Program-made: the position numbers and the translations under genes
NCBI GenBank assembly: GCA_013414795.1
Contig: CP058732.1
Location: 2,581,737 to 2,645,736, forward strand
Direction of reading: 5' to 3'
DNA: 64,000 nt
Origin: Candidatus Kapaibacterium sp.
GTDB taxonomy: Bacteria; Bacteroidota; Ignavibacteria; Kapaibacteriales; UBA2268
Notes under the pieces: generated by a model
Told to the model about the DNA's origin: nothing
The model's database searches: none
Seen by the model: only the letters and a program-made list of their open reading frames with translations
In this document: one piece after another, positions 1-64,000 of the stretch
How positions within the stretch are numbered: position 1 is the first letter of the stretch
Layout: every line of letters starts with the position of its first letter

Positions 1-2
1 AG

Positions 3-224
3 GGATTAATAAAAATCAAGGCACCTATGCCAGGCTTGGTCGTTAAACTACTCGGAGAGGAAGGAGCAAAAATTTCCAAAGGTGAAAAAGTCGTAATTAT
101 CGAAGCAATGAAAATGGAAAATGCTCTTGTCTCCCCAATCAATGGTACAATCCAAAAAATTTATGTCAAGGAAGGTCAAACAGTTGAAAAAGACGCTGTT
201 CTGGTTGAAATTGTATCAACTTAA
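3..224 (+). CDS. Biotinyl (biotin carboxyl carrier) domain protein, 5' truncated
   Basis: This is the C-terminal part of a biotin carrier. The reading frame is open to the left edge of the window, so the N-terminus is missing. The visible part is a complete biotinyl domain with the biotinylation motif EAMKMEN, in which the second Lys is modified, followed by the hallmark SPINGTI and EGQTVEKDAVL segments. The domain carries carboxyl groups between a biotin carboxylase and a carboxyltransferase, as in acyl-CoA or pyruvate carboxylases and decarboxylases. Whether this is a stand-alone carrier or the tail of a long carboxylase cannot be decided from the fragment. Confidence 0.9.
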   Translation, partial: GLIKIKAPMPGLVVKLLGEEGAKISKGEKVVIIEAMKMENALVSPINGTIQKIYVKEGQTVEKDAVLVEIVST

Positions 225-277
225 AATTTTTATACATTCCATCGTCAAATCTAATTAGGCATTTACGAGTTGTTGCA

Positions 278-1687
278 GTGTTTAGATATTGTTGGTTTAT
301 TCTATTGACTTTGTTCTGGGCTTGTTCAACACCAAAAAAGCCAAGAGATTTCGATTTGCAAAAAGACGTTTGGGAACAGCCAGACTCTACAAAATCGACA
401 ATTTATTTAACTGGAACAAAATCTATCGACTCTGTCGACCCCAATTCACTTAAATACGACATTTGGAGAATTGAAATCGACAAATATCCCGACACAGTGA
501 AACTTTTTGCCAGAGTTTTCGACCAAGATGGAAATTTTGTCTCGCAAATGGCTGAACCATATCGAAAATCGAACCACAAATACTTCAACTTTCTCGAAGA
601 ATATCTTGGGAAAGTCTACAATATCCGAAGGGTACCAATCGAACAATTCAATGTCCGTGAGTATGGTGCAAATGATTCTATTCCCTATTACATAGCACTG
701 ACTGTCGATTACAGCGGTTCTATGAGCGGAGTTACAAACGCCATTTTCGAAGGGACAGAGTTGTTCATTTCTTTAAAGTATAACAACGACAGAATTGCCT
801 TTTGTACATTCAACAAAGATTTTGATTTAAAAATACCATTTGAGAAAAACAAAGAAAAGTTGCTCGAAGAGTTTCGAGCAAAAAGAATGCAAGGCTTTGG
901 ACTTTACTCTGGGCTATTCGATGCCATTTACAAAAGCATAGATATGTTTACAACAATGCCCGACGACGGTTTTCCACGCCTCGTCGTTGTTTTCTCCGAT
1001 GGAGACGACAATTATTCCCGCTCAAAAATTGGTCAAATCATTGCATTAGCCAAAAAGAACAAAGTCCACGTTTTCACTGTTGCTTTTGGGTATTCAATCG
1101 ACGAAAATCTTCAAGAAATTTCGTTTAACACTGGCGGAAAATTTTACAAAGCCTATTCAAAAGAGGAATTGAAACGAATTTTTCTCGACATCTATATGAG
1201 TTTACGCAATTATTATCTAATCACTTATAAACCGCCCAAGTATTGGGGATTCCATCGAGTTGTCTCTTATTTGGATATACCTAATAGAAAAGATTCACTT
1301 TGGGCAGAAGGCTTCTACGATACTTCCGAAATGTGGAAAGATACTGGGGATTCTTTTGTTCGACCAATTTTATTCGATTTCGATAAATGGGACATCAAGC
1401 CCGAATCCTTTGCAATTATTGATGAAATTGTCGACCAAATGATGTCACGCCCACGCCTTCGTCTTGAAATTCAAGGACATACAGATAACATTGGAACCAT
1501 TGAATACAACCAAAGATTGTCCGAACGACGTGCAAAAGCAGTCTACGATGCTTTGGTCGAACGAGGGGTCGACCCGAAACGACTACGCTGGCGTGGGTTC
1601 GGTATGTCGCAACCTGTTGCACCAAACGACACCGAAGAAGGAAGAGCATTGAACAGAAGAACACAATTTGTTATTTTAGCAAAATAA
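278..1687 (+). CDS. Lipoprotein with von Willebrand A and OmpA domains
   Basis: A GTG start gives a short lipoprotein-type signal peptide ending in FWAC, so the protein is probably lipid-anchored at the outer membrane. A vWA domain spans roughly residues 135-320 and has an intact MIDAS start (D144-Y-S146-G-S148). The last ~100 residues are an OmpA-like peptidoglycan-binding domain (FDFDKWDIKPES, then GHTDNIG and NQRLSERRA). Such proteins tie envelope complexes to the cell wall through OmpA and bind partners through vWA. The next two genes encode exported proteins in the same direction, which suggests a shared envelope role. The partner is unknown. Confidence 0.85.
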   Translation: MFRYCWFILLTLFWACSTPKKPRDFDLQKDVWEQPDSTKSTIYLTGTKSIDSVDPNSLKYDIWRIEIDKYPDTVKLFARVFDQDGNFVSQMAEPYRKSNHKYFNFLEEYLGKVYNIRRVPIEQFNVREYGANDSIPYYIALTVDYSGSMSGVTNAIFEGTELFISLKYNNDRIAFCTFNKDFDLKIPFEKNKEKLLEEFRAKRMQGFGLYSGLFDAIYKSIDMFTTMPDDGFPRLVVVFSDGDDNYSRSKIGQIIALAKKNKVHVFTVAFGYSIDENLQEISFNTGGKFYKAYSKEELKRIFLDIYMSLRNYYLITYKPPKYWGFHRVVSYLDIPNRKDSLWAEGFYDTSEMWKDTGDSFVRPILFDFDKWDIKPESFAIIDEIVDQMMSRPRLRLEIQGHTDNIGTIEYNQRLSERRAKAVYDALVERGVDPKRLRWRGFGMSQPVAPNDTEEGRALNRRTQFVILAK

Positions 1688-1699
1688 TTTGGATTGGCA

Positions 1700-2044
1700 A
1701 TGAGAAAATTAGGTATTCTTTTACTTTCTGTTTTAGTTTTGTTTTCTTGTGTGAAAAAGGACATCAGCAAAACATTTGAAAGCAAACTCGATGCAAAATT
1801 GAAACTTGTAATGAAAGACCCAAACTATGCAAACACGGATAAGCAAATCCGCTGTGTAATTGAAATGTATAAAAACCTCGACTTCATCTTGAAAGACAAA
1901 TTGGAACGAGTTGGGTTGAAAGTTGTTACTTCTGCTGGGAACATTATAATTGTTGAAGGAAATGCTCAATCAATTTACAATGCAGCCCGATTTGATTTTA
2001 TTCATAGAATAAGTCTTTCCCACGACTATCAGTTGAAACAATAA
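1700..2044 (+). CDS. Small lipoprotein resembling the propeptide of the adjacent subtilase
   Basis: The 114-residue product has a lipoprotein signal peptide ending LFSC (residues ~1-18). The ATG at 1700 is preferred over an in-frame TTG at 1694 because it gives a normal n-region. The mature part aligns by eye with the pro-region of the S8 protease encoded 23 bp downstream. Both have FxSKLDA near the start and a TxAGN turn, followed at fixed distance by IxRIS and a final YxL. About 11 of the 36 positions from TxAGN onward are identical without gaps. Subtilase propeptides fold their enzyme and inhibit it (inhibitor family I9). A free lipid-anchored copy could be an immunity-type inhibitor or a folding aid; that role is inference. 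Confidence 0.6.
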   Translation: MRKLGILLLSVLVLFSCVKKDISKTFESKLDAKLKLVMKDPNYANTDKQIRCVIEMYKNLDFILKDKLERVGLKVVTSAGNIIIVEGNAQSIYNAARFDFIHRISLSHDYQLKQ

Positions 2045-2067
2045 AATGTTAAAAAAAAGGATTTAGT

Positions 2068-4260
2068 ATGAAAAGAATAATCACCATTTTCGTTTTGTTT
2101 ATTTCTTTCTCTTTGCTTGCTAATGATTTCCAAAGCAAACTCGACGCATACTCGAAGAATCTTCTTCGCAAAATTACCTCTGGGAAAACTAATGAATCAA
2201 TACTTACCGCAAAATCCTATGGCTATCCTTTCGAAATTCAAAACAATGAAATTTATGTCGTCTGCCTTGTTGAATTAAATGGCGAAAATGCCTATTTAAA
2301 CAATGATTACCAGGTTATTACAAAGGCTGGCAATGTTTGGACACTCAAAGTTCCAATATCCAGAATTAGCGAACTCGAAACAAACAAACAAATTTCAAGA
2401 ATTAGTTTCGGCAGAAGGTATAGATTACTTTTAGATTCGGTAAGAAGTAGCGTGCGTGCAGATTTAGTACATCAAGGGATAAATCTTCCTCGTCCATACA
2501 CTGGCAAAGATGTATTAATTGGAATATTCGATACTGGAATTGATTTACTTCATCCTGACTTCTCCACCGAGAACGGAACAAGAGTTTTGTACCTTTGGGA
2601 TATGTCGGAAACAATTTCTCCCAATCCCCCAAGTGGTTTCGATTGGGGCAAAGAATACACAAAGCAAGAAATAGACCAAAATATTCAGAATGTGCTCCAG
2701 AAAGATTACGATGGACACGGAACCCACGTCGCTGGTATTTCTGCTGGAAATGGAAAAGGTAAAAGCGAATACAAAGGAATTGCACCAGAAGCAGAATTGA
2801 TTGTGGTCAACGGAATTAGGTCTGGTTCAACAAATTCATTTACAGATGCTGACATTTTAGCGGCTTGCAATTACATTTTCAACAAAGCAGATGAATTGGG
2901 AAAGCCTTGCGTAATAAATTTAAGTGTTGGTAGTATACTTGGCTCGCACGACAACGAGGACTTGCTCGGGAAGGCTCTCTCAAATCTTGTTTCCCAAAAA
3001 AAAGGAAGGGCTATCGTTGCTGCCGCTGGTAATGAAGGAGATTTGCCAATTCACTCTGGTGGTGAAGTGAAAAAAGGAAATCGATACGAACTTTTGCTCT
3101 ATCCATACAATCTTTGCGAATATCAACCAGAACTTTGCCCAGATATTCCTGGCTACTTCCTCTTTGGTGCAGATATTTGGACCGATTTTGACATTATTGA
3201 TTCAGTTTATGTTGGAATCTACAACCCAATGAGTCTTTCATTAATTGACGAGAAAGGCTTTTCATCAAAAGATGTAGTCGACAATGCACAAATATTCGAC
3301 TCGACGAATAATCTGGTTGGTCTTGTTTCTATTTCGAACTCTTCATTTGGAAATTCTGAAAATCTGGTTATTTTCATTTCCAACGAAGGTCAAACTGATT
3401 TGCCAATTAGTGAGTATCTTTGGACAATTGTTTTTGTTGCCAAAGGTGATGGCAAATTCGACTCCTGGGCGGCTCTTCCCGTTGGCTCTCAATATCCTGG
3501 GCAAACTCGTTTCCCCAGATTTCAGTCCGACAACTCGATGACAATTAATTCCCCAGCAGTTGGAGAAAAAATCATCAGCGTTGGTGCCTATGTTTCCAAG
3601 AATGTCTTTACTAATATTCTCGGTGAATTAAATGATTGGAGCAGTTTCTATCCAATTGGTGAACTTGCAAGTTTCAGCAGTCGTGGTCCAACACGTGACG
3701 GTCGTATCGTTCCAATTATCACAGCACCTGGTATGGTTGTTTTCTCCTCACTATCAAGTTCCACTATTCCAGAAGAATTAGATTCTACACTGGTTGAACC
3801 AAGCGGAATTTATGTCGGAGCCGCTGGAACAAGTATGTCCGCACCAGTAGTCACGGGTGCCGTTGCCCTACTTTTCGAGCAAAATCCAAACCTTTCGGCT
3901 GATGAAATAATTCAACTGCTTAAACTATCGGCACGCAAAGATGAACACACTGGGTCGGAACCCAACAACGACTTCGGCTGGGGGAAACTCGACTTGCTTC
4001 GACTTCTGCAAATTGTTACAGAAGTCAATGAAGATGTGGAAACGCAAGGAATTTCAATATATCCAAATCCAACTCCTGACATAATTTTTGTCAACTCCAA
4101 AGAAAAAATCGAAAATGTTGAAGTATTTGACATTTTGGGTAATTCACTGCTTAAAACCAATAATTTTATAATTCCAATTGATAAATTTCCAAATGGCTTG
4201 TACTTCCTCTCCATTAAAACACAAAGTCGGGAGTATAGAACCAAATTCATAAAGAATTAG
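2068..4260 (+). CDS. Secreted subtilisin-family (S8) serine protease with T9SS sorting domain
   Basis: The 730-residue precursor begins with a Sec signal peptide (residues 1-18), followed by an I9-like pro-region (~20-115). The catalytic triad is visible: D155 in IFDTGID, H217 in GHGTHVAG and S589 in GTSMSAP. The AAGNEG segment supplies the oxyanion Asn. A long insertion lies between His and Ser. The last ~70 residues (YPNP, then VFDILGN and FPNGLYFLSI) match a type A T9SS C-terminal sorting domain. The protein is therefore expected to cross the outer membrane by T9SS and be released or attached at the surface. The C25 peptidase-family protein encoded downstream could be its sortase. Confidence 0.93.
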   Translation: MKRIITIFVLFISFSLLANDFQSKLDAYSKNLLRKITSGKTNESILTAKSYGYPFEIQNNEIYVVCLVELNGENAYLNNDYQVITKAGNVWTLKVPISRISELETNKQISRISFGRRYRLLLDSVRSSVRADLVHQGINLPRPYTGKDVLIGIFDTGIDLLHPDFSTENGTRVLYLWDMSETISPNPPSGFDWGKEYTKQEIDQNIQNVLQKDYDGHGTHVAGISAGNGKGKSEYKGIAPEAELIVVNGIRSGSTNSFTDADILAACNYIFNKADELGKPCVINLSVGSILGSHDNEDLLGKALSNLVSQKKGRAIVAAAGNEGDLPIHSGGEVKKGNRYELLLYPYNLCEYQPELCPDIPGYFLFGADIWTDFDIIDSVYVGIYNPMSLSLIDEKGFSSKDVVDNAQIFDSTNNLVGLVSISNSSFGNSENLVIFISNEGQTDLPISEYLWTIVFVAKGDGKFDSWAALPVGSQYPGQTRFPRFQSDNSMTINSPAVGEKIISVGAYVSKNVFTNILGELNDWSSFYPIGELASFSSRGPTRDGRIVPIITAPGMVVFSSLSSSTIPEELDSTLVEPSGIYVGAAGTSMSAPVVTGAVALLFEQNPNLSADEIIQLLKLSARKDEHTGSEPNNDFGWGKLDLLRLLQIVTEVNEDVETQGISIYPNPTPDIIFVNSKEKIENVEVFDILGNSLLKTNNFIIPIDKFPNGLYFLSIKTQSREYRTKFIKN

Positions 4261-4533
4261 CAACATTATTAAACATTGCTTAAAATTTGATACATAGTTA
4301 CATTGAGAAAAAAAAAATCACTTAAAAGTGAAGTAATGAATTACTACTATTATAAGTCGAATAGGATTTATCAAATAATTTGATTACCTACAGCCAAGGT
4401 AATTTGGATATCAAACTTTGTGAAAATCCAAAACAATGATTTTAGCCAACGCTCTATGTAACAATACAATGCAATATTTGTTAATAATTTTTGTCTCTAA
4501 AAATTACTTTGATAATTCTAAACATTGATATTT
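4261..4533. other. Intergenic region between subtilase and PorU-like genes
   Basis: About 270 bp of very A/T-rich sequence. It has no convincing open frame, tRNA or GC-rich terminator hairpin. It probably contains the promoter of the C25 protease gene, but no exact TAnnTTTG box is present. Confidence 0.5.
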
Positions 4534-7500
4534 ATGAAGAGAATATTGATTTTAATAACACTACTAATAAATTCTGTCTATGTCTTTTCTCAATCTCCGC
4601 AAGAGGAATTAGCAAGACTTGTCGAATCCTATCGATTACCAACAAATTATAAATGGTTCGACGTTTCGAAAAAATATGTGAAACTTTTGACTAAGAAGGA
4701 TAAAATCTATTTCGTCCTTGCAGATAGCATTTTTAAGTATGAACCCAGTTTTTCTGGAAAACCGAAAAAGTTTTTCCACCTTTTGCACAAAGGAATTGAA
4801 GTCCCAATTTTTATAGCATCCACAAATGAATTCTTCAACACTGGCGACACACTTTTTTTCATTGGTTCAAGACCAATTGGCGATACAACTTGGCTCGACC
4901 CATTTTCCAACTACGAGGCTTTCTTTCTAACATATTCCGAAGATAGCGAAGGCATTCGTTTTTCCACTCTTCAATCTTCAAATAACGCTAATTCTCTTGA
5001 TTTTATCAATGTTCGCTACCATTTCGAAGAACACCACCAATATTCAATTGGTCAACCAGAAGTCTCTTCCCAAACTGTGAATGGCGAAGGCTGGGTTTGG
5101 GAATTGCTTTCTCCACGTGACGATTTTATTCAAAAAGATAAATTTACATTCATTCGCAATCTCTATCCATCGCCTTTTGCAGATTCAGTTAAATTCAGAT
5201 TTTTTGCTTTAAGCCCAAAGTTCGACTCGAATTACACAAAGCACAACATTGCTGTCTTAATAAACAACGACACTGCATATAGAAACATTTTTCCAGCGGG
5301 TAAAAACCTTGATTTTACTTTCCAATATCCCGTAAACAAATTGCTCCTTGGCGAAAATGTTTTCGAAATTGTAAACTTGGGAACTTACAAACCAAATGGT
5401 CAACTCGTCGTTCCAGATGTTATCGGTTTCCAATTTTTTGAATACGAAAGCAAGGATATTCCGTTGGCACAAGATGGTTTTGCTTCGTTTCGAATCCACA
5501 AAGAATCAATCCCAACAAAATTGACAATTAACAATTTACGAACACAAATCGCATTTGTAATTGATACAATTTCCAATCAAGTTGGGATTAAGCAAGCAAC
5601 CCCATCGGTAAACTTCTGGGTTAATTCCACAAATAGAGACTTACGGGTCAACATAAACGATTCGCTATTTTCCACCAAACAAAGAGGGCTCCATTTGTTT
5701 GTTTATGACAGTATTCAGAGTTCCATTAAACATTTATTCTTTGCAGATAACGATACAAAAATTAAAGACAACATAAATCAAATATCTCCGAATTCAATTT
5801 TTGTTGCAATTTTCAATGGTAATAAATTACACAAAGACATTGCCGACTTTTTCGCCCAGCAAGGAAGCAACGGGGTAGAACGTGCGAAAGATGGTTTTGT
5901 TTGGATTTTCGCAAAAAAAATTGGGTCTTCGGAGAAATTTGAAACTGCTGGGAACTCTACATCATTAAATCTTGCGGGTTCTTTCCTTGCCCAATATTCA
6001 AATCGCTACTCTCTTGAATTGGATTTTTCCAATTCGACTAATGATGTTCACATCTATCTTTCCGATGCATACGCTCTCGAACAACCAACAATACGAGAGG
6101 TTCAAACTTCCAATCTTTTCGACACAACAAATCAAGCAGATGTTATTGTAATCGCACCAAAGATTTTCAAAGATGTTGCACAATCATATATTGATTATAG
6201 AAAATCGACCAACCCCGAAAAAAACTTCTATCTTGCATTAGTCGAAAACATTTACAATGAATTTAATTTCGGTAAAAAATCCCCCGAGGCAATCAAAAGG
6301 TTTCTGGTTTGGGCTTATTACAAATGGACAAAGCCACGCCCAAGTTACGTAACAATTTGGGGTGACGCCAATTTCGACACCAGAAACGTTTTGCAAGGAA
6401 GCGTTTATAAAGATTTTGTGCCAACTTTTGGGTGGCCACCGACTGATGTTTGGTATACTTTCCTCGAAGGCAACGATTTCGTTCCCGACATACATCTTGG
6501 CAGAATCCCCGTCCAATCGATTCAAGAAGGCTACGACTACATCGAAAAACTTAAAGAATACGACCAAGCGTTGACCGCAACCTGGATGAAAAAGTTTCTC
6601 TTTTTGAGTGGCGGGCAAGATGAACTTGAAAGAGAATACTTTTACGACCGACTGAAAGGAGATTTTGCAGACTTTATCATAGGCTTAAGTCCATTGTGTG
6701 CTACGACGCAAGTGATTCGAAAAAGCGATGCAATTGTTGGTAGCGAAGCCGACGCAAGTTTCATCCGAAGCGCAATCAACGAAGGAGTTGCATTGATGAT
6801 TTTCGCTGGTCACGGCTCTGCAAAAGTTTTCGACACCGATGGCTGGAAAGTTCAAACACTCAACAACAAGGGGAAATATGGATTTTTCGCATCATTTTCC
6901 TGCAATACTGCAAACTTTGCTGAACCAACTTTGATTTCTCGCAACGAGGAATACACAACATTTCCCGACAAAGGCTTTATCGGAACTCTTGGTTCTGGCG
7001 GTGTAAGCGTTCGTCTCTATTCTCTTCTCCTTGCCACACATCTTCTCAATACAATTGTGGACAGCACAGTCAAAACGGACTATTTCATCGATTTAGTAGA
7101 CATTGCAAAAGAAAAGCAAATTAAAGGCTTCGTCGATTTTTACAATATTCTTACAATTTACCACTATGTCTATCTTGGCGACCCATTGGTGAGAATGAGA
7201 ATCAGACGAAAGCCCGACTTGTACTTCATTGACAATAAAGTCACAATTGTTAATGAACAAGGAAAATCTTATTTTACGCAAAACGACTCGCTCATTATTA
7301 TTAAAGGATTAATAGGTAACGCTGGTTTTTCAAAAAAGGATTCCTACAATCTTTGGGTAATTCATTCTTATAATGGAAATAAGGACACACTTAAAAAAAT
7401 TATCAACGATTTATGTTCGCCTGTTGATTTTCAATTCCAAATTCCAGTAAATAGGCAATTGGGCAAACACAATTTCAAAATATTTATCAATCCAGAGAAA

Positions 7501-9801
7501 AAAATTGACGAATACGATTATTCTAATAACCAATTGGAATACGATATCGAAGTCTACGCAAGTTCTCTTTTCCCAGTCGAGCCATTAAGCAATTGGAATG
7601 TTAACCAAACCAATCCATTGTTCCGATTTATTGACCCAAATTACTCTGGCGAAAACGTCTCTTACACTTTTAAAATATTCAGTCAAAATGGTTCCGACAA
7701 ACAACTCATTGCTTCGTCGCAATTAGAGGAAATTAATTTCAGCAAGACGCATATCGATTGGTCGCCGAAAATCTATTTACCAGAGGGACACTATTGGCTC
7801 TTCGCACAAAAATTTTCGAAGGATACATCTATTCGTACTCAAAGCCTCTGGTTGCCTTTCCATACATTTCAGGCAACAACTGATTCATCTGTTCTGCTTA
7901 AATTTTCGACGCAGGAAGAATTCCAAAGTGTCAACTTCCTCGCTACCAATTTAGAATTCGATACAGTTTCGGGTTCTTTTCGTTTTAAGCCACTTCGAAT
8001 TCCATATAAAATTATGTCTTGTGTTGGAAATGCTCGCTCGGAACGTGGGAAGGAAATTACTGTTAACAACAAAGTATATGTGACAATGGCACCCGACCTC
8101 GACATTGTTGGCTTCCACGTGCTTATTATTTCCCACGAAGACTTCTCCTTGAAGACTTACAAAATTTTTGAAACTTGGGGAACAGAGCCACCAGAAAAGG
8201 ATTCCAGCAGTATCCAACTCGTCCATTTTCTTCGGGATTCTGTTCCCGACAAAGATTACATATTCCTCGTAATGCACAATTCTGCCCTTCGGGTACCGAT
8301 TGCTCATCAACTTGCTAATCCAGAAAGTCCAGGTTCGCTCGATACACTTCGCCAAGCATTTCGAGAATGGGGTTGTACTTATGCAGATTCCATTGGCTCT
8401 GATATAAGATATTATGGCAACTCTTTCTTTATGGTTGGAAGAGTAGTAAACGGGAAAAAAATATTAATCGACGAAGGTTTCGATTTGGACGGCGATACTG
8501 TGCAATCCGAAGGTTATATTATCCAAAATCCACAAAAAGCCAAATTCATAACACCAATTTTTGGCACAGCGAAAGAGTGGAATTACGCAAATCTTGATAT
8601 TCAAGTTCAAGACACAACAATCCACTTCAAAACCAAACTCTACGGGCTCAATTTACCATACGGTACTCAAAAAGAAACATTGATTCAATCGACAGACACG
8701 ACATACTTCGATTTACAGAAAATCAAAGCAAGGACTTATCCATATTTAATGCTTGAAACGGAAATCTCAAATCCAAAAGAAAGCGAGAAGTTTGCTATAA
8801 AAGATTTATCGCTTGAATTCGTTCCAGTTCCAGAAATTGCTATTAATATAGATTACCCAGAAGCAAAACAAATAGATACGCTTCGAGGCGAGGAAATTAA
8901 TTACTCTTTCACTGTGTACAATCTTTCATCCAGAAGTAGTTCAGATTCTATTGGTATTTCAATATATCAACTCTCCAAATCTCAAAATTACCTTTACAAC
9001 AAAATCTCAATTCCAACACTAAAAAATTCGCAAACATTTCAATACAGCAGAAACCTCGTAACAGATTATTTCGACAACCAAAACACAATATCTTTCAATC
9101 TTGAAAATAAATTACCAGAGTTATACTTATTCAACAATTCGAAATCGTTTAAACTTAATGTTTATGAAGATGAGACAAAGCCAGAAATAGTTTTGTACCT
9201 CGACGGAACGAAAATCAATGGTGGTGAATACGTTTCGAAAAATCCAAAGGTCTATATTGAAATATACGACAACAGCCGTTTGCCGTTTGATTCCTCCAAT
9301 GTAACTTTACTCATCAATGTTCAGAAATATAATTTAGGCAAACAAGCAAAATTTGTGAGTTATGGACGGAACGTGCCTCTCAAGTGCACATTTACACTCG
9401 AACCCGATGAACTTGAATACGGAGTGAACTATTTCACCATATACGCTTCCGACGCAACTGGCAACAAGGATACCCTCGACGTTCCAGTCTATGTCGCTCG
9501 CAAAGCCAAAATTCAAACATATTCTGTCGGACCAAATCCAACCTCGGACGGAACCACTTTCTACGTAAATTTCGTTTCCCCAAAATTGGGTAATACACTT
9601 GTCGTTGATATTTATGACTATGTTGGGAATAAAATCCGAACGCTTTCGAAACCTATTTCACTCAACTTTGACTACATTTATTGGGATGGATTTGATTCGG
9701 AAGGACGCTCGACCCCGCAAGGTGTTTACTTCTACAAAATAAGTGTCATAGGCGAGATTTATTCAGACCCCGTTTTTGGCAAATTGGTCAAAGTTCACTA
9801 A
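4534..9801 (+). CDS. Giant C25 gingipain-family protease, PorU/PorU2-like T9SS sortase candidate
   Basis: With the ATG at 4534 the product has 1755 residues and a clean signal peptide (MKRILILITLLINSVYVFS). An in-frame TTG nine bases earlier is less likely. The C25 peptidase domain lies at about residues 540-900, with His760 in FAGHGS and Cys790 in FSCNTANF as the expected catalytic pair. A long beta-rich region follows, and the C-terminus is a FlgD-like/T9SS-type Ig domain (GPNPTSDG, then YWDGFDSEGRSTPQGVY). C25 proteins of this architecture include PorU, which removes cargo sorting domains at the cell surface and attaches cargo. The subtilase just upstream carries such a domain. A secreted C25 protease rather than the sortase remains possible. 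Confidence 0.8.
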   Translation: MKRILILITLLINSVYVFSQSPQEELARLVESYRLPTNYKWFDVSKKYVKLLTKKDKIYFVLADSIFKYEPSFSGKPKKFFHLLHKGIEVPIFIASTNEFFNTGDTLFFIGSRPIGDTTWLDPFSNYEAFFLTYSEDSEGIRFSTLQSSNNANSLDFINVRYHFEEHHQYSIGQPEVSSQTVNGEGWVWELLSPRDDFIQKDKFTFIRNLYPSPFADSVKFRFFALSPKFDSNYTKHNIAVLINNDTAYRNIFPAGKNLDFTFQYPVNKLLLGENVFEIVNLGTYKPNGQLVVPDVIGFQFFEYESKDIPLAQDGFASFRIHKESIPTKLTINNLRTQIAFVIDTISNQVGIKQATPSVNFWVNSTNRDLRVNINDSLFSTKQRGLHLFVYDSIQSSIKHLFFADNDTKIKDNINQISPNSIFVAIFNGNKLHKDIADFFAQQGSNGVERAKDGFVWIFAKKIGSSEKFETAGNSTSLNLAGSFLAQYSNRYSLELDFSNSTNDVHIYLSDAYALEQPTIREVQTSNLFDTTNQADVIVIAPKIFKDVAQSYIDYRKSTNPEKNFYLALVENIYNEFNFGKKSPEAIKRFLVWAYYKWTKPRPSYVTIWGDANFDTRNVLQGSVYKDFVPTFGWPPTDVWYTFLEGNDFVPDIHLGRIPVQSIQEGYDYIEKLKEYDQALTATWMKKFLFLSGGQDELEREYFYDRLKGDFADFIIGLSPLCATTQVIRKSDAIVGSEADASFIRSAINEGVALMIFAGHGSAKVFDTDGWKVQTLNNKGKYGFFASFSCNTANFAEPTLISRNEEYTTFPDKGFIGTLGSGGVSVRLYSLLLATHLLNTIVDSTVKTDYFIDLVDIAKEKQIKGFVDFYNILTIYHYVYLGDPLVRMRIRRKPDLYFIDNKVTIVNEQGKSYFTQNDSLIIIKGLIGNAGFSKKDSYNLWVIHSYNGNKDTLKKIINDLCSPVDFQFQIPVNRQLGKHNFKIFINPEKKIDEYDYSNNQLEYDIEVYASSLFPVEPLSNWNVNQTNPLFRFIDPNYSGENVSYTFKIFSQNGSDKQLIASSQLEEINFSKTHIDWSPKIYLPEGHYWLFAQKFSKDTSIRTQSLWLPFHTFQATTDSSVLLKFSTQEEFQSVNFLATNLEFDTVSGSFRFKPLRIPYKIMSCVGNARSERGKEITVNNKVYVTMAPDLDIVGFHVLIISHEDFSLKTYKIFETWGTEPPEKDSSSIQLVHFLRDSVPDKDYIFLVMHNSALRVPIAHQLANPESPGSLDTLRQAFREWGCTYADSIGSDIRYYGNSFFMVGRVVNGKKILIDEGFDLDGDTVQSEGYIIQNPQKAKFITPIFGTAKEWNYANLDIQVQDTTIHFKTKLYGLNLPYGTQKETLIQSTDTTYFDLQKIKARTYPYLMLETEISNPKESEKFAIKDLSLEFVPVPEIAINIDYPEAKQIDTLRGEEINYSFTVYNLSSRSSSDSIGISIYQLSKSQNYLYNKISIPTLKNSQTFQYSRNLVTDYFDNQNTISFNLENKLPELYLFNNSKSFKLNVYEDETKPEIVLYLDGTKINGGEYVSKNPKVYIEIYDNSRLPFDSSNVTLLINVQKYNLGKQAKFVSYGRNVPLKCTFTLEPDELEYGVNYFTIYASDATGNKDTLDVPVYVARKAKIQTYSVGPNPTSDGTTFYVNFVSPKLGNTLVVDIYDYVGNKIRTLSKPISLNFDYIYWDGFDSEGRSTPQGVYFYKISVIGEIYSDPVFGKLVKVH

Positions 9802-9808
9802 TAAAATT

Positions 9809-10552
9809 TCAATATGTTTTGTTCTTCTCTTTGAAAATGTATCTTTTTAAACGACCAGAACCCTTAATTTCAATGTGGCTTGTCGATGGATTACCAAGAT
9901 AAAATACATCACCAGAGCCAGAAATGGATATATTTAATTCTTGCAAGCAATTGACATAAACATCACCAGAGCCATTGGTTTCAACTTGTACTTTATTGGA
10001 TAGGAGTTTAATAGCATTGATATCGCCACTTCCATTTATTTCAGCATTGAAGTCCTGCGCTATACCACCAATTCTAATGTCCCCACTCCCATTGATTTCG
10101 ATGGAAATTCGATTGGCTTGTATGCTATCGATTAGAACATCCCCAGAGCCATTTATTCCTATATACATCATATTTGTACTTATAGGTGATAATGCAATTA
10201 TATCAGCACTTCCATCTATTTGAATCCCTTTGTAAGTAGGATTGGTTATGCGAATATTCAACCTTCGTGGGCATATCCCATTTTCGCTTTCAATTTGCAA
10301 TTGGTCGTCTACCACACGAACAAAAATAAAATCCAACAAATTGTCGTCGGTTTCGATTTCTACTTTTGGTATTGAATCTTGAATAATAAACACTTTTGAG
10401 GGTACGCCCACATAAATTGTTTTAAATTCTATAATATCGAAATTTCGTTTCGTGATTTGTCCGCTACCTTCGGTACATAAATTTACCTGGAAGCAATTTG
10501 TGAGGGAAATTGCTATAAACGCCAAAAAAAACGCAAAGCCTAATTTTCTCAT
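9809..10552 (-). CDS. Head-GIN (DUF2807) domain lipoprotein
   Basis: The 247-residue protein has a lipoprotein signal ending LTNC (Cys20). The rest is a DUF2807 head-GIN domain: about seven successive rungs built round NGSGD or a close variant (DGSAD, NGSGD, SGSGD, KGSGR), spaced about 20 residues apart. This is the usual right-handed beta-helix pattern of this family, common in Bacteroidota. The family is annotated as putative adhesin but no biochemical role is established. The gene converges on the C25 protease gene with a gap of only 7 bp. Confidence 0.85.
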   Translation of the reverse strand: MRKLGFAFFLAFIAISLTNCFQVNLCTEGSGQITKRNFDIIEFKTIYVGVPSKVFIIQDSIPKVEIETDDNLLDFIFVRVVDDQLQIESENGICPRRLNIRITNPTYKGIQIDGSADIIALSPISTNMMYIGINGSGDVLIDSIQANRISIEINGSGDIRIGGIAQDFNAEINGSGDINAIKLLSNKVQVETNGSGDVYVNCLQELNISISGSGDVFYLGNPSTSHIEIKGSGRLKRYIFKEKNKTY

Positions 10553-10602
10553 TATGTTACATTATTAATCAAATTATTATACGCAAAAAAATTCGAAAAG
10601 TT

Positions 10603-11934
10603 TCAAATTTTTCTTCTTCCAATACAAAAGTATTCGAAGCCAAACTTATCCATTTCTTCGAATGTATAAAGATTGCGTCCATCGAAAATCAAAGGCTTTT
10701 TCATCAACGAACGCATTTTGTTGAAGTCGGGGTTTCTGAATACAGTCCATTCTGTTGCAATGATTAGAGCGTCGGCTTCTTCGAGGCATTCATACATATT
10801 TTCTGCATATTCAATTCTGTCTCCATAGATTTTTTTCGTATTTTCTACTGCTTCGGGGTCGTAGGCACGAATTTTTGCCCCGTTTTCCAGAAGAACATCA
10901 ATAACCTTGAAGGCTGGGGCTTCCCGCACATCGTCAGTATTGGGCTTAAATGCTAAACCCCACAAAGCAAACTTTTTCCCTTGAACATCACCAGCAAAGT
11001 AGTCCAGTATTTTTTTAACAAATCTTTGAACTTGTTTTTGGTTAACCTCGTAGGTCGCTTTTACTATTGTCAATGGAGTGCCAACTTCCTCTGATGTTTT
11101 AATCAATGCACGAATGTCCTTGGGAAAGCAAGAGCCACCAAACCCAAGCCCAGCAAAAAGGAACCTTTTTCCAATTCGGCTGTCGGAACCAATGCCAATA
11201 CGAACTTTTTCTATGTCCGCACCAACTGCTTCACAAAAGGCAGACAAATCGTTCATAAAAGAAATCTTTGTCGCAAGAAATGCATTAGCAGCATATTTAA
11301 CCACTTCCGCTGTCCGTTCATCGAAAACATAAATCGGATTACCACTTCGGACAAAAGGTTCGTACAAATCCCGCATTACTTCTTCAACAAATTTACTTCT
11401 AGTTCCAATTACGATACGTTCTGGTTTCATCGAATCTTCGACGGCAAACCCTTCACGCAAAAATTCTGGATTGCTTGCTACTTCAATTTGGTTTTCTGGG
11501 AAAATCTCATCAAAAACGCTTCGGACTTTATCGGCAGTTCCAACTGGAACTGTACTTTTGTTCACAATTATCTTCTTTTCCCGATTATCATTCTTCTTAA
11601 GTATCATTGCAATATCTTTTGCAACATTTAGCAAATGGCTCAAATCGGCAGAACCATCTTCCATCGGTGGCGTAGGCAAACACAAAAAAATGATTGTGGC
11701 TGTTAGCACTGCTTCTTCCAAATTTGTGGTGAAACGAAGCCTTCCTTCCCGAACATTTCTTTGTAGCAAAGGTTCTAAACCAGGTTCGTATATCGTTGGA
11801 ATGCCTTTGTTTAATTTTTCAACTTTTTCTGGGTCGATGTCGACACATATCACATCATTGCCTGTTGCAGCAAAAGAAGTACCAGAAACCAACCCTACAT
11901 AACCAGTACCAACAACACAAATTTTATACGCCAT
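10603..11934 (-). CDS. ugd: UDP-glucose 6-dehydrogenase family protein
   Basis: This enzyme oxidises UDP-glucose (or a related NDP-sugar) to the uronic acid with two NAD+, supplying precursors for surface polysaccharide. The 443-residue product has the N-terminal Rossmann motif GTGYVGL, the NPEFLREG segment and the catalytic GGSCFPKD loop with Cys269, and the C-terminal substrate domain (GLAFKPNTDD). The start is the ATG at 11934, because an AGGAGG lies 5 bases upstream. An in-frame upstream ATG would place that site inside the gene. The start overlaps the end of the permease gene by 11 bp, which suggests translational coupling. UDP-ManNAc or GDP-mannose dehydrogenase activity is not excluded. 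Confidence 0.9.
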   Translation of the reverse strand: MAYKICVVGTGYVGLVSGTSFAATGNDVICVDIDPEKVEKLNKGIPTIYEPGLEPLLQRNVREGRLRFTTNLEEAVLTATIIFLCLPTPPMEDGSADLSHLLNVAKDIAMILKKNDNREKKIIVNKSTVPVGTADKVRSVFDEIFPENQIEVASNPEFLREGFAVEDSMKPERIVIGTRSKFVEEVMRDLYEPFVRSGNPIYVFDERTAEVVKYAANAFLATKISFMNDLSAFCEAVGADIEKVRIGIGSDSRIGKRFLFAGLGFGGSCFPKDIRALIKTSEEVGTPLTIVKATYEVNQKQVQRFVKKILDYFAGDVQGKKFALWGLAFKPNTDDVREAPAFKVIDVLLENGAKIRAYDPEAVENTKKIYGDRIEYAENMYECLEEADALIIATEWTVFRNPDFNKMRSLMKKPLIFDGRNLYTFEEMDKFGFEYFCIGRRKI

Positions 11935-13285
11935 TTTTCCTCCTAAATACATTAATGAACTTTGAAAACAAAAGGTTTATTTGGTTGAAAATTGTTGAAT
12001 TTTCATAGTTAACTTTAAACAGAAGGATAACCCCCAGTAAGAAAACAATAATATTTCCCATCCACATACTTAAAAAAGGAGATATAAAGCCACGGTCGGC
12101 AAGTTTTTCGCCTCCAATTAAGCAAGCCCAATAGAAAATGTAGAATCCAAGCGAAATCGCAGCAGAAACTCCAAAATTTCCCCTACGTGAAATTAACCCA
12201 AGCGGACACCCAACAAGTGCAAACAATATGCAGGCAAAGGGAATTGCATACTTCTTTTGTATTTCGACTTCGTATTGCCTGGCTCGGGATTCATAATCAG
12301 ATAATCTATAAAGTTCAGTTGTAATCTGACTTTCAAGATATGAAAAATCTCTGTTGACCAATTCCCGCAATTCATCCTCTTTAAGATTTGTTTTTCCTTC
12401 GATTTTCTGTAATACATTTGTGGGAGTGGAAAAAAGCCTTACAATGTTCTTTTCACTCATTTCCACAACTTTTCGAGACTCGTCAACGATGTTCTGCATA
12501 TCACGGATTCTCATTTCTCTATCCCCTCGTGTAATAACTCCTTCTGGGGTTCTTTCCAATGTGAACCCTTTGCCTTCGAGCAAAAGCACTAATTCTTTAA
12601 AATAAATTTTCTTATAATTTCTTGGCTCAAAAGGTTGAACTTGAAGAACTTCACCATTGAACAACTGGAAGCGAAGTTTTTCAATTTGAGGAATAAAGAC
12701 AACATATCCAGAATCAGCAGAAATTGTGTTAGTTTGACGATAGTTCGACAAGTCGTAAATTGTTATTCCACTTAAACCATTAGAAAGGGAATCCACTTTC
12801 CGAGCCAGAATTGTGTAGTTTTCAATTTGAGTCGAAAATTGTCCCGATTCAAGCGAAAAGGTTGGTTTTTTGCGATTTATGTCGAACATCAGTATCTTTG
12901 CCTGATGATTTGCGTCGGGCAGTACCCTATCGTTGAACCAAACGAGGAAACCGAACAATAAAATTGAAATAAACACTACTGGCGAAATTAATTGGTAGAA
13001 ACTTGCCCCGCCAGATTTCATCGCTGTAATTTCAAAAGTCGAGGAAAGATTGCCAAAAGTCATCAGCGTTGAAAAGAGAACGCCCATCGGAATTGCTAAA
13101 ACTACCATCCAGGCAAGATTCAATGTGATAAGTTGGACAATGACCCAAAAACTTAAGCCTTTGCCAACCAACTTGTCCAAATCTCTCATCAACAATTGAA
13201 ACAAAAAAAGGAAAACCACAAGAAAGGTTCCAAAAAGAAACGGACCCAGATGGAAACGAAGAATGTACCACTTGACAATTTTCAT
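11924..13285 (-). CDS. LptF/LptG-family (YjgP/YjgQ) lipopolysaccharide export permease
   Basis: The 453-residue protein has the family layout: transmembrane helices near residues 8-35, 50-75 and 90-115, a large periplasmic beta-jellyroll domain from about 120 to 340, and three more helices at the C-terminus. The conserved MRDLDKLVGKGL stretch after helix 1 is recognisable. In the LptB2FG transporter these subunits extract LPS from the inner membrane and pass it to LptC/A. The ATG at 13285 is preferred over a TTG nine bases earlier. LptF and LptG cannot be told apart here. It overlaps ugd, which is consistent with a joint role in surface glycolipids. Confidence 0.85.
   Translation of the reverse strand: MKIVKWYILRFHLGPFLFGTFLVVFLFLFQLLMRDLDKLVGKGLSFWVIVQLITLNLAWMVVLAIPMGVLFSTLMTFGNLSSTFEITAMKSGGASFYQLISPVVFISILLFGFLVWFNDRVLPDANHQAKILMFDINRKKPTFSLESGQFSTQIENYTILARKVDSLSNGLSGITIYDLSNYRQTNTISADSGYVVFIPQIEKLRFQLFNGEVLQVQPFEPRNYKKIYFKELVLLLEGKGFTLERTPEGVITRGDREMRIRDMQNIVDESRKVVEMSEKNIVRLFSTPTNVLQKIEGKTNLKEDELRELVNRDFSYLESQITTELYRLSDYESRARQYEVEIQKKYAIPFACILFALVGCPLGLISRRGNFGVSAAISLGFYIFYWACLIGGEKLADRGFISPFLSMWMGNIIVFLLGVILLFKVNYENSTIFNQINLLFSKFINVFRRKNGV
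11939..11944 (-). promoter_or_regulatory. Shine-Dalgarno site that fixes the ugd start
   Basis: A perfect AGGAGG on the minus strand sits 5 bp before the ATG at 11934. It is formed by the two Arg codons (AGG AGG) near the end of the upstream permease gene, so one sequence is both coding and ribosome-binding. Confidence 0.8.
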
Positions 13286-13435
13286 AAGAAGCAAAATTAC
13301 GAAAATTCTGTAACCAATAAATTTGGATTAGGTATTGAAAAAAACAATCCAAAAGTAAAAAAACACTCTTGGACTATGCGAAAAACAAATCTTCCGAAAT
13401 AAAAAATTTATTGAACCAAAGAAATTAAAGAACTT

Positions 13436-14176
13436 CTAAACTAATGCAAACTTCAAGTTGAAGTAAATGCAATCTTCACGTTTGCAGGAGCGATTGCGTA
13501 ACGAAAAGTTGCATTTGGCTTCCGAAACTGGCAAAGTGATGTTGTACTTTTCTCGCAAATATTCAACAGTTTCTTCTATCGCAATGTAAGTATCTCTTTT
13601 GCAACAACGAGGACTACCCAATTGTGCAATTCGTTTTAAACTGTTGGCAACGATAATGTTCCCTTCGTCCCAGGAGGATTGTTCAACAGGGTCGAGTCCT
13701 TTCCAAATCATAAGGAAGATTGACGCCCCAAGAGCAGCACCACAAGTGCCAAGATGCCAGGAACAGGTTGGAGCAGTTTTGATTGCAATTTCTTCTGCAC
13801 GTTCAATTTTTTCAGCAAGATTTTGCTTTTCCCCTGTGAAATTTGCCATAACAGTGAGAAGAACAGCGGGGGTAATAAAATGATGCTCTGGTCCGTGCAT
13901 TTTAATTGCTGGGGAAGCCATAATTTCCTTTGCAAGGTCGATTGGGTCGGTCTTTGTGCTTTTCAAGCAAATAACCTTGACAATCTGTTTGGCATCAAGG
14001 TGGGAACATTCCTCGCAAACGAAATGATTTTCGACGCAAACTTCCTTCGCTTGGGCAGTCTTCCCACAAAAGGCACAAACCAAATCCGCTGGTTCATCAA
14101 GTTCAATTAATTCGTTTCCACAAACTAAACAGAAGTTTTCACTTTCTGGTTCTATGTTTTTCACTTCTATATCCAT
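13436..14176 (-). CDS. DUF5714 domain protein, cysteine-rich
   Basis: This 246-residue soluble protein matches the DUF5714 family, whose function is not established. It begins with a zinc-ribbon-like segment (CxxC pairs CLVC, CAFC and CEEC in the first ~70 residues). The core has MHGPEHHFITPAVLL and PTCSWHLGTCGAALGA, followed by a C-terminal Cys cluster (GSPRCCKRD, CNFSLRNRSCKREDC). The number of Cys residues suggests metal or Fe-S binding. The ATG at 14176 is chosen over a TTG at 14200. The gene stands alone between the permease gene and divergent dxs. Confidence 0.7.
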   Translation of the reverse strand: MDIEVKNIEPESENFCLVCGNELIELDEPADLVCAFCGKTAQAKEVCVENHFVCEECSHLDAKQIVKVICLKSTKTDPIDLAKEIMASPAIKMHGPEHHFITPAVLLTVMANFTGEKQNLAEKIERAEEIAIKTAPTCSWHLGTCGAALGASIFLMIWKGLDPVEQSSWDEGNIIVANSLKRIAQLGSPRCCKRDTYIAIEETVEYLREKYNITLPVSEAKCNFSLRNRSCKREDCIYFNLKFALV

Positions 14177-14301
14177 TTTGTCAAATTCATTATTCAACAA
14201 AATGCATATTACAAAAAAAGAATTAAATATCCAATTTTTTAAATAAACAATATTTACAATTTTTTAAGAATTTTTTTGTCTAAAACAAAGATAGATTGAA
14301 A

Positions 14302-16230
14302 ATGAAAATGGAAATTAATTGGGAAAAGTATAAAATTTTGAAATCGATAGACGAGCCTTCTGATTTGAGAAAACTCAAACCAGAATCGTTAGAGACTCTT
14401 TCCGAAGAATTACGCAATTATATAATCGAAGTTGTAACACAAGTCGGTGGTCATTTCGGTGCAAATCTTGGTGTGGTGGAACTTACCATTGCATTGCATT
14501 ATGTTTTCAATACACCAAAAGATAAAATTGTCTGGGACACTGGGCATCAGGGATATCCACACAAAGTTTTAACAGGGCGACGAGACTTGCTCCCAACGAT
14601 TCGTCAACTTGGTGGATTAAGCGGGTTTCTTAAACGAGAAGAAAGCGAATATGATGTCTTCGGAGCGGGACACGCAAGCACCAGTATTTCCGCTGCACTG
14701 GGAATCGCAACAGCAAGGGATATGCTCGGCGAAGACTACAAAGTCATTGCTGTAATTGGCGATGGAGCACTTACTGGTGGACTTGCCTTCGAAGCAATGA
14801 ATAATTGCGGTTACCAAAAACGTGATATCATTGTTATTTTCAATGATAATGGTATTTCAATAGATCCTAATGTATCGGCAATCTCTACATATTTTAACGA
14901 ACTTTTCTCTTCTCGAACTGTTACGAAATTACGTGATAAAATTTGGAACGCTACCGACAAAATACCAAGTCTTGGCGACCGACTCAAAGATTTTCTTAGC
15001 CGTTTAGAAGGCGGTATAAAGTCCATTGTAACCCCAGGAATGCTTTTCGAGGCTTTGGGATTTAACTACTTTGGACCAATCAACGGGCACAATATCTATA
15101 AACTAATCCGAATACTATCGCAAATTAAGCGATTGAAAGGTCCGATTCTACTTCACGTTATGACAGAAAAAGGCAAAGGCTACCCAGCCGCAGAGAACGA
15201 TTCAACAAGGCTCCACGCAATCGGAAAAAAAGAGAAGATTGTAGTTGATACAATTGAAAAAATAGACTTAAAACCCAAGGTACCCTCCTATTCGGACGTT
15301 TTTGGCAACGCAGTCGCTGAATTGATGGAACTGGATAATCGTATAGTTGCAATTTCTGCTGCAATGTTAAGCGGTACTGGTTTGCTAAATGTTTCGAAAC
15401 GATTTCCTGAAAGAGTTTTTGACGTCGGAATTGCGGAAGGGCACGCTGTAACATATGCCTCGGGAATGGCAACTCAAGGATTGCTCCCCATTTGTGCAAT
15501 ATACTCTACTTTTCTGCAACGTGCCTTCGACCAAATCATTCACGACTGTGCTTTGCAAAATCTTCACGTTGTGTTCGCACTCGACCGTGCAGGCTTGGTT
15601 GGCGAAGATGGACCTACTCATCACGGAACCTTCGACCTTGCATATCTACGCCTTGTACCAAATATGATAGTTACCGCTCCAAAAGATGAACAAGAACTGC
15701 GAAATCTTCTATATTCTGCTTTATTCACATATCCTGGTCCCGTCTCGATTAGATATCCTCGAGGCAAAGCAGTCGGAGTTCAAATCAATAAATTCGAACC
15801 TATTCCACTGGGTAAATGGGAATTGCTCTACGCTGGAAGCGATGTTGCAATTCTTGGCGTTGGGAAAATGGTTCAGAATATTCTTAATGCTCGTGAACTG
15901 TTGCTTTCAAAAGGATATAACCCGACAATTGTGAATGCTCGTTTCATCAAGCCTTTGGATAACGAAATGTTAACCCAAATTGCCCACACTCACGAACTAA
16001 TTATAACAGTAGAAGAAGGGACCGTTGTTGGTGGTTTCGGTTCGGCTGTTGCCGAATTCCTTTCCAAAAATAATTTCAAAAACGACTTGCACATCATTGG
16101 TATACCCGATAGGTTCATTGAACACGGAACACAGGACGAACTGCTCGCAATGCTAAAACTCGACCCAACTGGAATTGCAAGCCAGGTCGAATATCTTGTC
16201 GAAAAAAGAACATCCGTCTTAAATAAGTAG
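14302..16230 (+). CDS. dxs: 1-deoxy-D-xylulose-5-phosphate synthase
   Basis: This thiamine-diphosphate enzyme condenses pyruvate and glyceraldehyde 3-phosphate, the first step of the MEP isoprenoid pathway. About 642 residues is typical. Visible motifs are GHFGANLGVVELT near the N-terminus, the ThDP-binding stretch GDGALTGGLAFEAMNN ending in NDNGISIDPN, GEDGPTHHGTFD in the pyrimidine-binding domain, and the C-terminal transketolase domain (EEGTVVGGFGSA). ATG codons at 14302 and 14308 are both possible. ispH, a later enzyme of the same pathway, lies at 25603 in this window. Confidence 0.95.
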   Translation: MKMEINWEKYKILKSIDEPSDLRKLKPESLETLSEELRNYIIEVVTQVGGHFGANLGVVELTIALHYVFNTPKDKIVWDTGHQGYPHKVLTGRRDLLPTIRQLGGLSGFLKREESEYDVFGAGHASTSISAALGIATARDMLGEDYKVIAVIGDGALTGGLAFEAMNNCGYQKRDIIVIFNDNGISIDPNVSAISTYFNELFSSRTVTKLRDKIWNATDKIPSLGDRLKDFLSRLEGGIKSIVTPGMLFEALGFNYFGPINGHNIYKLIRILSQIKRLKGPILLHVMTEKGKGYPAAENDSTRLHAIGKKEKIVVDTIEKIDLKPKVPSYSDVFGNAVAELMELDNRIVAISAAMLSGTGLLNVSKRFPERVFDVGIAEGHAVTYASGMATQGLLPICAIYSTFLQRAFDQIIHDCALQNLHVVFALDRAGLVGEDGPTHHGTFDLAYLRLVPNMIVTAPKDEQELRNLLYSALFTYPGPVSIRYPRGKAVGVQINKFEPIPLGKWELLYAGSDVAILGVGKMVQNILNARELLLSKGYNPTIVNARFIKPLDNEMLTQIAHTHELIITVEEGTVVGGFGSAVAEFLSKNNFKNDLHIIGIPDRFIEHGTQDELLAMLKLDPTGIASQVEYLVEKRTSVLNK

Positions 16231-16258
16231 TCTCGTAATATTAACAAAATCTATAAAA

Positions 16259-17419
16259 TTAAGCTGGATTTAATAAAAATATCAAAAAGAAAAGTCCAAA
16301 AGTGCTTGCCATAACCCAGCGTGCGGTCTTTATGTTATAAGCCTTGATTTGGTGCCAGGCTAATGCAGTAAAGTACATCAAAACCCAAATGCCTAAAATT
16401 ATCAAAATCGTTGAAAATGGATCCAATCGAGCACCAACGTAATATCTCATCCCAAGATTTGAAATTGAACCATAGACCAGGAGCAGATGGGCAACATAAA
16501 TATACAAGGACTCTTGACCGCAAAGTTGCAAAATCTTTCCAATAGACTTTTCTTTATACCACTCTTCAATCAAATATAAAAGAGCAAAAACTGCAACGGT
16601 TCCCGAAATTCTAAATAAAATATGAAAAGGCGAAACCAACCACCAGGCTCGATATCCAGGATAAAAATCTGTGTATTCCCGAGTGTAAAAAAGGAGAAAC
16701 ATTAAAAAAGTACCCGCAAAGAATAAGTATATTGAAAGTTTCTTTTTGTCTTCCGCTTGAAAAAACAAGGCAGTAAAGAAAGCCCCAGCAAAGAAGTATG
16801 TACTCCAAGGGAACAATGGAAACTTGGAAATTGGGAAAGGAGCAATCCAAGTTGCAAAAAAAGGATGGAGAAAGGAAAAAGAATCAATCTGCCACACGAA
16901 AGAAGTAGTTAACATAATTGCAAAAGCAACAATGCCGTAAATCCACTTTAGAACTTTCAAATTTTTAATTAACAACAACAAAATTAAAGCAAAAAGTGAG
17001 GAGTAGACAATAGTTTGAAGAATATCGATTGAAAAAAACGAAACCCAATTTTCCCACTTCAAATACCAAAGTCTTTGGAATGACATTGTTGGGAAATGCA
17101 ACCAGTAGGCAATCAGCAAAATCAACCCCAGACGACGAAGATACTGCCACAAAGGCGGAGCAAACTTTCGGTAGTCTTCTGCTTTCCGTGTCGCTGCAAT
17201 CCAGAACCCCGCACCCGCACAAAAAAGGAACGTTACAGCGACAAAACCATTGGAAATGTTGATCGTATTGTAGAGCCATCCCACTTTAAACTGTTTGGCA
17301 AGAACCACATCGACGACATGTGTTTCAATCATCCACAAAACCGCAAGACCACGAAGAACATCGATAAAGATGTAACGATGCTTCTTCGCTGGTGAAATCG
17401 AGGAAATTTCACTTGCCAT
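16259..17419 (-). CDS. Integral membrane protein of the DUF1624/heparan-alpha-glucosaminide N-acetyltransferase type
   Basis: The 386-residue protein has about ten hydrophobic helices. It opens with the family signature RYIFIDVLRGLAVLWMI and continues with FCAGAGFWIAATRK and RLGLILLIAYWLH. Members of this group transfer acyl groups across or at the membrane to sugars, and many bacterial members are uncharacterised. The substrate here is unknown. The gene converges on dxs and follows the antiporter gene on the same strand with a short gap, so the two may be co-transcribed. Confidence 0.7.
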   Translation of the reverse strand: MASEISSISPAKKHRYIFIDVLRGLAVLWMIETHVVDVVLAKQFKVGWLYNTINISNGFVAVTFLFCAGAGFWIAATRKAEDYRKFAPPLWQYLRRLGLILLIAYWLHFPTMSFQRLWYLKWENWVSFFSIDILQTIVYSSLFALILLLLIKNLKVLKWIYGIVAFAIMLTTSFVWQIDSFSFLHPFFATWIAPFPISKFPLFPWSTYFFAGAFFTALFFQAEDKKKLSIYLFFAGTFLMFLLFYTREYTDFYPGYRAWWLVSPFHILFRISGTVAVFALLYLIEEWYKEKSIGKILQLCGQESLYIYVAHLLLVYGSISNLGMRYYVGARLDPFSTILIILGIWVLMYFTALAWHQIKAYNIKTARWVMASTFGLFFLIFLLNPA

Positions 17420-17447
17420 AATCTTACCAAAATGTTAAAAAGTCAAA

Positions 17448-18761
17448 TTAATGAATCAGAAGCAATTGCACAATAATAAATACTGGCAATAAGATAATTA
17501 ACGAAAATTTATACATATATTCAAAGAAATGTGGCATTGGAACTTTTTCATATTCTGCAATTGCTTTGACCATAAAATTGGGTCCGTTTCCAATGTATGT
17601 CATCGAACCAAAAAATACGCAACCAGTTGAAATAGCCTCGAGAAGGTGCTCGGGTATACCGCCAACAATCACAGGGTCGCTGAACAAATGTGGCTGTTGG
17701 GTTACAAGTCCTTTTGCAAGTGAATAGAAAGTAACAGCGGTCGGGGTGTTATCCAAAAATGAACTCAATGCACCAGAGGCGTAATAAAATGCTTGAATTG
17801 TGTTAAATCCAAATTCTCGGGCGTGAGTCTCGAGATATAACAGTGCAGGAGTCATTGTTATGAAAATACCAAAAAACAAGAAAGCGACCTCTTCTATTGG
17901 GTGCCAGTTGAATCTGTTGCTTTCACGCACTTCTTTCTTTGTGAAAATCAATGATAGTACAGCCATTGTAATAATCACAATTTCACGAACGAAGGAACTT
18001 ATGTGGTGGGGATGTATAAAATCAAAGTAGAGTGGATTTATAAACGCAACGGAGAGAACAACACCCAACAAAAAGATTAAGTTGATTTTGCCTCGGATTT
18101 TAATCGGCTTATATTCTTTAAGGTCGAGGATTAAATCTTCTTTCTTTTCTTTCTTGTAATAATGCTTTTCAATGAAATAAAAAATTGTCAAAAGAATTGC
18201 ATTGCAAAGTGCCCATTCTTTAACTAATGTAAGGAACCAGAAAAAGGGGACACCTCGGAGATAAAGGATAAACAATGGTGGGTCGCCCAAGGGTGTAAGC
18301 AAACCACCGCAATTAGCCACAAGAGCAATGAAAAACAGAACGATGTGCGTTTTATGTTTCCGTCGAAAGTTAGTTTTTAACAATGGACGAATTAAAAGCA
18401 TTGCAGCACCAGTAGTGCCCATCAACGAAGCCAAAATCGAACCCAAAAGCAAAAACACCAGGTTAACACTTGGTTTCGCCTCGAGGTCGCCATCGAGGTA
18501 AATTCCACCAGAAATGACAAAAAGTGCACCAAGCAGAATAATAAACGGAACGTAATCGAAAAAGATGGAATGAACCAAAGCCTCGGATAAATTGTTAACT
18601 AAAAGCCAAATGGCTGTGGGTATTCCAAGAACTAAACTAACAATCAACTTGTTTCTGTTGCTTTCCCAAAAATGTGGCGAGGTTAGAGGTAAAACTGCTA
18701 TTGAAAGAAGCATAAGAACAAAAGGAATATTAGCATATACTGGAATACTTGCAAATTCCAT
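17448..18761 (-). CDS. NhaD/citrate-transporter-like sodium:proton antiporter
   Basis: The 437-residue protein is highly hydrophobic, with about 11-12 helices, and belongs to the ion transporter superfamily. Recognisable segments are GSILASLMGTTGAAMLLIRPLL, NCGGLLTPLGDPPLF and the C-terminal repeat SSFLDNTPTAVTF followed by MTYIGNGPNFMVKA. These paired, inverted motifs are the substrate and Na+ sites in this fold. Na+/H+ exchange is the commonest annotation for such proteins, but a carboxylate transporter cannot be ruled out. The gene is divergent from yggS with only 60 bp between them. Confidence 0.75.
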   Translation of the reverse strand: MEFASIPVYANIPFVLMLLSIAVLPLTSPHFWESNRNKLIVSLVLGIPTAIWLLVNNLSEALVHSIFFDYVPFIILLGALFVISGGIYLDGDLEAKPSVNLVFLLLGSILASLMGTTGAAMLLIRPLLKTNFRRKHKTHIVLFFIALVANCGGLLTPLGDPPLFILYLRGVPFFWFLTLVKEWALCNAILLTIFYFIEKHYYKKEKKEDLILDLKEYKPIKIRGKINLIFLLGVVLSVAFINPLYFDFIHPHHISSFVREIVIITMAVLSLIFTKKEVRESNRFNWHPIEEVAFLFFGIFITMTPALLYLETHAREFGFNTIQAFYYASGALSSFLDNTPTAVTFYSLAKGLVTQQPHLFSDPVIVGGIPEHLLEAISTGCVFFGSMTYIGNGPNFMVKAIAEYEKVPMPHFFEYMYKFSLIILLPVFIIVQLLLIH

Positions 18762-18783
18762 AATTTTACCTTTAAAAAAATGG

Positions 18784-18791
18784 CAAATTTA
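18784..18791 (-). promoter_or_regulatory. Possible -7 box of the antiporter gene
   Basis: On the minus strand TAAATTTG matches the Bacteroidota -7 consensus TAnnTTTG exactly. It would give a leader of about 15 bases before the ATG at 18761. No TTTG is found at the -33 position, so confidence is low. Confidence 0.3.
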
Positions 18792-18821
18792 TAAAAAAAA
18801 GTTTATCGGAAGGGTTGAAAA

Positions 18822-19538
18822 ATGGAAAATTACACGGTTGCAACACTTAAAGAACGGTACCAAAGTATTCTTGAAAATATCGAACACAAGAAGCAACAAC
18901 TTGGCATACAAAGAAATATCAAAATTGTCGCAGTAAGCAAAACCCACCCAGTCGAGGCTATTATCAATGCAATTCGTGTTGGTATTACTGATATTGGAGA
19001 GAACTACGCCCAAGAAATGAAATCTAAATTTGAACAAATTCAACAATCGGGAAGCCCACAACCCAATTGGCACTTCATTGGTCATCTTCAAACGAATAAA
19101 GTTAAGTACATTGCCCCTTTCGTTTCGCTTATTCATTCTGTGGACTCGGTACATCTTGCACAAGAAATTGAAAAACAAGCAACAAAACACAATAGGATAA
19201 TCGATGTGCTTGTACAAGTGAACACATCGGGCGAATTGTCAAAATTTGGTTGCGAACCAGAGGAAACTCTTCAAATAATCGACACAATTAGAACTTTACC
19301 CCATTTAAAAGTAAAAGGGCTAATGACCATCGGCAGTTTCTCAACCGATGAACTTGTGATAAGAAAAGAATTCCAAACACTTGTTAAATTGTTCGAGGAA
19401 GCAAAACGCACTTTCCCAGAACTGGAACTGTCCGAACTTTCGATGGGTATGACAAATGATTACTTAATTGCAGTCGAAGAAGGGGCTACTATTCTACGAA
19501 TTGGTACTGCAATTTTTGGCGAAAGGCATTACACTTGA
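18822..19538 (+). CDS. YggS/PLPBP-family pyridoxal phosphate homeostasis protein
   Basis: This 238-residue single-domain PLP-binding TIM barrel resembles the N-terminal domain of alanine racemase. It has KIVAVSKTHP, where the Lys binds PLP, then IGENYAQE, WHFIGHLQTNK and the C-terminal LSMGMTNDYLIAVEEGAT followed by RIGTAIFGER. Family members buffer free PLP and affect amino-acid and keto-acid balance; no enzymatic reaction is established. The 3' end overlaps the convergent radical SAM gene by 10 bp. The start follows a weak GGAAGGG-type ribosome site. Confidence 0.92.
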   Translation: MENYTVATLKERYQSILENIEHKKQQLGIQRNIKIVAVSKTHPVEAIINAIRVGITDIGENYAQEMKSKFEQIQQSGSPQPNWHFIGHLQTNKVKYIAPFVSLIHSVDSVHLAQEIEKQATKHNRIIDVLVQVNTSGELSKFGCEPEETLQIIDTIRTLPHLKVKGLMTIGSFSTDELVIRKEFQTLVKLFEEAKRTFPELELSELSMGMTNDYLIAVEEGATILRIGTAIFGERHYT

Positions 19539-20401
19539 GAATATATGTACTTCGGATTCCAAAATCCCTTGGATTTAGCATAATCAATGTAATACTTATA
19601 CTCCTCGGGGATGATACTTCGGCTTATTTTAGGATATTGATATGCATAGTAGCGTGGATAGTACTGGTCCATCAAATTGAGATAGACATCTGTTCCAATA
19701 TTTTCGGCAATAAAATCAATTATTTCAATTGTATCCGACTGGTTATCGGGCAAAATCAAGTGTCTAATTATCAAACCACGTCGGGCAATTCCGTTGCGGA
19801 CGACAAGATTTCCAACTTGACGATACATCTCAATCAGTGCAGCGGATGCGTAAGTGAAATAGTCCGATGCCTCTGTGTAGATTTCACTTTTCTCTGGCGA
19901 AACAAACTTTAGGTCGGGCATATAAATATCTATCAAACCTTCCAGTTCTCTTAAAGTATCGACTTTGTCATATCCGCTCGAATTGTATACGATTGGTATC
20001 GTCAAACCAAGACTTTTGGCTTCCACAATTGCTTTCGCCAACTGCGGAGCATAATGTGTTGGCGTAACAAAGTTAATATTGTGGCAACCAATTTCTTGCA
20101 ATCTCAACATCACATCGACCAGTTCGGAAACAGAGTATATTCTGCCTTCACGGCAATGACTTATCGTATAGTTCTGGCAAAACACACATAGCAAGTTGCA
20201 ACCAGAAAGGAAAATCGTCCCCGAGCCGAAATAGCCAACGAGTTCTGGTTCCTCGCCAAAATGAGGACCATAGGAAGCGACGACAAGTTCAGCAGTCATT
20301 CCGCAAGTGCCAGTTTCTCCTTCCAACCGATTAACATTGCACGAATGGGGGCAAATGTCACAATTTTTAAGCCTTTCGTAAAGTCTATCAATCGAATTCA
20401 T
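19529..20401 (-). CDS. Radical SAM protein, pyruvate-formate-lyase-activase-like
   Basis: The 290-residue protein has the radical SAM cluster motif CNLLCVFC (Cx3Cx2C) near residue 70. It is preceded by an N-terminal Cys set (CDICPHSC, then TGTCGM) typical of the PflA-like COG1313 group. GSGTIFLSG precedes the motif, and NFVTPTHYAPQ and YNSSGYD follow it. The reaction catalysed by this group is not firmly known. It is not a bona fide glycyl-radical activase by context, since no glycyl-radical enzyme gene is nearby. Confidence 0.85.
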   Translation of the reverse strand: MNSIDRLYERLKNCDICPHSCNVNRLEGETGTCGMTAELVVASYGPHFGEEPELVGYFGSGTIFLSGCNLLCVFCQNYTISHCREGRIYSVSELVDVMLRLQEIGCHNINFVTPTHYAPQLAKAIVEAKSLGLTIPIVYNSSGYDKVDTLRELEGLIDIYMPDLKFVSPEKSEIYTEASDYFTYASAALIEMYRQVGNLVVRNGIARRGLIIRHLILPDNQSDTIEIIDFIAENIGTDVYLNLMDQYYPRYYAYQYPKISRSIIPEEYKYYIDYAKSKGFWNPKYIYSQV

Positions 20402-20941
20402 TGAATAAAAACTTTATCCCAAACCACAAATTAATAACTATACATCAAAAATTCCAAAAATTTAAGATAGAAAAAATCAACGCAAGTAGTTGAAATTGCA
20501 AAGCAACGTTGTAACAATATTCCTGATCATTGTTCAAATGTAAAATAGATATATTTGTGGTAATTTCTGGCAAATTCAAAGAATTACTGATGACCATAAT
20601 TTTAAGGTTGGTACCAAAAATCTTTTGGGAAGAATTATTCTCCAATTCCAAACGCACAACAAACTACTGTGGCGTATGCTTATGTGATTATATAATACAT
20701 TGAGTTTCTATATATTTAGAAAAATTTTTTGTAATTTAATATTTTAAAAAATTTTACAAAGTTAGACTAAGTAAAATGAAAATTTGGAAACATCTCAATG
20801 AAATAAACTCCAACATCTGGTTGTTTCAAGAATTTTTTCTAAACCGAACACAAAAAGTTATTAATATCCAAAATACTTTTGAAACCAGAAAACTTGAAGG
20901 AAAACTATTTATCTAATGTAAATTAATTCTAAGGAGGGGTT
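20402..20941. other. Long A/T-rich intergenic region before the Mrr-like gene
   Basis: About 540 bp separate divergent genes. No tRNA, strong hairpin or repeat array was recognised. The only candidate coding element is a 46-codon frame at 20776-20916, listed separately. The base composition, more A/T-rich than the flanks, resembles decayed or acquired DNA. Confidence 0.5.
20776..20916 (+). CDS. Possible 46-residue small protein or gene remnant
   Basis: An ATG-started frame of 46 codons (begins MKIWKHLNEINSN, ends KLEGKLFI) ends 25 bp before the Mrr-like gene. It has no clear ribosome-binding site and no recognisable domain. In such A/T-rich DNA a frame of this size may be chance, or it may be the remnant of a gene that arrived with the nuclease. 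Confidence 0.2.
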   Translation: MKIWKHLNEINSNIWLFQEFFLNRTQKVINIQNTFETRKLEGKLFI

Positions 20942-21943
20942 ATGAGTGTTTGGGCAATTAAAGGAAGGAAATATGGAGATTTAGAACAAATTTCTCTTGA
21001 GAAAAACATTGTGGCAATTGAATGGAATGAATTACCAGACCTATCCAAAATTTCAAAAAAAGAAGAACTTGACAATCTTTATTTAGAGAAATACCCAAAT
21101 GTTAACAAAAAAGCATTACCGATTATTACTAGTCAAATTTGGAGATTTCTAAAAGTAATGCAAAAGGGCGACTTGGTGGTGCTACCATTACAGACACAAT
21201 CTTTGGTTGTAATAGGCGAAGTAATTGGAGACTATGAATATAAAGTAATTACTCCAAATATTAAACATATAAGACCAGTAAAATGGTTGAAAACTATTCC
21301 AAGATCAAGTATTGACCAAAATATTTTAAATACTTTGTCCACACTATTAAATGTTTTCAAACTCGAAAAAAATAATGCAGAAAACTACTTCAAAGAACTT
21401 TTGAAAGGAGAGATATTACCAAATCATGCTGAAAAATCGCAAAAAATTGAGGAAGAGAGAATTAATATCGAGGAAATTGCCAAGGACCAAATCATAAAGT
21501 ATGTAGAAAGCAAATTCAAAGGGCACAATTTAACCCGATTGATTCAAGAGATCCTTAACGCTCGTGGCTATATTACTTGGATGTCACCACCGGGACCAGA
21601 CGGTGGTGTGGATATTCTTGCTGCACCCGGTCCTTTGGGATTTGATAGACCCCGTATTTGTGTTCAAGTTAAATCCTGGACCTCACCGGTTGGAGTTAAT
21701 GTTGTACATGAACTAATGGGCGTAATGAAAAAGACCGGAGCCGACCAAGGTCTTCTGGTTGCGTGGGGAGGTTTGACAGTTCCGGCTAAAAACGAAGCCA
21801 AGTCGCAGTTTTTTACCATCAGAGTGTGGGACCAAGGGGATATAATAGAAGAAATTTTCAAGAATTACGATAAATTTTCTGAGGATTTGCAAGCAGAATT
21901 ACCTCTGAAAAGAATCTGGACACTTGTTAATGAAGAAGAGTAA
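20942..21943 (+). CDS. Mrr-like restriction endonuclease (stand-alone)
   Basis: The 333-residue protein has an N-terminal ~140-residue domain with the feel of a PUA/EVE-like base reader (MSVWAIKGRKYG, GDLVVLPLQTQSLVVIGEV). The C-terminal Mrr_cat nuclease domain (~190-310) has a PD-(D/E)xK core: GPDGGVDILAAPG and VQVKSW. Mrr-type enzymes cut modified DNA (type IV restriction). No methyltransferase gene is adjacent, which fits a modification-dependent nuclease. A strong site, AAGGAGGGG, precedes the ATG. Confidence 0.8.
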   Translation: MSVWAIKGRKYGDLEQISLEKNIVAIEWNELPDLSKISKKEELDNLYLEKYPNVNKKALPIITSQIWRFLKVMQKGDLVVLPLQTQSLVVIGEVIGDYEYKVITPNIKHIRPVKWLKTIPRSSIDQNILNTLSTLLNVFKLEKNNAENYFKELLKGEILPNHAEKSQKIEEERINIEEIAKDQIIKYVESKFKGHNLTRLIQEILNARGYITWMSPPGPDGGVDILAAPGPLGFDRPRICVQVKSWTSPVGVNVVHELMGVMKKTGADQGLLVAWGGLTVPAKNEAKSQFFTIRVWDQGDIIEEIFKNYDKFSEDLQAELPLKRIWTLVNEEE

Positions 21944-22017
21944 TTTAAAAACCCGGTAAAAATTTTACAAGATTTCAAAAGTTTGATAAAATTTGCAAAT
22001 AGTAAGAGGAAATTTCT

Positions 22018-22548
22018 ATGAAATTTTGGGGAGTTCTTTTACTAATATTTATAACTATAAATAATTTTAATGCAAAAGCAAACGGAGGTTCAAATAGAAA
22101 CCCAATTAATTACAAGCCTATCTCCTTGTACCTCGAAATAGTCGGACAAGGTTTGGGACTTTCTGTCAACTGGGATTATAGATTCGATCCGCATTTTGCA
22201 ATCAGAGGTGGATTTTCTTTTTTGTTATTTGGTTATGGCCTTCCTATTTCGATTTACTATTTAACTGACCCAACCTCGTCCCATCACCTCGAACTTGGCG
22301 CTGGTGTCACCTTTGGCAAGTTTGCAAATATTTTTTCTGGTTCATACATCTCTTTTATAATTCCAAGTGCTTCTATTGGTTATCGGTATCAGCCAAGAAA
22401 AGGTGGCTTACTTTTTAGAATAACATTAACACCTCTATTTATATTTGAAAAATACGAAGAAGTATCACGTGAAACAGGGGATTACATCTACCATTATCGT
22501 CTTAAAATTCTACCTTGGGGCGGAGTTTCTCTTGGTATAAGTTTTTAA
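22018..22548 (+). CDS. Small exported protein, probably outer-membrane beta-barrel
   Basis: The 176-residue precursor has a signal peptide (MKFWGVLLLIFITINNFNAKA). The mature part consists of alternating aromatic/hydrophobic strands (SLYLEIVGQGLGLSVNWDYRF, HHLELGAGVTFG, PSASIGYRYQ) ending GGVSLGISF. The terminal aromatic residue is typical of outer-membrane barrels. It resembles the short 8-stranded barrels common in Bacteroidota, but no specific family is recognised. It follows the Mrr-like gene by 74 bp and may have its own promoter. Confidence 0.55.
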   Translation: MKFWGVLLLIFITINNFNAKANGGSNRNPINYKPISLYLEIVGQGLGLSVNWDYRFDPHFAIRGGFSFLLFGYGLPISIYYLTDPTSSHHLELGAGVTFGKFANIFSGSYISFIIPSASIGYRYQPRKGGLLFRITLTPLFIFEKYEEVSRETGDYIYHYRLKILPWGGVSLGISF

Positions 22549-22719
22549 AGCAACAAAATTCAACTCAAAAATTTACTCAAAAACCATAACTAGAAAATAT
22601 AGTTATAATTAATATCAAGCCAAAGACAACATTTAGGTAAATCATTGGTGGTATTAAGAATCGCCAAAGTTACAATACCGTTAAAATTTTAATGATTAGT
22701 AAATAACGATAATTTTTCT

Positions 22720-22727
22720 TAATTTTG
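22720..22727 (+). promoter_or_regulatory. Possible -7 box of the MTH1187-type gene
   Basis: TAATTTTG matches TAnnTTTG exactly and lies 26 bp before the ATG at 22754. A clear TTTG at -33 is lacking, so this is only a candidate. Confidence 0.3.
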
Positions 22728-22753
22728 TGATTTGTAATAATTTAGGTGGAAAT

Positions 22754-23062
22754 ATGGTGTTGGTTGAATTTGCAATGTTCCCAACGGACAAAGGGGAAAG
22801 CGTAAGCCAATATGTATCACAAATCATCGACCATATCGATAAAAGCGGACTTAACTATCGATTAACACCAATGGGGACTATACTCGAAGGAAGTTGGGAC
22901 GAAGTCATCAAAGTCATAACCGAATGTTTCAAGATTTTGGAACCGCAAGCAAATCGAATTTATTCAGTAATAAAAGTCGATTATCGACGTGGGGAAGAAA
23001 GCCGTATGACTTCAAAAGTCGAAAAAGTGAAGACATTGTTACAAAGAGATATCAAAACTTAA
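22754..23062 (+). CDS. MTH1187/YkoF-type thiamine-binding protein (DUF77)
   Basis: The 102-residue protein matches the DUF77 ferredoxin-fold family: MVLVEFAMFPTDKGESVSQYV at the start, then YRLTPMGTILEG and WDEVIKVI. Structural members bind thiamine or related ligands, and some form tetramers. The physiological role is unclear. The ATG at 22754 is chosen because AGGTGG lies 4 bases upstream; an in-frame earlier start would overlap the presumed promoter. No TPP riboswitch sequence is evident upstream. Confidence 0.85.
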   Translation: MVLVEFAMFPTDKGESVSQYVSQIIDHIDKSGLNYRLTPMGTILEGSWDEVIKVITECFKILEPQANRIYSVIKVDYRRGEESRMTSKVEKVKTLLQRDIKT

Positions 23063-23111
23063 TTAAATACAAAATAAAATTTATTTTAAATCGAGTATAA
23101 TTTTTTAAAGA

Positions 23112-23144
23112 TTTGTTGAAGAAAGCAATTTTTAGGTAATTTTG
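23112..23144 (+). promoter_or_regulatory. Bacteroidota-type promoter of the tandem ssb genes
   Basis: TTTG (23112-23115), a 21-bp spacer and TAATTTTG (23137-23144) match the -33/-7 consensus TTTG...TAnnTTTG. Transcription would start near 23151, leaving a leader of roughly 58 bases before the ssb ATG at 23209. Confidence 0.5.
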
Positions 23145-23208
23145 ATTTTGGATAAGGGTAAAGTAATTTTATAGGATTTTTGGTTACACATTATTTAGAG
23201 GTTACGAA

Positions 23209-23640
23209 ATGGCAGGAAGAAGTTTAAACAAAGCACAATTAATCGGGAACGTTGGCAAAGACCCCGAATTGCGAAAGACACCACAAGGGAACAGCGTATG
23301 CACATTGCGAGTAGCAACGACGGAGTTCTACCGTGGGAAAAATGGCGAGCGACGTGAAATCACAGATTGGCACAGCGTTGTACTATGGGACCGACTTGCT
23401 GAAATTGCCGTGCAGAAGATTAAGAAAAGCGACAAAATCTATGTCGAAGGCAAATTACGAACCCGTTCATTTGAAAAGGATGGAGTGACCAAATTCGTCA
23501 CAGAAATTATTGCACAGAACATTATCATTCTCAGCCGAAAACAACCACGTGGCGAAGAAGGACAACCCCAACAATCCGACGACACCTTCACAATCAACTA
23601 TCCAAGCGACTACAACCCAGAAGGCTCTGGTAGTTTATAA
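23209..23640 (+). CDS. ssb: Single-stranded DNA-binding protein (first of tandem pair)
   Basis: The 143-residue OB-fold protein begins AGRSLNKAQLIGNVGKDPE. It continues with TPQGNSVCTLRVATTEFYRG and TDWHSVVLWDRLAEIA, all core SSB features. The tail is short, Gln/Asp-containing and ends PEGSGSL, so it lacks the acidic DDxPF tip through which bacterial SSBs recruit repair and replication proteins. The next gene encodes a second SSB with the canonical tip. This copy may therefore be specialised or act in mixed tetramers. Confidence 0.93.
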   Translation: MAGRSLNKAQLIGNVGKDPELRKTPQGNSVCTLRVATTEFYRGKNGERREITDWHSVVLWDRLAEIAVQKIKKSDKIYVEGKLRTRSFEKDGVTKFVTEIIAQNIIILSRKQPRGEEGQPQQSDDTFTINYPSDYNPEGSGSL

Positions 23641-23651
23641 AATTTATCTGT

Positions 23652-23672
23652 CCCGAGAGTAAACCTCTCGGG
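23652..23672 (+). terminator. Hairpin between the two ssb genes
   Basis: A perfect 8-bp stem, CCCGAGAG with CTCTCGGG, encloses loop TAAAC. It is followed by GCAGAATTACTTT rather than a T-run, so it looks like an attenuator or RNA-processing hairpin that tunes downstream ssb expression more than a full terminator. Confidence 0.5.
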
Positions 23673-23701
23673 GCAGAATTACTTTAATCAACGAGGTGCT
23701 T

Positions 23702-24178
23702 ATGCCTTTTACAATGAACAAAGTTATTATTATCGGGCGACTGGGAGCCGACCCAGAATTTAGAACTTCACCCCAAGGACTTAACATCTGTCGCTTCCGA
23801 GTTGCAACAAACGAGCGCTATCGCGACCGTGCCTCTGGAGAATGGAAAGAAGAAACTGATTGGCACAATGTTGTAGTATTTGGACCCCTTGCAGAAACTG
23901 CGAACAAACTTTTGCGTAAAGGGAGCCGAGTTTGCGTCGAGGGTCGCAATAAAACCCGACAATACGAAAAAAATGGCGTAACGATGTATGTAACCGAGGT
24001 TATAGCCCGCTCGCTTGTATTCCTCGAATCACGCGGTGAAAGAGAAGTTGTCGAAACTACTGGCTACGATAACGAATTCGCAGACCCAACATCGTTCTAC
24101 ATCAATGATATTCAAAACGAAACCTTTTCGCAAGTCGAGGGTGAAGTTCCCGAAGAGGAAGACGACCTACCTTTCTAA
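23702..24178 (+). CDS. ssb: Single-stranded DNA-binding protein with canonical acidic tip
   Basis: The 158-residue SSB begins MPFTMNKVIIIGRLGADPE and carries the OB-fold core (TSPQGLNICRFRVATNERYRD, then TDWHNVVVFGPLAETANKL). A disordered acidic tail ends EEEDDLPF, the standard partner-binding tip. It is the best candidate for the housekeeping SSB. The ATG at 23702 follows GAGGTG closely; an ATG at 23714 would still give a complete OB fold. The HAD gene starts after a single intervening base. Confidence 0.94.
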   Translation: MPFTMNKVIIIGRLGADPEFRTSPQGLNICRFRVATNERYRDRASGEWKEETDWHNVVVFGPLAETANKLLRKGSRVCVEGRNKTRQYEKNGVTMYVTEVIARSLVFLESRGEREVVETTGYDNEFADPTSFYINDIQNETFSQVEGEVPEEEDDLPF

Positions 24179-24179
24179 A

Positions 24180-24881
24180 ATGAGACCAAAACTTGTTCTT
24201 TTCGACATCGATGGAACCATCCTTAAAGTATCGGATGGCTTATCAAAAAATATTTTCCAAAAAGTGTTCTGCAATTTGTTCAATTTAGAACAAACAGCCA
24301 CCAACATTGATTTCGATTTCTCTGGGTTGACAGACCTGGAAATACTTTATAAACTTTCTAAAATATATGAAATAGACTTTCAAAAAGTTGAATCAAACAT
24401 CGAAATCATTTGGAAAAGGATATACAGTGAATTCGAAACGAGGTGCAAAAAAGAAGATATACACGTTTACGACAATGTTAAAGAATTTATTACTGAACTC
24501 GATAGTAAAGCCAATGTAACGATTGGTCTTTTAACTGGTAATTTCAAGGAATGTGCATATCTTAAACTTGGATTGGTTGGGTTGGACAAATTCTTTGCCT
24601 TCGGTGCATTTGGCAACGAGAGTATCGAGCGAAGCAATTTGCCTCCCCTTGCAATCGAAAGAGCCAACCGCTTCGTCGGGAAAGATATTTTCACCAATGA
24701 TAATACTTATATAATTGGCGATTCAGTGCTCGACATTATTGCTGCACGAAAAAATAATATCAAAGTCATTTCCGTTGCAACTGGAAGAACAGAATACGAG
24801 GAACTTGTAAAAATGGAACCAGATTTGGCTATTCATAACTTTTCAGAAAAAGATAGGATCAACACTTTTCTTGGGCTATGA
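24180..24881 (+). CDS. HAD-superfamily hydrolase (phosphoglycolate-phosphatase-like)
   Basis: The 233-residue protein has the four HAD motifs: LFDIDGTIL with the nucleophile Asp, GLLTGN, a Lys-containing stretch near NRFVGKDIF and YIIGDSVLDIIAARKN. A helical cap lies between motifs I and II. Substrates of such phosphatases cannot be read from sequence; phosphoglycolate is only the commonest guess. The ATG at 24180 is used because it places the DxDGT motif near the N-terminus; a longer frame would overlap the ssb gene. It overlaps cmk by 4 bp (ATGA). Confidence 0.85.
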   Translation: MRPKLVLFDIDGTILKVSDGLSKNIFQKVFCNLFNLEQTATNIDFDFSGLTDLEILYKLSKIYEIDFQKVESNIEIIWKRIYSEFETRCKKEDIHVYDNVKEFITELDSKANVTIGLLTGNFKECAYLKLGLVGLDKFFAFGAFGNESIERSNLPPLAIERANRFVGKDIFTNDNTYIIGDSVLDIIAARKNNIKVISVATGRTEYEELVKMEPDLAIHNFSEKDRINTFLGL

Positions 24882-25561
24882 AGAAAGGAATAATAATTGC
24901 AATCGATGGTCCCGCTGGTTCGGGCAAAAGCACAACTGCTAAATTGCTTGCACAAAAATTAAGATACAAATATATCGATACCGGGGCAATGTATCGAGCG
25001 GTAACACTTTTCTGGCTGCGAAAGAATTTACCTTTGGAAGAGAAGGCTGTTTGCCAGATTTTACCCGAAATTTCAATTGATTTGCAATATAACAACAATG
25101 GATTGAGAATATTTCTAAACGGCGAAGATGTATCCGAAGCAATTCGGTTGCCCGAGGTAACAAACTTCGTCAGCCCAATCAGTACATTCAAATGCGTTCG
25201 TGAATTTTTAGTCGAGCAACAGAGAACAATTGGAGCAAATGGAGCAGTTGTGATGGATGGACGCGACATCGGGACTGTCGTATTCCCAAAAGCAGAATTA
25301 AAAATCTACCTGGTGGCAAGCGTCGAAGAGAGAGTGCGAAGGAGACTTTTGGAGTTGAAGCAAAAGGGAGTTGCCATTTCCCCAGAAGAAGTTCGAATGC
25401 AAATAATCGAGCGGGACAGAATTGATTCCACACGCCAACACAGCCCTTTGCAGAAAGCATTGGATGCTATTGAAATAGACACAACAAATCTAACAATTGA
25501 AGAACAAGTTGAAAAAATATATCATCTTGCAATAGAAAAGATAAATAATCAAAAAAGTTAA
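24878..25561 (+). CDS. cmk: Cytidylate kinase
   Basis: This enzyme phosphorylates CMP/dCMP to the diphosphate using ATP. The 227-residue product opens with IAIDGPAGSGKSTTAKLLA (P-loop), followed by YIDTGAMYRAVTLFWLR. VVMDGRDIGTVVFPKAELKIYL and the lid region RRRLLELKQKG come later. All are typical of bacterial Cmk. It is translationally coupled to the preceding HAD gene through an ATGA overlap and precedes ispH by about 40 bp. The cmk-ispH order is common in this broad group of bacteria. Confidence 0.96.
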   Translation: MKKGIIIAIDGPAGSGKSTTAKLLAQKLRYKYIDTGAMYRAVTLFWLRKNLPLEEKAVCQILPEISIDLQYNNNGLRIFLNGEDVSEAIRLPEVTNFVSPISTFKCVREFLVEQQRTIGANGAVVMDGRDIGTVVFPKAELKIYLVASVEERVRRRLLELKQKGVAISPEEVRMQIIERDRIDSTRQHSPLQKALDAIEIDTTNLTIEEQVEKIYHLAIEKINNQKS

Positions 25562-25602
25562 TCGTCACTAAAATTTAAATTTGTTAACAATAATTGAGAA
25601 AA

Positions 25603-26493
25603 ATGAAAGTTACAATAGATGAACATTCTGGTTTCTGCTGGGGTGTTGTTCGGACAGTTGAAATAGCCGAACAGACTCTGGAAGAAGCCAAGGATAAAGA
25701 AATTTACATTCTCGGGCAAATAATTCACAATCCCAAAGAAGTTCAACGGCTTGAACAGAAAGGGCTAAAAACGATTAGCCACAATGAACTGCAAACTCTC
25801 AAAGGGAAAAACGCAAAGGTCTTAATCCGAGCCCACGGGGAGCCACCTTCGACCTATCGCCTGGCTAACGAGTTGGGAATCGAACTAGTCGATGCAACTT
25901 GCCCACTTGTAACAGCCCTGCAAAACCGAGTTAGGAAATTTTACCTCGAAGGCTACCAAATTGTAATTTTCGGGAAACAACAACATCCCGAGGTTATTGG
26001 ATTGCGTGGAGTTTGCAACGACGAATGCATAGTTATCCAATCGGAACAAGAGGCACTTGAAAAAGTTGACTTTTCAAAGAAGACATTGTTCCTTTCGCAA
26101 ACTACAATGGACAAGCATTTATTCCACAAAATTCGGCAGTTGCTTGAAGCGAAAGTAAAGGAATTACATTCCTATGATAACTACCGAGAACAACTTGTTG
26201 TCAAAGACACACTTTGTAGAGCAGTTACTGGAAGAGAAGAGCATTTAAGGAAATTTGCCCAAGAGAACGATGTTGTGATATTCGTTGCTGGAAAAAATTC
26301 ATCTAACGGCAAAAGCCTTTTCAAAATATGTTCGGAAACAAACCCAAATACATATTTTATAGAAGAAATAGAAGAATTGGATTCGAATTGGTTCGCCAAT
26401 GCCCAAACTGTTGGCATTACTGGAGCAACCAGTACCCCGCGATGGTATATGGAGCAGGTGAAGGAAACAATCGAAAAGTTGTGCCACCAATAA
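25603..26493 (+). CDS. ispH: 4-hydroxy-3-methylbut-2-enyl diphosphate reductase
   Basis: IspH is the last MEP-pathway enzyme, an Fe-S protein that reduces HMBPP to IPP and DMAPP. The 296-residue protein shows the three conserved Cys regions (SGFCWGV, DATCPLV and DTLCRAV). It also has IIHNPKEVQRLEQKG, RAHGEP, and the C-terminal TGATSTPRW. The ATG at 25603 is preferred over a TTG at 25594. The gene is followed by two terminators. Confidence 0.96.
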   Translation: MKVTIDEHSGFCWGVVRTVEIAEQTLEEAKDKEIYILGQIIHNPKEVQRLEQKGLKTISHNELQTLKGKNAKVLIRAHGEPPSTYRLANELGIELVDATCPLVTALQNRVRKFYLEGYQIVIFGKQQHPEVIGLRGVCNDECIVIQSEQEALEKVDFSKKTLFLSQTTMDKHLFHKIRQLLEAKVKELHSYDNYREQLVVKDTLCRAVTGREEHLRKFAQENDVVIFVAGKNSSNGKSLFKICSETNPNTYFIEEIEELDSNWFANAQTVGITGATSTPRWYMEQVKETIEKLCHQ

Positions 26494-26517
26494 TAATGAA
26501 TTAGTTTCAAACATAAG

Positions 26518-26544
26518 AAACCCCTCCACCAGAGGGTTTTTTTT
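26518..26544 (+). terminator. Rho-independent terminator of ispH
   Basis: The stem CCCTC (26522-26526) pairs with GAGGG (26532-26536). It is extended by an AAA/TTT clamp and followed by a run of eight T. It lies 25-50 bases after the ispH stop. Confidence 0.85.
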
Positions 26545-26581
26545 ACTATTGAAGTTCCGATTTAGATTTAACACAGCATAT

Positions 26582-26620
26582 AAAAAAGAAGGCTGTCCCA
26601 AATAGTGGGACAGCCTTTTT
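26582..26620. terminator. Bidirectional terminator between convergent genes
   Basis: A perfect 12-bp stem, AAGGCTGTCCCA with TGGGACAGCCTT, encloses loop AATAG. A-run on the left and T-run on the right let it work on both strands. On the minus strand it ends the 1561-residue protein gene just past its stop. Confidence 0.9.
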
Positions 26621-26635
26621 ACGAGTTTTTACTGT

Positions 26636-29600
26636 TTATCGAACGAGGGTCATCACTCCTGTTAAAGTATTGCCGTTGGCTGTAAGTCTGTAGATATAGT
26701 TTCCGCTTGGGACAATCAAACCATTGTTATCGGTTCCATCCCAAACGATTGTGTTGTATTCGCCAGCAGGCAATACATCGTCGACAAGAGTTCTGACAAC
26801 CTTACCATAGACGTCGAGTACTTCGAGTTTAACCTTGCTTTCGTAAGGCAACACAAACGGAATAGTGGTGCTTACGGTGAATGGGTTCGGAGCATTTTGT
26901 AGCAGTTCGAGTTCGCCTACACCCTCGTACTTAATTGTAATAATCTGGGAGTAGGTTACATTCGAGCCACTACCATCGTTGTCGACTTGACGCAAGCGAT
27001 ATTGATAGACAGTGTTGGGAACAACGTCTCGGTCGAAGAATGTGTATCGATTTGGTGAAGTAGAGTAGCCAGCACCTTTAACAAAGCCGATATCTTTGAA
27101 CGGTGTGTTGTTATCAGTTCCTACACGGCGTTCAACATAGAAGCCGTAGTTATTAATTTCGGATGATGTCTCCCAGAACAAGTCGATACCAGCATCGCGT
27201 GCACGGCCATCGAATGTAAGTAATTCAACTGGGTCGTGTTCGCCTGGCAAAGTCAAATACCATCTTCGACCAAAGTATGGACGAATTAATGGCACCCAGG
27301 TACCGCGGGAAAGTGTTGCTGTTTGATTATCAGCCGGAGAAATTCCGAAGTGATGCAAGTGGGCATATCCGGGGTTACCAATAGTTGGCATAAATTGCAC
27401 CCAGTTACCACTTCCACGGGTATTTTCAAAGGCAAAGACGTTGTCGTTTACAAGGTTCAAAGTTGAACTCAACTTACGGAAGTCTTTTTCAATCATAAGA
27501 TGATACCCAGAACCACCAACTGGACCACCGGAAGTAATTGGAGGTGGAATATAAATCGAGGTGATTCTCATACCCATACGATACTTAGAAGCGCCGAGTT
27601 CCATACCAGTTTCACCCAACTGAGCAATTGCCATCCAATAGGTACCCGATTGGAGAATGATTGGTTTTGTCAGTCTATATGTAAGATAACGGTTTACAGC
27701 AACCGAATCGCCTTCGAAGTCCCAGGCACGCAAAGTATACATAGTTGAGTTAGCAACTAATGAAGTTGGTTGGTCTTTACCCGTATAGATTGAAAATGCA
27801 ATGTAGTCTGGCGATTGGTTCTGCTCGCCGAAGAATGCTTGATAGCCGTAAATTGTATCTTGTTGTTGCAGAGTGAACCTCATAGCAATTTGACCAGAAC
27901 CATTGCCACCTTCGTAACCGACTGCATATTGATAATTATAGGTAGAAGATGGTCCGTAAACAGAACCTGTTCCTCCATAAGCAAAACCGAACAAATTCAA
28001 ACCGCGGCCAGGAATTCCTGCAAATTGTGCATCGGGCACATCATTACGTGGGTTGGTAGGTTGATCATAGGCAAAATATTCTCCAAATCGCAATGTTACG
28101 TCAATGTAATTCGTATCATTAAGAGGTTCAAGGTCACCACCAGGAACAGTCAACCAAGCATAAATTCTATATTGACCTGGTCCATACAAACGAGCATTGA
28201 AGTCAGGCATTGACAATTCGTGCGTAGTTGACGGATTCATACCCGGCATTTGCTCGGTTCGTTTGTAAACAGCAAGTTGTTCACCAGGTCTGTAAATCAT
28301 CACGGTTACAAGGAAGGAAGGAGCGCCCACACTTGTATTGTTACTCAATTTGACACGAATTGGAACCTTTATTGCTTGTGAGGCTGGCACAACTGTATAA
28401 GGCCAAATAATTTTCACAGAGGTAACTTCGATATCAGTTATTTCGCTTGGGAATAGCAACTTCACATTGTCAACATAGCAAACATCATCATCATCGGGTA
28501 TACAAGTTATACACTTCTTATTGTTTCGCGCATACATCTTAATTCTAAATCTGAAATTCTTTGCTCCTTCATTCTTATAATAAATCACAGTATCGGGAAT
28601 CGTAACAAAGGCTTTTACATAATCGAAATCGATACCATCATCGAATAATCTTGGTCGCAAACCATTAAGATTTGGTGCAGAGGGTAGAGAAAGTGCCGAG
28701 TCTTTGTCGGTTTCAAGATAACCGACGAGATAACCACCAGCACCATAGAGTGAATATGCTGGCATATCTGTAACTGGCTTTGCACCACCGCGTCGAGGAT
28801 GGTTTCTCCATCGTTTTTCGTCTATATTACAAATATTTGTAATACCATCATCGCTTGGAAGAGCCCATTCAATTGCAATCTCATCTGGCGGGTTTGCTGC
28901 GGAACCACCATACTGAGTCCAAACAGAGAATACATCACCATTAATCACTGTACGTGGTTCCATTCCTATTAATTGATTATCGGACCAGCCACGATCCCAA
29001 CTATCTTGTTTAGTGGCTCTTTGGAATCCGACAGAGATAACAGCACCTTTCCGACCTCGAATATCAATTGGGAAGGAACGCAATTCATCACCACCGGGAG
29101 ATGTTGCCGGCTCTTGCCTTTCGAGTGTCAATCGATTCATTCGAATTACTGGTGAACGAAGTTTGAAGGCTTTGTAGTCAGGAGTTGTGAAGTTAAAGTC
29201 GGGATTATTTGTTGCAGAATATTCACCTCTTGGCGGTAACGGATAGTAGGACACCTCATCACCGCTTGCAACTTCTGCATCAATGTTAACCCATTTCAAA
29301 GTACTTGGCATTGGAGTTCGTTCAGCAATATGGAACGAGGTTACGTCATCGCTGAAGTCCTCGAGTCGTTTCATTACAAACAAACGGACACTACCGGTAT
29401 CGTCAAATGGCCAAGAATCACCCCATCCCTCTTGAGTCTTCGGATTTCTTGGGTCAGCAATAACATAAGCACGCAAACGCCCAATTTGACTTGCAACAAC
29501 CTCGTTGGGTTCAAAGGGCGGGAATTTCACCTGTACAAATCCATAAGGAGGAATTCCATTATAACGATTTGTTCCGGGGAATGGAAGAGGTGTTGTCACT

Positions 29601-31321
29601 AATTGATTATTTTGAATTGCAACAGAAACATATTCAACTTTAACAAATGGTTCGCCAACACAATTTTCAAGTAATGTATCGAGCCAACCAAGAGCCAAGC
29701 AGTTACTATCGATAGGTACCAAGGTGTTATAAACTTTTCTTTCGCTTGCGAGGTTAATTATTTGGAAACGAGCGAAGAAATTAAATTGTTGGGGTTGATA
29801 GTTAACTCCATTTGGTCCTTGGATATTGTTTGAAAGGTTCTGCAAAATAGCAACTGGTTGAATAGCACCGATTCTCTCGTCGCCAGCAAGCAATTCGTAG
29901 TTGTTAACTTTATTTGCGGGAACTTTTTCAGTGAATTCAAGATCAGCATTTGCTTGTGGTTTTCGAATGCGGTACTCAATCGCAACAACTCGGCAAGTGT
30001 TCTTCCATTGTTTAAACTTTATTGCAAGTCCGTTCTTGGGATATTGAACATTTGGATCAGTCATTCTATGGAAATAATGGGTATATTGCTGATACTCGCC
30101 TGCCCAAGGATAAGTTGGACCGCCGGCTTGTCCATAATTGACGTGTCGAGCGAAACCAGTTACACCAACGGTGGTATTATATCGGAATACCATATATGAA
30201 GGAACTGCACGCCCACTTACTACAGCAACACCATCGAAACGTTCATAAATAATTGTTATACTACTGTCTCTCTTATCAAGAATAACTTGAGCGTTGGCAG
30301 AAATGTAGTTTTGTTCACCAAATCGCCCGTCGGTGGGTGCTGTAAATGTTCCATAAGGAGTATTCATTGTGCCTTTGGGTGCAGCATTGACAAAGTATAT
30401 GATAAGTCTATCGGCAGTTGCTGTTCTCTTGAAATATACTTTCCCATAATCCTCCGGCATTACAATGACTTTATTGAATTGGGATAGGTGCAAGTCGCCC
30501 CAGAAAGGTGCAATCAATGCAGCACGGTACCCAGCAATGAATCCTGGGGCTGCCGGACCGCCCAATGCACCACCACGCGCACGAATGCCACCTTGTGGGT
30601 TTGTTCTATCATTACCAAGAACAACATACTGATATCCCCAGTTGTCGGGTGTTGGGTCGCTCAAACCATCGCCACTTCTTCCACGAGCGAACCAGTCCAT
30701 ACTCATTGGGTCGTAACAATTAGTAGCACCGGTTGGGATAGTACGGTTGCCAGCATTGTCGTAGAAATATCTTCGGTTGGTAAGAGCGATTACACCATTT
30801 GTCGAGACATAGAAACTATCGTAGCGAATTCCATTGAAGTAGAAATTAAATCCAATTGGAATTGGTCCAGCGATAGCATCGTCGGTCGAGTCGGTCGGAT
30901 TGTCCCAGAAGTTTCCGTCGTTTGGATATGCGGGGTTACGGAAAAATCTAAGCCCTTCGTCTGGATTCTGTGTCCAAAAGTCTCGTGGAAGAATCCTCGC
31001 TCCGGGAACAATTCGGCGCCAAAGTCCAGGCTCGTCCGCAGTGTCATATACCATAACACTCGGACGCCAGTAATCGGGAGCGTCGTCGTCGCTATCCACA
31101 AAGTAGTAACCAGTTGATACTGCTGGTTGAGTAATCGGGTTATTCAACTGGTCAAAGGGCATTGGATAGCTTGTGTTTTGGTAGAATGGATTGGGCTCGT
31201 AAAGTTGGCTTCGCCTCAATGGGTCATCGCCAACGTTTTTGTTGTCGTTTGCAATGGCAAAGAACCCATTGCAAAGCAAAAGAGCCGAAACGAATGCAAA
31301 AAGAAGAACTCGTCGTTTCAT
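26636..31321 (-). CDS. Large secreted T9SS cargo protein (1561 residues)
   Basis: A signal peptide (MKRRVLLFAFVSALLLCNGFFAIA) leads a very large, Asn/Pro/Tyr-rich beta protein. Around residues 150-180 it has GFNFYFNGIRYDSFYVSTNGV, as in nidogen-like surface domains. Near the end is the fibronectin-like segment common in T9SS cargo (FWETSSEINNYGFYVERR, then YQYRLRQVDNDG). The last ~85 residues (QNAPNPF, VLDVYGKVVRTL, VWDGTDNNGLIVPSGNYIYRL) are a FlgD-like type A sorting domain. The protein should be exported to the cell surface. No enzyme motif is seen, so a structural or adhesive role is the likeliest inference. It has its own strong terminator. Confidence 0.85.
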   Translation of the reverse strand: MKRRVLLFAFVSALLLCNGFFAIANDNKNVGDDPLRRSQLYEPNPFYQNTSYPMPFDQLNNPITQPAVSTGYYFVDSDDDAPDYWRPSVMVYDTADEPGLWRRIVPGARILPRDFWTQNPDEGLRFFRNPAYPNDGNFWDNPTDSTDDAIAGPIPIGFNFYFNGIRYDSFYVSTNGVIALTNRRYFYDNAGNRTIPTGATNCYDPMSMDWFARGRSGDGLSDPTPDNWGYQYVVLGNDRTNPQGGIRARGGALGGPAAPGFIAGYRAALIAPFWGDLHLSQFNKVIVMPEDYGKVYFKRTATADRLIIYFVNAAPKGTMNTPYGTFTAPTDGRFGEQNYISANAQVILDKRDSSITIIYERFDGVAVVSGRAVPSYMVFRYNTTVGVTGFARHVNYGQAGGPTYPWAGEYQQYTHYFHRMTDPNVQYPKNGLAIKFKQWKNTCRVVAIEYRIRKPQANADLEFTEKVPANKVNNYELLAGDERIGAIQPVAILQNLSNNIQGPNGVNYQPQQFNFFARFQIINLASERKVYNTLVPIDSNCLALGWLDTLLENCVGEPFVKVEYVSVAIQNNQLVTTPLPFPGTNRYNGIPPYGFVQVKFPPFEPNEVVASQIGRLRAYVIADPRNPKTQEGWGDSWPFDDTGSVRLFVMKRLEDFSDDVTSFHIAERTPMPSTLKWVNIDAEVASGDEVSYYPLPPRGEYSATNNPDFNFTTPDYKAFKLRSPVIRMNRLTLERQEPATSPGGDELRSFPIDIRGRKGAVISVGFQRATKQDSWDRGWSDNQLIGMEPRTVINGDVFSVWTQYGGSAANPPDEIAIEWALPSDDGITNICNIDEKRWRNHPRRGGAKPVTDMPAYSLYGAGGYLVGYLETDKDSALSLPSAPNLNGLRPRLFDDGIDFDYVKAFVTIPDTVIYYKNEGAKNFRFRIKMYARNNKKCITCIPDDDDVCYVDNVKLLFPSEITDIEVTSVKIIWPYTVVPASQAIKVPIRVKLSNNTSVGAPSFLVTVMIYRPGEQLAVYKRTEQMPGMNPSTTHELSMPDFNARLYGPGQYRIYAWLTVPGGDLEPLNDTNYIDVTLRFGEYFAYDQPTNPRNDVPDAQFAGIPGRGLNLFGFAYGGTGSVYGPSSTYNYQYAVGYEGGNGSGQIAMRFTLQQQDTIYGYQAFFGEQNQSPDYIAFSIYTGKDQPTSLVANSTMYTLRAWDFEGDSVAVNRYLTYRLTKPIILQSGTYWMAIAQLGETGMELGASKYRMGMRITSIYIPPPITSGGPVGGSGYHLMIEKDFRKLSSTLNLVNDNVFAFENTRGSGNWVQFMPTIGNPGYAHLHHFGISPADNQTATLSRGTWVPLIRPYFGRRWYLTLPGEHDPVELLTFDGRARDAGIDLFWETSSEINNYGFYVERRVGTDNNTPFKDIGFVKGAGYSTSPNRYTFFDRDVVPNTVYQYRLRQVDNDGSGSNVTYSQIITIKYEGVGELELLQNAPNPFTVSTTIPFVLPYESKVKLEVLDVYGKVVRTLVDDVLPAGEYNTIVWDGTDNNGLIVPSGNYIYRLTANGNTLTGVMTLVR

Positions 31322-31382
31322 TGAGTGTACCTCTTGTAATTGTTGGACATAATGTTAATATTAGTTAGAAACAATTTATTTC

Positions 31383-33074
31383 TCATCTTTTGAATCTCCA
31401 ACCTTGGTCTTCATTTTCAAATATCCAAGCAACAATTTTCCCTTCGTTGAAACCTTCAAAATTATCCCAATATTGTCTTGTATAGTTGTATCGGCTACTT
31501 GTATCGTTTGGTATTTGTTTTTCTATTTGTTCCATTATCGCTTTAATTCTAGTTTTCCATAAATTGAAATTTTCTGGCCGCAAATCGACCCATCCCTCTT
31601 TGCACCATTGATTGATATTCTCTTGTGTCAATTCCAATTCTGCCTGACTTCCTTGAACTGGAATTTTCACTTCTTTACCTCGCAAATAGCTCTTACCATC
31701 GGGCAAAAGAATTACCAAACCAATTGATAACATTTGGGAACGCAATTTAACATTTTTCTTAATAATTTCCAAAGATTTCTGCGAAATTTCCTCTGCCGAA
31801 AAGTTAACGAGGTTTTTCATCGAGCCTACGCAATGTTTTAGAATGTTTGCTTCGAACAACAATTTAGAAAGTCTTGGTGGTCCAAGCAACTCGAATGCAA
31901 TGCTTTCAACATTGTTCTCCAGTTCAAGTTCTTTCAACTTTTCGACTGCATAACTTTGCAGGAAACCACCCCGATATGTTGGTCCAAGAGTGAAAGCGTC
32001 GAGTCCTTGAATGACATCTTTACCAGTGTTTCCGCCAAGAATTTCGTGTACAGCATAAAGAGCAATCTCTTCGGGTGTGACAATTTCCATTTGTCCAAGA
32101 GCACTAATTGCCTCGAATTCGCCACGGGAGAATATTCCATTTTCGCCTGTATCGATGAACACCGATTTAAAAGTATCGTTTGTTTCGACAACTCCATCTG
32201 TATCGTTGAATTTGAAGGTACCAACAGTGGGCTTTGCTTTTTCGAATGGCATATCAACAATTTGGACTGGTTTACCTTTGCGGATAACATTATCGAAGGC
32301 TATTCTTTTCCAAGCAATTGCAGCAGTCGGCTTGATTTCTTTGATTAGTGGTCCGTTTGGTGTGCGCGCCATAAGGTACAATAACAAAGTTTGGGCACCA
32401 GCAACAGCAGATTTGGAAAGCAACACCCTCGAAGGTCTCTCTTCACTATGCGTATATGGAATGTTCAAACCCATTCCGCCAGTTCCGCTTGTTCCAACTT
32501 TTAAGTACATCTTGACATTAAAGTCGCAAAGGCCTTTGTAAAGAATTTGAATATGCCTAATCAATTGGGGAATGTAAATACTCGACATCAACTTTTCGAC
32601 AATTTCCTCGCTTAACGAATGGCTTTCAATAGCATTGCGAACGGAAGAAACACCTTTGTAAATGTCTTGGTATGCTATTGCTGTGGCTGTGTTAACGCAA
32701 TCGATAACAATGTCTGGTTGACACTCTTTAATAAGGGTATAAAGAGCAGATTTGTCCAAAATTTCTTGATTCAATTCGCAATAAATGTCATCCAAAACTT
32801 CACGGCGCCAATTTGGATTCGAAAGAACCTCGCTCCAATCCATATCCTTCCAATCATTGCGAGCGAAGATATTTCCCCATTTCGCTTCGAATGTTTCGGG
32901 CGGAACATTTGGAAATTCGTTTCGGAGTTGTCGAACTGCGTCTTCCGCTTCGTGTTTCCGTAGAGAAGAGACAAAAATTTTAGCGGGGTGGTGTTTCATC
33001 AACTCACGGCAAACAGCCGAACCGACCAAGCCCCAGCCACCAAAAATTAGAACTTTCTTACCACTTATCTCCAT
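31383..33074 (-). CDS. Long SDR/epimerase-like NAD(P)-binding protein (563 residues)
   Basis: The N-terminus is an extended-SDR Rossmann start, KVLIFGGWGLVGSAVCRELM, followed by PDIVIDCVNTATAIAYQDI in the position of the usual NNA(A/G) strand. LKVGTSGTGGMGLNIPYTHSEERPS and LSKSAVAGAQTLLLYLMA occupy the region where a Tyr-x3-Lys pair would be; the Lys is there but the canonical YxxxK is not evident. The C-terminal ~250 residues are unlike ordinary SDRs. The substrate is unknown. It is flanked by exported-protein genes but has no signal peptide itself. Confidence 0.6.
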   Translation of the reverse strand: MEISGKKVLIFGGWGLVGSAVCRELMKHHPAKIFVSSLRKHEAEDAVRQLRNEFPNVPPETFEAKWGNIFARNDWKDMDWSEVLSNPNWRREVLDDIYCELNQEILDKSALYTLIKECQPDIVIDCVNTATAIAYQDIYKGVSSVRNAIESHSLSEEIVEKLMSSIYIPQLIRHIQILYKGLCDFNVKMYLKVGTSGTGGMGLNIPYTHSEERPSRVLLSKSAVAGAQTLLLYLMARTPNGPLIKEIKPTAAIAWKRIAFDNVIRKGKPVQIVDMPFEKAKPTVGTFKFNDTDGVVETNDTFKSVFIDTGENGIFSRGEFEAISALGQMEIVTPEEIALYAVHEILGGNTGKDVIQGLDAFTLGPTYRGGFLQSYAVEKLKELELENNVESIAFELLGPPRLSKLLFEANILKHCVGSMKNLVNFSAEEISQKSLEIIKKNVKLRSQMLSIGLVILLPDGKSYLRGKEVKIPVQGSQAELELTQENINQWCKEGWVDLRPENFNLWKTRIKAIMEQIEKQIPNDTSSRYNYTRQYWDNFEGFNEGKIVAWIFENEDQGWRFKR

Positions 33075-33271
33075 AATTATCGATTTTTTTAAAAAAACAA
33101 AAATTAAGAAAATAAAATAATCAAAATTTTGAAATAAACAAAATCATTTTGTCATTTCCGACGACACTCCCGATTTTCAAAGAACTTTTTTCATTTTGCA
33201 CTTTGTCCACTCGTTATAGACACATAAAATTGAAAAAAGTCTCAAAATTTTTAAAATTTTTTTAACCAAAA

Positions 33272-34606
33272 TCAAAAAAATATGTAAATCATTGATTTAC
33301 AAGGATTCCCTTTTGCCTTTTTCACTACAAAATACACACCTCTACTTAAACCTTTTACAAAATTTTTATCAAACCAATAAGTATCTATAGTCTTATAGAT
33401 TAATCTCCCTAAAAAGTCCCAAACTTCAACTTCATCGCAATTTTGGTCGCTAATGTTATTACCAGCCTCTACGCTTAAACTATAATCGCCATTAAATCTT
33501 TGAATTGTTCCGTCAATGCCAAAAGCCAGAACATCCAATTTCCGCCAAATCACATCTGGAAGCAATTCCTCGCTCTCAAAGTTGAAGAACAGCCCACCAG
33601 TTACTTGTTTCGGGATGTTATCCGTGAATTTATATTCCCAATCCACGCCACCATTTCCACTTACAATGAACGCACCATTTGAAAGTAGCACCACAACATT
33701 TTCCCCTTGGTTAAAAGCAAAGACGCCCACAGGTTGTTCTATGTTCTGTTGTTTAAACGCAAATTCAAAGGTGCGTTCGTTGGGCTTCGAGCGTAAAATT
33801 GCAATTGTGTCATCAATCGTACCAACAAGGAAACCATCGGGAAAATTGTTCTCAAAATCCCAATTTGTAAAATAGAAATCAGAAAGTTCGAAAGCGGGAA
33901 ATCTTTCATTGCAATCGGTAAGGAAATTCCACTCGGAAAGTTCTGGATTGGAGTAATATAAACGAGTAGGGTTCTGATAGGATTTACCACCTAAGAGGAA
34001 CCCCAAAGAAACATCACCTTGCTGGGTTTTGAAATCGAACTTCTTCAATTTCAAAAAAACTTGGTTGGAATCGACAAAATGTTGTTGCCAACTTTGTTCC
34101 GACAATGAGTATCTATAAATTGAATTTCCGTAGCCACAAAACAATATATTCAAGGAATCGACAAGGCAATCGAAAAAGTTCTTGGAGTATGGCAATGATT
34201 CGCCATTAAATTCGAAACTATTGATTTGATTTCCAAACAAATCGAAAAATCTTACTTCGGCATCGTCGAAAATATAATTGTATCCACAAACGACAACTTG
34301 TGAATTATTCAGAAATTTTACCGAAAATGGGAATAATGAAGACAATTGATATATGTTCCATTTTTTTCCACCATCGAAAGTAGAAAACAAGGTTCCAGTA
34401 GTGCTACTCCATCCAACCGCAAAAATTGTATCGAACAATGTGGAATAGCGCGCCAGACTCACAAATTTTTGTTTCGAAGGAATATCGAGCGAATAGATTC
34501 TTTCTTTTCGCCCTTGTGGTGAAATGTCATTCCAGTTTGAATACAAAGCTAAATTTTGAAATAGGAACGAAGATAAAACTATAATAACAATTCTTACCTT
34601 TTCCAT
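33272..34606 (-). CDS. Secreted beta-propeller-like protein with T9SS-type C-terminus
   Basis: The 444-residue precursor has a signal peptide (MEKVRIVIIVLSSFLFQNLALYS). Repeats of the YCF48/exo-alpha-sialidase-like propeller type follow (TLFSTFDGGKKWNIYQLSS, AFIVSGNGGVDWEYKF). The C-terminal ~70 residues (VEVWDFLGRLIYKT, LSRGVYFVVKKA) resemble a type A T9SS sorting domain without the usual YPNP start. Export to the surface is therefore likely but less certain than for the two longer cargo proteins. No catalytic motif is seen. It follows purE by 10 bp, so the two are probably co-transcribed although functionally unrelated. Confidence 0.6.
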   Translation of the reverse strand: MEKVRIVIIVLSSFLFQNLALYSNWNDISPQGRKERIYSLDIPSKQKFVSLARYSTLFDTIFAVGWSSTTGTLFSTFDGGKKWNIYQLSSLFPFSVKFLNNSQVVVCGYNYIFDDAEVRFFDLFGNQINSFEFNGESLPYSKNFFDCLVDSLNILFCGYGNSIYRYSLSEQSWQQHFVDSNQVFLKLKKFDFKTQQGDVSLGFLLGGKSYQNPTRLYYSNPELSEWNFLTDCNERFPAFELSDFYFTNWDFENNFPDGFLVGTIDDTIAILRSKPNERTFEFAFKQQNIEQPVGVFAFNQGENVVVLLSNGAFIVSGNGGVDWEYKFTDNIPKQVTGGLFFNFESEELLPDVIWRKLDVLAFGIDGTIQRFNGDYSLSVEAGNNISDQNCDEVEVWDFLGRLIYKTIDTYWFDKNFVKGLSRGVYFVVKKAKGNPCKSMIYIFF

Positions 34607-34616
34607 TTAAGTTAAT

Positions 34617-35114
34617 TCAAAACACAGATTTCCTGAATTTTGGGTCATTATTTTTATTTCGAGATTCTTGGGCAATTTTCAATTTGTATTCATCTAAAGC
34701 GGATTCCAGCGACTTGTCTGCAAGCGAAAGCATTTGCACAGCCAAAATCCCAGCATTTTTAGCCCCGTTAATTGCAACTGTTGCAACGGGTACGCCGGGT
34801 GGCATCTGAACAATGGAAAGCAAGGAGTCCAACCCACCAAGAGATTTCGTTTGAATGGGAACACCAATCACTGGCAAAGTAGTATACGCAGCACAAACTC
34901 CGGGCAAATGGGCTGCTCCGCCAGCCCCAGCAATTATAACCGAAAATCCATTACTCCGCGCTTTGGAAACATATTCGAAAACATCCATAGGAGTGCGATG
35001 GGCAGAAGCAACGAAAATATCATATTCAATATTGAACTCTTCGAGGACTTTTCCTGCCTGTTGCATAACTTCGTAATCCGAATCGCTACCCATTATTATT
35101 GCTACTTTAGACAT
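34617..35114 (-). CDS. purE: N5-carboxyaminoimidazole ribonucleotide mutase
   Basis: PurE moves the carboxyl group in purine biosynthesis, converting N5-CAIR to CAIR. The 165-residue product has the diagnostic start [26 protein letters not shown], the [11 protein letters not shown] loop and [25 protein letters not shown]. The ATG at 35114 is chosen because the family starts just before GSDSD and AAGGTG lies upstream. A longer frame would add a spurious hydrophobic stretch. No purK is adjacent. Confidence 0.96.
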
Positions 35115-35246
35115 AGCCAAGCACCTTATAAATTTTGAAAAAAGTAAAATTAATAAATTGTCTGGAAAAATGCGAATATTAATTTTTGCTAAATTTAAAA
35201 ACAATTTAACTTAAACCTCGTCTAAATTTTGTTAATTGGTTTTGCT

Positions 35247-36170
35247 ATGGAAAACATTGTCGAAAAGATAAACAGATTAAAAAAAGAAAAAAATGCAATA
35301 ATACTTGCTCACTATTACCAAGACCCATCGATACAAGACGTTGCAGATTTTCTTGGCGACTCGCTTGCTCTTGCCCAGGCTGCACAAAAAACCAATGCTG
35401 ACGTAATCGTTTTCTGTGGCGTCCACTTTATGGCTGAAACTGCAAAAATTCTCAATCCCGACAAAATTGTTGTTATGCCCGATTTGAATGCAGGCTGTTC
35501 GCTTGCCGATAGCGCTCCGGCAGATAAATTTAAAAAGTGGGTCGAAGAACATCCCGGTCATACTGTTATCTCTTATATAAACTGCTCGGCAGAAGTGAAA
35601 GCCCTTTCGGACATTATCTGCACTTCAAGTAATGCTGAAAAAATTATTCGCTCCGTTCCCGAAGATATCCCTATATGTTTTGCGCCAGACAAATATCTCG
35701 GTTCCTATCTGATAAAGAAAACTGGTCGACATATGGTGCTTTGGAACGGAACTTGCCAAGTGCACGAAACATTTTCAGAGAAGGAACTTATTTCATTGCA
35801 AAGGAAACATCCCAACGCTTTGGTGCTTGCCCATCCAGAATGTCCCGAAAATATCCTTCATTACGCAGATTACATTGGCTCGACCAGTGGAATTATCAAA
35901 TATGCAACAGAAAGTCCAAACAAAGAATTTATCATTGCAACAGAGGAAGGAATTATTCACCAATTGAAGAAGAAGAATCCCGACAAGATTTTTTATCCAT
36001 TAGCAAATTTGAACGGCTGTGCTTGCAATCAATGTCCACATATGCGTGTACATACATTGGATAAATTGCTTGCAGCACTCGAAAATTTGGAACCGCAAAT
36101 AACTATGGACGAAGGACTTCGTCAACGGGCTCTTAAACCATTACTGAAAATGTTGGAATTAAGTAAATAA
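35247..36170 (+). CDS. nadA: Quinolinate synthase A
   Basis: NadA condenses iminoaspartate and dihydroxyacetone phosphate to quinolinate, using a [4Fe-4S] cluster. The ~307-residue product shows IILAHYYQDPSIQDVADFLGDSLALAQAA, then FCGVHFMAETAKIL and DLNAGCSLADS. NGTCQVHETFSE and the C-terminal GCACNQCPHM hold further cluster-type Cys. The ATG at 35247 precedes MENIVEKI; an earlier TTG is possible. nadC begins 4 bp after the stop, forming a two-gene NAD operon. L-aspartate oxidase or dehydrogenase is not in the window. Confidence 0.96.
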   Translation: MENIVEKINRLKKEKNAIILAHYYQDPSIQDVADFLGDSLALAQAAQKTNADVIVFCGVHFMAETAKILNPDKIVVMPDLNAGCSLADSAPADKFKKWVEEHPGHTVISYINCSAEVKALSDIICTSSNAEKIIRSVPEDIPICFAPDKYLGSYLIKKTGRHMVLWNGTCQVHETFSEKELISLQRKHPNALVLAHPECPENILHYADYIGSTSGIIKYATESPNKEFIIATEEGIIHQLKKKNPDKIFYPLANLNGCACNQCPHMRVHTLDKLLAALENLEPQITMDEGLRQRALKPLLKMLELSK

Positions 36171-36174
36171 AAAT

Positions 36175-37047
36175 ATGGCATTTTTACCCTATCCACAAAT
36201 TGACAAACTTGACCCAGAATATGTTTTGCAAAAACTTGCCTACTTTTTAGCAGAAGACATTCCCGACCGTGACATAACTTCGGAAATCTTTTACACCAAA
36301 GATATTACATCAACTGCAATTCTCGAAAACGAAGAAGAAATGGTTTTTGCTGGCAGACAAATTCTTGAACAAATTCCAGTACTTTCTCCCGAACCAGTTA
36401 AAGTTGAAATTTACATCAATGATGGGGAAAAAATTAATCCCCGTTCCGCTATAATGAAAATTGAAGGACCGACAATCTTTATTCTAAAAATTGAAAGGAC
36501 TATTTTAAATCTTCTTCAAAGGCTATGTGGAATCGCAACTAATACCAGAAAATATGTTGATATTGTTACTCCATACAATGTCAAAATATTAGATACAAGA
36601 AAAACAACGCCGGGGTTAAGAATCTTTGAAAAATATGCTGTGCGCTGCGGTGGTGGCTATAACCATAGATTAACTCTTTCAGATGGCATATTGATTAAGG
36701 ACAATCACATTTTTGCTGCTGGCTCGATTGGAAAGGCTGTTGAATTGGCTAGGCTATACCACCCTCTTCAATTCATCGAAGTCGAAGTTGAAAACTATAG
36801 CCAATTGCTTGAAGCATTGTTGCTGAATGTTGATGGTATCTTGCTGGACAATTTCACACCGGAAGATATTCGCGAGGCTGTGGTTTATGCACGCTCCAAG
36901 AAACCGGATATATTTTTGGAAGCATCGGGCGGAGTAACTCTTGAAACTGTTGAAGAATACGCGAAAACTGGGGTCGATGCTATTTCGATTGGGGCTTTAA
37001 CTCACAGCGCCAGAGCAATTAAGATGCATTTGGAATTTATCAAATAG
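36175..37047 (+). CDS. nadC: Nicotinate-nucleotide pyrophosphorylase (carboxylating)
   Basis: NadC (quinolinate phosphoribosyltransferase) converts quinolinate and PRPP to nicotinate mononucleotide. The 290-residue product has the catalytic-domain signatures [39 protein letters not shown] and [32 protein letters not shown] and [12 protein letters not shown] follow. It sits 4 bp after nadA and 7 bp before metH, so nadA-nadC-metH may be read together. Start and length are typical of the family. Confidence 0.96.
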
Positions 37048-37054
37048 TGAATCA

Positions 37055-40000
37055 ATGGACAAGTTTGCCCAATTGAAAAAACTCCTTTCGGAAAGAATAC
37101 TTCTGCTCGACGGTGCGATGGGTACTATGATTCAAAAGCACCGTCTAAAAGAGGAAGATTTTCGGGGCAACCGTTTTTTAAATCATCCGAACAATTTGAA
37201 GGGTAATAACGATATACTCGTTTTAACCCAACCCCAAATTATTGAAAACATACATAAAGCCTATCTCGATGCTGGGGCTGATATCATCGAGACAAATACA
37301 TTTAACGCAAATAGGATTTCCCAAAGCGACTATGGCACACAAGACCTTGTTTACGAAATAAATTTCGTCGCTGCACAAATTGCAAGGAAAGCAGCAGACG
37401 AAGCAACTCGGAAAAATCCTCGAAAACCCCGTTTCGTAGCATTATCGATTGGTCCAACGAACAAAACTTTATCACTATCTCCAGATGTTAACAATCCAGC
37501 GTTCCGTGCTGTTAATTTCGACCAAATGGTCGAAGCATATTATGAACAAATCAGAGGTGGTGTCGAAGGCGGCGTCGACATTCTCCTAATTGAAACTGTC
37601 TTCGATACTTTAAATGCCAAAGCCGCAATCTATGCAATTGATGAGTACTTTTCAAAAAACGATATAGAACCTATTCCAGTAATAATTTCTGGTACAATTG
37701 TTGACCAAAGCGGAAGAACTCTTTCTGGACAAACTGTAGAGGCTTTTTTTATTTCAATTTCACACTGTAAAAATCTACTCGCTGTTGGTTTGAATTGTGC
37801 TCTTGGAGCCGAGCAAATTTATCCTTTCTTGCGGGAACTATCCAACATTGCCGATGTCTACACTTGTGTCTATCCAAATGCTGGCTTGCCAAACGAATTT
37901 GGAGAATACGACGATACTCCGCAATCGATGGCTCGGTTCGTAGAAGAATTTGCAAAGCAAGGATTTGTCAATATTGTTGGTGGTTGTTGCGGGACAACCC
38001 CCGACCATATTCGTGCCTTTGCCAATGTTGTATCAAAGTATCCACCAAGGTTGGTGCCGAGCAGAAAGCCATATCTAATGCTCTCGGGTTTAGAGCCACT
38101 TATCATAACTCCCGAAACAAACTTTGTTAACATTGGGGAAAGGACCAACGTCGCTGGTTCGAGAAAATTTGCCAAAGCAATTTTAAGCGGAGATTACCAA
38201 ACAGCAGTCGAAATCGCCCGCGAGCAAGTGCAAAACGGTGCCCAGGTCATCGACATCAATATGGACGAAGGATTGCTCGATAGCGAAACAGCAATGCAAA
38301 CATTTTTAAACATCATTGCAACTGAACCAGAAATAGCCCGAGTTCCGATTATGCTCGATTCGTCTAAATGGTCTGTTCTGGTGTCAGGTTTGAAATGCCT
38401 TCAAGGCAAAGGCATAGTAAACTCAATTTCCCTAAAAGACGGTGAAGAGGAATTCATTCGCCGAGCCAAAGAAATCCTACGCTTTGGCGCAGCAGTAATT
38501 GTTATGGCATTCGATGAAAATGGACAAGCAGTAACATTTGAGCAAAAAATTAGCATTTGCAAGCGAGCATATGAAATCTTAACGCAAAAAGTTGGTTTTC
38601 CCCCGCAAGACATCATTTTCGACCCAAACATTTTGACAATTGGAACTGGAATAGAAGAACATAATGAATATGCAGTAGCATACATCGAAGCAACCCGCTG
38701 GATTAAAGCCAATCTTCCCCTTGCAAAAGTTAGTGGCGGTGTTAGCAATCTCTCTTTTGCTTTTCGTGGCAACGAGGTTGTGCGTCGGGCAATGCATTCC
38801 GTATTTCTTTATTATGCAATCCAGGCGGGAATGGATATGGGCATCGTCAATCCCGGCCAACTTGATGTTTACGAAGAAATCGAGCCAAGTTTACGTAAAT
38901 TGGTCGAGGATTTAATATTCAACCGCACTCCCGACGCCACGGAAAAACTACTTGAATACGCAAGTAGTAAAAAAGACCAAAAGAGCGAAGATAAAAAGCA
39001 AGAAAATGAATGGAGAAAACTTCCCGTTCAGCAAAGATTGAAATATGCTTTGATAAAGGGAATTAATGCTTATATTGAAACAGATTTAGCAGAGGCTTTG
39101 CAATTGTATTCAAATCCGCTGGAAATAATCGAAGGTCCGTTAATGGAGGGAATGGACGAAGTCGGGGCTTTGTTTGGCTCGGGTAAAATGTTCTTGCCCC
39201 AAGTTATCAAAACCGCAAGGGTTATGAAGCAAGCCGTTGCCTTCTTGGAACCGTACATAAAAAAGACACTTTCGAAAAACGGCGGGACAAGCAAAAAGCA
39301 AGGGACAATAATCCTTGCAACTGTTAAAGGAGATGTCCACGACATTGGAAAGAACATAGTCGGGGTGGTTCTTTCTTGCAACAATTTCGAAGTTATTGAC
39401 CTTGGGGTGATGGTTCCCGCCGAACGAATTTTAGAAGAGGCAAAGAAACACAATGCAAATATCATTGGTTTAAGTGGTCTGATTACTCCTTCCCTCGACG
39501 AAATGGTCAATGTTGCGAAGGAACTTGAGCGAGCGAAGATGAAAACACCGTTGCTTATCGGTGGAGCGACAACTTCCCGAGTTCATACTGCTGTGAAAAT
39601 TGCTCCTTGCTATTCAAACCCAGTGATTTACGTCCCCGATGCCTCCCAAAGTGTTCCAGTAGCAACGAATTTGATTAATCAAGACACCCAAAAATCTTTT
39701 GTCGAAAAGATAAAAAAAGAATACGAAGAAATTCGCAACAACTACAACAGAAAGAAAAGCCACAATCTTGTTCCTTTCGAACAAGCCAAAGCCAACAGAT
39801 TCAAATTCGAACTCGAAAAGGCAAAAATCACCGAGCCCAAATTCCTTGGGGTGAAACTTCTACTTGATTACGACTTAAACGAAATTCGACAATACATAAA
39901 TTGGACTGAATTCTTCCTCGCCTGGGAAATGAAAGCCCGCTATCCAGCAATATTCGACCATCCGCAGTTTGGAGAAGAGGCACGCAAGTTGTACCACGAA

Positions 40001-40741
40001 GCAAACGAACTGCTCGATTTGTTTTCGAAAGAACATCTTATAGTTGCAAATGGTGTTTTTGGCATTTTTCCAGCAAATTCAATTGGAGAAGATATAGAAG
40101 TTTACCAGCCCGATAATCATAAAAGAATTGAAACCATTTTCCACTTCCTACGCCAACAAACCAAAAAAGAAGACGGCAAGCCAAACTATTCTTTAGCAGA
40201 TTTCATCGCTCCAAAGGAATCCAGTACAGTGGACTTCATCGGCGCTTTTATTGTAACTGCTGGAATTGGGGCAGATGCACTTGCCAACAAGTTCAAAGAA
40301 GAAAAGGACGACTTCCGCGCAATAATGACAAAACTTCTTGCAGATAGACTTGCCGAAGCATTTGCAGAATTGCTCCACAAGAAAGTGCGTACTGAATACT
40401 GGGGCTATTCGCAAGAAAACTTGTCGACTGAGGATTTACTAAAAGAGAAGTACAGAGGAATTCGTCCGGCTCCGGGCTACCCAGCCTGTCCAGACCACAC
40501 TGAAAAGCGAATCATTTTCGACATTTTGTTAAACGGTAACGACATTGGAGTTGAATTGACCGAGACATATCTGATGCAACCAATTGCTTCGGTCTGTGGG
40601 TTCTACTTTGCCCATCCCGAAGCAAGATACTTTCCCGTCGGGAAAATCGACCGCGACCAAGTCCTCGATTATAAGCAAAGAAAAGGTATGAGCCTCGAAG
40701 AAATCGAAAAATGGTTGGAACCTATACTTGTTTACAAATAA
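37055..40741 (+). CDS. metH: Cobalamin-dependent methionine synthase
   Basis: MetH transfers the methyl group of methyltetrahydrofolate to homocysteine via B12. The 1228-residue product has all four modules. The homocysteine domain includes DGAMGTMI and the Zn-binding Cys in NCALG and [10 protein letters not shown]. The pterin domain (~355-620) has [14 protein letters not shown]. The B12 cap and B12 domain have DVHDIG with His762 as the lower axial ligand. The C-terminal activation domain has [12 protein letters not shown]. No cobalamin riboswitch is present because the gene is packed directly after nadC. The folB-folK pair of folate synthesis lies about 1.3 kb downstream of this gene. Confidence 0.97.
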
Positions 40742-40793
40742 AATATCAAACTATATTGCTCGTTATTCATATTTTAAAAAAGGACGATGGAAT

Positions 40794-41039
40794 ATGAATG
40801 TGCCGAAAGTGATAATTTTTACGACACCGACTTGCACTTTTTGCAATGCTGCGAAAAGGTATCTTCGCGAAAAGAAGATACCATTCAAAGAAGTCGATGT
40901 ATCGAGAGATGCTGCTGCTTTTAGGGATATGCAAAGACGAACCGGAGGAAATACCGGTGTCCCAGTTATCCTAATTAACAACAAACCAATCATTGGGTTC
41001 GACAGAGCCCAAATAGACCGAATGTTAAATATTAAATAA
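40794..41039 (+). CDS. Glutaredoxin-like (NrdH/YruB-type) protein
   Basis: This 81-residue thioredoxin-fold protein has VIIFTTPTCTFCNAAKRYL with active-site CTFC, then TGVPVILINNKPIIGFDR with the conserved cis-Pro TVP-like turn. Small redoxins of this type reduce disulfides in partner enzymes and take electrons from glutathione or thioredoxin reductase. The ATG at 40794 is used because AGGACGATGG lies just before it; a longer frame overlapping metH is unlikely. It is 9 bp before groES, so both may respond to stress together. Confidence 0.9.
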   Translation: MNVPKVIIFTTPTCTFCNAAKRYLREKKIPFKEVDVSRDAAAFRDMQRRTGGNTGVPVILINNKPIIGFDRAQIDRMLNIK

Positions 41040-41048
41040 GGAGGATTT

Positions 41049-41318
41049 ATGAAAGTTAAACCAATTGACGACCGATTGTTAATCAAGCCAATTGAACCAG
41101 AAACACAAACTGCTGGGGGAATAATCATCCCCGACACAGCAAAAGAAAAGCCAATTATGGGCGAGGTCGTAGCAGTTGGCACCGACGAGGATTTGCAAAA
41201 TCTTTTCAAAGTTGGCGACAAAGTAATCTTCGCAAAGTATGGCGGCGAAGAAATTACCATCGACGGTGTCGACTATCGAATTATTCAACGCTCCGACGTT
41301 CTTGCTATTGTCGAGTAA
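41049..41318 (+). CDS. groES: Co-chaperonin GroES
   Basis: The 89-residue Hsp10 has KVKPIDDRLLIKPIEPE, the mobile loop TAGGIIIPDTAKEKP and the C-terminal GEEITIDGVDYRIIQRSDVLAIV. It caps the GroEL chamber during protein folding. A strong AAGGAGG precedes the ATG. Unusually, groEL does not follow: the next element is a terminator-like hairpin. No CIRCE operator is visible upstream, so regulation probably goes through the glutaredoxin-like gene's promoter. Confidence 0.96.
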   Translation: MKVKPIDDRLLIKPIEPETQTAGGIIIPDTAKEKPIMGEVVAVGTDEDLQNLFKVGDKVIFAKYGGEEITIDGVDYRIIQRSDVLAIVE

Positions 41319-41354
41319 ACCAGTATCATTTTTTGCTTAATATTTCTTAAAAGA

Positions 41355-41390
41355 CCCCTTTCGAGCCCAAACTTGAAAGGGGAATTTTAT
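41355..41390 (+). terminator. Terminator after groES
   Basis: CCCCTTTC (41355-41362) pairs with GAAAGGGG (41375-41382) across a 12-base loop, followed by AATTTTATT. The short T-run makes it moderately strong. Confidence 0.75.
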
Positions 41391-41431
41391 TCCTCATAGA
41401 CCAAATTGTTTGGTTTAAATAACTCAAGGAT

Positions 41432-41461
41432 AAAAAAATTGGCTGCCCTTTCGGACAGCCA
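41432..41461 (-). terminator. Terminator of the HMA-protein gene
   Basis: On the minus strand TGGCTG pairs with CAGCCA, with extra CC/GG pairs and one mismatch, and is followed by AATTTTTTTA. It lies about 40 bp past the stop of the minus-strand gene. Confidence 0.75.
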
Positions 41462-41502
41462 TTGGGGGTTGCTTTGCTAAATAATGGTTGTGGGGTGAAA
41501 TT

Positions 41503-41853
41503 TTATTTCTTTGTGCTATCGCTATTTACATTTTTGCTTCGAGTTTCCTCTTTCTTTGGCTTTTCCTTCGCAATCGGGTAGCCCATCGACTCGACGGCGA
41601 AACTTATCATTGCCTCTTCAATTTGCTTTGGGTCGTAAGTAACTACCAGTTTCTTCGAGTTCAAATCGAATTCCGCTTCGCTAACGCCTTTCAACATATT
41701 CACAACCGTCTCGATTTTCACTTTCGCTTCCTTGTCCTTGGTATCAACTTTAAAACTGGCTTTAGACAACTCATCTGCGGAAAAAGTTACACCGACTGCT
41801 AAAAAAATTCCAACCAAAGCAACCAGCATTGTTTTTAAATAGTTTCCTTTCAT
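41503..41853 (-). CDS. Exported HMA-fold protein lacking the metal-binding Cys pair
   Basis: The 116-residue precursor has a signal peptide (MKGNYLKTMLVALVGIFLAVGVTFSA). The ~65-residue domain follows the heavy-metal-associated pattern (KVKIETVVNMLKGVSEAEFDL, LVVTYDPKQIEEAMISFAVESMGY). The loop that normally carries MxCxxC reads TKDKEAK, so the usual copper or mercury site is absent. A Lys-rich tail follows. It resembles MerP-like periplasmic proteins in fold but cannot bind metal the same way. The function is unknown. Confidence 0.75.
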   Translation of the reverse strand: MKGNYLKTMLVALVGIFLAVGVTFSADELSKASFKVDTKDKEAKVKIETVVNMLKGVSEAEFDLNSKKLVVTYDPKQIEEAMISFAVESMGYPIAKEKPKKEETRSKNVNSDSTKK

Positions 41854-41960
41854 AGAACACCTTTATTATTAATGAAACCAAATGATAACTACGAAAAAAA
41901 ATTCCAAAGGTTTCACTTTTAAAGATTTTTTGTTTTAACAATTGATATTTCCCATTTTCG

Positions 41961-41968
41961 TAATTTTG
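41961..41968 (+). promoter_or_regulatory. Possible -7 box of folB
   Basis: TAATTTTG fits TAnnTTTG and is 18 bp before the folB ATG. The nearest TTTG upstream (41929-41932) is 28 bp away, longer than the usual spacer, so this is tentative. Confidence 0.3.
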
Positions 41969-41986
41969 ATTTTTTTCGAAAACAAG

Positions 41987-42370
41987 ATGGAAAACGGAAG
42001 GAATCAAATTGCAAGGCTATCTATAAAATCGGCACAGTTCTACGCTTACCACGGTGTGAAGCAAGAAGAGAAAGACCTTGGAGGGCGCTACGAAGTAGAT
42101 CTTGATATGTGGTACGACGCAACAGAAGCGATTGTCAGAGACCAAGTTGCTTACGCTTTAAATTACGAAGAAGCAATGAATTGCATCGAGGAGGCTATTG
42201 CCGATGAAACTTTCAATTTAATAGAAACAGTGGCAAGCACCATCCTCGACCTCGCATTCGAAAAATTCCCAAATCTTTTGAAAGCAACGATAAGAATCCG
42301 AAAGATAAATGTACCAATACATAGCGTCGTCGCATACATTGAAACCGAATTGACAAAAGAGAGAGAATAG
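41987..42370 (+). CDS. folB: Dihydroneopterin aldolase
   Basis: FolB cleaves dihydroneopterin to hydroxymethyl-dihydropterin in folate synthesis. The 127-residue product has FYAYHGVKQEEKDLGGRYEVDLDM, where YHGV and the following Glu are the signature. LNYEEAMNCIEEA and LIETVASTIL follow, then the C-terminal RIRKINVPI. The ATG at 41987 is chosen because the family starts shortly before this motif; a longer frame would add a hydrophobic leader. folK follows after 2 bp, giving two successive pathway steps in one operon. Confidence 0.92.
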   Translation: MENGRNQIARLSIKSAQFYAYHGVKQEEKDLGGRYEVDLDMWYDATEAIVRDQVAYALNYEEAMNCIEEAIADETFNLIETVASTILDLAFEKFPNLLKATIRIRKINVPIHSVVAYIETELTKERE

Positions 42371-42372
42371 CA

Positions 42373-42870
42373 GTGGAAACCGTAGAGGTTTTGTTGTCCT
42401 TGGGCTCCAATTTGGGGAAACGAAAGAATAACATTAGAAAAGCAATAACTTTGCTGGAAGCATATAACATTTTAAAAATAAAAAAAATTTCTTCTTTTTA
42501 CGAAACTGAACCAGTGGGGAACCCCGACCAACCCAATTTTATCAATGCTGCAATAATTGGGGAAACCACCTTGACACCAGAGGAATTACTTTCCGCTTGC
42601 AAAAAAATCGAACGAGAAGTTGGCAGGATTAATCGCCCAAGGTGGCACCCAAGGGAAATCGACCTGGACATTATTCTTTACGACAACTACACAATAGAAA
42701 CCGAACGACTTCAAATTCCGCATCCACAAATGCATCGAAGACGATTTGTGTTAGTCCCAGCAAATGAAATTGCAAGCCATTTAGTTGTTCCAAACTTTAA
42801 CAAAACAATAGGGGAAATTTTGCAAGATTGCAAGGACAAATCCTTCGTTGCCCGAACAAAAGATAATTAA
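42373..42870 (+). CDS. folK: 2-amino-4-hydroxy-6-hydroxymethyldihydropteridine diphosphokinase
   Basis: FolK (HPPK) transfers diphosphate from ATP to hydroxymethyl-dihydropterin. The 165-residue protein starts at a GTG and shows LLSLGSNLGKRKNNIRKAI, SSFYETEPVGNPDQPNFINAA and the signature RWHPREIDLDIILYDN. PHPQMHRRRFVLVPANEIA follows. It immediately follows folB. Its 3' end overlaps the convergent ssb gene by 4 bp, so the two transcripts are antisense at their ends. Confidence 0.95.
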   Translation: METVEVLLSLGSNLGKRKNNIRKAITLLEAYNILKIKKISSFYETEPVGNPDQPNFINAAIIGETTLTPEELLSACKKIEREVGRINRPRWHPREIDLDIILYDNYTIETERLQIPHPQMHRRRFVLVPANEIASHLVVPNFNKTIGEILQDCKDKSFVARTKDN

Positions 42871-43292
42871 ATCTTTTCCAAATCATTCAAAAAATCTGGC
42901 AATTCAATATCGTCGCCAACGGCGTAATAGTTGGAAACATCTTTTTTGTTGTTGTTCTTCTTCCCATCGAGCAAAAGGATATTTTCTGCGACAACTTCAA
43001 TCTTTTGCACCTTCTCGCCACTTCGCAATTGAACATCACGACTACGCAACACACCTTCGACAAAAATTCTTGCTCCTTTTCGAACTATTTTTTTCGAGAC
43101 ATCGGCAAGATTTCGCCAGGTAACGATGGAGAACCAATCAGTTCGGTCGACTATTCTTCCATCCGCAGTTTTGAACGATTCGCTTGTCATTATTCGAAAA
43201 GTAAGAAGAGAAACACCGCCAGGCGACTTCTTAAATTCAGGTTCGGAGGCAACTATCCCAATTAAAATAACCTTATTGAAACATCTGGACAT
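42867..43292 (-). CDS. ssb: Third single-stranded DNA-binding protein paralogue
   Basis: The 141-residue OB-fold SSB begins MSRCFNKVILIGIVASEPE, with SLLTFRIMTSESFKTADGR and DRTDWFSIVTWRNLADVSKK. The tail ends PDFLNDLEKI, so the canonical acidic Pro-Phe tip is missing. It is clearly divergent from the two SSBs at 23.2-24.2 kb. The ATG at 43292 follows a GAGGG site; an upstream in-frame start is unlikely. Its own promoter-like boxes lie just upstream, so it is regulated apart from the tandem pair. Confidence 0.9.
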   Translation of the reverse strand: MSRCFNKVILIGIVASEPEFKKSPGGVSLLTFRIMTSESFKTADGRIVDRTDWFSIVTWRNLADVSKKIVRKGARIFVEGVLRSRDVQLRSGEKVQKIEVVAENILLLDGKKNNNKKDVSNYYAVGDDIELPDFLNDLEKI

Positions 43293-43341
43293 TACTACCC
43301 TCGCTTGTTTCAAAATGAATGCAAGAATTCGAATTCAATGA

Positions 43342-43376
43342 CAAATTTATAAAATTTGGAGTGAATTATATACAAA
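43342..43376 (-). promoter_or_regulatory. Bacteroidota-type promoter of the third ssb gene
   Basis: On the minus strand TTTG (plus 43373-43376) and TAAATTTG (plus 43342-43349) are separated by 23 bp. The -7 box is an exact TAnnTTTG match; the spacer is slightly long. The leader to the ATG at 43292 would be about 43 bases. Confidence 0.4.
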
Positions 43377-43538
43377 AAATGTTTTTATTTTGTTAAGTTT
43401 TAAACTTCCATTAATATTTAAACAATTCAAATCCATTTTAGTATAAGCATTTAAAATAACCAGTTAGGGAAAAATAAAAAATATTTTGTATTATAAATGT
43501 TGTTTGCTAATTTTGTCTTTTTATTTATTGGAGTTAAG

Positions 43539-44684
43539 ATGAAACACAATGAAAATTTAACTTGCATATATTGCAAAAGCAGTAAAGTTATCCGACACGG
43601 AAAGACTGCAACTGGGAACAGACGTTATCGCTGTCGTAGTTGTGGTAAGACTTGGGTAATCGAAAAAGCAGAAACAATTAGACCAGATATCGTAAGCCTT
43701 ACAGAAGCATATCTTAGCGGTCGAACATTTCGCGACTTGGTTGAAATCTACAAAAGTTCACCTTTGCGAATAAACAAAAAAGTGCGCGAATTCCTCGAAG
43801 GTTGCCCGAATTGGGAAGAATATTTGGACTTATGCGTTCCAAAGCACAATATACAGTTAGTATATCTTGTCTCTCGAAATTTTGCTGCCGCAACTGTATC
43901 CAATCCTAAACATTCGATGTACGTGGCAATGGCTGTCGATGCTCTCTCGAATGTTGTTTTGGGTTTCGAACTAAATGAAAAAGACGACTTTAACCTTTGG
44001 TATCGACTTCTTGAAAGAATGAGGCGGCGAGGAATTTCCCCCGCCACATTTATGACCAATGGCTCGTTTCACATAGAAGAAGCAGTCAATTCAATTTATC
44101 CCAATTCCACTGTTCGGTTATTCTACCACAGAGCCTACCGCGATAAAGAAATACAATGTTGTCTTGCACGAGCCCCATTAAATGTAAAACTTATCAACGA
44201 CGCAATATATGCCTATGAAGTTTGCAACAATCACAATCTTTCGCGATATTTAAAAATTACCAACGATAAGTTCTTCCACGAGGTTTTGAAAAGTTCCCCA
44301 GATTACTTTTGCAAAAGATTGAAAGAACGGCTCGACAATAAGCCGAAAATACGAATTGAAGGCTTATACAACGCTTTTCAAAGCCGTTTCGAAAAATTCC
44401 ATATGTTGAAAACCGACCCCTTTCCATTGGTTAATGGCTGGATTGCTCGCTGGATGGTGCAACCATTGGATATCGGCTTCTCGCGTCTTTCTATATATAT
44501 GCAACTTCCAGTGGTGACAAATTTCCGACTATTCTCTTGTGGTCAAATTCCCACTTTAAACATTTTTCCGCTCGAAAGTCCCAAATTAACCACCTTCATC
44601 GTCGAAATTGCAGCACGCGCCTTGCAAATTCCTATTTTCTACAATCGCTGTGAAATGAAACTTGATAAATGTAGTTTATTCTGA
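43539..44684 (+). CDS. Transposase-like zinc-ribbon protein, probably inactive or domesticated
   Basis: The 381-residue product opens with an IS1-InsA-type zinc ribbon: CIYCKSSKVIRHG, GKTATGNRRYRCRSCGKTW. A helix-turn-helix-like stretch (LTEAYLSGRTFRDLVEIYKS) is next. The central part resembles a DDE transposase (MYVAMAVDALSNVVLGFEL, LLERMRRRGISPATFMTNG). The second catalytic Asp position reads Asn (MTNGSF) and no clear terminal Glu motif is seen. A GGAG site precedes the ATG at 43539. No inverted repeats or target duplication were found at the flanks. Either a decayed insertion sequence or a DNA-binding protein derived from one. Confidence 0.55.
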   Translation: MKHNENLTCIYCKSSKVIRHGKTATGNRRYRCRSCGKTWVIEKAETIRPDIVSLTEAYLSGRTFRDLVEIYKSSPLRINKKVREFLEGCPNWEEYLDLCVPKHNIQLVYLVSRNFAAATVSNPKHSMYVAMAVDALSNVVLGFELNEKDDFNLWYRLLERMRRRGISPATFMTNGSFHIEEAVNSIYPNSTVRLFYHRAYRDKEIQCCLARAPLNVKLINDAIYAYEVCNNHNLSRYLKITNDKFFHEVLKSSPDYFCKRLKERLDNKPKIRIEGLYNAFQSRFEKFHMLKTDPFPLVNGWIARWMVQPLDIGFSRLSIYMQLPVVTNFRLFSCGQIPTLNIFPLESPKLTTFIVEIAARALQIPIFYNRCEMKLDKCSLF

Positions 44685-44766
44685 TTTTGGTTAAATTTTG
44701 CAAGTTAAAATATGCTTTCTAAATAAAAATGGCATAGCAAATTTGGGTCGATTTGTTTGAATTTTC

Positions 44767-46152
44767 TTATTTAATACGCTCGGCGAGTTCGTGTGCAATT
44801 TTCCAAATGCTTCCCGCCCCCAAAGTAATAACAATATCGCCTTCTTGCACAATATTGTGTACAAATGGAACAATATCATCAAGTTTTGGAATATAATGCA
44901 CATTTCGGTGGCCAAATTCACGTGCAGAATCTGCAATGAGTTTCCCGGTAACACCTTCGATTGGCTTTTCCCGCGCTGGATAAACATCTGTAACAACAAG
45001 GACATCGGCTTGGTCGAACACAGTTCCAAATTCCTTCGCCAAATGAAGTGTTCTTGTATAAGTATGAGGTTGGAATATCGCAATAATTCTTCGATTCCAT
45101 CCGTTCCGCGCCGCCGAAAGTGTTGCATAAATTTCGCTGGGATGGTGGGCATAGTCGTCGACTATCATTATTCCATTGCTGTCGGAAATAACTTCAAACC
45201 GCCTATGGACTCCAGTGAAAGTGGACAAACTTTCTTTTATCGTTTCAATGTCAATTTCCAGTTGAATTCCAAGAGCAATGGTTGCAAGTGCATTTTTTAC
45301 ACTATGCACCCCGGGAATATTCAAATGGAACCTTCCCAATGGTGTTGAATTGTAAAAACATTCGAAAGAAGTTTGGCTGCCTGCAAACACAATATCCTCG
45401 GCTCGAAACTCGGCAATTCTGGACAATCCAAATGTTACAACTTTTCTTTTGATATCTTTTAAAATGTCTTTAACACCCGGATCGTCGATTCCAGCAACAA
45501 CCACACCGTAAAATGGAACCTTATTCAAAAATTCAACAAATGTTCTTTTGATATCATCAAAGTCTTTGTAGATATCCAGATGTTCTGGTTCGATATTGTT
45601 CACAATTGCAATCGTAGGGGAAAGTTGAAGGAAAGAGCGGTCGTATTCGTCGGCTTCGACAACTGTCCATTCACCGTTGCCAAGACGTGCGTTAATGCCC
45701 CCAAAAGCACGAAGGCGACCACCAACAATTACCGTTGGGTCGAAATCCGCATTTATTAACAAATGACCGCAAAGCGAGGTTGTGGTTGTTTTTCCGTGGG
45801 TTCCCGAAACTGCGACCGTATAGTTCAAACGGGTAACTTCTGCAAGCATTTCCGCACGTCGAATAATTGGTATTCCCAAACGCTTTGCTTCCAACGTTTC
45901 GGGATTTTCCTCGACATTGACAGCACTCGAATAGACCACAACTTCTGTTCCTTTTATGTTTTCGGGGGAATGACCAATAAATATTTTTATTCCCAAATTT
46001 CGCAAATATTCAGTATTTTCCGATTCTTTTAAATCTGAACCAGACACATTAAACCCTTGACGAAAGAGAACTTCGGCAAGGCCACTCATTCCAATTCCGC
46101 CAATTCCAACAAAATGAATATTGTTTACTGCAGTAAAAAAACCTTTTTTCAT
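44767..46152 (-). CDS. murC: UDP-N-acetylmuramate--L-alanine ligase
   Basis: MurC adds the first amino acid of the peptidoglycan stem peptide, using ATP. The 461-residue product has the N-terminal UDP-binding HFVGIGGIGMSGLAEVL and the Mur-ligase P-loop AVSGTHGKTTTTS. VEADEYDRSFLQL and NIEPEHLDIY follow, then the C-terminal DDYAHHPSEI. The ATG at 46152 (MKKGFF) is preferred to one 10 codons earlier. The gene is not inside a mur cluster here; it lies between a transposase-like gene and cutA. Confidence 0.96.
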   Translation of the reverse strand: MKKGFFTAVNNIHFVGIGGIGMSGLAEVLFRQGFNVSGSDLKESENTEYLRNLGIKIFIGHSPENIKGTEVVVYSSAVNVEENPETLEAKRLGIPIIRRAEMLAEVTRLNYTVAVSGTHGKTTTTSLCGHLLINADFDPTVIVGGRLRAFGGINARLGNGEWTVVEADEYDRSFLQLSPTIAIVNNIEPEHLDIYKDFDDIKRTFVEFLNKVPFYGVVVAGIDDPGVKDILKDIKRKVVTFGLSRIAEFRAEDIVFAGSQTSFECFYNSTPLGRFHLNIPGVHSVKNALATIALGIQLEIDIETIKESLSTFTGVHRRFEVISDSNGIMIVDDYAHHPSEIYATLSAARNGWNRRIIAIFQPHTYTRTLHLAKEFGTVFDQADVLVVTDVYPAREKPIEGVTGKLIADSAREFGHRNVHYIPKLDDIVPFVHNIVQEGDIVITLGAGSIWKIAHELAERIK

Positions 46153-46195
46153 TGAATTGGTTTCCTCATTATTTAGACACAAATATAAAGAGATT

Positions 46196-46516
46196 TCACA
46201 TTGTGGTCGCTTCGACCCAAGAAAGATACTCTTTCAAACCATCGTCGATTTTAACGGAGATAATTTCTGGAACTTTGTCTGTGTGAAGTTCAACTATGCG
46301 ATTCCGTAGAGCCTCGAATTTCACTTTTGTGGTTTTGATTAGTAGGACATTCTCCTTGCGGTCTTCGAGTGCCCCTTGCCATTCGTAGAATGAAGTGGCA
46401 TTTTGTAGAATAGTACAACAAGCCGCTAACTTCTCTGCGATCAACACTTTTGCAATTTGAACTGCATTGAGATATTTTTCAATTGTCGTTAGAACAAGAA
46501 TAAACTCTGTACCCAT
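46196..46516 (-). CDS. cutA: CutA-type divalent-cation tolerance protein
   Basis: The 106-residue trimeric ferredoxin-like protein starts MGTEFILVLTT and contains LIAEKLAACCTIL, SFYEWQGALEDRKENVLLIKTT and VPEIISVKIDDGLKEYLSWV. CutA was linked to copper tolerance in E. coli but its molecular role is unsettled. The ATG at 46516 is chosen over a longer frame because the family begins right there. It lies 43 bp before the murC start on the same strand, so they may share a transcript. Confidence 0.93.
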   Translation of the reverse strand: MGTEFILVLTTIEKYLNAVQIAKVLIAEKLAACCTILQNATSFYEWQGALEDRKENVLLIKTTKVKFEALRNRIVELHTDKVPEIISVKIDDGLKEYLSWVEATTM

Positions 46517-46567
46517 TTCCCTAATTTTTTGTAATTTATACAATTGCAAATTAACAAACTTTTTAAT

Positions 46568-46846
46568 ATGATTGAAATAGTGATTTTCTATTTTCATATT
46601 GTCGCTTGGATTTATGCATTTACAAAAGTTTGGCAAGAAAAAGGAACAAAGACAGCATTGCTTTCGTTTGCTGTGCTGGCTTTTGTCTTTATTGTTCTTT
46701 GGACATTAACAAGCCCATTGGCACGTTTGATTTACCCAAGCAAGCCTATAAGCCCCTATTTCACTGCCGATACGCTTTCCCTTATTTTGTTAGTCATACC
46801 AGAATCTATATTTTACTATTTCTATTTCTTCAAGGCTAAATTTTAA
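46568..46846 (+). CDS. Small three-helix membrane protein
   Basis: This 92-residue protein starting at the ATG at 46568 is mostly hydrophobic. Helices are near residues 3-20 (IEIVIFYFHIVAWIYAF), 30-50 (ALLSFAVLAFVFIVLWTL) and 72-88 (LSLILLVIPESIFYYFYFF). No family is recognised. It is divergent from cutA with about 50 bp between, and precedes bcp by 71 bp. Confidence 0.55.
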   Translation: MIEIVIFYFHIVAWIYAFTKVWQEKGTKTALLSFAVLAFVFIVLWTLTSPLARLIYPSKPISPYFTADTLSLILLVIPESIFYYFYFFKAKF

Positions 46847-46892
46847 TATTGATGTTAAAATTAAATTTTATAGGTTCTTGTTCGTTATTACA

Positions 46893-46908
46893 TTTTGTTT
46901 AAACAAAA
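46893..46908. promoter_or_regulatory. Perfect 16-bp palindrome upstream of bcp
   Basis: TTTTGTTT followed directly by AAACAAAA forms an uninterrupted palindrome that ends 9 bp before the bcp ATG. It could be an operator for a dimeric regulator, for instance one sensing peroxide. No match to a named consensus is claimed. Confidence 0.4.
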
Positions 46909-46917
46909 GGAAAAACT

Positions 46918-47397
46918 ATGGCATTGCAAATTGGTTCAAAAGCACCAGATTTCGTCGGAGTAACCGACAGCGAAACTGAAATAAAATTAAGCGATTTTCA
47001 CGGCAAATGGGTCGTCCTTTATTTCTATCCAAAAGACAACACATCGGGTTGCACTCGCGAGGCTTGCGATTTCCGTGACAATTACGAAAGAATTGCCTCC
47101 TTCGGTGCAGAAATCGTTGGTGTTAGCCCCGATTCTGTGAAATCCCACAAGAATTTCAAAGCCAAACACAACTTGAACTTCCATCTTGTTGCCGACCCAG
47201 AAAAGGAAATCTGTAAATTATACGATGTTTTGGGCGAAAAATCAATGTATGGCAAAAAATACCTTGGAGTTATTCGTTCGACATACATTATCGACCCAGA
47301 AGGAACAATTCGTTACGTCAATCCTAAAGTAACTGTCGACGGACATATCGACGAAGTCATCAGTGAATTAAAGAAGTTACAAGGCAAAAATGATTGA
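46918..47397 (+). CDS. bcp: Thiol peroxidase of the Bcp/PrxQ type
   Basis: The 159-residue peroxiredoxin has YFYPKDNTSGCTREACDFRD with peroxidatic Cys45 and resolving Cys50, typical of atypical two-Cys Bcp. GVSPDSVKSHKNFKAKHNL and LVADPEKEICKLYDVLGEKSMYGKKYLGVIRSTYIID follow. It reduces hydrogen peroxide and organic peroxides with thioredoxin. Its stop overlaps the start of the TatD gene by 8 bp, so the two are translationally coupled. Confidence 0.95.
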   Translation: MALQIGSKAPDFVGVTDSETEIKLSDFHGKWVVLYFYPKDNTSGCTREACDFRDNYERIASFGAEIVGVSPDSVKSHKNFKAKHNLNFHLVADPEKEICKLYDVLGEKSMYGKKYLGVIRSTYIIDPEGTIRYVNPKVTVDGHIDEVISELKKLQGKND

Positions 47398-48817
47398 TAC
47401 ACATTGCCACCTCGACTCGAAAGAATTCGAAAATGACCGAGAAGAAGTTATTCGTCGGGCTTTCGAAGGCGGTGTTGTTTCCATCATAGTTCCTTCGATT
47501 GATACCAGCAACCTGGAAAAAGTAGTTAAACTGGCAGAAGAAAACGAAAAGATATTTTCTGGGGTTGGAATCCATCCCCACAATGCAAATGAATACAATA
47601 ATCAAATAGAAGAGAAAATTTGCAAATTGATAGAAGAAAAGAACAAAAAGATAGTTGCAATCGGGGAAATCGGATTGGACTATTATTACGATTTTGCTCC
47701 AAAGGAAAAGCAAAAAGAAGTCTTTCGCCGTCAACTTCAAATTGCAAAGGAATACCAACTTCCAGCAATTATCCACAATAGGGACTCGAACGAGGATTTG
47801 CTCGATATTTTAGAACAAGAGCAAGACGGTTCCCTCCGTTTCGTTTTGCATTGCTTCTCACAAGACCGTGAATTTTTATCCAAGACCCTTGAACTTGGTG
47901 CCTTTGTTTCGTTCACTGGGAATGTTACGTTCAAAAATAACAAGTTCGCTTCCGTTGTCGAAGAAGTCCCCGAAGACAGATTCTTCCTCGAAACAGATTC
48001 CCCATTTATGACGCCAGTACCACATCGAGGGAAAAGGAACGAACCTTCTTTCGTTCGTCTTGTTGCACAAAAAATAGCAGAAATCAAAAATTTACCAATA
48101 AACAAGGTAATTGAAATGACCACCAACAATGCCAAAAAGTTCTTCCAAATTTTATTAATTGCTCTTATTATCATTATGCCTATTGCACTTCGAGCACAAG
48201 AGGAAGAAGAAGCGGATTTCGAAAACCCATACAAAAAATTTATTGGCGTAAGTTCAAACTTTGGGTTCAATACTCTTGTAGTGTTTCAAACTTGGAAAGA
48301 AGATGGTGCTTCGAAGGAAAGGAACTCGGCATACGAGGGCAAGTTTTTCTGGGGGTTCAACCTCAACATATCCCCAGTAGATTTTAACATAAACAGATTA
48401 GAATTCACTTACACGCTCGACCGTCGCTACAACGATACTGCGTATCCCGATTTGGCATATATTTATCGCACTCTTTCGTTTACTTCCCTTTTTCTCATAA
48501 ATCCCTCGATGCGTGTTAACTTCTATGGAGCGTTGGGATTGACTTACATATTTAACAGTTTCAACCTTGGTCATCCTTATCGTGATTTCAAGTCCAGTCT
48601 TGGTGCAAATTTTGGTGCTGGCTTTCTTGTAAATATTCCAATTCAAAATGTCGGTCTTTTCACTATAAACGGGGAATGGTTGATGATTTTCGACCTGTCG
48701 AACTATAAAGACATCTACGACGTTGAGTTGAAACGAAATGTCGACGCATACTACTACTATTCCCAACCAAGACTTATTATCACCTGGTATCCAGAATTTT
48801 TAAATAAACTTCGTTAG
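47390..48817 (+). CDS. TatD-family nuclease fused in frame to an outer-membrane barrel protein
   Basis: Residues 1-252 form a complete TatD metal-dependent DNase: IDTHCHLDSKEFE, GVGIHPH, AIGEIGLDYYYD, IIHNRDSNEDLL, LHCFSQDREF, LETDSPFMTP, ending TTNNAKKFF. Reading then continues without a stop into ILLIALIIIMPIALRAQ and a ~200-residue beta-barrel-like part ending LIITWYPEFLNKLR. The internal Met243 (ATG at 48116), preceded by AAGGT seven bases before it, would start a perfect signal peptide: n-region MTTNNAKKFFQ, hydrophobic core, ALRAQ cleavage site. Probably two products are made from one frame: a cytoplasmic TatD-containing protein and an exported barrel. A single fusion or a lost stop are the alternatives. 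Confidence 0.8.
   Translation: MIDTHCHLDSKEFENDREEVIRRAFEGGVVSIIVPSIDTSNLEKVVKLAEENEKIFSGVGIHPHNANEYNNQIEEKICKLIEEKNKKIVAIGEIGLDYYYDFAPKEKQKEVFRRQLQIAKEYQLPAIIHNRDSNEDLLDILEQEQDGSLRFVLHCFSQDREFLSKTLELGAFVSFTGNVTFKNNKFASVVEEVPEDRFFLETDSPFMTPVPHRGKRNEPSFVRLVAQKIAEIKNLPINKVIEMTTNNAKKFFQILLIALIIIMPIALRAQEEEEADFENPYKKFIGVSSNFGFNTLVVFQTWKEDGASKERNSAYEGKFFWGFNLNISPVDFNINRLEFTYTLDRRYNDTAYPDLAYIYRTLSFTSLFLINPSMRVNFYGALGLTYIFNSFNLGHPYRDFKSSLGANFGAGFLVNIPIQNVGLFTINGEWLMIFDLSNYKDIYDVELKRNVDAYYYYSQPRLIITWYPEFLNKLR
48104..48108 (+). promoter_or_regulatory. Internal ribosome-binding site for the barrel protein
   Basis: AAGGT lies 7 bases before the ATG at 48116 inside the tatD coding region. It would support separate translation of the exported barrel protein from its own start. 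Confidence 0.45.
48116..48817 (+). CDS. Outer-membrane barrel protein from internal start within the tatD fusion
   Basis: A 233-residue precursor starting at the internal ATG would have a textbook signal peptide (KK in the n-region, core ILLIALIIIMPIAL, cleavage after LRA or LRAQ). The mature chain has alternating aromatic strands (KFFWGFNLNISPVDF, FEFTYTL-like LEFTYTLDRR, GANFGAGFLVNIPI) and ends in -LR. No named family is recognised. It shares its first 11 residues with the conserved TatD C-terminus. It lies 2 bp before lnt. Confidence 0.55.
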   Translation: MTTNNAKKFFQILLIALIIIMPIALRAQEEEEADFENPYKKFIGVSSNFGFNTLVVFQTWKEDGASKERNSAYEGKFFWGFNLNISPVDFNINRLEFTYTLDRRYNDTAYPDLAYIYRTLSFTSLFLINPSMRVNFYGALGLTYIFNSFNLGHPYRDFKSSLGANFGAGFLVNIPIQNVGLFTINGEWLMIFDLSNYKDIYDVELKRNVDAYYYYSQPRLIITWYPEFLNKLR

Positions 48818-48819
48818 CA

Positions 48820-50433
48820 TTGCAAAAGAAAAAATTTTTGTTTGGACTTTTGTCTGGTGTACTTCTTGCTCTTTCCTATCCACCTTACCCATTCTATCTT
48901 CTTGCATTTGTGGCTTTTTTACCCATAATTTCAGTTTTCCAAGATGTAAAACGAAAATGGTGGCTGGTTTATCTAACTTTCTTTATTTACCATTACGCTA
49001 CAAATTGGTGGATAAGCAGTTGGCAAAAAGACACCGACCCCTATCTTTTCGTTTCTGGCTTTGCTGTTGCACTTGTCCATCCACTGCTTTTTATGATACC
49101 CTTTGCTTTTTTGAATTTCTTTGCAAGAAAAATTGGCTGGCGAACTTCTGTTGCATTTTTCCCGTTCATATGGATTGCTTTCGAATGGCTCCATAGTCTT
49201 GGCGACCTTGCCTATCCTTGGCTAACTTTGGGATACACACAAACCTATAACCATTATTGGATACAAATTGCAGACCTTGGCGGAGTTTGGCTCGTCTCGT
49301 TCCTTATTGTCACAATTAATATTTTAATTTATTTCGCTATAGAAAAATACAAGGAACTCCACCAAAAGCCAAAATTCTACCTTCTAAAAAACAAATATAC
49401 AGCCATTATTGGCTTAATTCTTGTCATCCCATACATTTATGGTTTTTTCCGAGTTGGGGAATTCCGTTACCAAACTTTGATAGGGCAAAACCAGCACCTT
49501 CGGGTAGGAATTATTCAACCAAACATCAATCCCTGGCGAAAGTGGGAAGCAGACGCAATAACTCAAATCAAAATTCACCAACGAATTCAAGATTCCCTCC
49601 ATCGAGCAGTTCCCGACATCAATCTTTTCGTTTGGAGCGAAACTGCAATTACAATGCTTGACCTCGAAACGAACGCATTCCACAATTTTACTCCCTTCTG
49701 GGATATGCTCGACAGTAACACTGCACTTTTGACTGGCTTTGCCGATTTTCACTTCCTTTCTCCAAGCGAAAAGCCTTCGTTTACTACAAAATATCTTTTC
49801 GGCGATTCAACCAAGCCCTACGAAACCTACAATTCGATGCTTTTGCTCAATCCAGACCGAACTTTTGCAATTTACCACAAGAACCGCCTAACTCCTTTTG
49901 GAGAACATATCCCCTATTCACAAATACTTGGCTTTGCGAAATCCTTCCTTGAATGGAATGTTGGAATTTCAAGTTGGGCGAAAGGGAAAGAACAAAATTT
50001 GCTTTCTTTGAAAACCAGGAACAAACAAAGTTCCATCGGTCCAATAATTTGTATCGAAAGCATTTATCCCGACTATTGCAGACGATTCGTTGCAAAAGGT
50101 GCAGACATACTTGCTATTGTTACAAACGACGGCTGGTACGACCATACTTTCGGTCCTCGTCAACACTACCTCATTGCAACTTTTCGAGCAATCGAAACCC
50201 GACGTTTCATTGTTCGTTGTGCTAACACAGGAGTATCTGGGTTCATTTCACCAACTGGCGAATCCTTGCTCGAAGCACCACAATACACACAAATTGGAAT
50301 CGTAGCCGATGTTCCTACTCTATCCACAAAATCGCTTTACACACATCTTGGAGATTGGTTGCCCTATGTTTCGGTAGGCTTAACTATTGTGTTATTGCTT
50401 TTTGCATTCTTTAAAAAGAATAAACAATTCTGA
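48820..50433 (+). CDS. lnt: Apolipoprotein N-acyltransferase
   Basis: Lnt adds the third acyl chain to the N-terminal Cys of lipoproteins in the inner membrane. The 537-residue product has N-terminal helices (FLFGLLSGVLLALSYPPYPFYLL) and SLGDLAYPWLTLGYTQ. The periplasmic nitrilase domain includes LFVWSETAI, RLTPFGEHIPY and PIICIESIYPD with nucleophile Cys411, then RFIVRCANTGVSG. A TTG start 2 bp after the preceding stop is used, since no ATG lies near the first helix. The window encodes several lipoproteins that would be its substrates. Confidence 0.95.
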   Translation: MQKKKFLFGLLSGVLLALSYPPYPFYLLAFVAFLPIISVFQDVKRKWWLVYLTFFIYHYATNWWISSWQKDTDPYLFVSGFAVALVHPLLFMIPFAFLNFFARKIGWRTSVAFFPFIWIAFEWLHSLGDLAYPWLTLGYTQTYNHYWIQIADLGGVWLVSFLIVTINILIYFAIEKYKELHQKPKFYLLKNKYTAIIGLILVIPYIYGFFRVGEFRYQTLIGQNQHLRVGIIQPNINPWRKWEADAITQIKIHQRIQDSLHRAVPDINLFVWSETAITMLDLETNAFHNFTPFWDMLDSNTALLTGFADFHFLSPSEKPSFTTKYLFGDSTKPYETYNSMLLLNPDRTFAIYHKNRLTPFGEHIPYSQILGFAKSFLEWNVGISSWAKGKEQNLLSLKTRNKQSSIGPIICIESIYPDYCRRFVAKGADILAIVTNDGWYDHTFGPRQHYLIATFRAIETRRFIVRCANTGVSGFISPTGESLLEAPQYTQIGIVADVPTLSTKSLYTHLGDWLPYVSVGLTIVLLLFAFFKKNKQF

Positions 50434-50536
50434 ACAAATCATCCTTTGTGTAAAACTTCAAAAATAAAGTGTGGCCAAAACCTTTTGAAAATTAATTTCT
50501 ATAAAACTATTTCTTTAACTTTTCGAAAGTAAAATT

Positions 50537-51304
50537 CTATACCAGATAATAAACTTCTGGGCTTGTGCTCAGTTCTGGTTTACGACGTATGGAAAACCGC
50601 TCGGAAAGCACTTGGCGAATTTCGGAACCTGGGTCGTCGAGGTCCCCAAAGATTAATGCTTTCGAAGGGCAGGCTTCCACGCAAGCGGGCATCTTGCCTC
50701 GGGCAAGTCTTTCGGCACAGAATGTACATTTTTCTACCACGCCTCGAGTACGAGTTGGAAACTCTGGATTCTGCTTTTTAATAAATGGGCGTGGGTCCCG
50801 CCAATTGAAACTTCGAGAACCATAGGGACAAGCAGCAACACAGTATCGACAACCAATGCATCTATGCCAATCCATCATTACGATACCATCTTCTCGCTTC
50901 CAGGTGGCTTTTGTCGGGCAAACATTTGTGCAAGGCGGATTGCCGCAATGGTTGCACAGCAGAAGAACTGTTTGATGGTTCATCCCTTTGGGTAAAAATG
51001 GATTTTCTTGGGTAACGAAAGCATTGTGAAATTTATCTTTCCATATCCATTTGATTTCGTCCTTGGGATTGTTGAATTCAGGAACATTATGGTATGTGTG
51101 GCAAGCAACGATACACTCCTTGCAATTCGGTGTCTGTTCACATTTTTGTACATCGATAGCCATTGCCCAGCGTTTGGCTCTTAAACCAGTGATTGGGGCT
51201 TGTTGTGGCTCGCTTTGCGAGACCAAATCATAAGTGAATTTGCTTGCCAAAAAAATTCCACCGCCGAAACTGACTATCTTCAAAAAGTTTCTTCTGTCTA
51301 TCAT
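50537..51304 (-). CDS. dsrO: DsrO, periplasmic ferredoxin-like subunit of the Dsr complex
   Basis: The 255-residue iron-sulfur protein has a twin-arginine signal (DRRNFLKIVSFGGGIFL), so it is folded before export to the periplasm. Four Cys-rich blocks are typical of the DmsB/HybA-like fold: CEQTPNCKECIVAC, CNHCGNPPCTNVCP, CIGCRYCVAACP and CTFCAERLARGKMPACVEACP. In DsrMKJOP it exchanges electrons with DsrP and the DsrJ haems. The ATG at 51304 overlaps the dsrJ stop (ATGA) and follows GGGAGG. No dsrP follows; the next gene is the convergent lnt. Confidence 0.92.
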   Translation of the reverse strand: MIDRRNFLKIVSFGGGIFLASKFTYDLVSQSEPQQAPITGLRAKRWAMAIDVQKCEQTPNCKECIVACHTYHNVPEFNNPKDEIKWIWKDKFHNAFVTQENPFLPKGMNHQTVLLLCNHCGNPPCTNVCPTKATWKREDGIVMMDWHRCIGCRYCVAACPYGSRSFNWRDPRPFIKKQNPEFPTRTRGVVEKCTFCAERLARGKMPACVEACPSKALIFGDLDDPGSEIRQVLSERFSIRRKPELSTSPEVYYLV

Positions 51305-51711
51305 TTCAAACCTCCCTTTGGTTGAACGTGACAATCCCAGCAGTATGGTTTAACATCGAGGTAATTATGGCACTGGTCGCAAAATTGTTCCTTGTTGCTA
51401 TGACATTTCAAACAAGCAAGCGTAAGGCTCATTTCCAATTTTTCCCCATTATGCGTAAGAACAGTACCATTTCGAACTATGTAGCGAACATTCATTCGAA
51501 CGACACTATCCCGCCAGAAATTGAGTAAATCCATATGGTAATGGTTCATATAGTCTTTATTTTCGACGCATTGCATTGCATCTTTGGGGTAAACAAGTTG
51601 TGGTTTGACTTTGCTTTGTGCTGATGAAAGATTTAACCAAATTGGCAAAGTGAAGAAACCAACGAAAACAATCAAACCAAGAATAATTTTCCAACCATCG
51701 TACAGTTTCAT
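51301..51711 (-). CDS. dsrJ: DsrJ, triheme cytochrome c subunit
   Basis: The 136-residue protein has one N-terminal membrane helix (WKIILGLIVFVGFFTLPIWL), an uncleaved anchor in known DsrJ. It carries three c-haem sites: CLKCH, CDQCH and CWDCH. The conserved MQCVEN stretch with HYHMDLLNFWRDSVVR holds the Cys that acts as unusual distal haem ligand in characterised DsrJ. It faces the periplasm. The ATG at 51711 follows AGGAGG formed by the last Glu codons of dsrK. Confidence 0.93.
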   Translation of the reverse strand: MKLYDGWKIILGLIVFVGFFTLPIWLNLSSAQSKVKPQLVYPKDAMQCVENKDYMNHYHMDLLNFWRDSVVRMNVRYIVRNGTVLTHNGEKLEMSLTLACLKCHSNKEQFCDQCHNYLDVKPYCWDCHVQPKGGLK

Positions 51712-51712
51712 T

Positions 51713-53320
51713 TTATTCCTCCTCAATATTTAACGGTTGAAGGCGAAGGTCAACTTCTCGGGGCTTCTCCCCAGTCATAACAAGAGCATTGCCAACCATT
51801 TCGTGGACGCCGCCTACTTCGAGCCCAGGCACCCAGAATTCAAACAATGGCGGAAGATTTGCCTTGTCGATAGCACAAATGCACAAGCAAATGTTCACGC
51901 CATACTTATCGCGAACATATTTAGCAGCGTTCGCTCGCGGGAACCCACCACGCATTCGCATCTCGAAGTTCTCGTCTGTACCAATTCCAGCCCCGCTACC
52001 ACAGCAGAAAGTCTGTTCGCGAATCGTATTGTCTGGCATTTCCGTGAATTTTCTCATCACGTTCTTGATAATGTAACGAGGCTCTTCGAGCAAGCCCATA
52101 CCACGCGAAGGATTGCACGAGTCGTGGAAAGTTGCGTGCCAATGGTCGTTTCGTCTGGGGTCTAATTTGATTTTGTTATGATAAATCAAATCAGCGGTAA
52201 ATTCGCAAATGTGCACCATTTTCGTGGATTTCGCATTTTCGAAAACAGTGCCAGTAATCGGCGAGCGTGGTACTTCGAGGAAATCGGCTGGACCATTCAT
52301 TGTATCCATATATTGGTGAATCACTCGCCACATATGTCCACATTCGCCACCAAGAATCCATTTAACTTTCAAACGCTTTGCCTCGGCATATATCTTGTTG
52401 TTCAATCGCTTCATAAGTTCATGGGAAACAAAGGAACCAAAATTGCCACCTTCGGAAGCGTATGTGCTAAATGTATAATCCAGACCAATTTCGTGGAAAA
52501 GCATTATATAGCCCATAAGTGTATAATAGTGTGGGGTGGCGAAATAATCTGCTGATGGCGTAACGAAGAGAATTTCTGCTCCCTTCTTGTTGATTGGAAC
52601 ATCGATGTGTATACCAGTTATCTCTTCAATGTCTGCGGCAGCCATTTCAAGACTATCTTTCATACCGTGGGGCTGGACACCAAGGTGGTTGCCAGTGCGA
52701 TAACAATTTTTGACAGGCGTCATAATCCAATCGATATTCACACCAATCAAATTCATCAGTTCACGGGCAAGAAAAGTTATTTCGGCTGTATCTATACCAT
52801 AGGGACAAAAAACGGAACAGCGTCGACATTGCGTGCATTGGTAGAAATAGTAGAACCATTCGCGAAGCACATCGAAAGTCAAATCGCGGGCTCCAACCAT
52901 TTTGCCCATCAACTTCCCAGCAGTGGTAAATTCTCGTCGGTAAATCGAACGAAGCAGTTCCGCTCGGAGCACTGGCATATTCTTTGGGTCGCCAGAACCA
53001 AGGAAGAAATGGCATTTGTCCGCACAAGCACCACAACGAACACATATATCCATAAATATTTTCAAAGAACGAAACTTTTCCAGCCGCTCGCGAAAGCCTT
53101 CGAGTATGATTTCTTGCCAATTTTCTGGCAATTTCCAATCGGGGTCGGTCGGTTGCCATTTCCTTGGATTTGGCTGGTCAAGATAAATCAATGCTTCTTC
53201 GCTACCAGCATAACTGAATGTCCCTTTACGAAATTCAACTGGAACTTCCATCCAGTTCTTATATTTCGGCTTTAAGTTTATTGTTTGTAGTAACTCTTCT
53301 GGTTTAATTTTTGTAGACAT
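51713..53320 (-). CDS. dsrK: DsrK, HdrD-like catalytic subunit of the Dsr complex
   Basis: The 535-residue cytoplasmic Fe-S protein has two ferredoxin-type motifs (CVRCGACADKCHFF, CTQCRRCSVFCPYG). The CCG-type region (GGECGHMWR, DSCNPSRGMGL, QTFCCGSGAGIG) binds the special [4Fe-4S] cluster of heterodisulfide-reductase-like proteins. DsrK is thought to reduce the DsrC trisulfide, coupling menaquinol oxidation to sulfite reduction. The ATG at 53320 follows AGGAGG made by the final codons of dsrM. Because the N-terminus is preceded by only a short leader, a cytosolic location is expected. Confidence 0.95.
   Translation of the reverse strand: MSTKIKPEELLQTINLKPKYKNWMEVPVEFRKGTFSYAGSEEALIYLDQPNPRKWQPTDPDWKLPENWQEIILEGFRERLEKFRSLKIFMDICVRCGACADKCHFFLGSGDPKNMPVLRAELLRSIYRREFTTAGKLMGKMVGARDLTFDVLREWFYYFYQCTQCRRCSVFCPYGIDTAEITFLARELMNLIGVNIDWIMTPVKNCYRTGNHLGVQPHGMKDSLEMAAADIEEITGIHIDVPINKKGAEILFVTPSADYFATPHYYTLMGYIMLFHEIGLDYTFSTYASEGGNFGSFVSHELMKRLNNKIYAEAKRLKVKWILGGECGHMWRVIHQYMDTMNGPADFLEVPRSPITGTVFENAKSTKMVHICEFTADLIYHNKIKLDPRRNDHWHATFHDSCNPSRGMGLLEEPRYIIKNVMRKFTEMPDNTIREQTFCCGSGAGIGTDENFEMRMRGGFPRANAAKYVRDKYGVNICLCICAIDKANLPPLFEFWVPGLEVGGVHEMVGNALVMTGEKPREVDLRLQPLNIEEE
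51718..51723 (-). promoter_or_regulatory. Ribosome-binding site of dsrJ within the end of dsrK
   Basis: AGGAGG in the three terminal Glu codons of dsrK lies 6 bases before the dsrJ ATG, again with stop plus one base between. Confidence 0.75.
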
Positions 53321-53321
53321 A

Positions 53322-54326
53322 TCATTCCTCCTTTTCAACTGGAATACCTGCTGCAATCATTTTATCGCGGAACTCTTCTTCGTATTCTTCGTAAGTATGC
53401 ACTGGCACATCATAATTCCAAGGATTAACGTGCCTTTTCATTCGGTTGTTGTTGGCAAGGTTCCTCGTCGGACTTAAGAAAATGCCACCAAGATGGACTA
53501 ACTTGCTGAATGGAAAGTAAATTAACAATGTACACACAAAAGTAAAGTGGATTATGAACAATGGGCTCAACTTTGCAAGCAAATCGCTACCAATTGGCTG
53601 AAACGAAAGAATTGAAACAGTGAACTCTTTCACTGCAACCAAATCTGTCTTGAAGAAATATCGCATCAGAACACCAGTTACTGCGATTCCAAGAATCAAA
53701 AGAAGCGGGAAGTAATCCGAGGGCAAGGAGATAATTTTTACTTTGCTATCAAAAATTCGACGAAGGAAAAGATATGTTAACCCAGCAAGAATTAGTACAT
53801 CTGTAATATAAATTATTGGTAAACCAACTTGGAAAAATCCATCGATGTTTTGCAAAAAAGTCACAAAACTTGGTATTGGTTCAGTGAAAAATCGAAAATG
53901 ACGAAGGAAAATAATCAAAAACGACCAGTGGAACGCAAGGCTAAAGAACCAAAGCCATTTGTCCACCGAATAGACAAGTTTTTCGTTATCTTTGAACTCT
54001 GCTTTTGTATTTCGAAAAAGAGAGCGGAAGAACAGAACTTCGAGGAGCATTCTTCCAAAGGCACCAAGGGCACTGCTCGGATTGTCCAATTTGTTCTGGC
54101 GTATCCAAGGAAGCGATTTTTCCTGCCCGCAAGTAGTTGTTATACGAAAAGGAACGGGCGAGCGTCCCCAACGAACGATTCGGGCTATAATTCCAACCAA
54201 AAAGAGCAAAAGGGCAACGTATGGAAGAATTGTCCCAAAAATTGTTTTCATAAATGGTAAATATCCAGCAATCCATCCAAGCCCAAGGATAACAATGAAA
54301 TAAAGTAAAGATAAACCTAATCCCAT
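53322..54326 (-). CDS. dsrM: DsrM, membrane cytochrome b subunit
   Basis: The 334-residue NarI-like protein has about six hydrophobic helices (for example LSLLYFIVILGLGWIAGYLPF and LSPLFIIHFTFVCTLLIYFPF) with haem-ligand-type His residues (FHWSFLIIFLRHFRFF, IHFTF). It anchors DsrK and carries quinol electrons to it. The C-terminal cytoplasmic tail ends in a Glu-rich segment that overlaps the dsrK ribosome site. It is the first dsr gene, 12 bp after the rsbRD-like gene. Confidence 0.93.
   Translation of the reverse strand: MGLGLSLLYFIVILGLGWIAGYLPFMKTIFGTILPYVALLLFLVGIIARIVRWGRSPVPFRITTTCGQEKSLPWIRQNKLDNPSSALGAFGRMLLEVLFFRSLFRNTKAEFKDNEKLVYSVDKWLWFFSLAFHWSFLIIFLRHFRFFTEPIPSFVTFLQNIDGFFQVGLPIIYITDVLILAGLTYLFLRRIFDSKVKIISLPSDYFPLLLILGIAVTGVLMRYFFKTDLVAVKEFTVSILSFQPIGSDLLAKLSPLFIIHFTFVCTLLIYFPFSKLVHLGGIFLSPTRNLANNNRMKRHVNPWNYDVPVHTYEEYEEEFRDKMIAAGIPVEKEE
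53327..53332 (-). promoter_or_regulatory. Ribosome-binding site of dsrK within the end of dsrM
   Basis: AGGAGG lies in the last sense codons of dsrM, 6 bases before the dsrK ATG; the stop codon and one base lie between. dsrK/dsrJ use exactly the same arrangement. Confidence 0.75.
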
Positions 54327-54338
54327 AGTGCAAACCCT

Positions 54339-54863
54339 TTATGTTTTGTCATTATTATCATCATTTAAAAGCGAATATCTTTCGTTCAGCCTTTCAAGAA
54401 TTTTTCCGTAACGGTTCCGAATTTCGTTCTTCTGAATTTCGGCAATTGTCTCTCTTATTTCAACAAACTTGGTTATACATATTGATAACAATCGGTGGTA
54501 AAAATCCATCGAAGAGAGCAAATCCTCTCGATTTAGGCTTGAGTCCAAGTCCTTTAAATATTCTCTCCAAAGGAATTCGAAAATGTTAACAGCCAACCAT
54601 AACTCCAAGCCTTGTATCGAACGAATTTTGATTATTTCTTTTATACTTTCTTGAAATTCCTTGGATTCCGTATCTCCATTGCTTAATCCATCCAGTATCT
54701 TACCAGCATTTTGATATAAAGAATACCCAACGGGGTTTGTGAATGCCTCTTCTTTCTTGCTGATGTAAACACGGGAAGGCTCTGGGTAATGGCTAATCAA
54801 CCATTTAAACCATTCGTCCACAAGTCCCGAACGATTCTCTTTTATGAACTCAATAAATTTCAT
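54339..54863 (-). CDS. RsbRD N-terminal-domain protein associated with dsr
   Basis: The 174-residue all-helical soluble protein matches the RsbRD N-terminal globin-like domain: FIKENRSGLVDEWFKWLISHYPE, NPVGYSLYQNAGKILDGL, ELWLAVNIFEFLWREYL. In stressosome proteins this domain senses signals. Free copies are often found directly before dsrM in sulfate reducers, so the arrangement here is typical. It probably senses or regulates sulfur respiration, but the ligand is unknown. A long A/T-rich leader separates it from the phage cassette. Confidence 0.85.
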   Translation of the reverse strand: MKFIEFIKENRSGLVDEWFKWLISHYPEPSRVYISKKEEAFTNPVGYSLYQNAGKILDGLSNGDTESKEFQESIKEIIKIRSIQGLELWLAVNIFEFLWREYLKDLDSSLNREDLLSSMDFYHRLLSICITKFVEIRETIAEIQKNEIRNRYGKILERLNERYSLLNDDNNDKT

Positions 54864-55099
54864 TTACTTATCAATTTACTACCAAACTAATTTAGCATTG
54901 ATTGAAATTAGATTGGTTCATCAAACAATGTTTTGTATTTTTTATGTTGATAATAAAGGAAAGATTACTTCGCCCAACTATTCGAAGAAGTGAAAATTGG
55001 AACAAAAAAACACCCCCTTGCTTTTTATCCGAAATAATAACTTAACAAACCTTGGGGGTGTTCAAAATTGCTTTACTACAATTTGATTTGCTTAGCAAT
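54864..55099. other. Intergenic region between dsr operon and phage cassette
   Basis: This A/T-rich spacer holds the presumed promoter for rsbRD-dsrMKJO on the minus strand and a terminator for the phage-derived operon. No exact TAnnTTTG box is found and no gene is seen. Confidence 0.5.
55004..55062 (-). terminator. Terminator closing the phage-derived operon
   Basis: On the minus strand CACCCCC pairs with GGGGGTG, directly followed by a seven-T run. A ~37-base A/T-rich loop lies between. It falls just after the portal gene, so the cassette ends there transcriptionally and is insulated from dsr. Confidence 0.7.
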
Positions 55100-56110
55100 T
55101 CAGTGCAAATCGATGACAAATCTCGGATATTCAGATGCTCCGAAGTTCAAATCCACAATGTATCGAATTAATTGGTTCATTGCATTTTGCACGAGCCGTG
55201 TATCCGCCATTATGATTTCCTTGCGTATCTGGAAATGGGTTTGCGAGGCTGCATACGAACCGCCTTCCAGTTCTGTGGTAAGCGTTTGCGACAAAATCGC
55301 CTTTGAAATTTCGTTGTTGGCAAAGCGAATCAGTTCAAGATACAATTCCACAGACGAACTTCGGTTCGGTTCGTGAAGTTCCAATTTGACATCCATCGGT
55401 GCAACAAGAATTGCATCTTCGTAGATGCTATCCAAGTCGCTGGCTAATTGCCGAATCTCCTCGTTTGTTGCACCCCTTTGGTATTGACCAATCAAGATTG
55501 GCATACCATAACGCTCTGTGAAATTTACCCAAAAGCGAAGCCCTCCATTTTTAAATGTTACTGGCCAGTAACATTTTGCAAGTAGTGAATGCCCGTAGGG
55601 GTTGATTGCAGTTGCTTCGTGTTGAACAAGGATGATTTTATACTCGGGTATTTCCTCGGTTTCGTTGCCAAATTTCCCTTTGTAAATCAAGTTCCCGTCG
55701 ATATCAAAACCGAACCATTCTTGCGGTCTGGCTTTCAATTCCCTTGGAATCAAATATTGACCATCTTGCCCCCAAATGATTTCAATTGGCTGAAAGCCAA
55801 ACAAGGGTGCCTCGAGTATGTCCGATTCAATTTGATATACATCGAGACGCTCGAATATTGAACGAACCAGTTCGAACACTTCCCCGCTCGATTTGCCTTG
55901 CTCGATGTTCCACGCTAACGAAAGCACACCGCTCTTCCTCGATTGAATACAACTCCAAACGTGGGCATCGTTCTTCAACTCTCGATAAACTTCTATTCCC
56001 CGACCAATCTTCCGCAAAATTGTGTCGGGATTTGGAAGCAGATTCGTGAGCCGATAATACAAATTGTATGTATCCTGCAACAACTTTTCCTTTGCTTTCT
56101 TCGGATTCAT
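55100..56110 (-). CDS. Phage portal protein (Mu gp29-like, DUF935), short form
   Basis: The 336-residue protein matches DUF935: LKNDAHVWSCIQSRKSGVL, DVYQIESDILEAPLFGFQPIEIIW, HGxS-like YGHSLLAKCYWPV, NFTERYGMPILIGQY and MADTRLVQNAMNQLIRYIVDLNFG. Portals form the dodecameric DNA gate of the capsid. Mu gp29 is much longer; here the C-terminal ~150 residues are missing, although the frame ends cleanly. It is the last gene of the cassette and has a good AGGAG site before its ATG. No terminase gene is adjacent. Confidence 0.85.
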   Translation of the reverse strand: MNPKKAKEKLLQDTYNLYYRLTNLLPNPDTILRKIGRGIEVYRELKNDAHVWSCIQSRKSGVLSLAWNIEQGKSSGEVFELVRSIFERLDVYQIESDILEAPLFGFQPIEIIWGQDGQYLIPRELKARPQEWFGFDIDGNLIYKGKFGNETEEIPEYKIILVQHEATAINPYGHSLLAKCYWPVTFKNGGLRFWVNFTERYGMPILIGQYQRGATNEEIRQLASDLDSIYEDAILVAPMDVKLELHEPNRSSSVELYLELIRFANNEISKAILSQTLTTELEGGSYAASQTHFQIRKEIIMADTRLVQNAMNQLIRYIVDLNFGASEYPRFVIDLH

Positions 56111-56117
56111 ACCGCTC

Positions 56118-56546
56118 CTACTTTATTTTTGCAATCAAAAAACCTAAAGATACACCAACAACAAATGTCCCAATTTTGTCCAGCCAATCTTTCTTTCTAT
56201 CATCCCTGGCAACGACAAATTGTGGAATTCGAAAAGTGTCTGCTTTTCGACTGATTTGAAGTTCAAAAAGATTCTCGGGAAAAGTATATTTCGCCGAAAC
56301 CGTGTCGCTTTTTACGATTGTATCCAGTTCTGCAACAAAGGGTTTTGTCTTGATTATCGTATCACGAACGATTTTTATCCTTGGTTTTGCCTTTTGAATA
56401 ACAATTTTTTCAACTGGCTTTACAATTTCAATCGTATCATACTTTACAATTTCAACTCTTTCGATTGAACTTCTTCGACAAGTTTGGACAATAGCAAAAA
56501 CCACAACAGCAGTAATTAACACTACAAGAATATTACTCGTTTTCAT
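56118..56546 (-). CDS. Spanin-like membrane protein
   Basis: With the ATG at 56546 the 142-residue protein has an N-terminal membrane helix (ILVVLITAVVVFAIVQ), a charged Lys/Ile/Val-rich middle (EIVKPVEKIVIQKAKPRIK) and a second hydrophobic segment at the C-terminus (IGTFVVGVSLGFLIAKI). The position after a probable endolysin gene suggests a lysis or envelope-spanning role, but no defined family is recognised. It overlaps the preceding coiled-coil gene by 14 bp. Confidence 0.4.
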   Translation of the reverse strand: MKTSNILVVLITAVVVFAIVQTCRRSSIERVEIVKYDTIEIVKPVEKIVIQKAKPRIKIVRDTIIKTKPFVAELDTIVKSDTVSAKYTFPENLFELQISRKADTFRIPQFVVARDDRKKDWLDKIGTFVVGVSLGFLIAKIK

Positions 56547-56832
56547 AGCAAGATTTTGCATATTGTTTATACAAAATTTCGTAGAACAAATCGAAACGTT
56601 GGTTCAATTCAAACAGCCTTTGCTCCAAAGCAGAGATACTTGCCAAAGTTTGTTGCTCAACGAGTTCAATACGGTTTTCCAATGCAAGCAAGCGTCGTTC
56701 ATCTTGTAATCTTGCTCGAAAATTATCTCTTTGTTGGCGAACGATTTCCTTTCGAATTTTGATTAGCATTGTGATAATCGAAACGAACGTTCCGATTGTT
56801 ACTCCGATAATTTGAATTATTCCCGTTTCCAT
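56533..56832 (-). CDS. Small membrane-anchored coiled-coil protein, phage-type
   Basis: The 99-residue protein has one N-terminal helix (IIQIIGVTIGTFVSIITMLI) and a long coiled coil (RARLQDERRLLALENRIELVEQ, then ISALEQRLFELNQRF). The ATG at 56832 follows GGAGAAGG. Proteins of this shape occur in phage lysis cassettes, as holin partners or spanins, and in Bacteroidota prophages, but no specific family can be named. Confidence 0.5.
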   Translation of the reverse strand: METGIIQIIGVTIGTFVSIITMLIKIRKEIVRQQRDNFRARLQDERRLLALENRIELVEQQTLASISALEQRLFELNQRFDLFYEILYKQYAKSCYENE

Positions 56833-56986
56833 TCCTTCTCCGAAATCTTTTTGTGTAAAGTATGTTCAAAATATCTTCGAACGAAAGATTATCGTGTACA
56901 CGCTCGAAAACTAAATATCCAATTGTACTATCGAGCGACTCATCGGTAGAGTGCTCCAATATAAAGTCTTCCGCTGGCAATACCAT
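56723..56986 (-). CDS. Doubtful small reading frame bridging two phage genes
   Basis: An 87-codon frame fills a ~107-bp gap, but overlaps the preceding gene by 47 bp and the following gene by 110 bp. The first ~50 codons (EDFILEHSTDESLDSTIGYLVFERV) look protein-like. The second half (Arg/Asn-rich RRRNGNGNNSNYRS) is probably the out-of-frame shadow of the coiled-coil gene. It may be a short real gene or an old frameshift. Confidence 0.25.
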   Translation of the reverse strand: MVLPAEDFILEHSTDESLDSTIGYLVFERVHDNLSFEDILNILYTKRFRRRNGNGNNSNYRSNNRNVRFDYHNANQNSKGNRSPTKR

Positions 56987-57293
56987 TTGGCTCGTATACT
57001 ATTTTGTAATACAAATACGAAGGATAGTATATGTTCAAAAAATACGAATCTTGTTCGTTGTTAACGTTTGCTATTTCAATTTCTTTCAAAAGTTTGCTCG
57101 TCCTTTGATTATTCGACACAATGAATTTGATTTTCCCGTTCAAAATCCCACCGACTTGCCTCCAGGAAAATTCTATGCAAGTGGCTTCCAATCTTTGATT
57201 CACACTGCTTATATTTTCCTCGACAACAAAAGGAATCCAATCCGATTCCCAACGCCGTGCCATCTCCCATTCACGCAAGATTTCAACAACCAT
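56940..57293 (-). CDS. Hypothetical phage-cassette protein
   Basis: The 117-residue soluble protein (LREWEMARRWESDWIPFV, ATCIEFSWRQVGGILNG, NIYYPSYLYYKIVYEPNGIASGRLYI) has no family I recognise. The C-terminal half looks beta-rich, as in small phage tail or virion proteins and in some cell-wall-binding domains. It overlaps the end of the hydrolase gene by 11 bp, so it is co-translated with it. Confidence 0.45.
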   Translation of the reverse strand: MVVEILREWEMARRWESDWIPFVVEENISSVNQRLEATCIEFSWRQVGGILNGKIKFIVSNNQRTSKLLKEIEIANVNNEQDSYFLNIYYPSYLYYKIVYEPNGIASGRLYIGALYR

Positions 57294-57891
57294 CGCTCTT
57301 CCTTTTAAATCCTACAATGCCAATCAAATACATTCGCCCGAGCGGATGGAGTAGGTTCCGCTTCCAACGAAATACTCCTTCGACCCATCTCCCCTTTTCA
57401 GTATCGTATCGACGTGTGTTGAAACCAACAGTTTCGACCCAGCCTTTTCGACCAACTTCAACAATTCGTTCCGTGTGTCCGTGTATCGTATTCCTTTTTA
57501 TCCAAATCACAATATCATCTTGTTCGTACCTAGTCGGAACCTTCTCTCCATTCCGCCTGGCGAACCTAAACACTTCCAGCGAAAGCCCAGTCTTTGGCAA
57601 TGGTATACACATCGGAGAAAAGCCCAACACCTCCACCGCACGTAAGAAGCAAAAGTATTGTCCCCCAACACAATAAGGCGAACCGACCGACAAACCAACA
57701 GCCTTTTGGTACAATCTAATCTTTTTCCCATCGTTTCCGTTCGTGGCTTCAAGAGTGCCAACTTGTTGCAAAACTACCTTGCGTGATTCAAGAAGAATTC
57801 TCTCATTGCATTGCAATAGAAACTTCTCTTGCGATAGAAGGCAATGAACAAACACAATCAGGCAAAATCCTATTGACAAGGCTAATTTCAT
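57283..57891 (-). CDS. Exported peptidoglycan hydrolase candidate (CHAP/NlpC-P60-like endolysin)
   Basis: The 202-residue protein has a signal peptide or signal anchor (KLALSIGFCLIVFVHCLLS). The catalytic-type region has GSPYCVGGQYFCFLRAV, with a candidate Cys, and DIVIWIKRNTIHGHTERIVEV, with a candidate His. This resembles papain-fold CHAP or NlpC/P60 amidases used as phage endolysins. It likely cuts peptidoglycan peptides to release particles. The ATG at 57891 is chosen because stop-base-ATG spacing matches its neighbours; an ATG at 57903 is possible. Confidence 0.55.
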   Translation of the reverse strand: MKLALSIGFCLIVFVHCLLSQEKFLLQCNERILLESRKVVLQQVGTLEATNGNDGKKIRLYQKAVGLSVGSPYCVGGQYFCFLRAVEVLGFSPMCIPLPKTGLSLEVFRFARRNGEKVPTRYEQDDIVIWIKRNTIHGHTERIVEVGRKGWVETVGFNTRRYDTEKGRWVEGVFRWKRNLLHPLGRMYLIGIVGFKRKSDGC

Positions 57892-57892
57892 T

Positions 57893-58183
57893 TCAATTGG
57901 CATATTGTGCTAAATACAAAGCCAGGACAAAGAATCCGAAACAAATGTGCACACCGAGGAAAATCAAACCAAGATTTGGCGTCTCGGGCTTTTCGCTGAA
58001 TTGGACTTTTGTAAAGACAAACGAAGCGAAACTTGAAAAAGCAATCGCAAAGCATTCCAAAAGCGAAGCAAGCAAAATCGTTCGAACTTCGGGTTGCTCC
58101 AATTTTGCAAGAATTGTCGCAATCAAAAATGCAACAACAAGGATTGAATAGCGTTTCAAAAAATTCAACACCGTTTCTTTCAT
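57893..58183 (-). CDS. Three-helix small membrane protein, holin candidate
   Basis: The 96-residue protein has three hydrophobic segments (YSILVVAFLIATIL, LLASLLECFAIAFSSFASFVF, LIFLGVHICFGFFVLALYLAQY). Size, topology and position directly before the probable endolysin gene are those of a phage holin. No sequence family is recognised. The ATG at 58183 lies 1 base after the stop of the DUF1320 gene. Confidence 0.5.
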   Translation of the reverse strand: MKETVLNFLKRYSILVVAFLIATILAKLEQPEVRTILLASLLECFAIAFSSFASFVFTKVQFSEKPETPNLGLIFLGVHICFGFFVLALYLAQYAN

Positions 58184-58184
58184 A

Positions 58185-58619
58185 TCACAACTCCACAAAA
58201 CTATCCAGCAAATCATCATTGAACAAGCGGTTCTCGGGCATTTTATTCACAACAACCGTTGGGCGGACAAAATTGCCAATATTGTCGAGTTGCAAATTCC
58301 CCTCTTGAATTTGTCGCAAAAGATACATTGCATACGACTTTCGCTTGGCAATTGTGGGCGGAAGAAATCCATTGTGATTGTAGTATTCATACAGATTTGC
58401 AATTGCAAGTTCTCGGGCAATGAAATTCACAAGCGAAGGAACTACATCGAAAGGCGTCGGGTATCGACTTCGCAGAAAACTGTCGATTACATCCTTTGCG
58501 TTGTCGATTGCGTATTGCACTCGATTTTGGTCAATTGTAACCCCCGAGGGGTCGCCCGTAATTCGGGCTAACTCCTCGGGACTGAATTCCAATAGTATCT
58601 CATTTAAATTCGTATACAT
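58185..58619 (-). CDS. DUF1320 (Mu gp36-like) head-tail protein
   Basis: The 144-residue protein matches DUF1320: LAEITG-like ELARITGDPSGV, VQYAIDNAKDVIDSFLRSRYPTP, then FIARELAIANLYEY. In Mu-like phages this gene follows the capsid gene and is thought to help head-tail joining. Here the tail genes that would follow are absent. GAGGTAGAG precedes the ATG. Confidence 0.8.
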   Translation of the reverse strand: MYTNLNEILLEFSPEELARITGDPSGVTIDQNRVQYAIDNAKDVIDSFLRSRYPTPFDVVPSLVNFIARELAIANLYEYYNHNGFLPPTIAKRKSYAMYLLRQIQEGNLQLDNIGNFVRPTVVVNKMPENRLFNDDLLDSFVEL

Positions 58620-58631
58620 CTCTACCTCGCT

Positions 58632-58973
58632 TTACGGAACAAGAAGAATACGCACAAACTCGCCAATGTTCGCAGAATTCAATGCTCTTCCGTTAACTTC
58701 CCCAGTGGTGGCAACTTTTGCTCTTCCGTAGGCATCGCTTGCAACTTTGTCACCAGCATTTATAGTTCCGCCAGCCTCGACAATCGCTGTTCCCAACACA
58801 ATAATTCCAGCATACGAACCGCTCGACCATTTTCCGACGCATACTCCGAGTGCCTTCTGATTGTCATCGCAAAGTTTCCCCTGGTAGTCAACAAATCTGT
58901 ATGCTGGCAAATCCATTGTCGCCTTGATTGTCAAAGTCAGTGTCGGTTGAAACGTTTTGCTTGGAATAGCCAT
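58632..58973 (-). CDS. Capsid cement/decoration protein (DUF2190-like)
   Basis: The 113-residue beta-rich protein contains GIIVLGTAIVEAGGTINAGDKVASDAYGRAKVA-type repeats; the key residues are GGxINAGDxV and the ASDAxGRA turn at about residues 70-92. That is the DUF2190 capsid-stabilising family pattern. It lies between capsid and DUF1320 genes, which is the usual place. GGGGGTG precedes the ATG. Confidence 0.7.
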   Translation of the reverse strand: MAIPSKTFQPTLTLTIKATMDLPAYRFVDYQGKLCDDNQKALGVCVGKWSSGSYAGIIVLGTAIVEAGGTINAGDKVASDAYGRAKVATTGEVNGRALNSANIGEFVRILLVP

Positions 58974-58988
58974 ATCACACCCCCTCGA

Positions 58989-59924
58989 TTATGACAAATG
59001 ATTTGTGTTGTAAATCAAAAATCCTGCTTCTGGCGTCGTCGTCAAGATTGCATAGGTATCTGTCGCTCGGATAACTTTGATTTTTCCGCCGTTTTCGAAA
59101 TAAGTATCAACTTCGGGATAGCCTTTCTTTTGCAATAGATAGCCAAAACTTATTCCCATTCGGCTGGTTTTTCCTTTGTCTTCCTCTTCGACATAGGCTA
59201 ACACAATGTTGTCGCCCCAAATGTCGACAAAATCGCTTCCATTTGTCGTATAAACCCCAAGTCCAATGTAAATATTCGGAATTTCCAGCAGTTCGGAAAG
59301 TATTTGTGTGTTGGTTTTTGCAATACCTACTGCTTTGAATTTATCAAGGATTTTGGGATGGAACATCAATGCTCGGTATGTCGATTCCCCAATTACCATC
59401 ACATTTGGATAACGTGAAATTTTTTGCCGAACTGCAACCAAGCCTTCACGTATTTTTAAAATTGGGTCGACATTCTTGGAATAATCATCAAAAGCGTTGG
59501 TGGCTGTGATTTCCATTTTCATTGACGCTGGGTAGTTGTTCGGATTCTGCACATAGTCGGCAATCTGCTTCTCCCGCCCAAGAAGAAGAATATCGACCAA
59601 CTCGTTTGTGGCTTGACGCTCGACTTCGAGGAAATCCGCCATTTCCTCCTCTTCGATGTAATCGAGTGCAACTTCGACGTCACGCTCAATCATTTCGAAG
59701 TCTAAATACTCGATGTCGTTCGATGAAATTCGATTAGATTTGCTCCGTATCGCTCGCACTGTATCCCTTTCGACAAAGGCTTGTTTGCCAAAAACGGGAA
59801 TTTTCCCCTTTCGCTTGTTCACCGTTACGACGGGAAACAAATGGTTGCCGACGAAACCTGGGTTTCGATACTCCTGGGCAATGGAAGTCAATATTGGGTC
59901 AATCAAACGAATTTCTGTTGCCAT
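58989..59924 (-). CDS. Phage major capsid protein
   Basis: The 311-residue protein fits the HK97-type capsid family of Mu-like phages. Features are FVGNHLFPVVTVNKRKGKIP at the N-terminus, DVEVALDYIEEEEMADFL-like helix, VMVIGESTYRALMFHPKILDKF, and the C-terminal beta domain SRMGISFGYLLQKKGYPE. AGGTGG precedes the ATG at 59924, 7 bp after the protease stop. Coding looks intact and there is no sign of decay. Confidence 0.75.
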   Translation of the reverse strand: MATEIRLIDPILTSIAQEYRNPGFVGNHLFPVVTVNKRKGKIPVFGKQAFVERDTVRAIRSKSNRISSNDIEYLDFEMIERDVEVALDYIEEEEMADFLEVERQATNELVDILLLGREKQIADYVQNPNNYPASMKMEITATNAFDDYSKNVDPILKIREGLVAVRQKISRYPNVMVIGESTYRALMFHPKILDKFKAVGIAKTNTQILSELLEIPNIYIGLGVYTTNGSDFVDIWGDNIVLAYVEEEDKGKTSRMGISFGYLLQKKGYPEVDTYFENGGKIKVIRATDTYAILTTTPEAGFLIYNTNHLS

Positions 59925-59931
59925 TTTCCAC

Positions 59932-60855
59932 CTATTGATTTTTTGCCAATTTCAATGCTTCTTCGTATGTCAATTCTGGATTTGATTTCTGCAATTCTTT
60001 TGCTCGGAAGTGTAAACTCAATCTGGATTCGTCTACTCTTCGTCCAGAAAATGCATCTTCGAACGTCGCTTCGTTCCTCGGTCCGATATATTCCCGCTTG
60101 ATTGGCAAAGGTCGCAATTCCGAAACAAATTGCTTTATGCTTTCCAGCAACGAGAAGTTTTCGGGAAGCAAGTCGACTTTGTTCTTTTTCACGAAATCGT
60201 CGACTTTCGCCGAGTTTTCGAGTATTTGAACAAGCAAATCCTGTTGCGCTGGACGAAACAGAATGTATTCACTCGAATCGTTAATGCGACGCACAAATTC
60301 GCGGAAACTTCGGGCAAGAGACTCGTGGTGGGTCTTTTGCAGTTCCTGTTGGAGGGCATCGTTCTGGCGGGCAAGTTGGAGGTTCTCTTCTTCGAGGCGA
60401 CGAATCTCTTGCCGCAGTTCCGCAAACTCGATTGGTTCGCTCCTGTATTCAAAACTTGTGCTTTCGTCGAACTCCACGAATGAAATTGGTCGCAATCCGC
60501 TTACTGCTGGCGTTTCCCCGCCCAGCAAACCAATGTGTCGCAGCATCAAATCTGGATTGAGCGAAATTGAAACGCGACGAAACCGCCCAGCGTTAATCTC
60601 GTCGATTATCTCGCTTGCAAGCGATTTCAGTTTTGCGTATAGTTTGGTCCCTCGACGCGCAAGCCGTTCGACCCAACCGTAGGCTGGCGAATCCGTCTGT
60701 GGGTGTCCCTTTACCAGGGGCGCCTCGAAAGACGAATCGCTCTCCACCCGCTCGTTGTATTGTCGGGCGATACGGTCGAGGTCGCTTTCCGTGAAGGTTT
60801 GAGTTCGTCCTTTGCTGTCGGTAAATGTTCCCGTGCGAAATACTTCAATCCACAT
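59932..60855 (-). CDS. Prohead protease/scaffold (Mu gpI-like)
   Basis: The 307-residue protein has an N-terminal protease-type domain (FTESDLDRIARQYNE, PLVKGHPQTDSPAYGWVERL, FRRVSISLNPDL) and a coiled-coil scaffold region (LRQEIRRLEEENLQLARQND). A Lys/Asn-rich tail follows. Mu-like phages fuse these functions to build and mature the head. The ATG at 60855 is chosen because GGTGG precedes it; an in-frame TTG 78 bp earlier is less likely. It is the first gene of the cassette. Confidence 0.65.
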   Translation of the reverse strand: MWIEVFRTGTFTDSKGRTQTFTESDLDRIARQYNERVESDSSFEAPLVKGHPQTDSPAYGWVERLARRGTKLYAKLKSLASEIIDEINAGRFRRVSISLNPDLMLRHIGLLGGETPAVSGLRPISFVEFDESTSFEYRSEPIEFAELRQEIRRLEEENLQLARQNDALQQELQKTHHESLARSFREFVRRINDSSEYILFRPAQQDLLVQILENSAKVDDFVKKNKVDLLPENFSLLESIKQFVSELRPLPIKREYIGPRNEATFEDAFSGRRVDESRLSLHFRAKELQKSNPELTYEEALKLAKNQ

Positions 60856-60976
60856 AAAACCACCATTTTGTTCAACAAGAGCGAATTCATTTTCGCTCGA
60901 ATGCAAAACTATCCGACCTTTGGACCACACCAAAAGAAACCATTTTGAAATTATTTCAAAATTGTTTCAAATGATT

Positions 60977-61005
60977 GTAGGGGGCGAATGATTATTCGCC
61001 CCTAC
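60977..61005. repeat. Imperfect palindrome GTAGGGGGCGAAT/ATTCGCCCCTAC
   Basis: Two 12-13 bp arms flank the 4-base spacer GATT; one arm has a single additional G. The element sits in the intergenic gap between phage cassette and DUF262 gene. It resembles dispersed hairpin repeats of many bacterial chromosomes. Whether it is multi-copy here cannot be told from one occurrence. Confidence 0.6.
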
Positions 61006-61061
61006 GAAAATTTTCGCAAAATTTGTATTTTTAAATTTTAGCAAAAAGCGAAGAAGGAAGA

Positions 61062-62870
61062 ATGATTATCCAGAAATTTTCTGTTTACAACCACCAAATC
61101 CAGAATGTAATTTCGTGGATTAATAGCGGGGAGATAGCGATACCCGAAATCCAGCGACCTTTCGTGTGGGACTCGACGAAAGTGCGTGACTTAATCGACT
61201 CGCTTTATCGGGGGTATCCGATTGGGTATTTTATCACTTGGCAAAATCCATCAGTTAAACTCAAAGATGGAACTTCATCGAAGGGCAAAAAAATTTTAAT
61301 CGATGGACAACAGCGGATAACGGCAATAATGGCGGCATTGCTTGGCAAAGAAGTACTCGATGATTCTTACCGTAAACGTAGAATTGTAATTGCATTTAAT
61401 CCATTAGAAGAAACTTTTGAAGTGAGCAATGCTGCAATACAAAAAGACCCAAGATGGATACCCGACATTTCAAAGATTTTCTCGCCAGATTTTATTCTCT
61501 ATAAGTTTGTCGACAACTATTGTCAAACCAATTTGAAGGAAGAGTTCGAATTGGATGAATTAAAAGAGAGGGTTCACAAAACGCTCGACCTGCTTAAAAG
61601 CATTTTATATGTACCAATTGGAATAATTGAATTGAATTCTGAAATCGATATTAACGAAGTTACAGAAATATTCATAAGAATTAATTCAACGGGAGCAAAA
61701 CTTAGCCAAGCAGATTTTGCAATGTCCAAAATTGCAGTGGACGAAAAATATGGTGGACACATTCTGCGAAAAGCAATTGATTATTTCTGCCACCTTGCGA
61801 GTAAGCCCGAGTTCTATTCGCAATTAATCAATTTAGACCCAGAATTCATAAAAACAGAATATTTTAAAAAGATGAATTGGTTGAAAGACGATAGTGAAGA
61901 TATGTACGACCCGTCTTACACGGATATGCTTCGAGTTTCTTTTGTATCAAAATTCCATAGGGGAAGGTTGTCAGATTTGGTTGCATTACTTTCTGGCCGC
62001 GATTTTGAAACAAGACAATACAAGGAGGAAATTGCCGAAGAATCCTTTCAAAGGCTTTCCGAAGGTATCTACAATTTTATCAATGAAACGAATTTTAAGA
62101 AGTTTATAATGATTGTTAAATCTGCTGGTTTTATTGAAAAAGATTTAATACGGTCGAAAAATGCATTGAATTTTGCTTATATACTTTATTTAACATTGAA
62201 AGAGAAAAATTTTCACCCCGCCATAATAGAAACATTGGTGAGAAAATGGCTTGTGTTATCTATCATTAAAAGCCGGTACTCTGGTTCTTCCGAAAGTCAG
62301 ATGGATACTGACATCCGAAGAATTGTAAGTAGTCCAACGGAATATATAGAAAATGTAATCAAAGCGGAACTATCCGAATCTTACTGGAACATAGCAATTC
62401 TGCAAGAATTGGATACTTCCGTTTCTTCTAGTCCAGTTTTCAGTGTTTACTTGGCAGCCCAAGTTAAAATGAACGACAAAGGGTTTCTTTCAAAAGATAT
62501 AACTGTCGCAGACCTTATCAGTCTAAAAGGCGATGTCCACCATATTTATCCAAGAGAATATTTAAAATCTCTTGGTTACAACAAAGGGTTTATAAATCAA
62601 ATAGCAAATTACGTTATAACACAAACAGAAACAAACATTAAAATTGGGAAAAAATCCCCACAACAATATTTCGCCCAGTTAATCGAACAATGCCAAACAA
62701 AAATTCCTATTTTAGGAACAATTAGCGATTTAGACTTACTCAAAGAAAATTTGAAAATGAATTGCATTCCTATTGAAATACTTGACAACGATATGAAATA
62801 CGAAGAATTTTTAATCGAACGGCGAAAACTTATGGCGGAGAAAATCAGGAAATATTTCCAAATGCTGTGA
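61062..62870 (+). CDS. DUF262 and HNH domain protein (GmrSD-like, probable defence)
   Basis: The 602-residue protein begins with a DUF262 ParB-like domain: IPEIQRPFVWDSTKVRDLIDSLYRGYPIGYF and ILIDGQQRITAI, the DGQQR motif. A long helical region follows. Near residue 490 an HNH-like motif appears (DVHHIYPREYL, then NYVITQTETNIKIGKK). This is the architecture of GmrSD-type type IV nucleases that restrict modified phage DNA. GAAGGAAG precedes the ATG. The next gene is a PLD-helicase, also a defence-type protein. Confidence 0.85.
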   Translation: MIIQKFSVYNHQIQNVISWINSGEIAIPEIQRPFVWDSTKVRDLIDSLYRGYPIGYFITWQNPSVKLKDGTSSKGKKILIDGQQRITAIMAALLGKEVLDDSYRKRRIVIAFNPLEETFEVSNAAIQKDPRWIPDISKIFSPDFILYKFVDNYCQTNLKEEFELDELKERVHKTLDLLKSILYVPIGIIELNSEIDINEVTEIFIRINSTGAKLSQADFAMSKIAVDEKYGGHILRKAIDYFCHLASKPEFYSQLINLDPEFIKTEYFKKMNWLKDDSEDMYDPSYTDMLRVSFVSKFHRGRLSDLVALLSGRDFETRQYKEEIAEESFQRLSEGIYNFINETNFKKFIMIVKSAGFIEKDLIRSKNALNFAYILYLTLKEKNFHPAIIETLVRKWLVLSIIKSRYSGSSESQMDTDIRRIVSSPTEYIENVIKAELSESYWNIAILQELDTSVSSSPVFSVYLAAQVKMNDKGFLSKDITVADLISLKGDVHHIYPREYLKSLGYNKGFINQIANYVITQTETNIKIGKKSPQQYFAQLIEQCQTKIPILGTISDLDLLKENLKMNCIPIEILDNDMKYEEFLIERRKLMAEKIRKYFQML

Positions 62871-63117
62871 GATTCATTGTGAACTAAGGGAATTTCTAAC
62901 GATACGATGTTTTTTAATAAAACCAAAGTTTTATAATTTTTCTTATTTTTGCTCGGGGATTTTACAAGAAAAAGGATGATAAAAACAACGATAGTACGGA
63001 CAAACTTCGTAGAAAGGATACTATTCCATCGTCCCTTAACTTTACATTTAGAATTGAACAACTTAGTAGGGATTGCACAAAAAAACGAATGTAGAATTAT
63101 AAAAATAGTATAAAGGT
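62871..63117. other. Intergenic gap between DUF262 and PLD-helicase genes
   Basis: About 247 bp of A/T-rich DNA without a convincing gene, repeat or terminator. The PLD-helicase gene may have its own promoter here. Confidence 0.4.
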
Positions 63118-64000
63118 ATGAAAAACTTCATAACAAACAGCAAAGCGGATAATTTAAAAAAGCGGTTAACAGAATTAATAAACAAAAGCGAGGAGCTTAA
63201 ATTTCTTGTCGGCTTCTTCTATTTCTCCGGAATAAAAGAACTTTATGAATCTCTTAAAAAAAATGAGAATGTTATCCTCAAAGTTTTGGTCGGACTAAAT
63301 GTAGATCTACTTAATAACCAATTAATTGAATTCGCTGATTCAGAAGATCGGAGCGGTAGTTTATCGAACAAAGAAATATATGATAAGTTTTTCTCTTCAC
63401 TTAAAAGATCCATCAATTCGGACAAATTTGATACTCAAGAATTTTACGAACAAGTGAAGTTTTTCGTTAATCTTATAAAAGCGGACAGATTGATAATTAG
63501 AAAAACCTTACGTCCCAATCATTCCAAATTATACATTTTCAAATTGGAAAGGGCTCAGGTAAAGAATGGATTATTTATCACTGGTAGCAGTAACCTAACC
63601 AGTTTAGGTCTTACTACTCAAGAGGAATTTAATGTAGAAATAAGTGACTATGGATTTAAAGATGCAGAAGAGTATTTTGATTACTTATGGGAGGATGCAG
63701 TTAAGATAACGGAAAATGATGAAAATAAAACAAGGCTAATAGAACTCCTTGAAAAAGAGACATTGATTAAAGAAATCACACCTTTCGAAGCCTATGTTTT
63801 AGCATTAAAAGTTTACCTCGATTCTTTTGAAAAAAAGGAAATCGGTCAGTCGCTTTTTGAAATTTTAAAGAAAAATAACTATACTCCGTACCAATACCAA
63901 TTAGACGCTATTAAACAGTCATTAGCAATAATTGAAAAATACAATGGAGTGATTCTTGCAGATGTTGTGGGACTTGGTAAAACCATAATTGCTTGTGCAA
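63118..64000 (+). CDS. PLD-like nuclease/helicase, 3' truncated by window end
   Basis: The first 294 codons of a longer gene are visible, reading to the window edge. The N-terminal ~220 residues form a phospholipase-D-like domain with HSKLYIF (HxK) and GSSNLTSLGL. After a linker a DEAD/SNF2 helicase begins: YTPYQYQLDAIKQSL and the P-loop ADVVGLGKT. Such proteins occur in defence islands. The ATG at 63118 follows AAAGGT. Length, helicase motifs beyond I and any partner gene are outside the window. Confidence 0.8.
   Translation, partial: MKNFITNSKADNLKKRLTELINKSEELKFLVGFFYFSGIKELYESLKKNENVILKVLVGLNVDLLNNQLIEFADSEDRSGSLSNKEIYDKFFSSLKRSINSDKFDTQEFYEQVKFFVNLIKADRLIIRKTLRPNHSKLYIFKLERAQVKNGLFITGSSNLTSLGLTTQEEFNVEISDYGFKDAEEYFDYLWEDAVKITENDENKTRLIELLEKETLIKEITPFEAYVLALKVYLDSFEKKEIGQSLFEILKKNNYTPYQYQLDAIKQSLAIIEKYNGVILADVVGLGKTIIACA

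Follow-up and report, generated by a model that had tools for sequence, protein, structure and literature searches.

A tatD gene continuing in frame into a predicted exported barrel: a probable nested gene pair conserved across a bacterial order

In-frame nested genes that arise by internal initiation have been described for lysA/lysA241 of Ms6 (PMC3111421), for SsaQ and other dual-encoding ORFs of Salmonella (PMC11005335) and for HrcQ (PMC8553256). In these systems, as in the tatD locus described here, one frame carries two starts, the shorter product is C-terminal and an internal ribosome-binding site is embedded in the coding sequence. Their two products share a function or a localisation pathway, whereas the short product of the tatD locus is predicted to be exported and unrelated to TatD; moreover, it is the overlap itself that would act as signal peptide, and an entire order has conserved the arrangement. 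This combination of two unrelated proteins and compartments, a signal-peptide overlap and order-wide occurrence was not found in the literature searched, nor were papers on TatD in Kapabacteria, though the coverage was incomplete and novelty is unproven.

The fbcH gene encodes a cytochrome b/c1 polyprotein, a single precursor in which a signal sequence with a cleavage motif in mid-protein separates two functional proteins. It is the nearest precedent for such a signal sequence between two functional proteins; it differs from the tatD case in that the latter has a conserved internal start as well and that its first part is a soluble nuclease. A further likeness is offered by the TatD-radical SAM proteins (TIGR04038) of other families of the class, where a C-terminal extension also begins straight after the last TatD helix; these differ in having neither signal sequence nor barrel, and an internal ATG in only 2 of 16.

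The window, that is, the whole stretch of DNA analysed, comprises 64,000 nucleotides from Candidatus Kapaibacterium sp., and all positions refer to it. According to the ORF list and the translation, one frame of 475 amino acids on the plus strand (47390-48817, stop included) encodes in succession a complete TatD, a Sec-type signal sequence and a putative barrel, with no stop at the junction. The preliminary description had claimed that tatD continues in frame into a predicted exported barrel, that TTNNAKKFF runs without a stop into a hydrophobic core and ALRAQ, and that ATG 48116 (Met243), with AAGGT seven bases upstream, opens a short ORF of 233 residues; frame, coordinates and motifs were all found exactly as described. 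TTNNAKKFF passes straight into QILLIALIIIMPIALRAQ, so that TatD is directly followed by the hydrophobic stretch, then by ALRAQ and finally by 206 residues of barrel character. The Shine-Dalgarno-like AAGGT (48104-48108) lies within tatD codons and is separated from ATG 48116 by a 7-base spacer; its duplex energy is -3.9 kcal/mol. The nested ORF (48116-48814, stop 48815-48817) would encode a preprotein of 233 amino acids. Its putative Sec signal peptide (48116-48196), with cleavage predicted after ALRA from motif counts, precedes a mature segment of about 206 residues (48197-48814), predicted to be a small outer-membrane beta-barrel. All these features are on the plus strand, and a search of the genome found one close TatD and one barrel copy, both within this ORF.

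Upstream lies a gene for a bcp-like peroxiredoxin of the AhpC/TSA type (46918-47397, plus strand; PF00578, E 6e-43), the last 8 bases of which are also the first of tatD; a bcp-like gene also precedes tatD at loci L251 and L256. Downstream, lnt, for apolipoprotein N-acyltransferase (48820-50433, plus strand; TIGR00546, E 1e-87), begins 2 bases past the stop. Beyond it, at 50537-54326 on the minus strand, the translations look, on inspection by eye, like those of a DsrMKJO-type respiratory complex (a CCG-domain Fe-S protein, a cytochrome b-like protein, a multiheme c and a ferredoxin-like Tat protein), a hint of sulfur metabolism. Further upstream, a 395-aa ORF (43497-44684, plus strand) with an N-terminal zinc-ribbon (CIYCKSSKVIRHGK...CRSCGKTW) reads from its letters like an InsA-type transposase protein.

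The TatD part (residues 1-253; 47390-48148, plus strand) is that of a full member of its family. It matches PF01026 end to end (residues 2-253, E 1.6e-88) and TIGR00010 (E 1e-87), and its metal-binding and catalytic residues are intact. Six such residues are conserved in all aligned members among 127 distinct fusions, and this invariance suggests that TatD has been kept functional. In the AlphaFold model of the window ORF, pLDDT is about 95 up to residue 250 and the high-confidence part ends with a helix at 237-252, in the middle of which Met243 (ATG 48116) is found. On the basis of this model helix, the stretch MTTNNAKKFF (48116-48145, plus strand) is shared, being the end of the last TatD helix and, presumably, the n-region of the signal peptide. 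Its net charge is about +2 in the fusions and +1 in barrel-less TatDs of the class.

A hydrophobic stretch follows in 127/127 fusions, and a small residue, mostly Ala or Ser, stands before Gln in 122 of them. By motif count, n-, h- and c-regions with a small residue at -1 can be recognised, as expected of a substrate of Sec and signal peptidase I; again by motif, the fbcH-type feature of an internal signal sequence with a cleavage motif between two intact proteins is present. The barrel segment resembles the small outer-membrane barrels (OMP_b-brl, PF13505; OmpA/OmpX-like) in its length, its strand pattern, its aromatic C-terminus (last residue F or W in 81/123) and a weak PF13505 match in 10 of 32 relatives (best E 5e-6). 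It differs from them in that the barrel profile matched no chain in a search of PDB sequences, and in that this profile finds the barrel in the present clade only, bar one weak match outside the class, elsewhere in the phylum (E 2.5e-5, in a 420-aa frame). An AlphaFold model of the barrel built from two sequences reached a pLDDT of 36, and the barrel is of low confidence in the model of the long form too.

The join was found to be order-wide. When relatives with a stop-less tatD were sought, as had been proposed, the barrel profile found the barrel in 117/123 genomes and 51/51 genera of the order; in the genomes without a match that were inspected, contig ends cut the locus or the tatD contig was missing. 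The suggestion that such an arrangement is of a kind rarely noted was thus an understatement. The four congeners (L050-L053) share this uninterrupted join, as do genomes from 10 families of the order. In a sample of the class, the barrel lies in a frame of 410-674 codons in 39/39 barrel genomes, family f13 included besides the order. Outside the order, the join is also present in two families of the class, f13 and f19. The f19 version reads TatD-signal-coiled coil-barrel, and its barrel is probably related to that of the order, as judged from a barrel-to-barrel hhalign comparison (probability 88%, E 3e-6). At the f19 loci L097, L098, L113 and L235-L240, a charged coiled-coil segment (KERREAEEIIKKQR...) has been added before the barrel; the ATG is usually at codon -11 from the junction and there is little Shine-Dalgarno (SD) sequence. 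In other families of the class, TatD either stands alone or forms the known fusion with radical SAM (TIGR04038). In a TatD tree built with the junction columns omitted, all barrel-bearing TatDs fell on one branch (SH-aLRT 88), which suggests a single origin. The same branch holds one row labelled as alone (L247); it comes from a fused genome (G099, barrel in a 674-codon frame) and was so labelled because a near-duplicate already served as the fused row.

On every contig of sufficient length to judge, the barrel is in the tatD frame, with the sole exception of one genome of family f7 (G275), in which both genes lie apart. This was also the only genome of the class in which the search for a separate barrel, likewise proposed beforehand, met with success. 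Its tatD has a stop three codons past FF (FFDVK*) and bcp upstream, while the barrel, on another contig, has its own start and a predicted signal peptide (loci L188, G275:C7, and L251, G275:C189). The tatD of this genome has no ATG at -9 or -17, the only one being at -3. Since completeness of the genome reaches only about 70%, it counts as a single supporting case; going by its predicted genes, it shows that the signal-plus-barrel unit is able to stand alone.

The internal start was studied by counting codons from the conserved junction Phe in the 127 distinct fusions, with 73 TatDs without barrel as controls (44 from other phyla, 13 alone in the class and 16 fused to radical SAM). An ATG within codons -18 to -1 is present in 117/127 fusions as against 8/73 controls (5/44, 1/13 and 2/16, respectively), and in 53 of 55 genera. 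By chance, an 18-codon window in the tatD body has an ATG in a median of 22% of sequences; the only other windows at about 90% lie in one stretch about 36-62 codons upstream, which is read as the conserved Met of an ETD-x-P-x-M motif, at one single position. At -9, which corresponds to Met243 of the window, an ATG occurs in 66/127 fusions and 0/73 controls, and the reading of Met243 as an ordinary TatD residue was rejected for that reason. The remaining ATGs are found at -17 (31), -11 (10), -10 (6), -15 (4) and -3 (5). A universal internal Met was rejected too, since the position varies and a few fusions have no start at all. An ATG at a proximal position (-9 to -11) and one at the distal position (-17) are mutually exclusive, both being present in 4 fusions and one of the two in 105 (p 8e-12, kinship ignored). 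On the tree the ATG position shifts repeatedly; independent pairs point in the expected direction and are too few for a significant sign test. Three fusions (L224, L099, L193) have GTG with a good SD in place of ATG. Another three (L079, L156, L187) keep signal and barrel intact without ATG, GTG or TTG at -18 to -1; in these, either the long form or initiation at a rare start codon must supply the barrel.

The SD test gives the strongest evidence for the internal start. The duplex energy before the internal ATG (the best SD being used where a sequence had several ATGs) has a median of -6.3 kcal/mol, compared with -1.5 for 508 in-frame control ATGs of the same tatD genes (p 2e-28); the tatD starts themselves have a median of -0.3 kcal/mol. 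An SD of -3.5 or better occurs in 45/55 genera; it is weak or absent in families f4, f5, f6, f19 and most of f7. In the window it is moderate (-3.9 for the internal ATG, -2.6 for the tatD start and -4.9 kcal/mol for bcp), and -3.5 or better is reached by 41% of first ATGs of long ORFs versus 17% of internal ATGs among the window ORFs. The congeners L050, L052 and L053 keep AAGGT or CAGGT, and L051 has its ATG at -15 with AAAGGG.

Synonymous codon choices spell out the motif, which shifts together with the ATG between lineages. In the group with ATG at -9, Glu at -13 is encoded by GAG and GAA in a ratio of 41:2, the ratio elsewhere in tatD being 304:819 (p 2e-20), and where Lys, Gln or Arg stands at -13 the codon is mostly AAG, CAG or AGG, so the AGGT or AGG core stays. 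In the group with ATG at -17, the GAG:GAA ratio at -13 is 5:7; there, Glu at -21 is GAG in 20:7 and Ala at -22 is GCG in 16/23, forming GCGGAGAT, compared with 7:47 and 1/50 at these positions in the -9 group. Since the synonymous choices track the start codon, protein function offers no explanation for them.

Hence, the locus is very probably a conserved in-frame nested gene pair, with one frame, two start sites and a short preprotein that would be exported as a barrel. A shared frame without a stop between the starts, an internal start beyond chance and a ribosome-binding site, the sequence marks of such a pair, are all found, and the comparative data give the internal start strong support. 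The in-frame nested pair put forward in the preliminary description gains from the conserved internal ATGs, from the codon-encoded SD moving with them and from the G275 split. Its choice of Met243 holds for the 66 of 127 fusions with an ATG at that position; about half of the fusions have theirs elsewhere. It had also set the existence of both products against that of the long form only. The nested pair stands, yet these are not alternatives: without a stop after TatD, each tatD translation event also makes the TatD-signal-barrel long form, free TatD is not a translation product, and having both means long plus short form rather than free TatD plus barrel.

The proposed course is as follows. 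Ribosomes starting at 47390 would read TatD, the internal Sec signal sequence and the barrel to give the 475-aa long form. Initiation at ATG 48116, aided by the SD inside tatD codons, would give the 233-aa preprotein, the signal peptide of which would be formed by the end of the last TatD helix plus the hydrophobic stretch. This preprotein would be exported by Sec, cut at ALRA|Q and inserted as a small barrel in the outer membrane. The short form would supply most of the barrel and the weak tatD start would keep the long form scarce; the ribosome-binding site, stronger at the internal start across the clade, fits an output of little nuclease and much membrane protein. In the long form TatD would probably stay cytoplasmic, while the signal sequence would lodge in the inner membrane. 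Inserted N-in, it may be cut by signal peptidase to yield membrane-tethered TatD and one more barrel; to judge from the small residue conserved before Gln, either form could be a substrate of this peptidase. Tentatively, and with rather less than even confidence, we propose that both routes run, the internal start making most of the barrel and cut long forms leaving the close TatD only as a C-terminally membrane-anchored nuclease.

Among the other explanations, it is unlikely that the locus acts as a polyprotein only, translated solely from the tatD start, with the signal N-in/C-out and signal peptidase I yielding anchored TatD and mature barrel. The long form is unavoidable without a stop, the cleavage motif is conserved, and L079, L156 and L187 retain signal and barrel without a usual start codon; this reading, however, leaves unexplained both the ATG enrichment and the synonymous SD codons that track the ATG. 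Production of the downstream protein by proteolysis only, as in fbcH, is not what most members show, and may hold in those three. A stable, uncleaved fusion of nuclease and barrel, either placing its barrel in the outer membrane or held entire at the inner one, is very improbable: the join is conserved and broken just once, but the two parts are separated by a Sec signal that has a conserved cleavage motif, the nuclease would end up on the periplasmic side or block export, and G275 manages without the link. Hardly credible at all is a stop lost by sequencing error or a programmed frameshift freeing TatD, because independent genomes of 51 genera have the barrel with the same open join (an assembly error was rejected on this ground), no conserved slippery heptamer was seen among the junction codons inspected, and the +1-frame stops, which follow the junction somewhat more closely than they do in controls (median 8 vs 15 codons), are opposed by those of the +2 frame (25 vs 10), so that both can be put down to the codon content of the hydrophobic stretch.

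On the nested-pair reading, an outer-membrane protein of all 51 sampled genera of an order would be hidden in a gene likely to be annotated as TatD family hydrolase. If both routes run, TatD synthesis would be obligatorily coupled to that of one extra outer-membrane protein. An internal ribosome-binding site has here also left an unusually clear record of its history, in which start codon and SD have moved several times with the register kept, and this co-movement offers a way of finding internal sites by sequence alone. It raises the question of how a cytoplasmic nuclease that always emerges from translation with signal sequence and barrel attached can remain useful. As to other TatD-like proteins, short divergent paralogues without most of the usual motifs were seen in families f2 and f9 (L252, L253, L254); all three adjoin a ThiF/E1-like gene, joined at two of the loci (L252 and L253) by a gene like those of FAD-dependent oxidoreductases.
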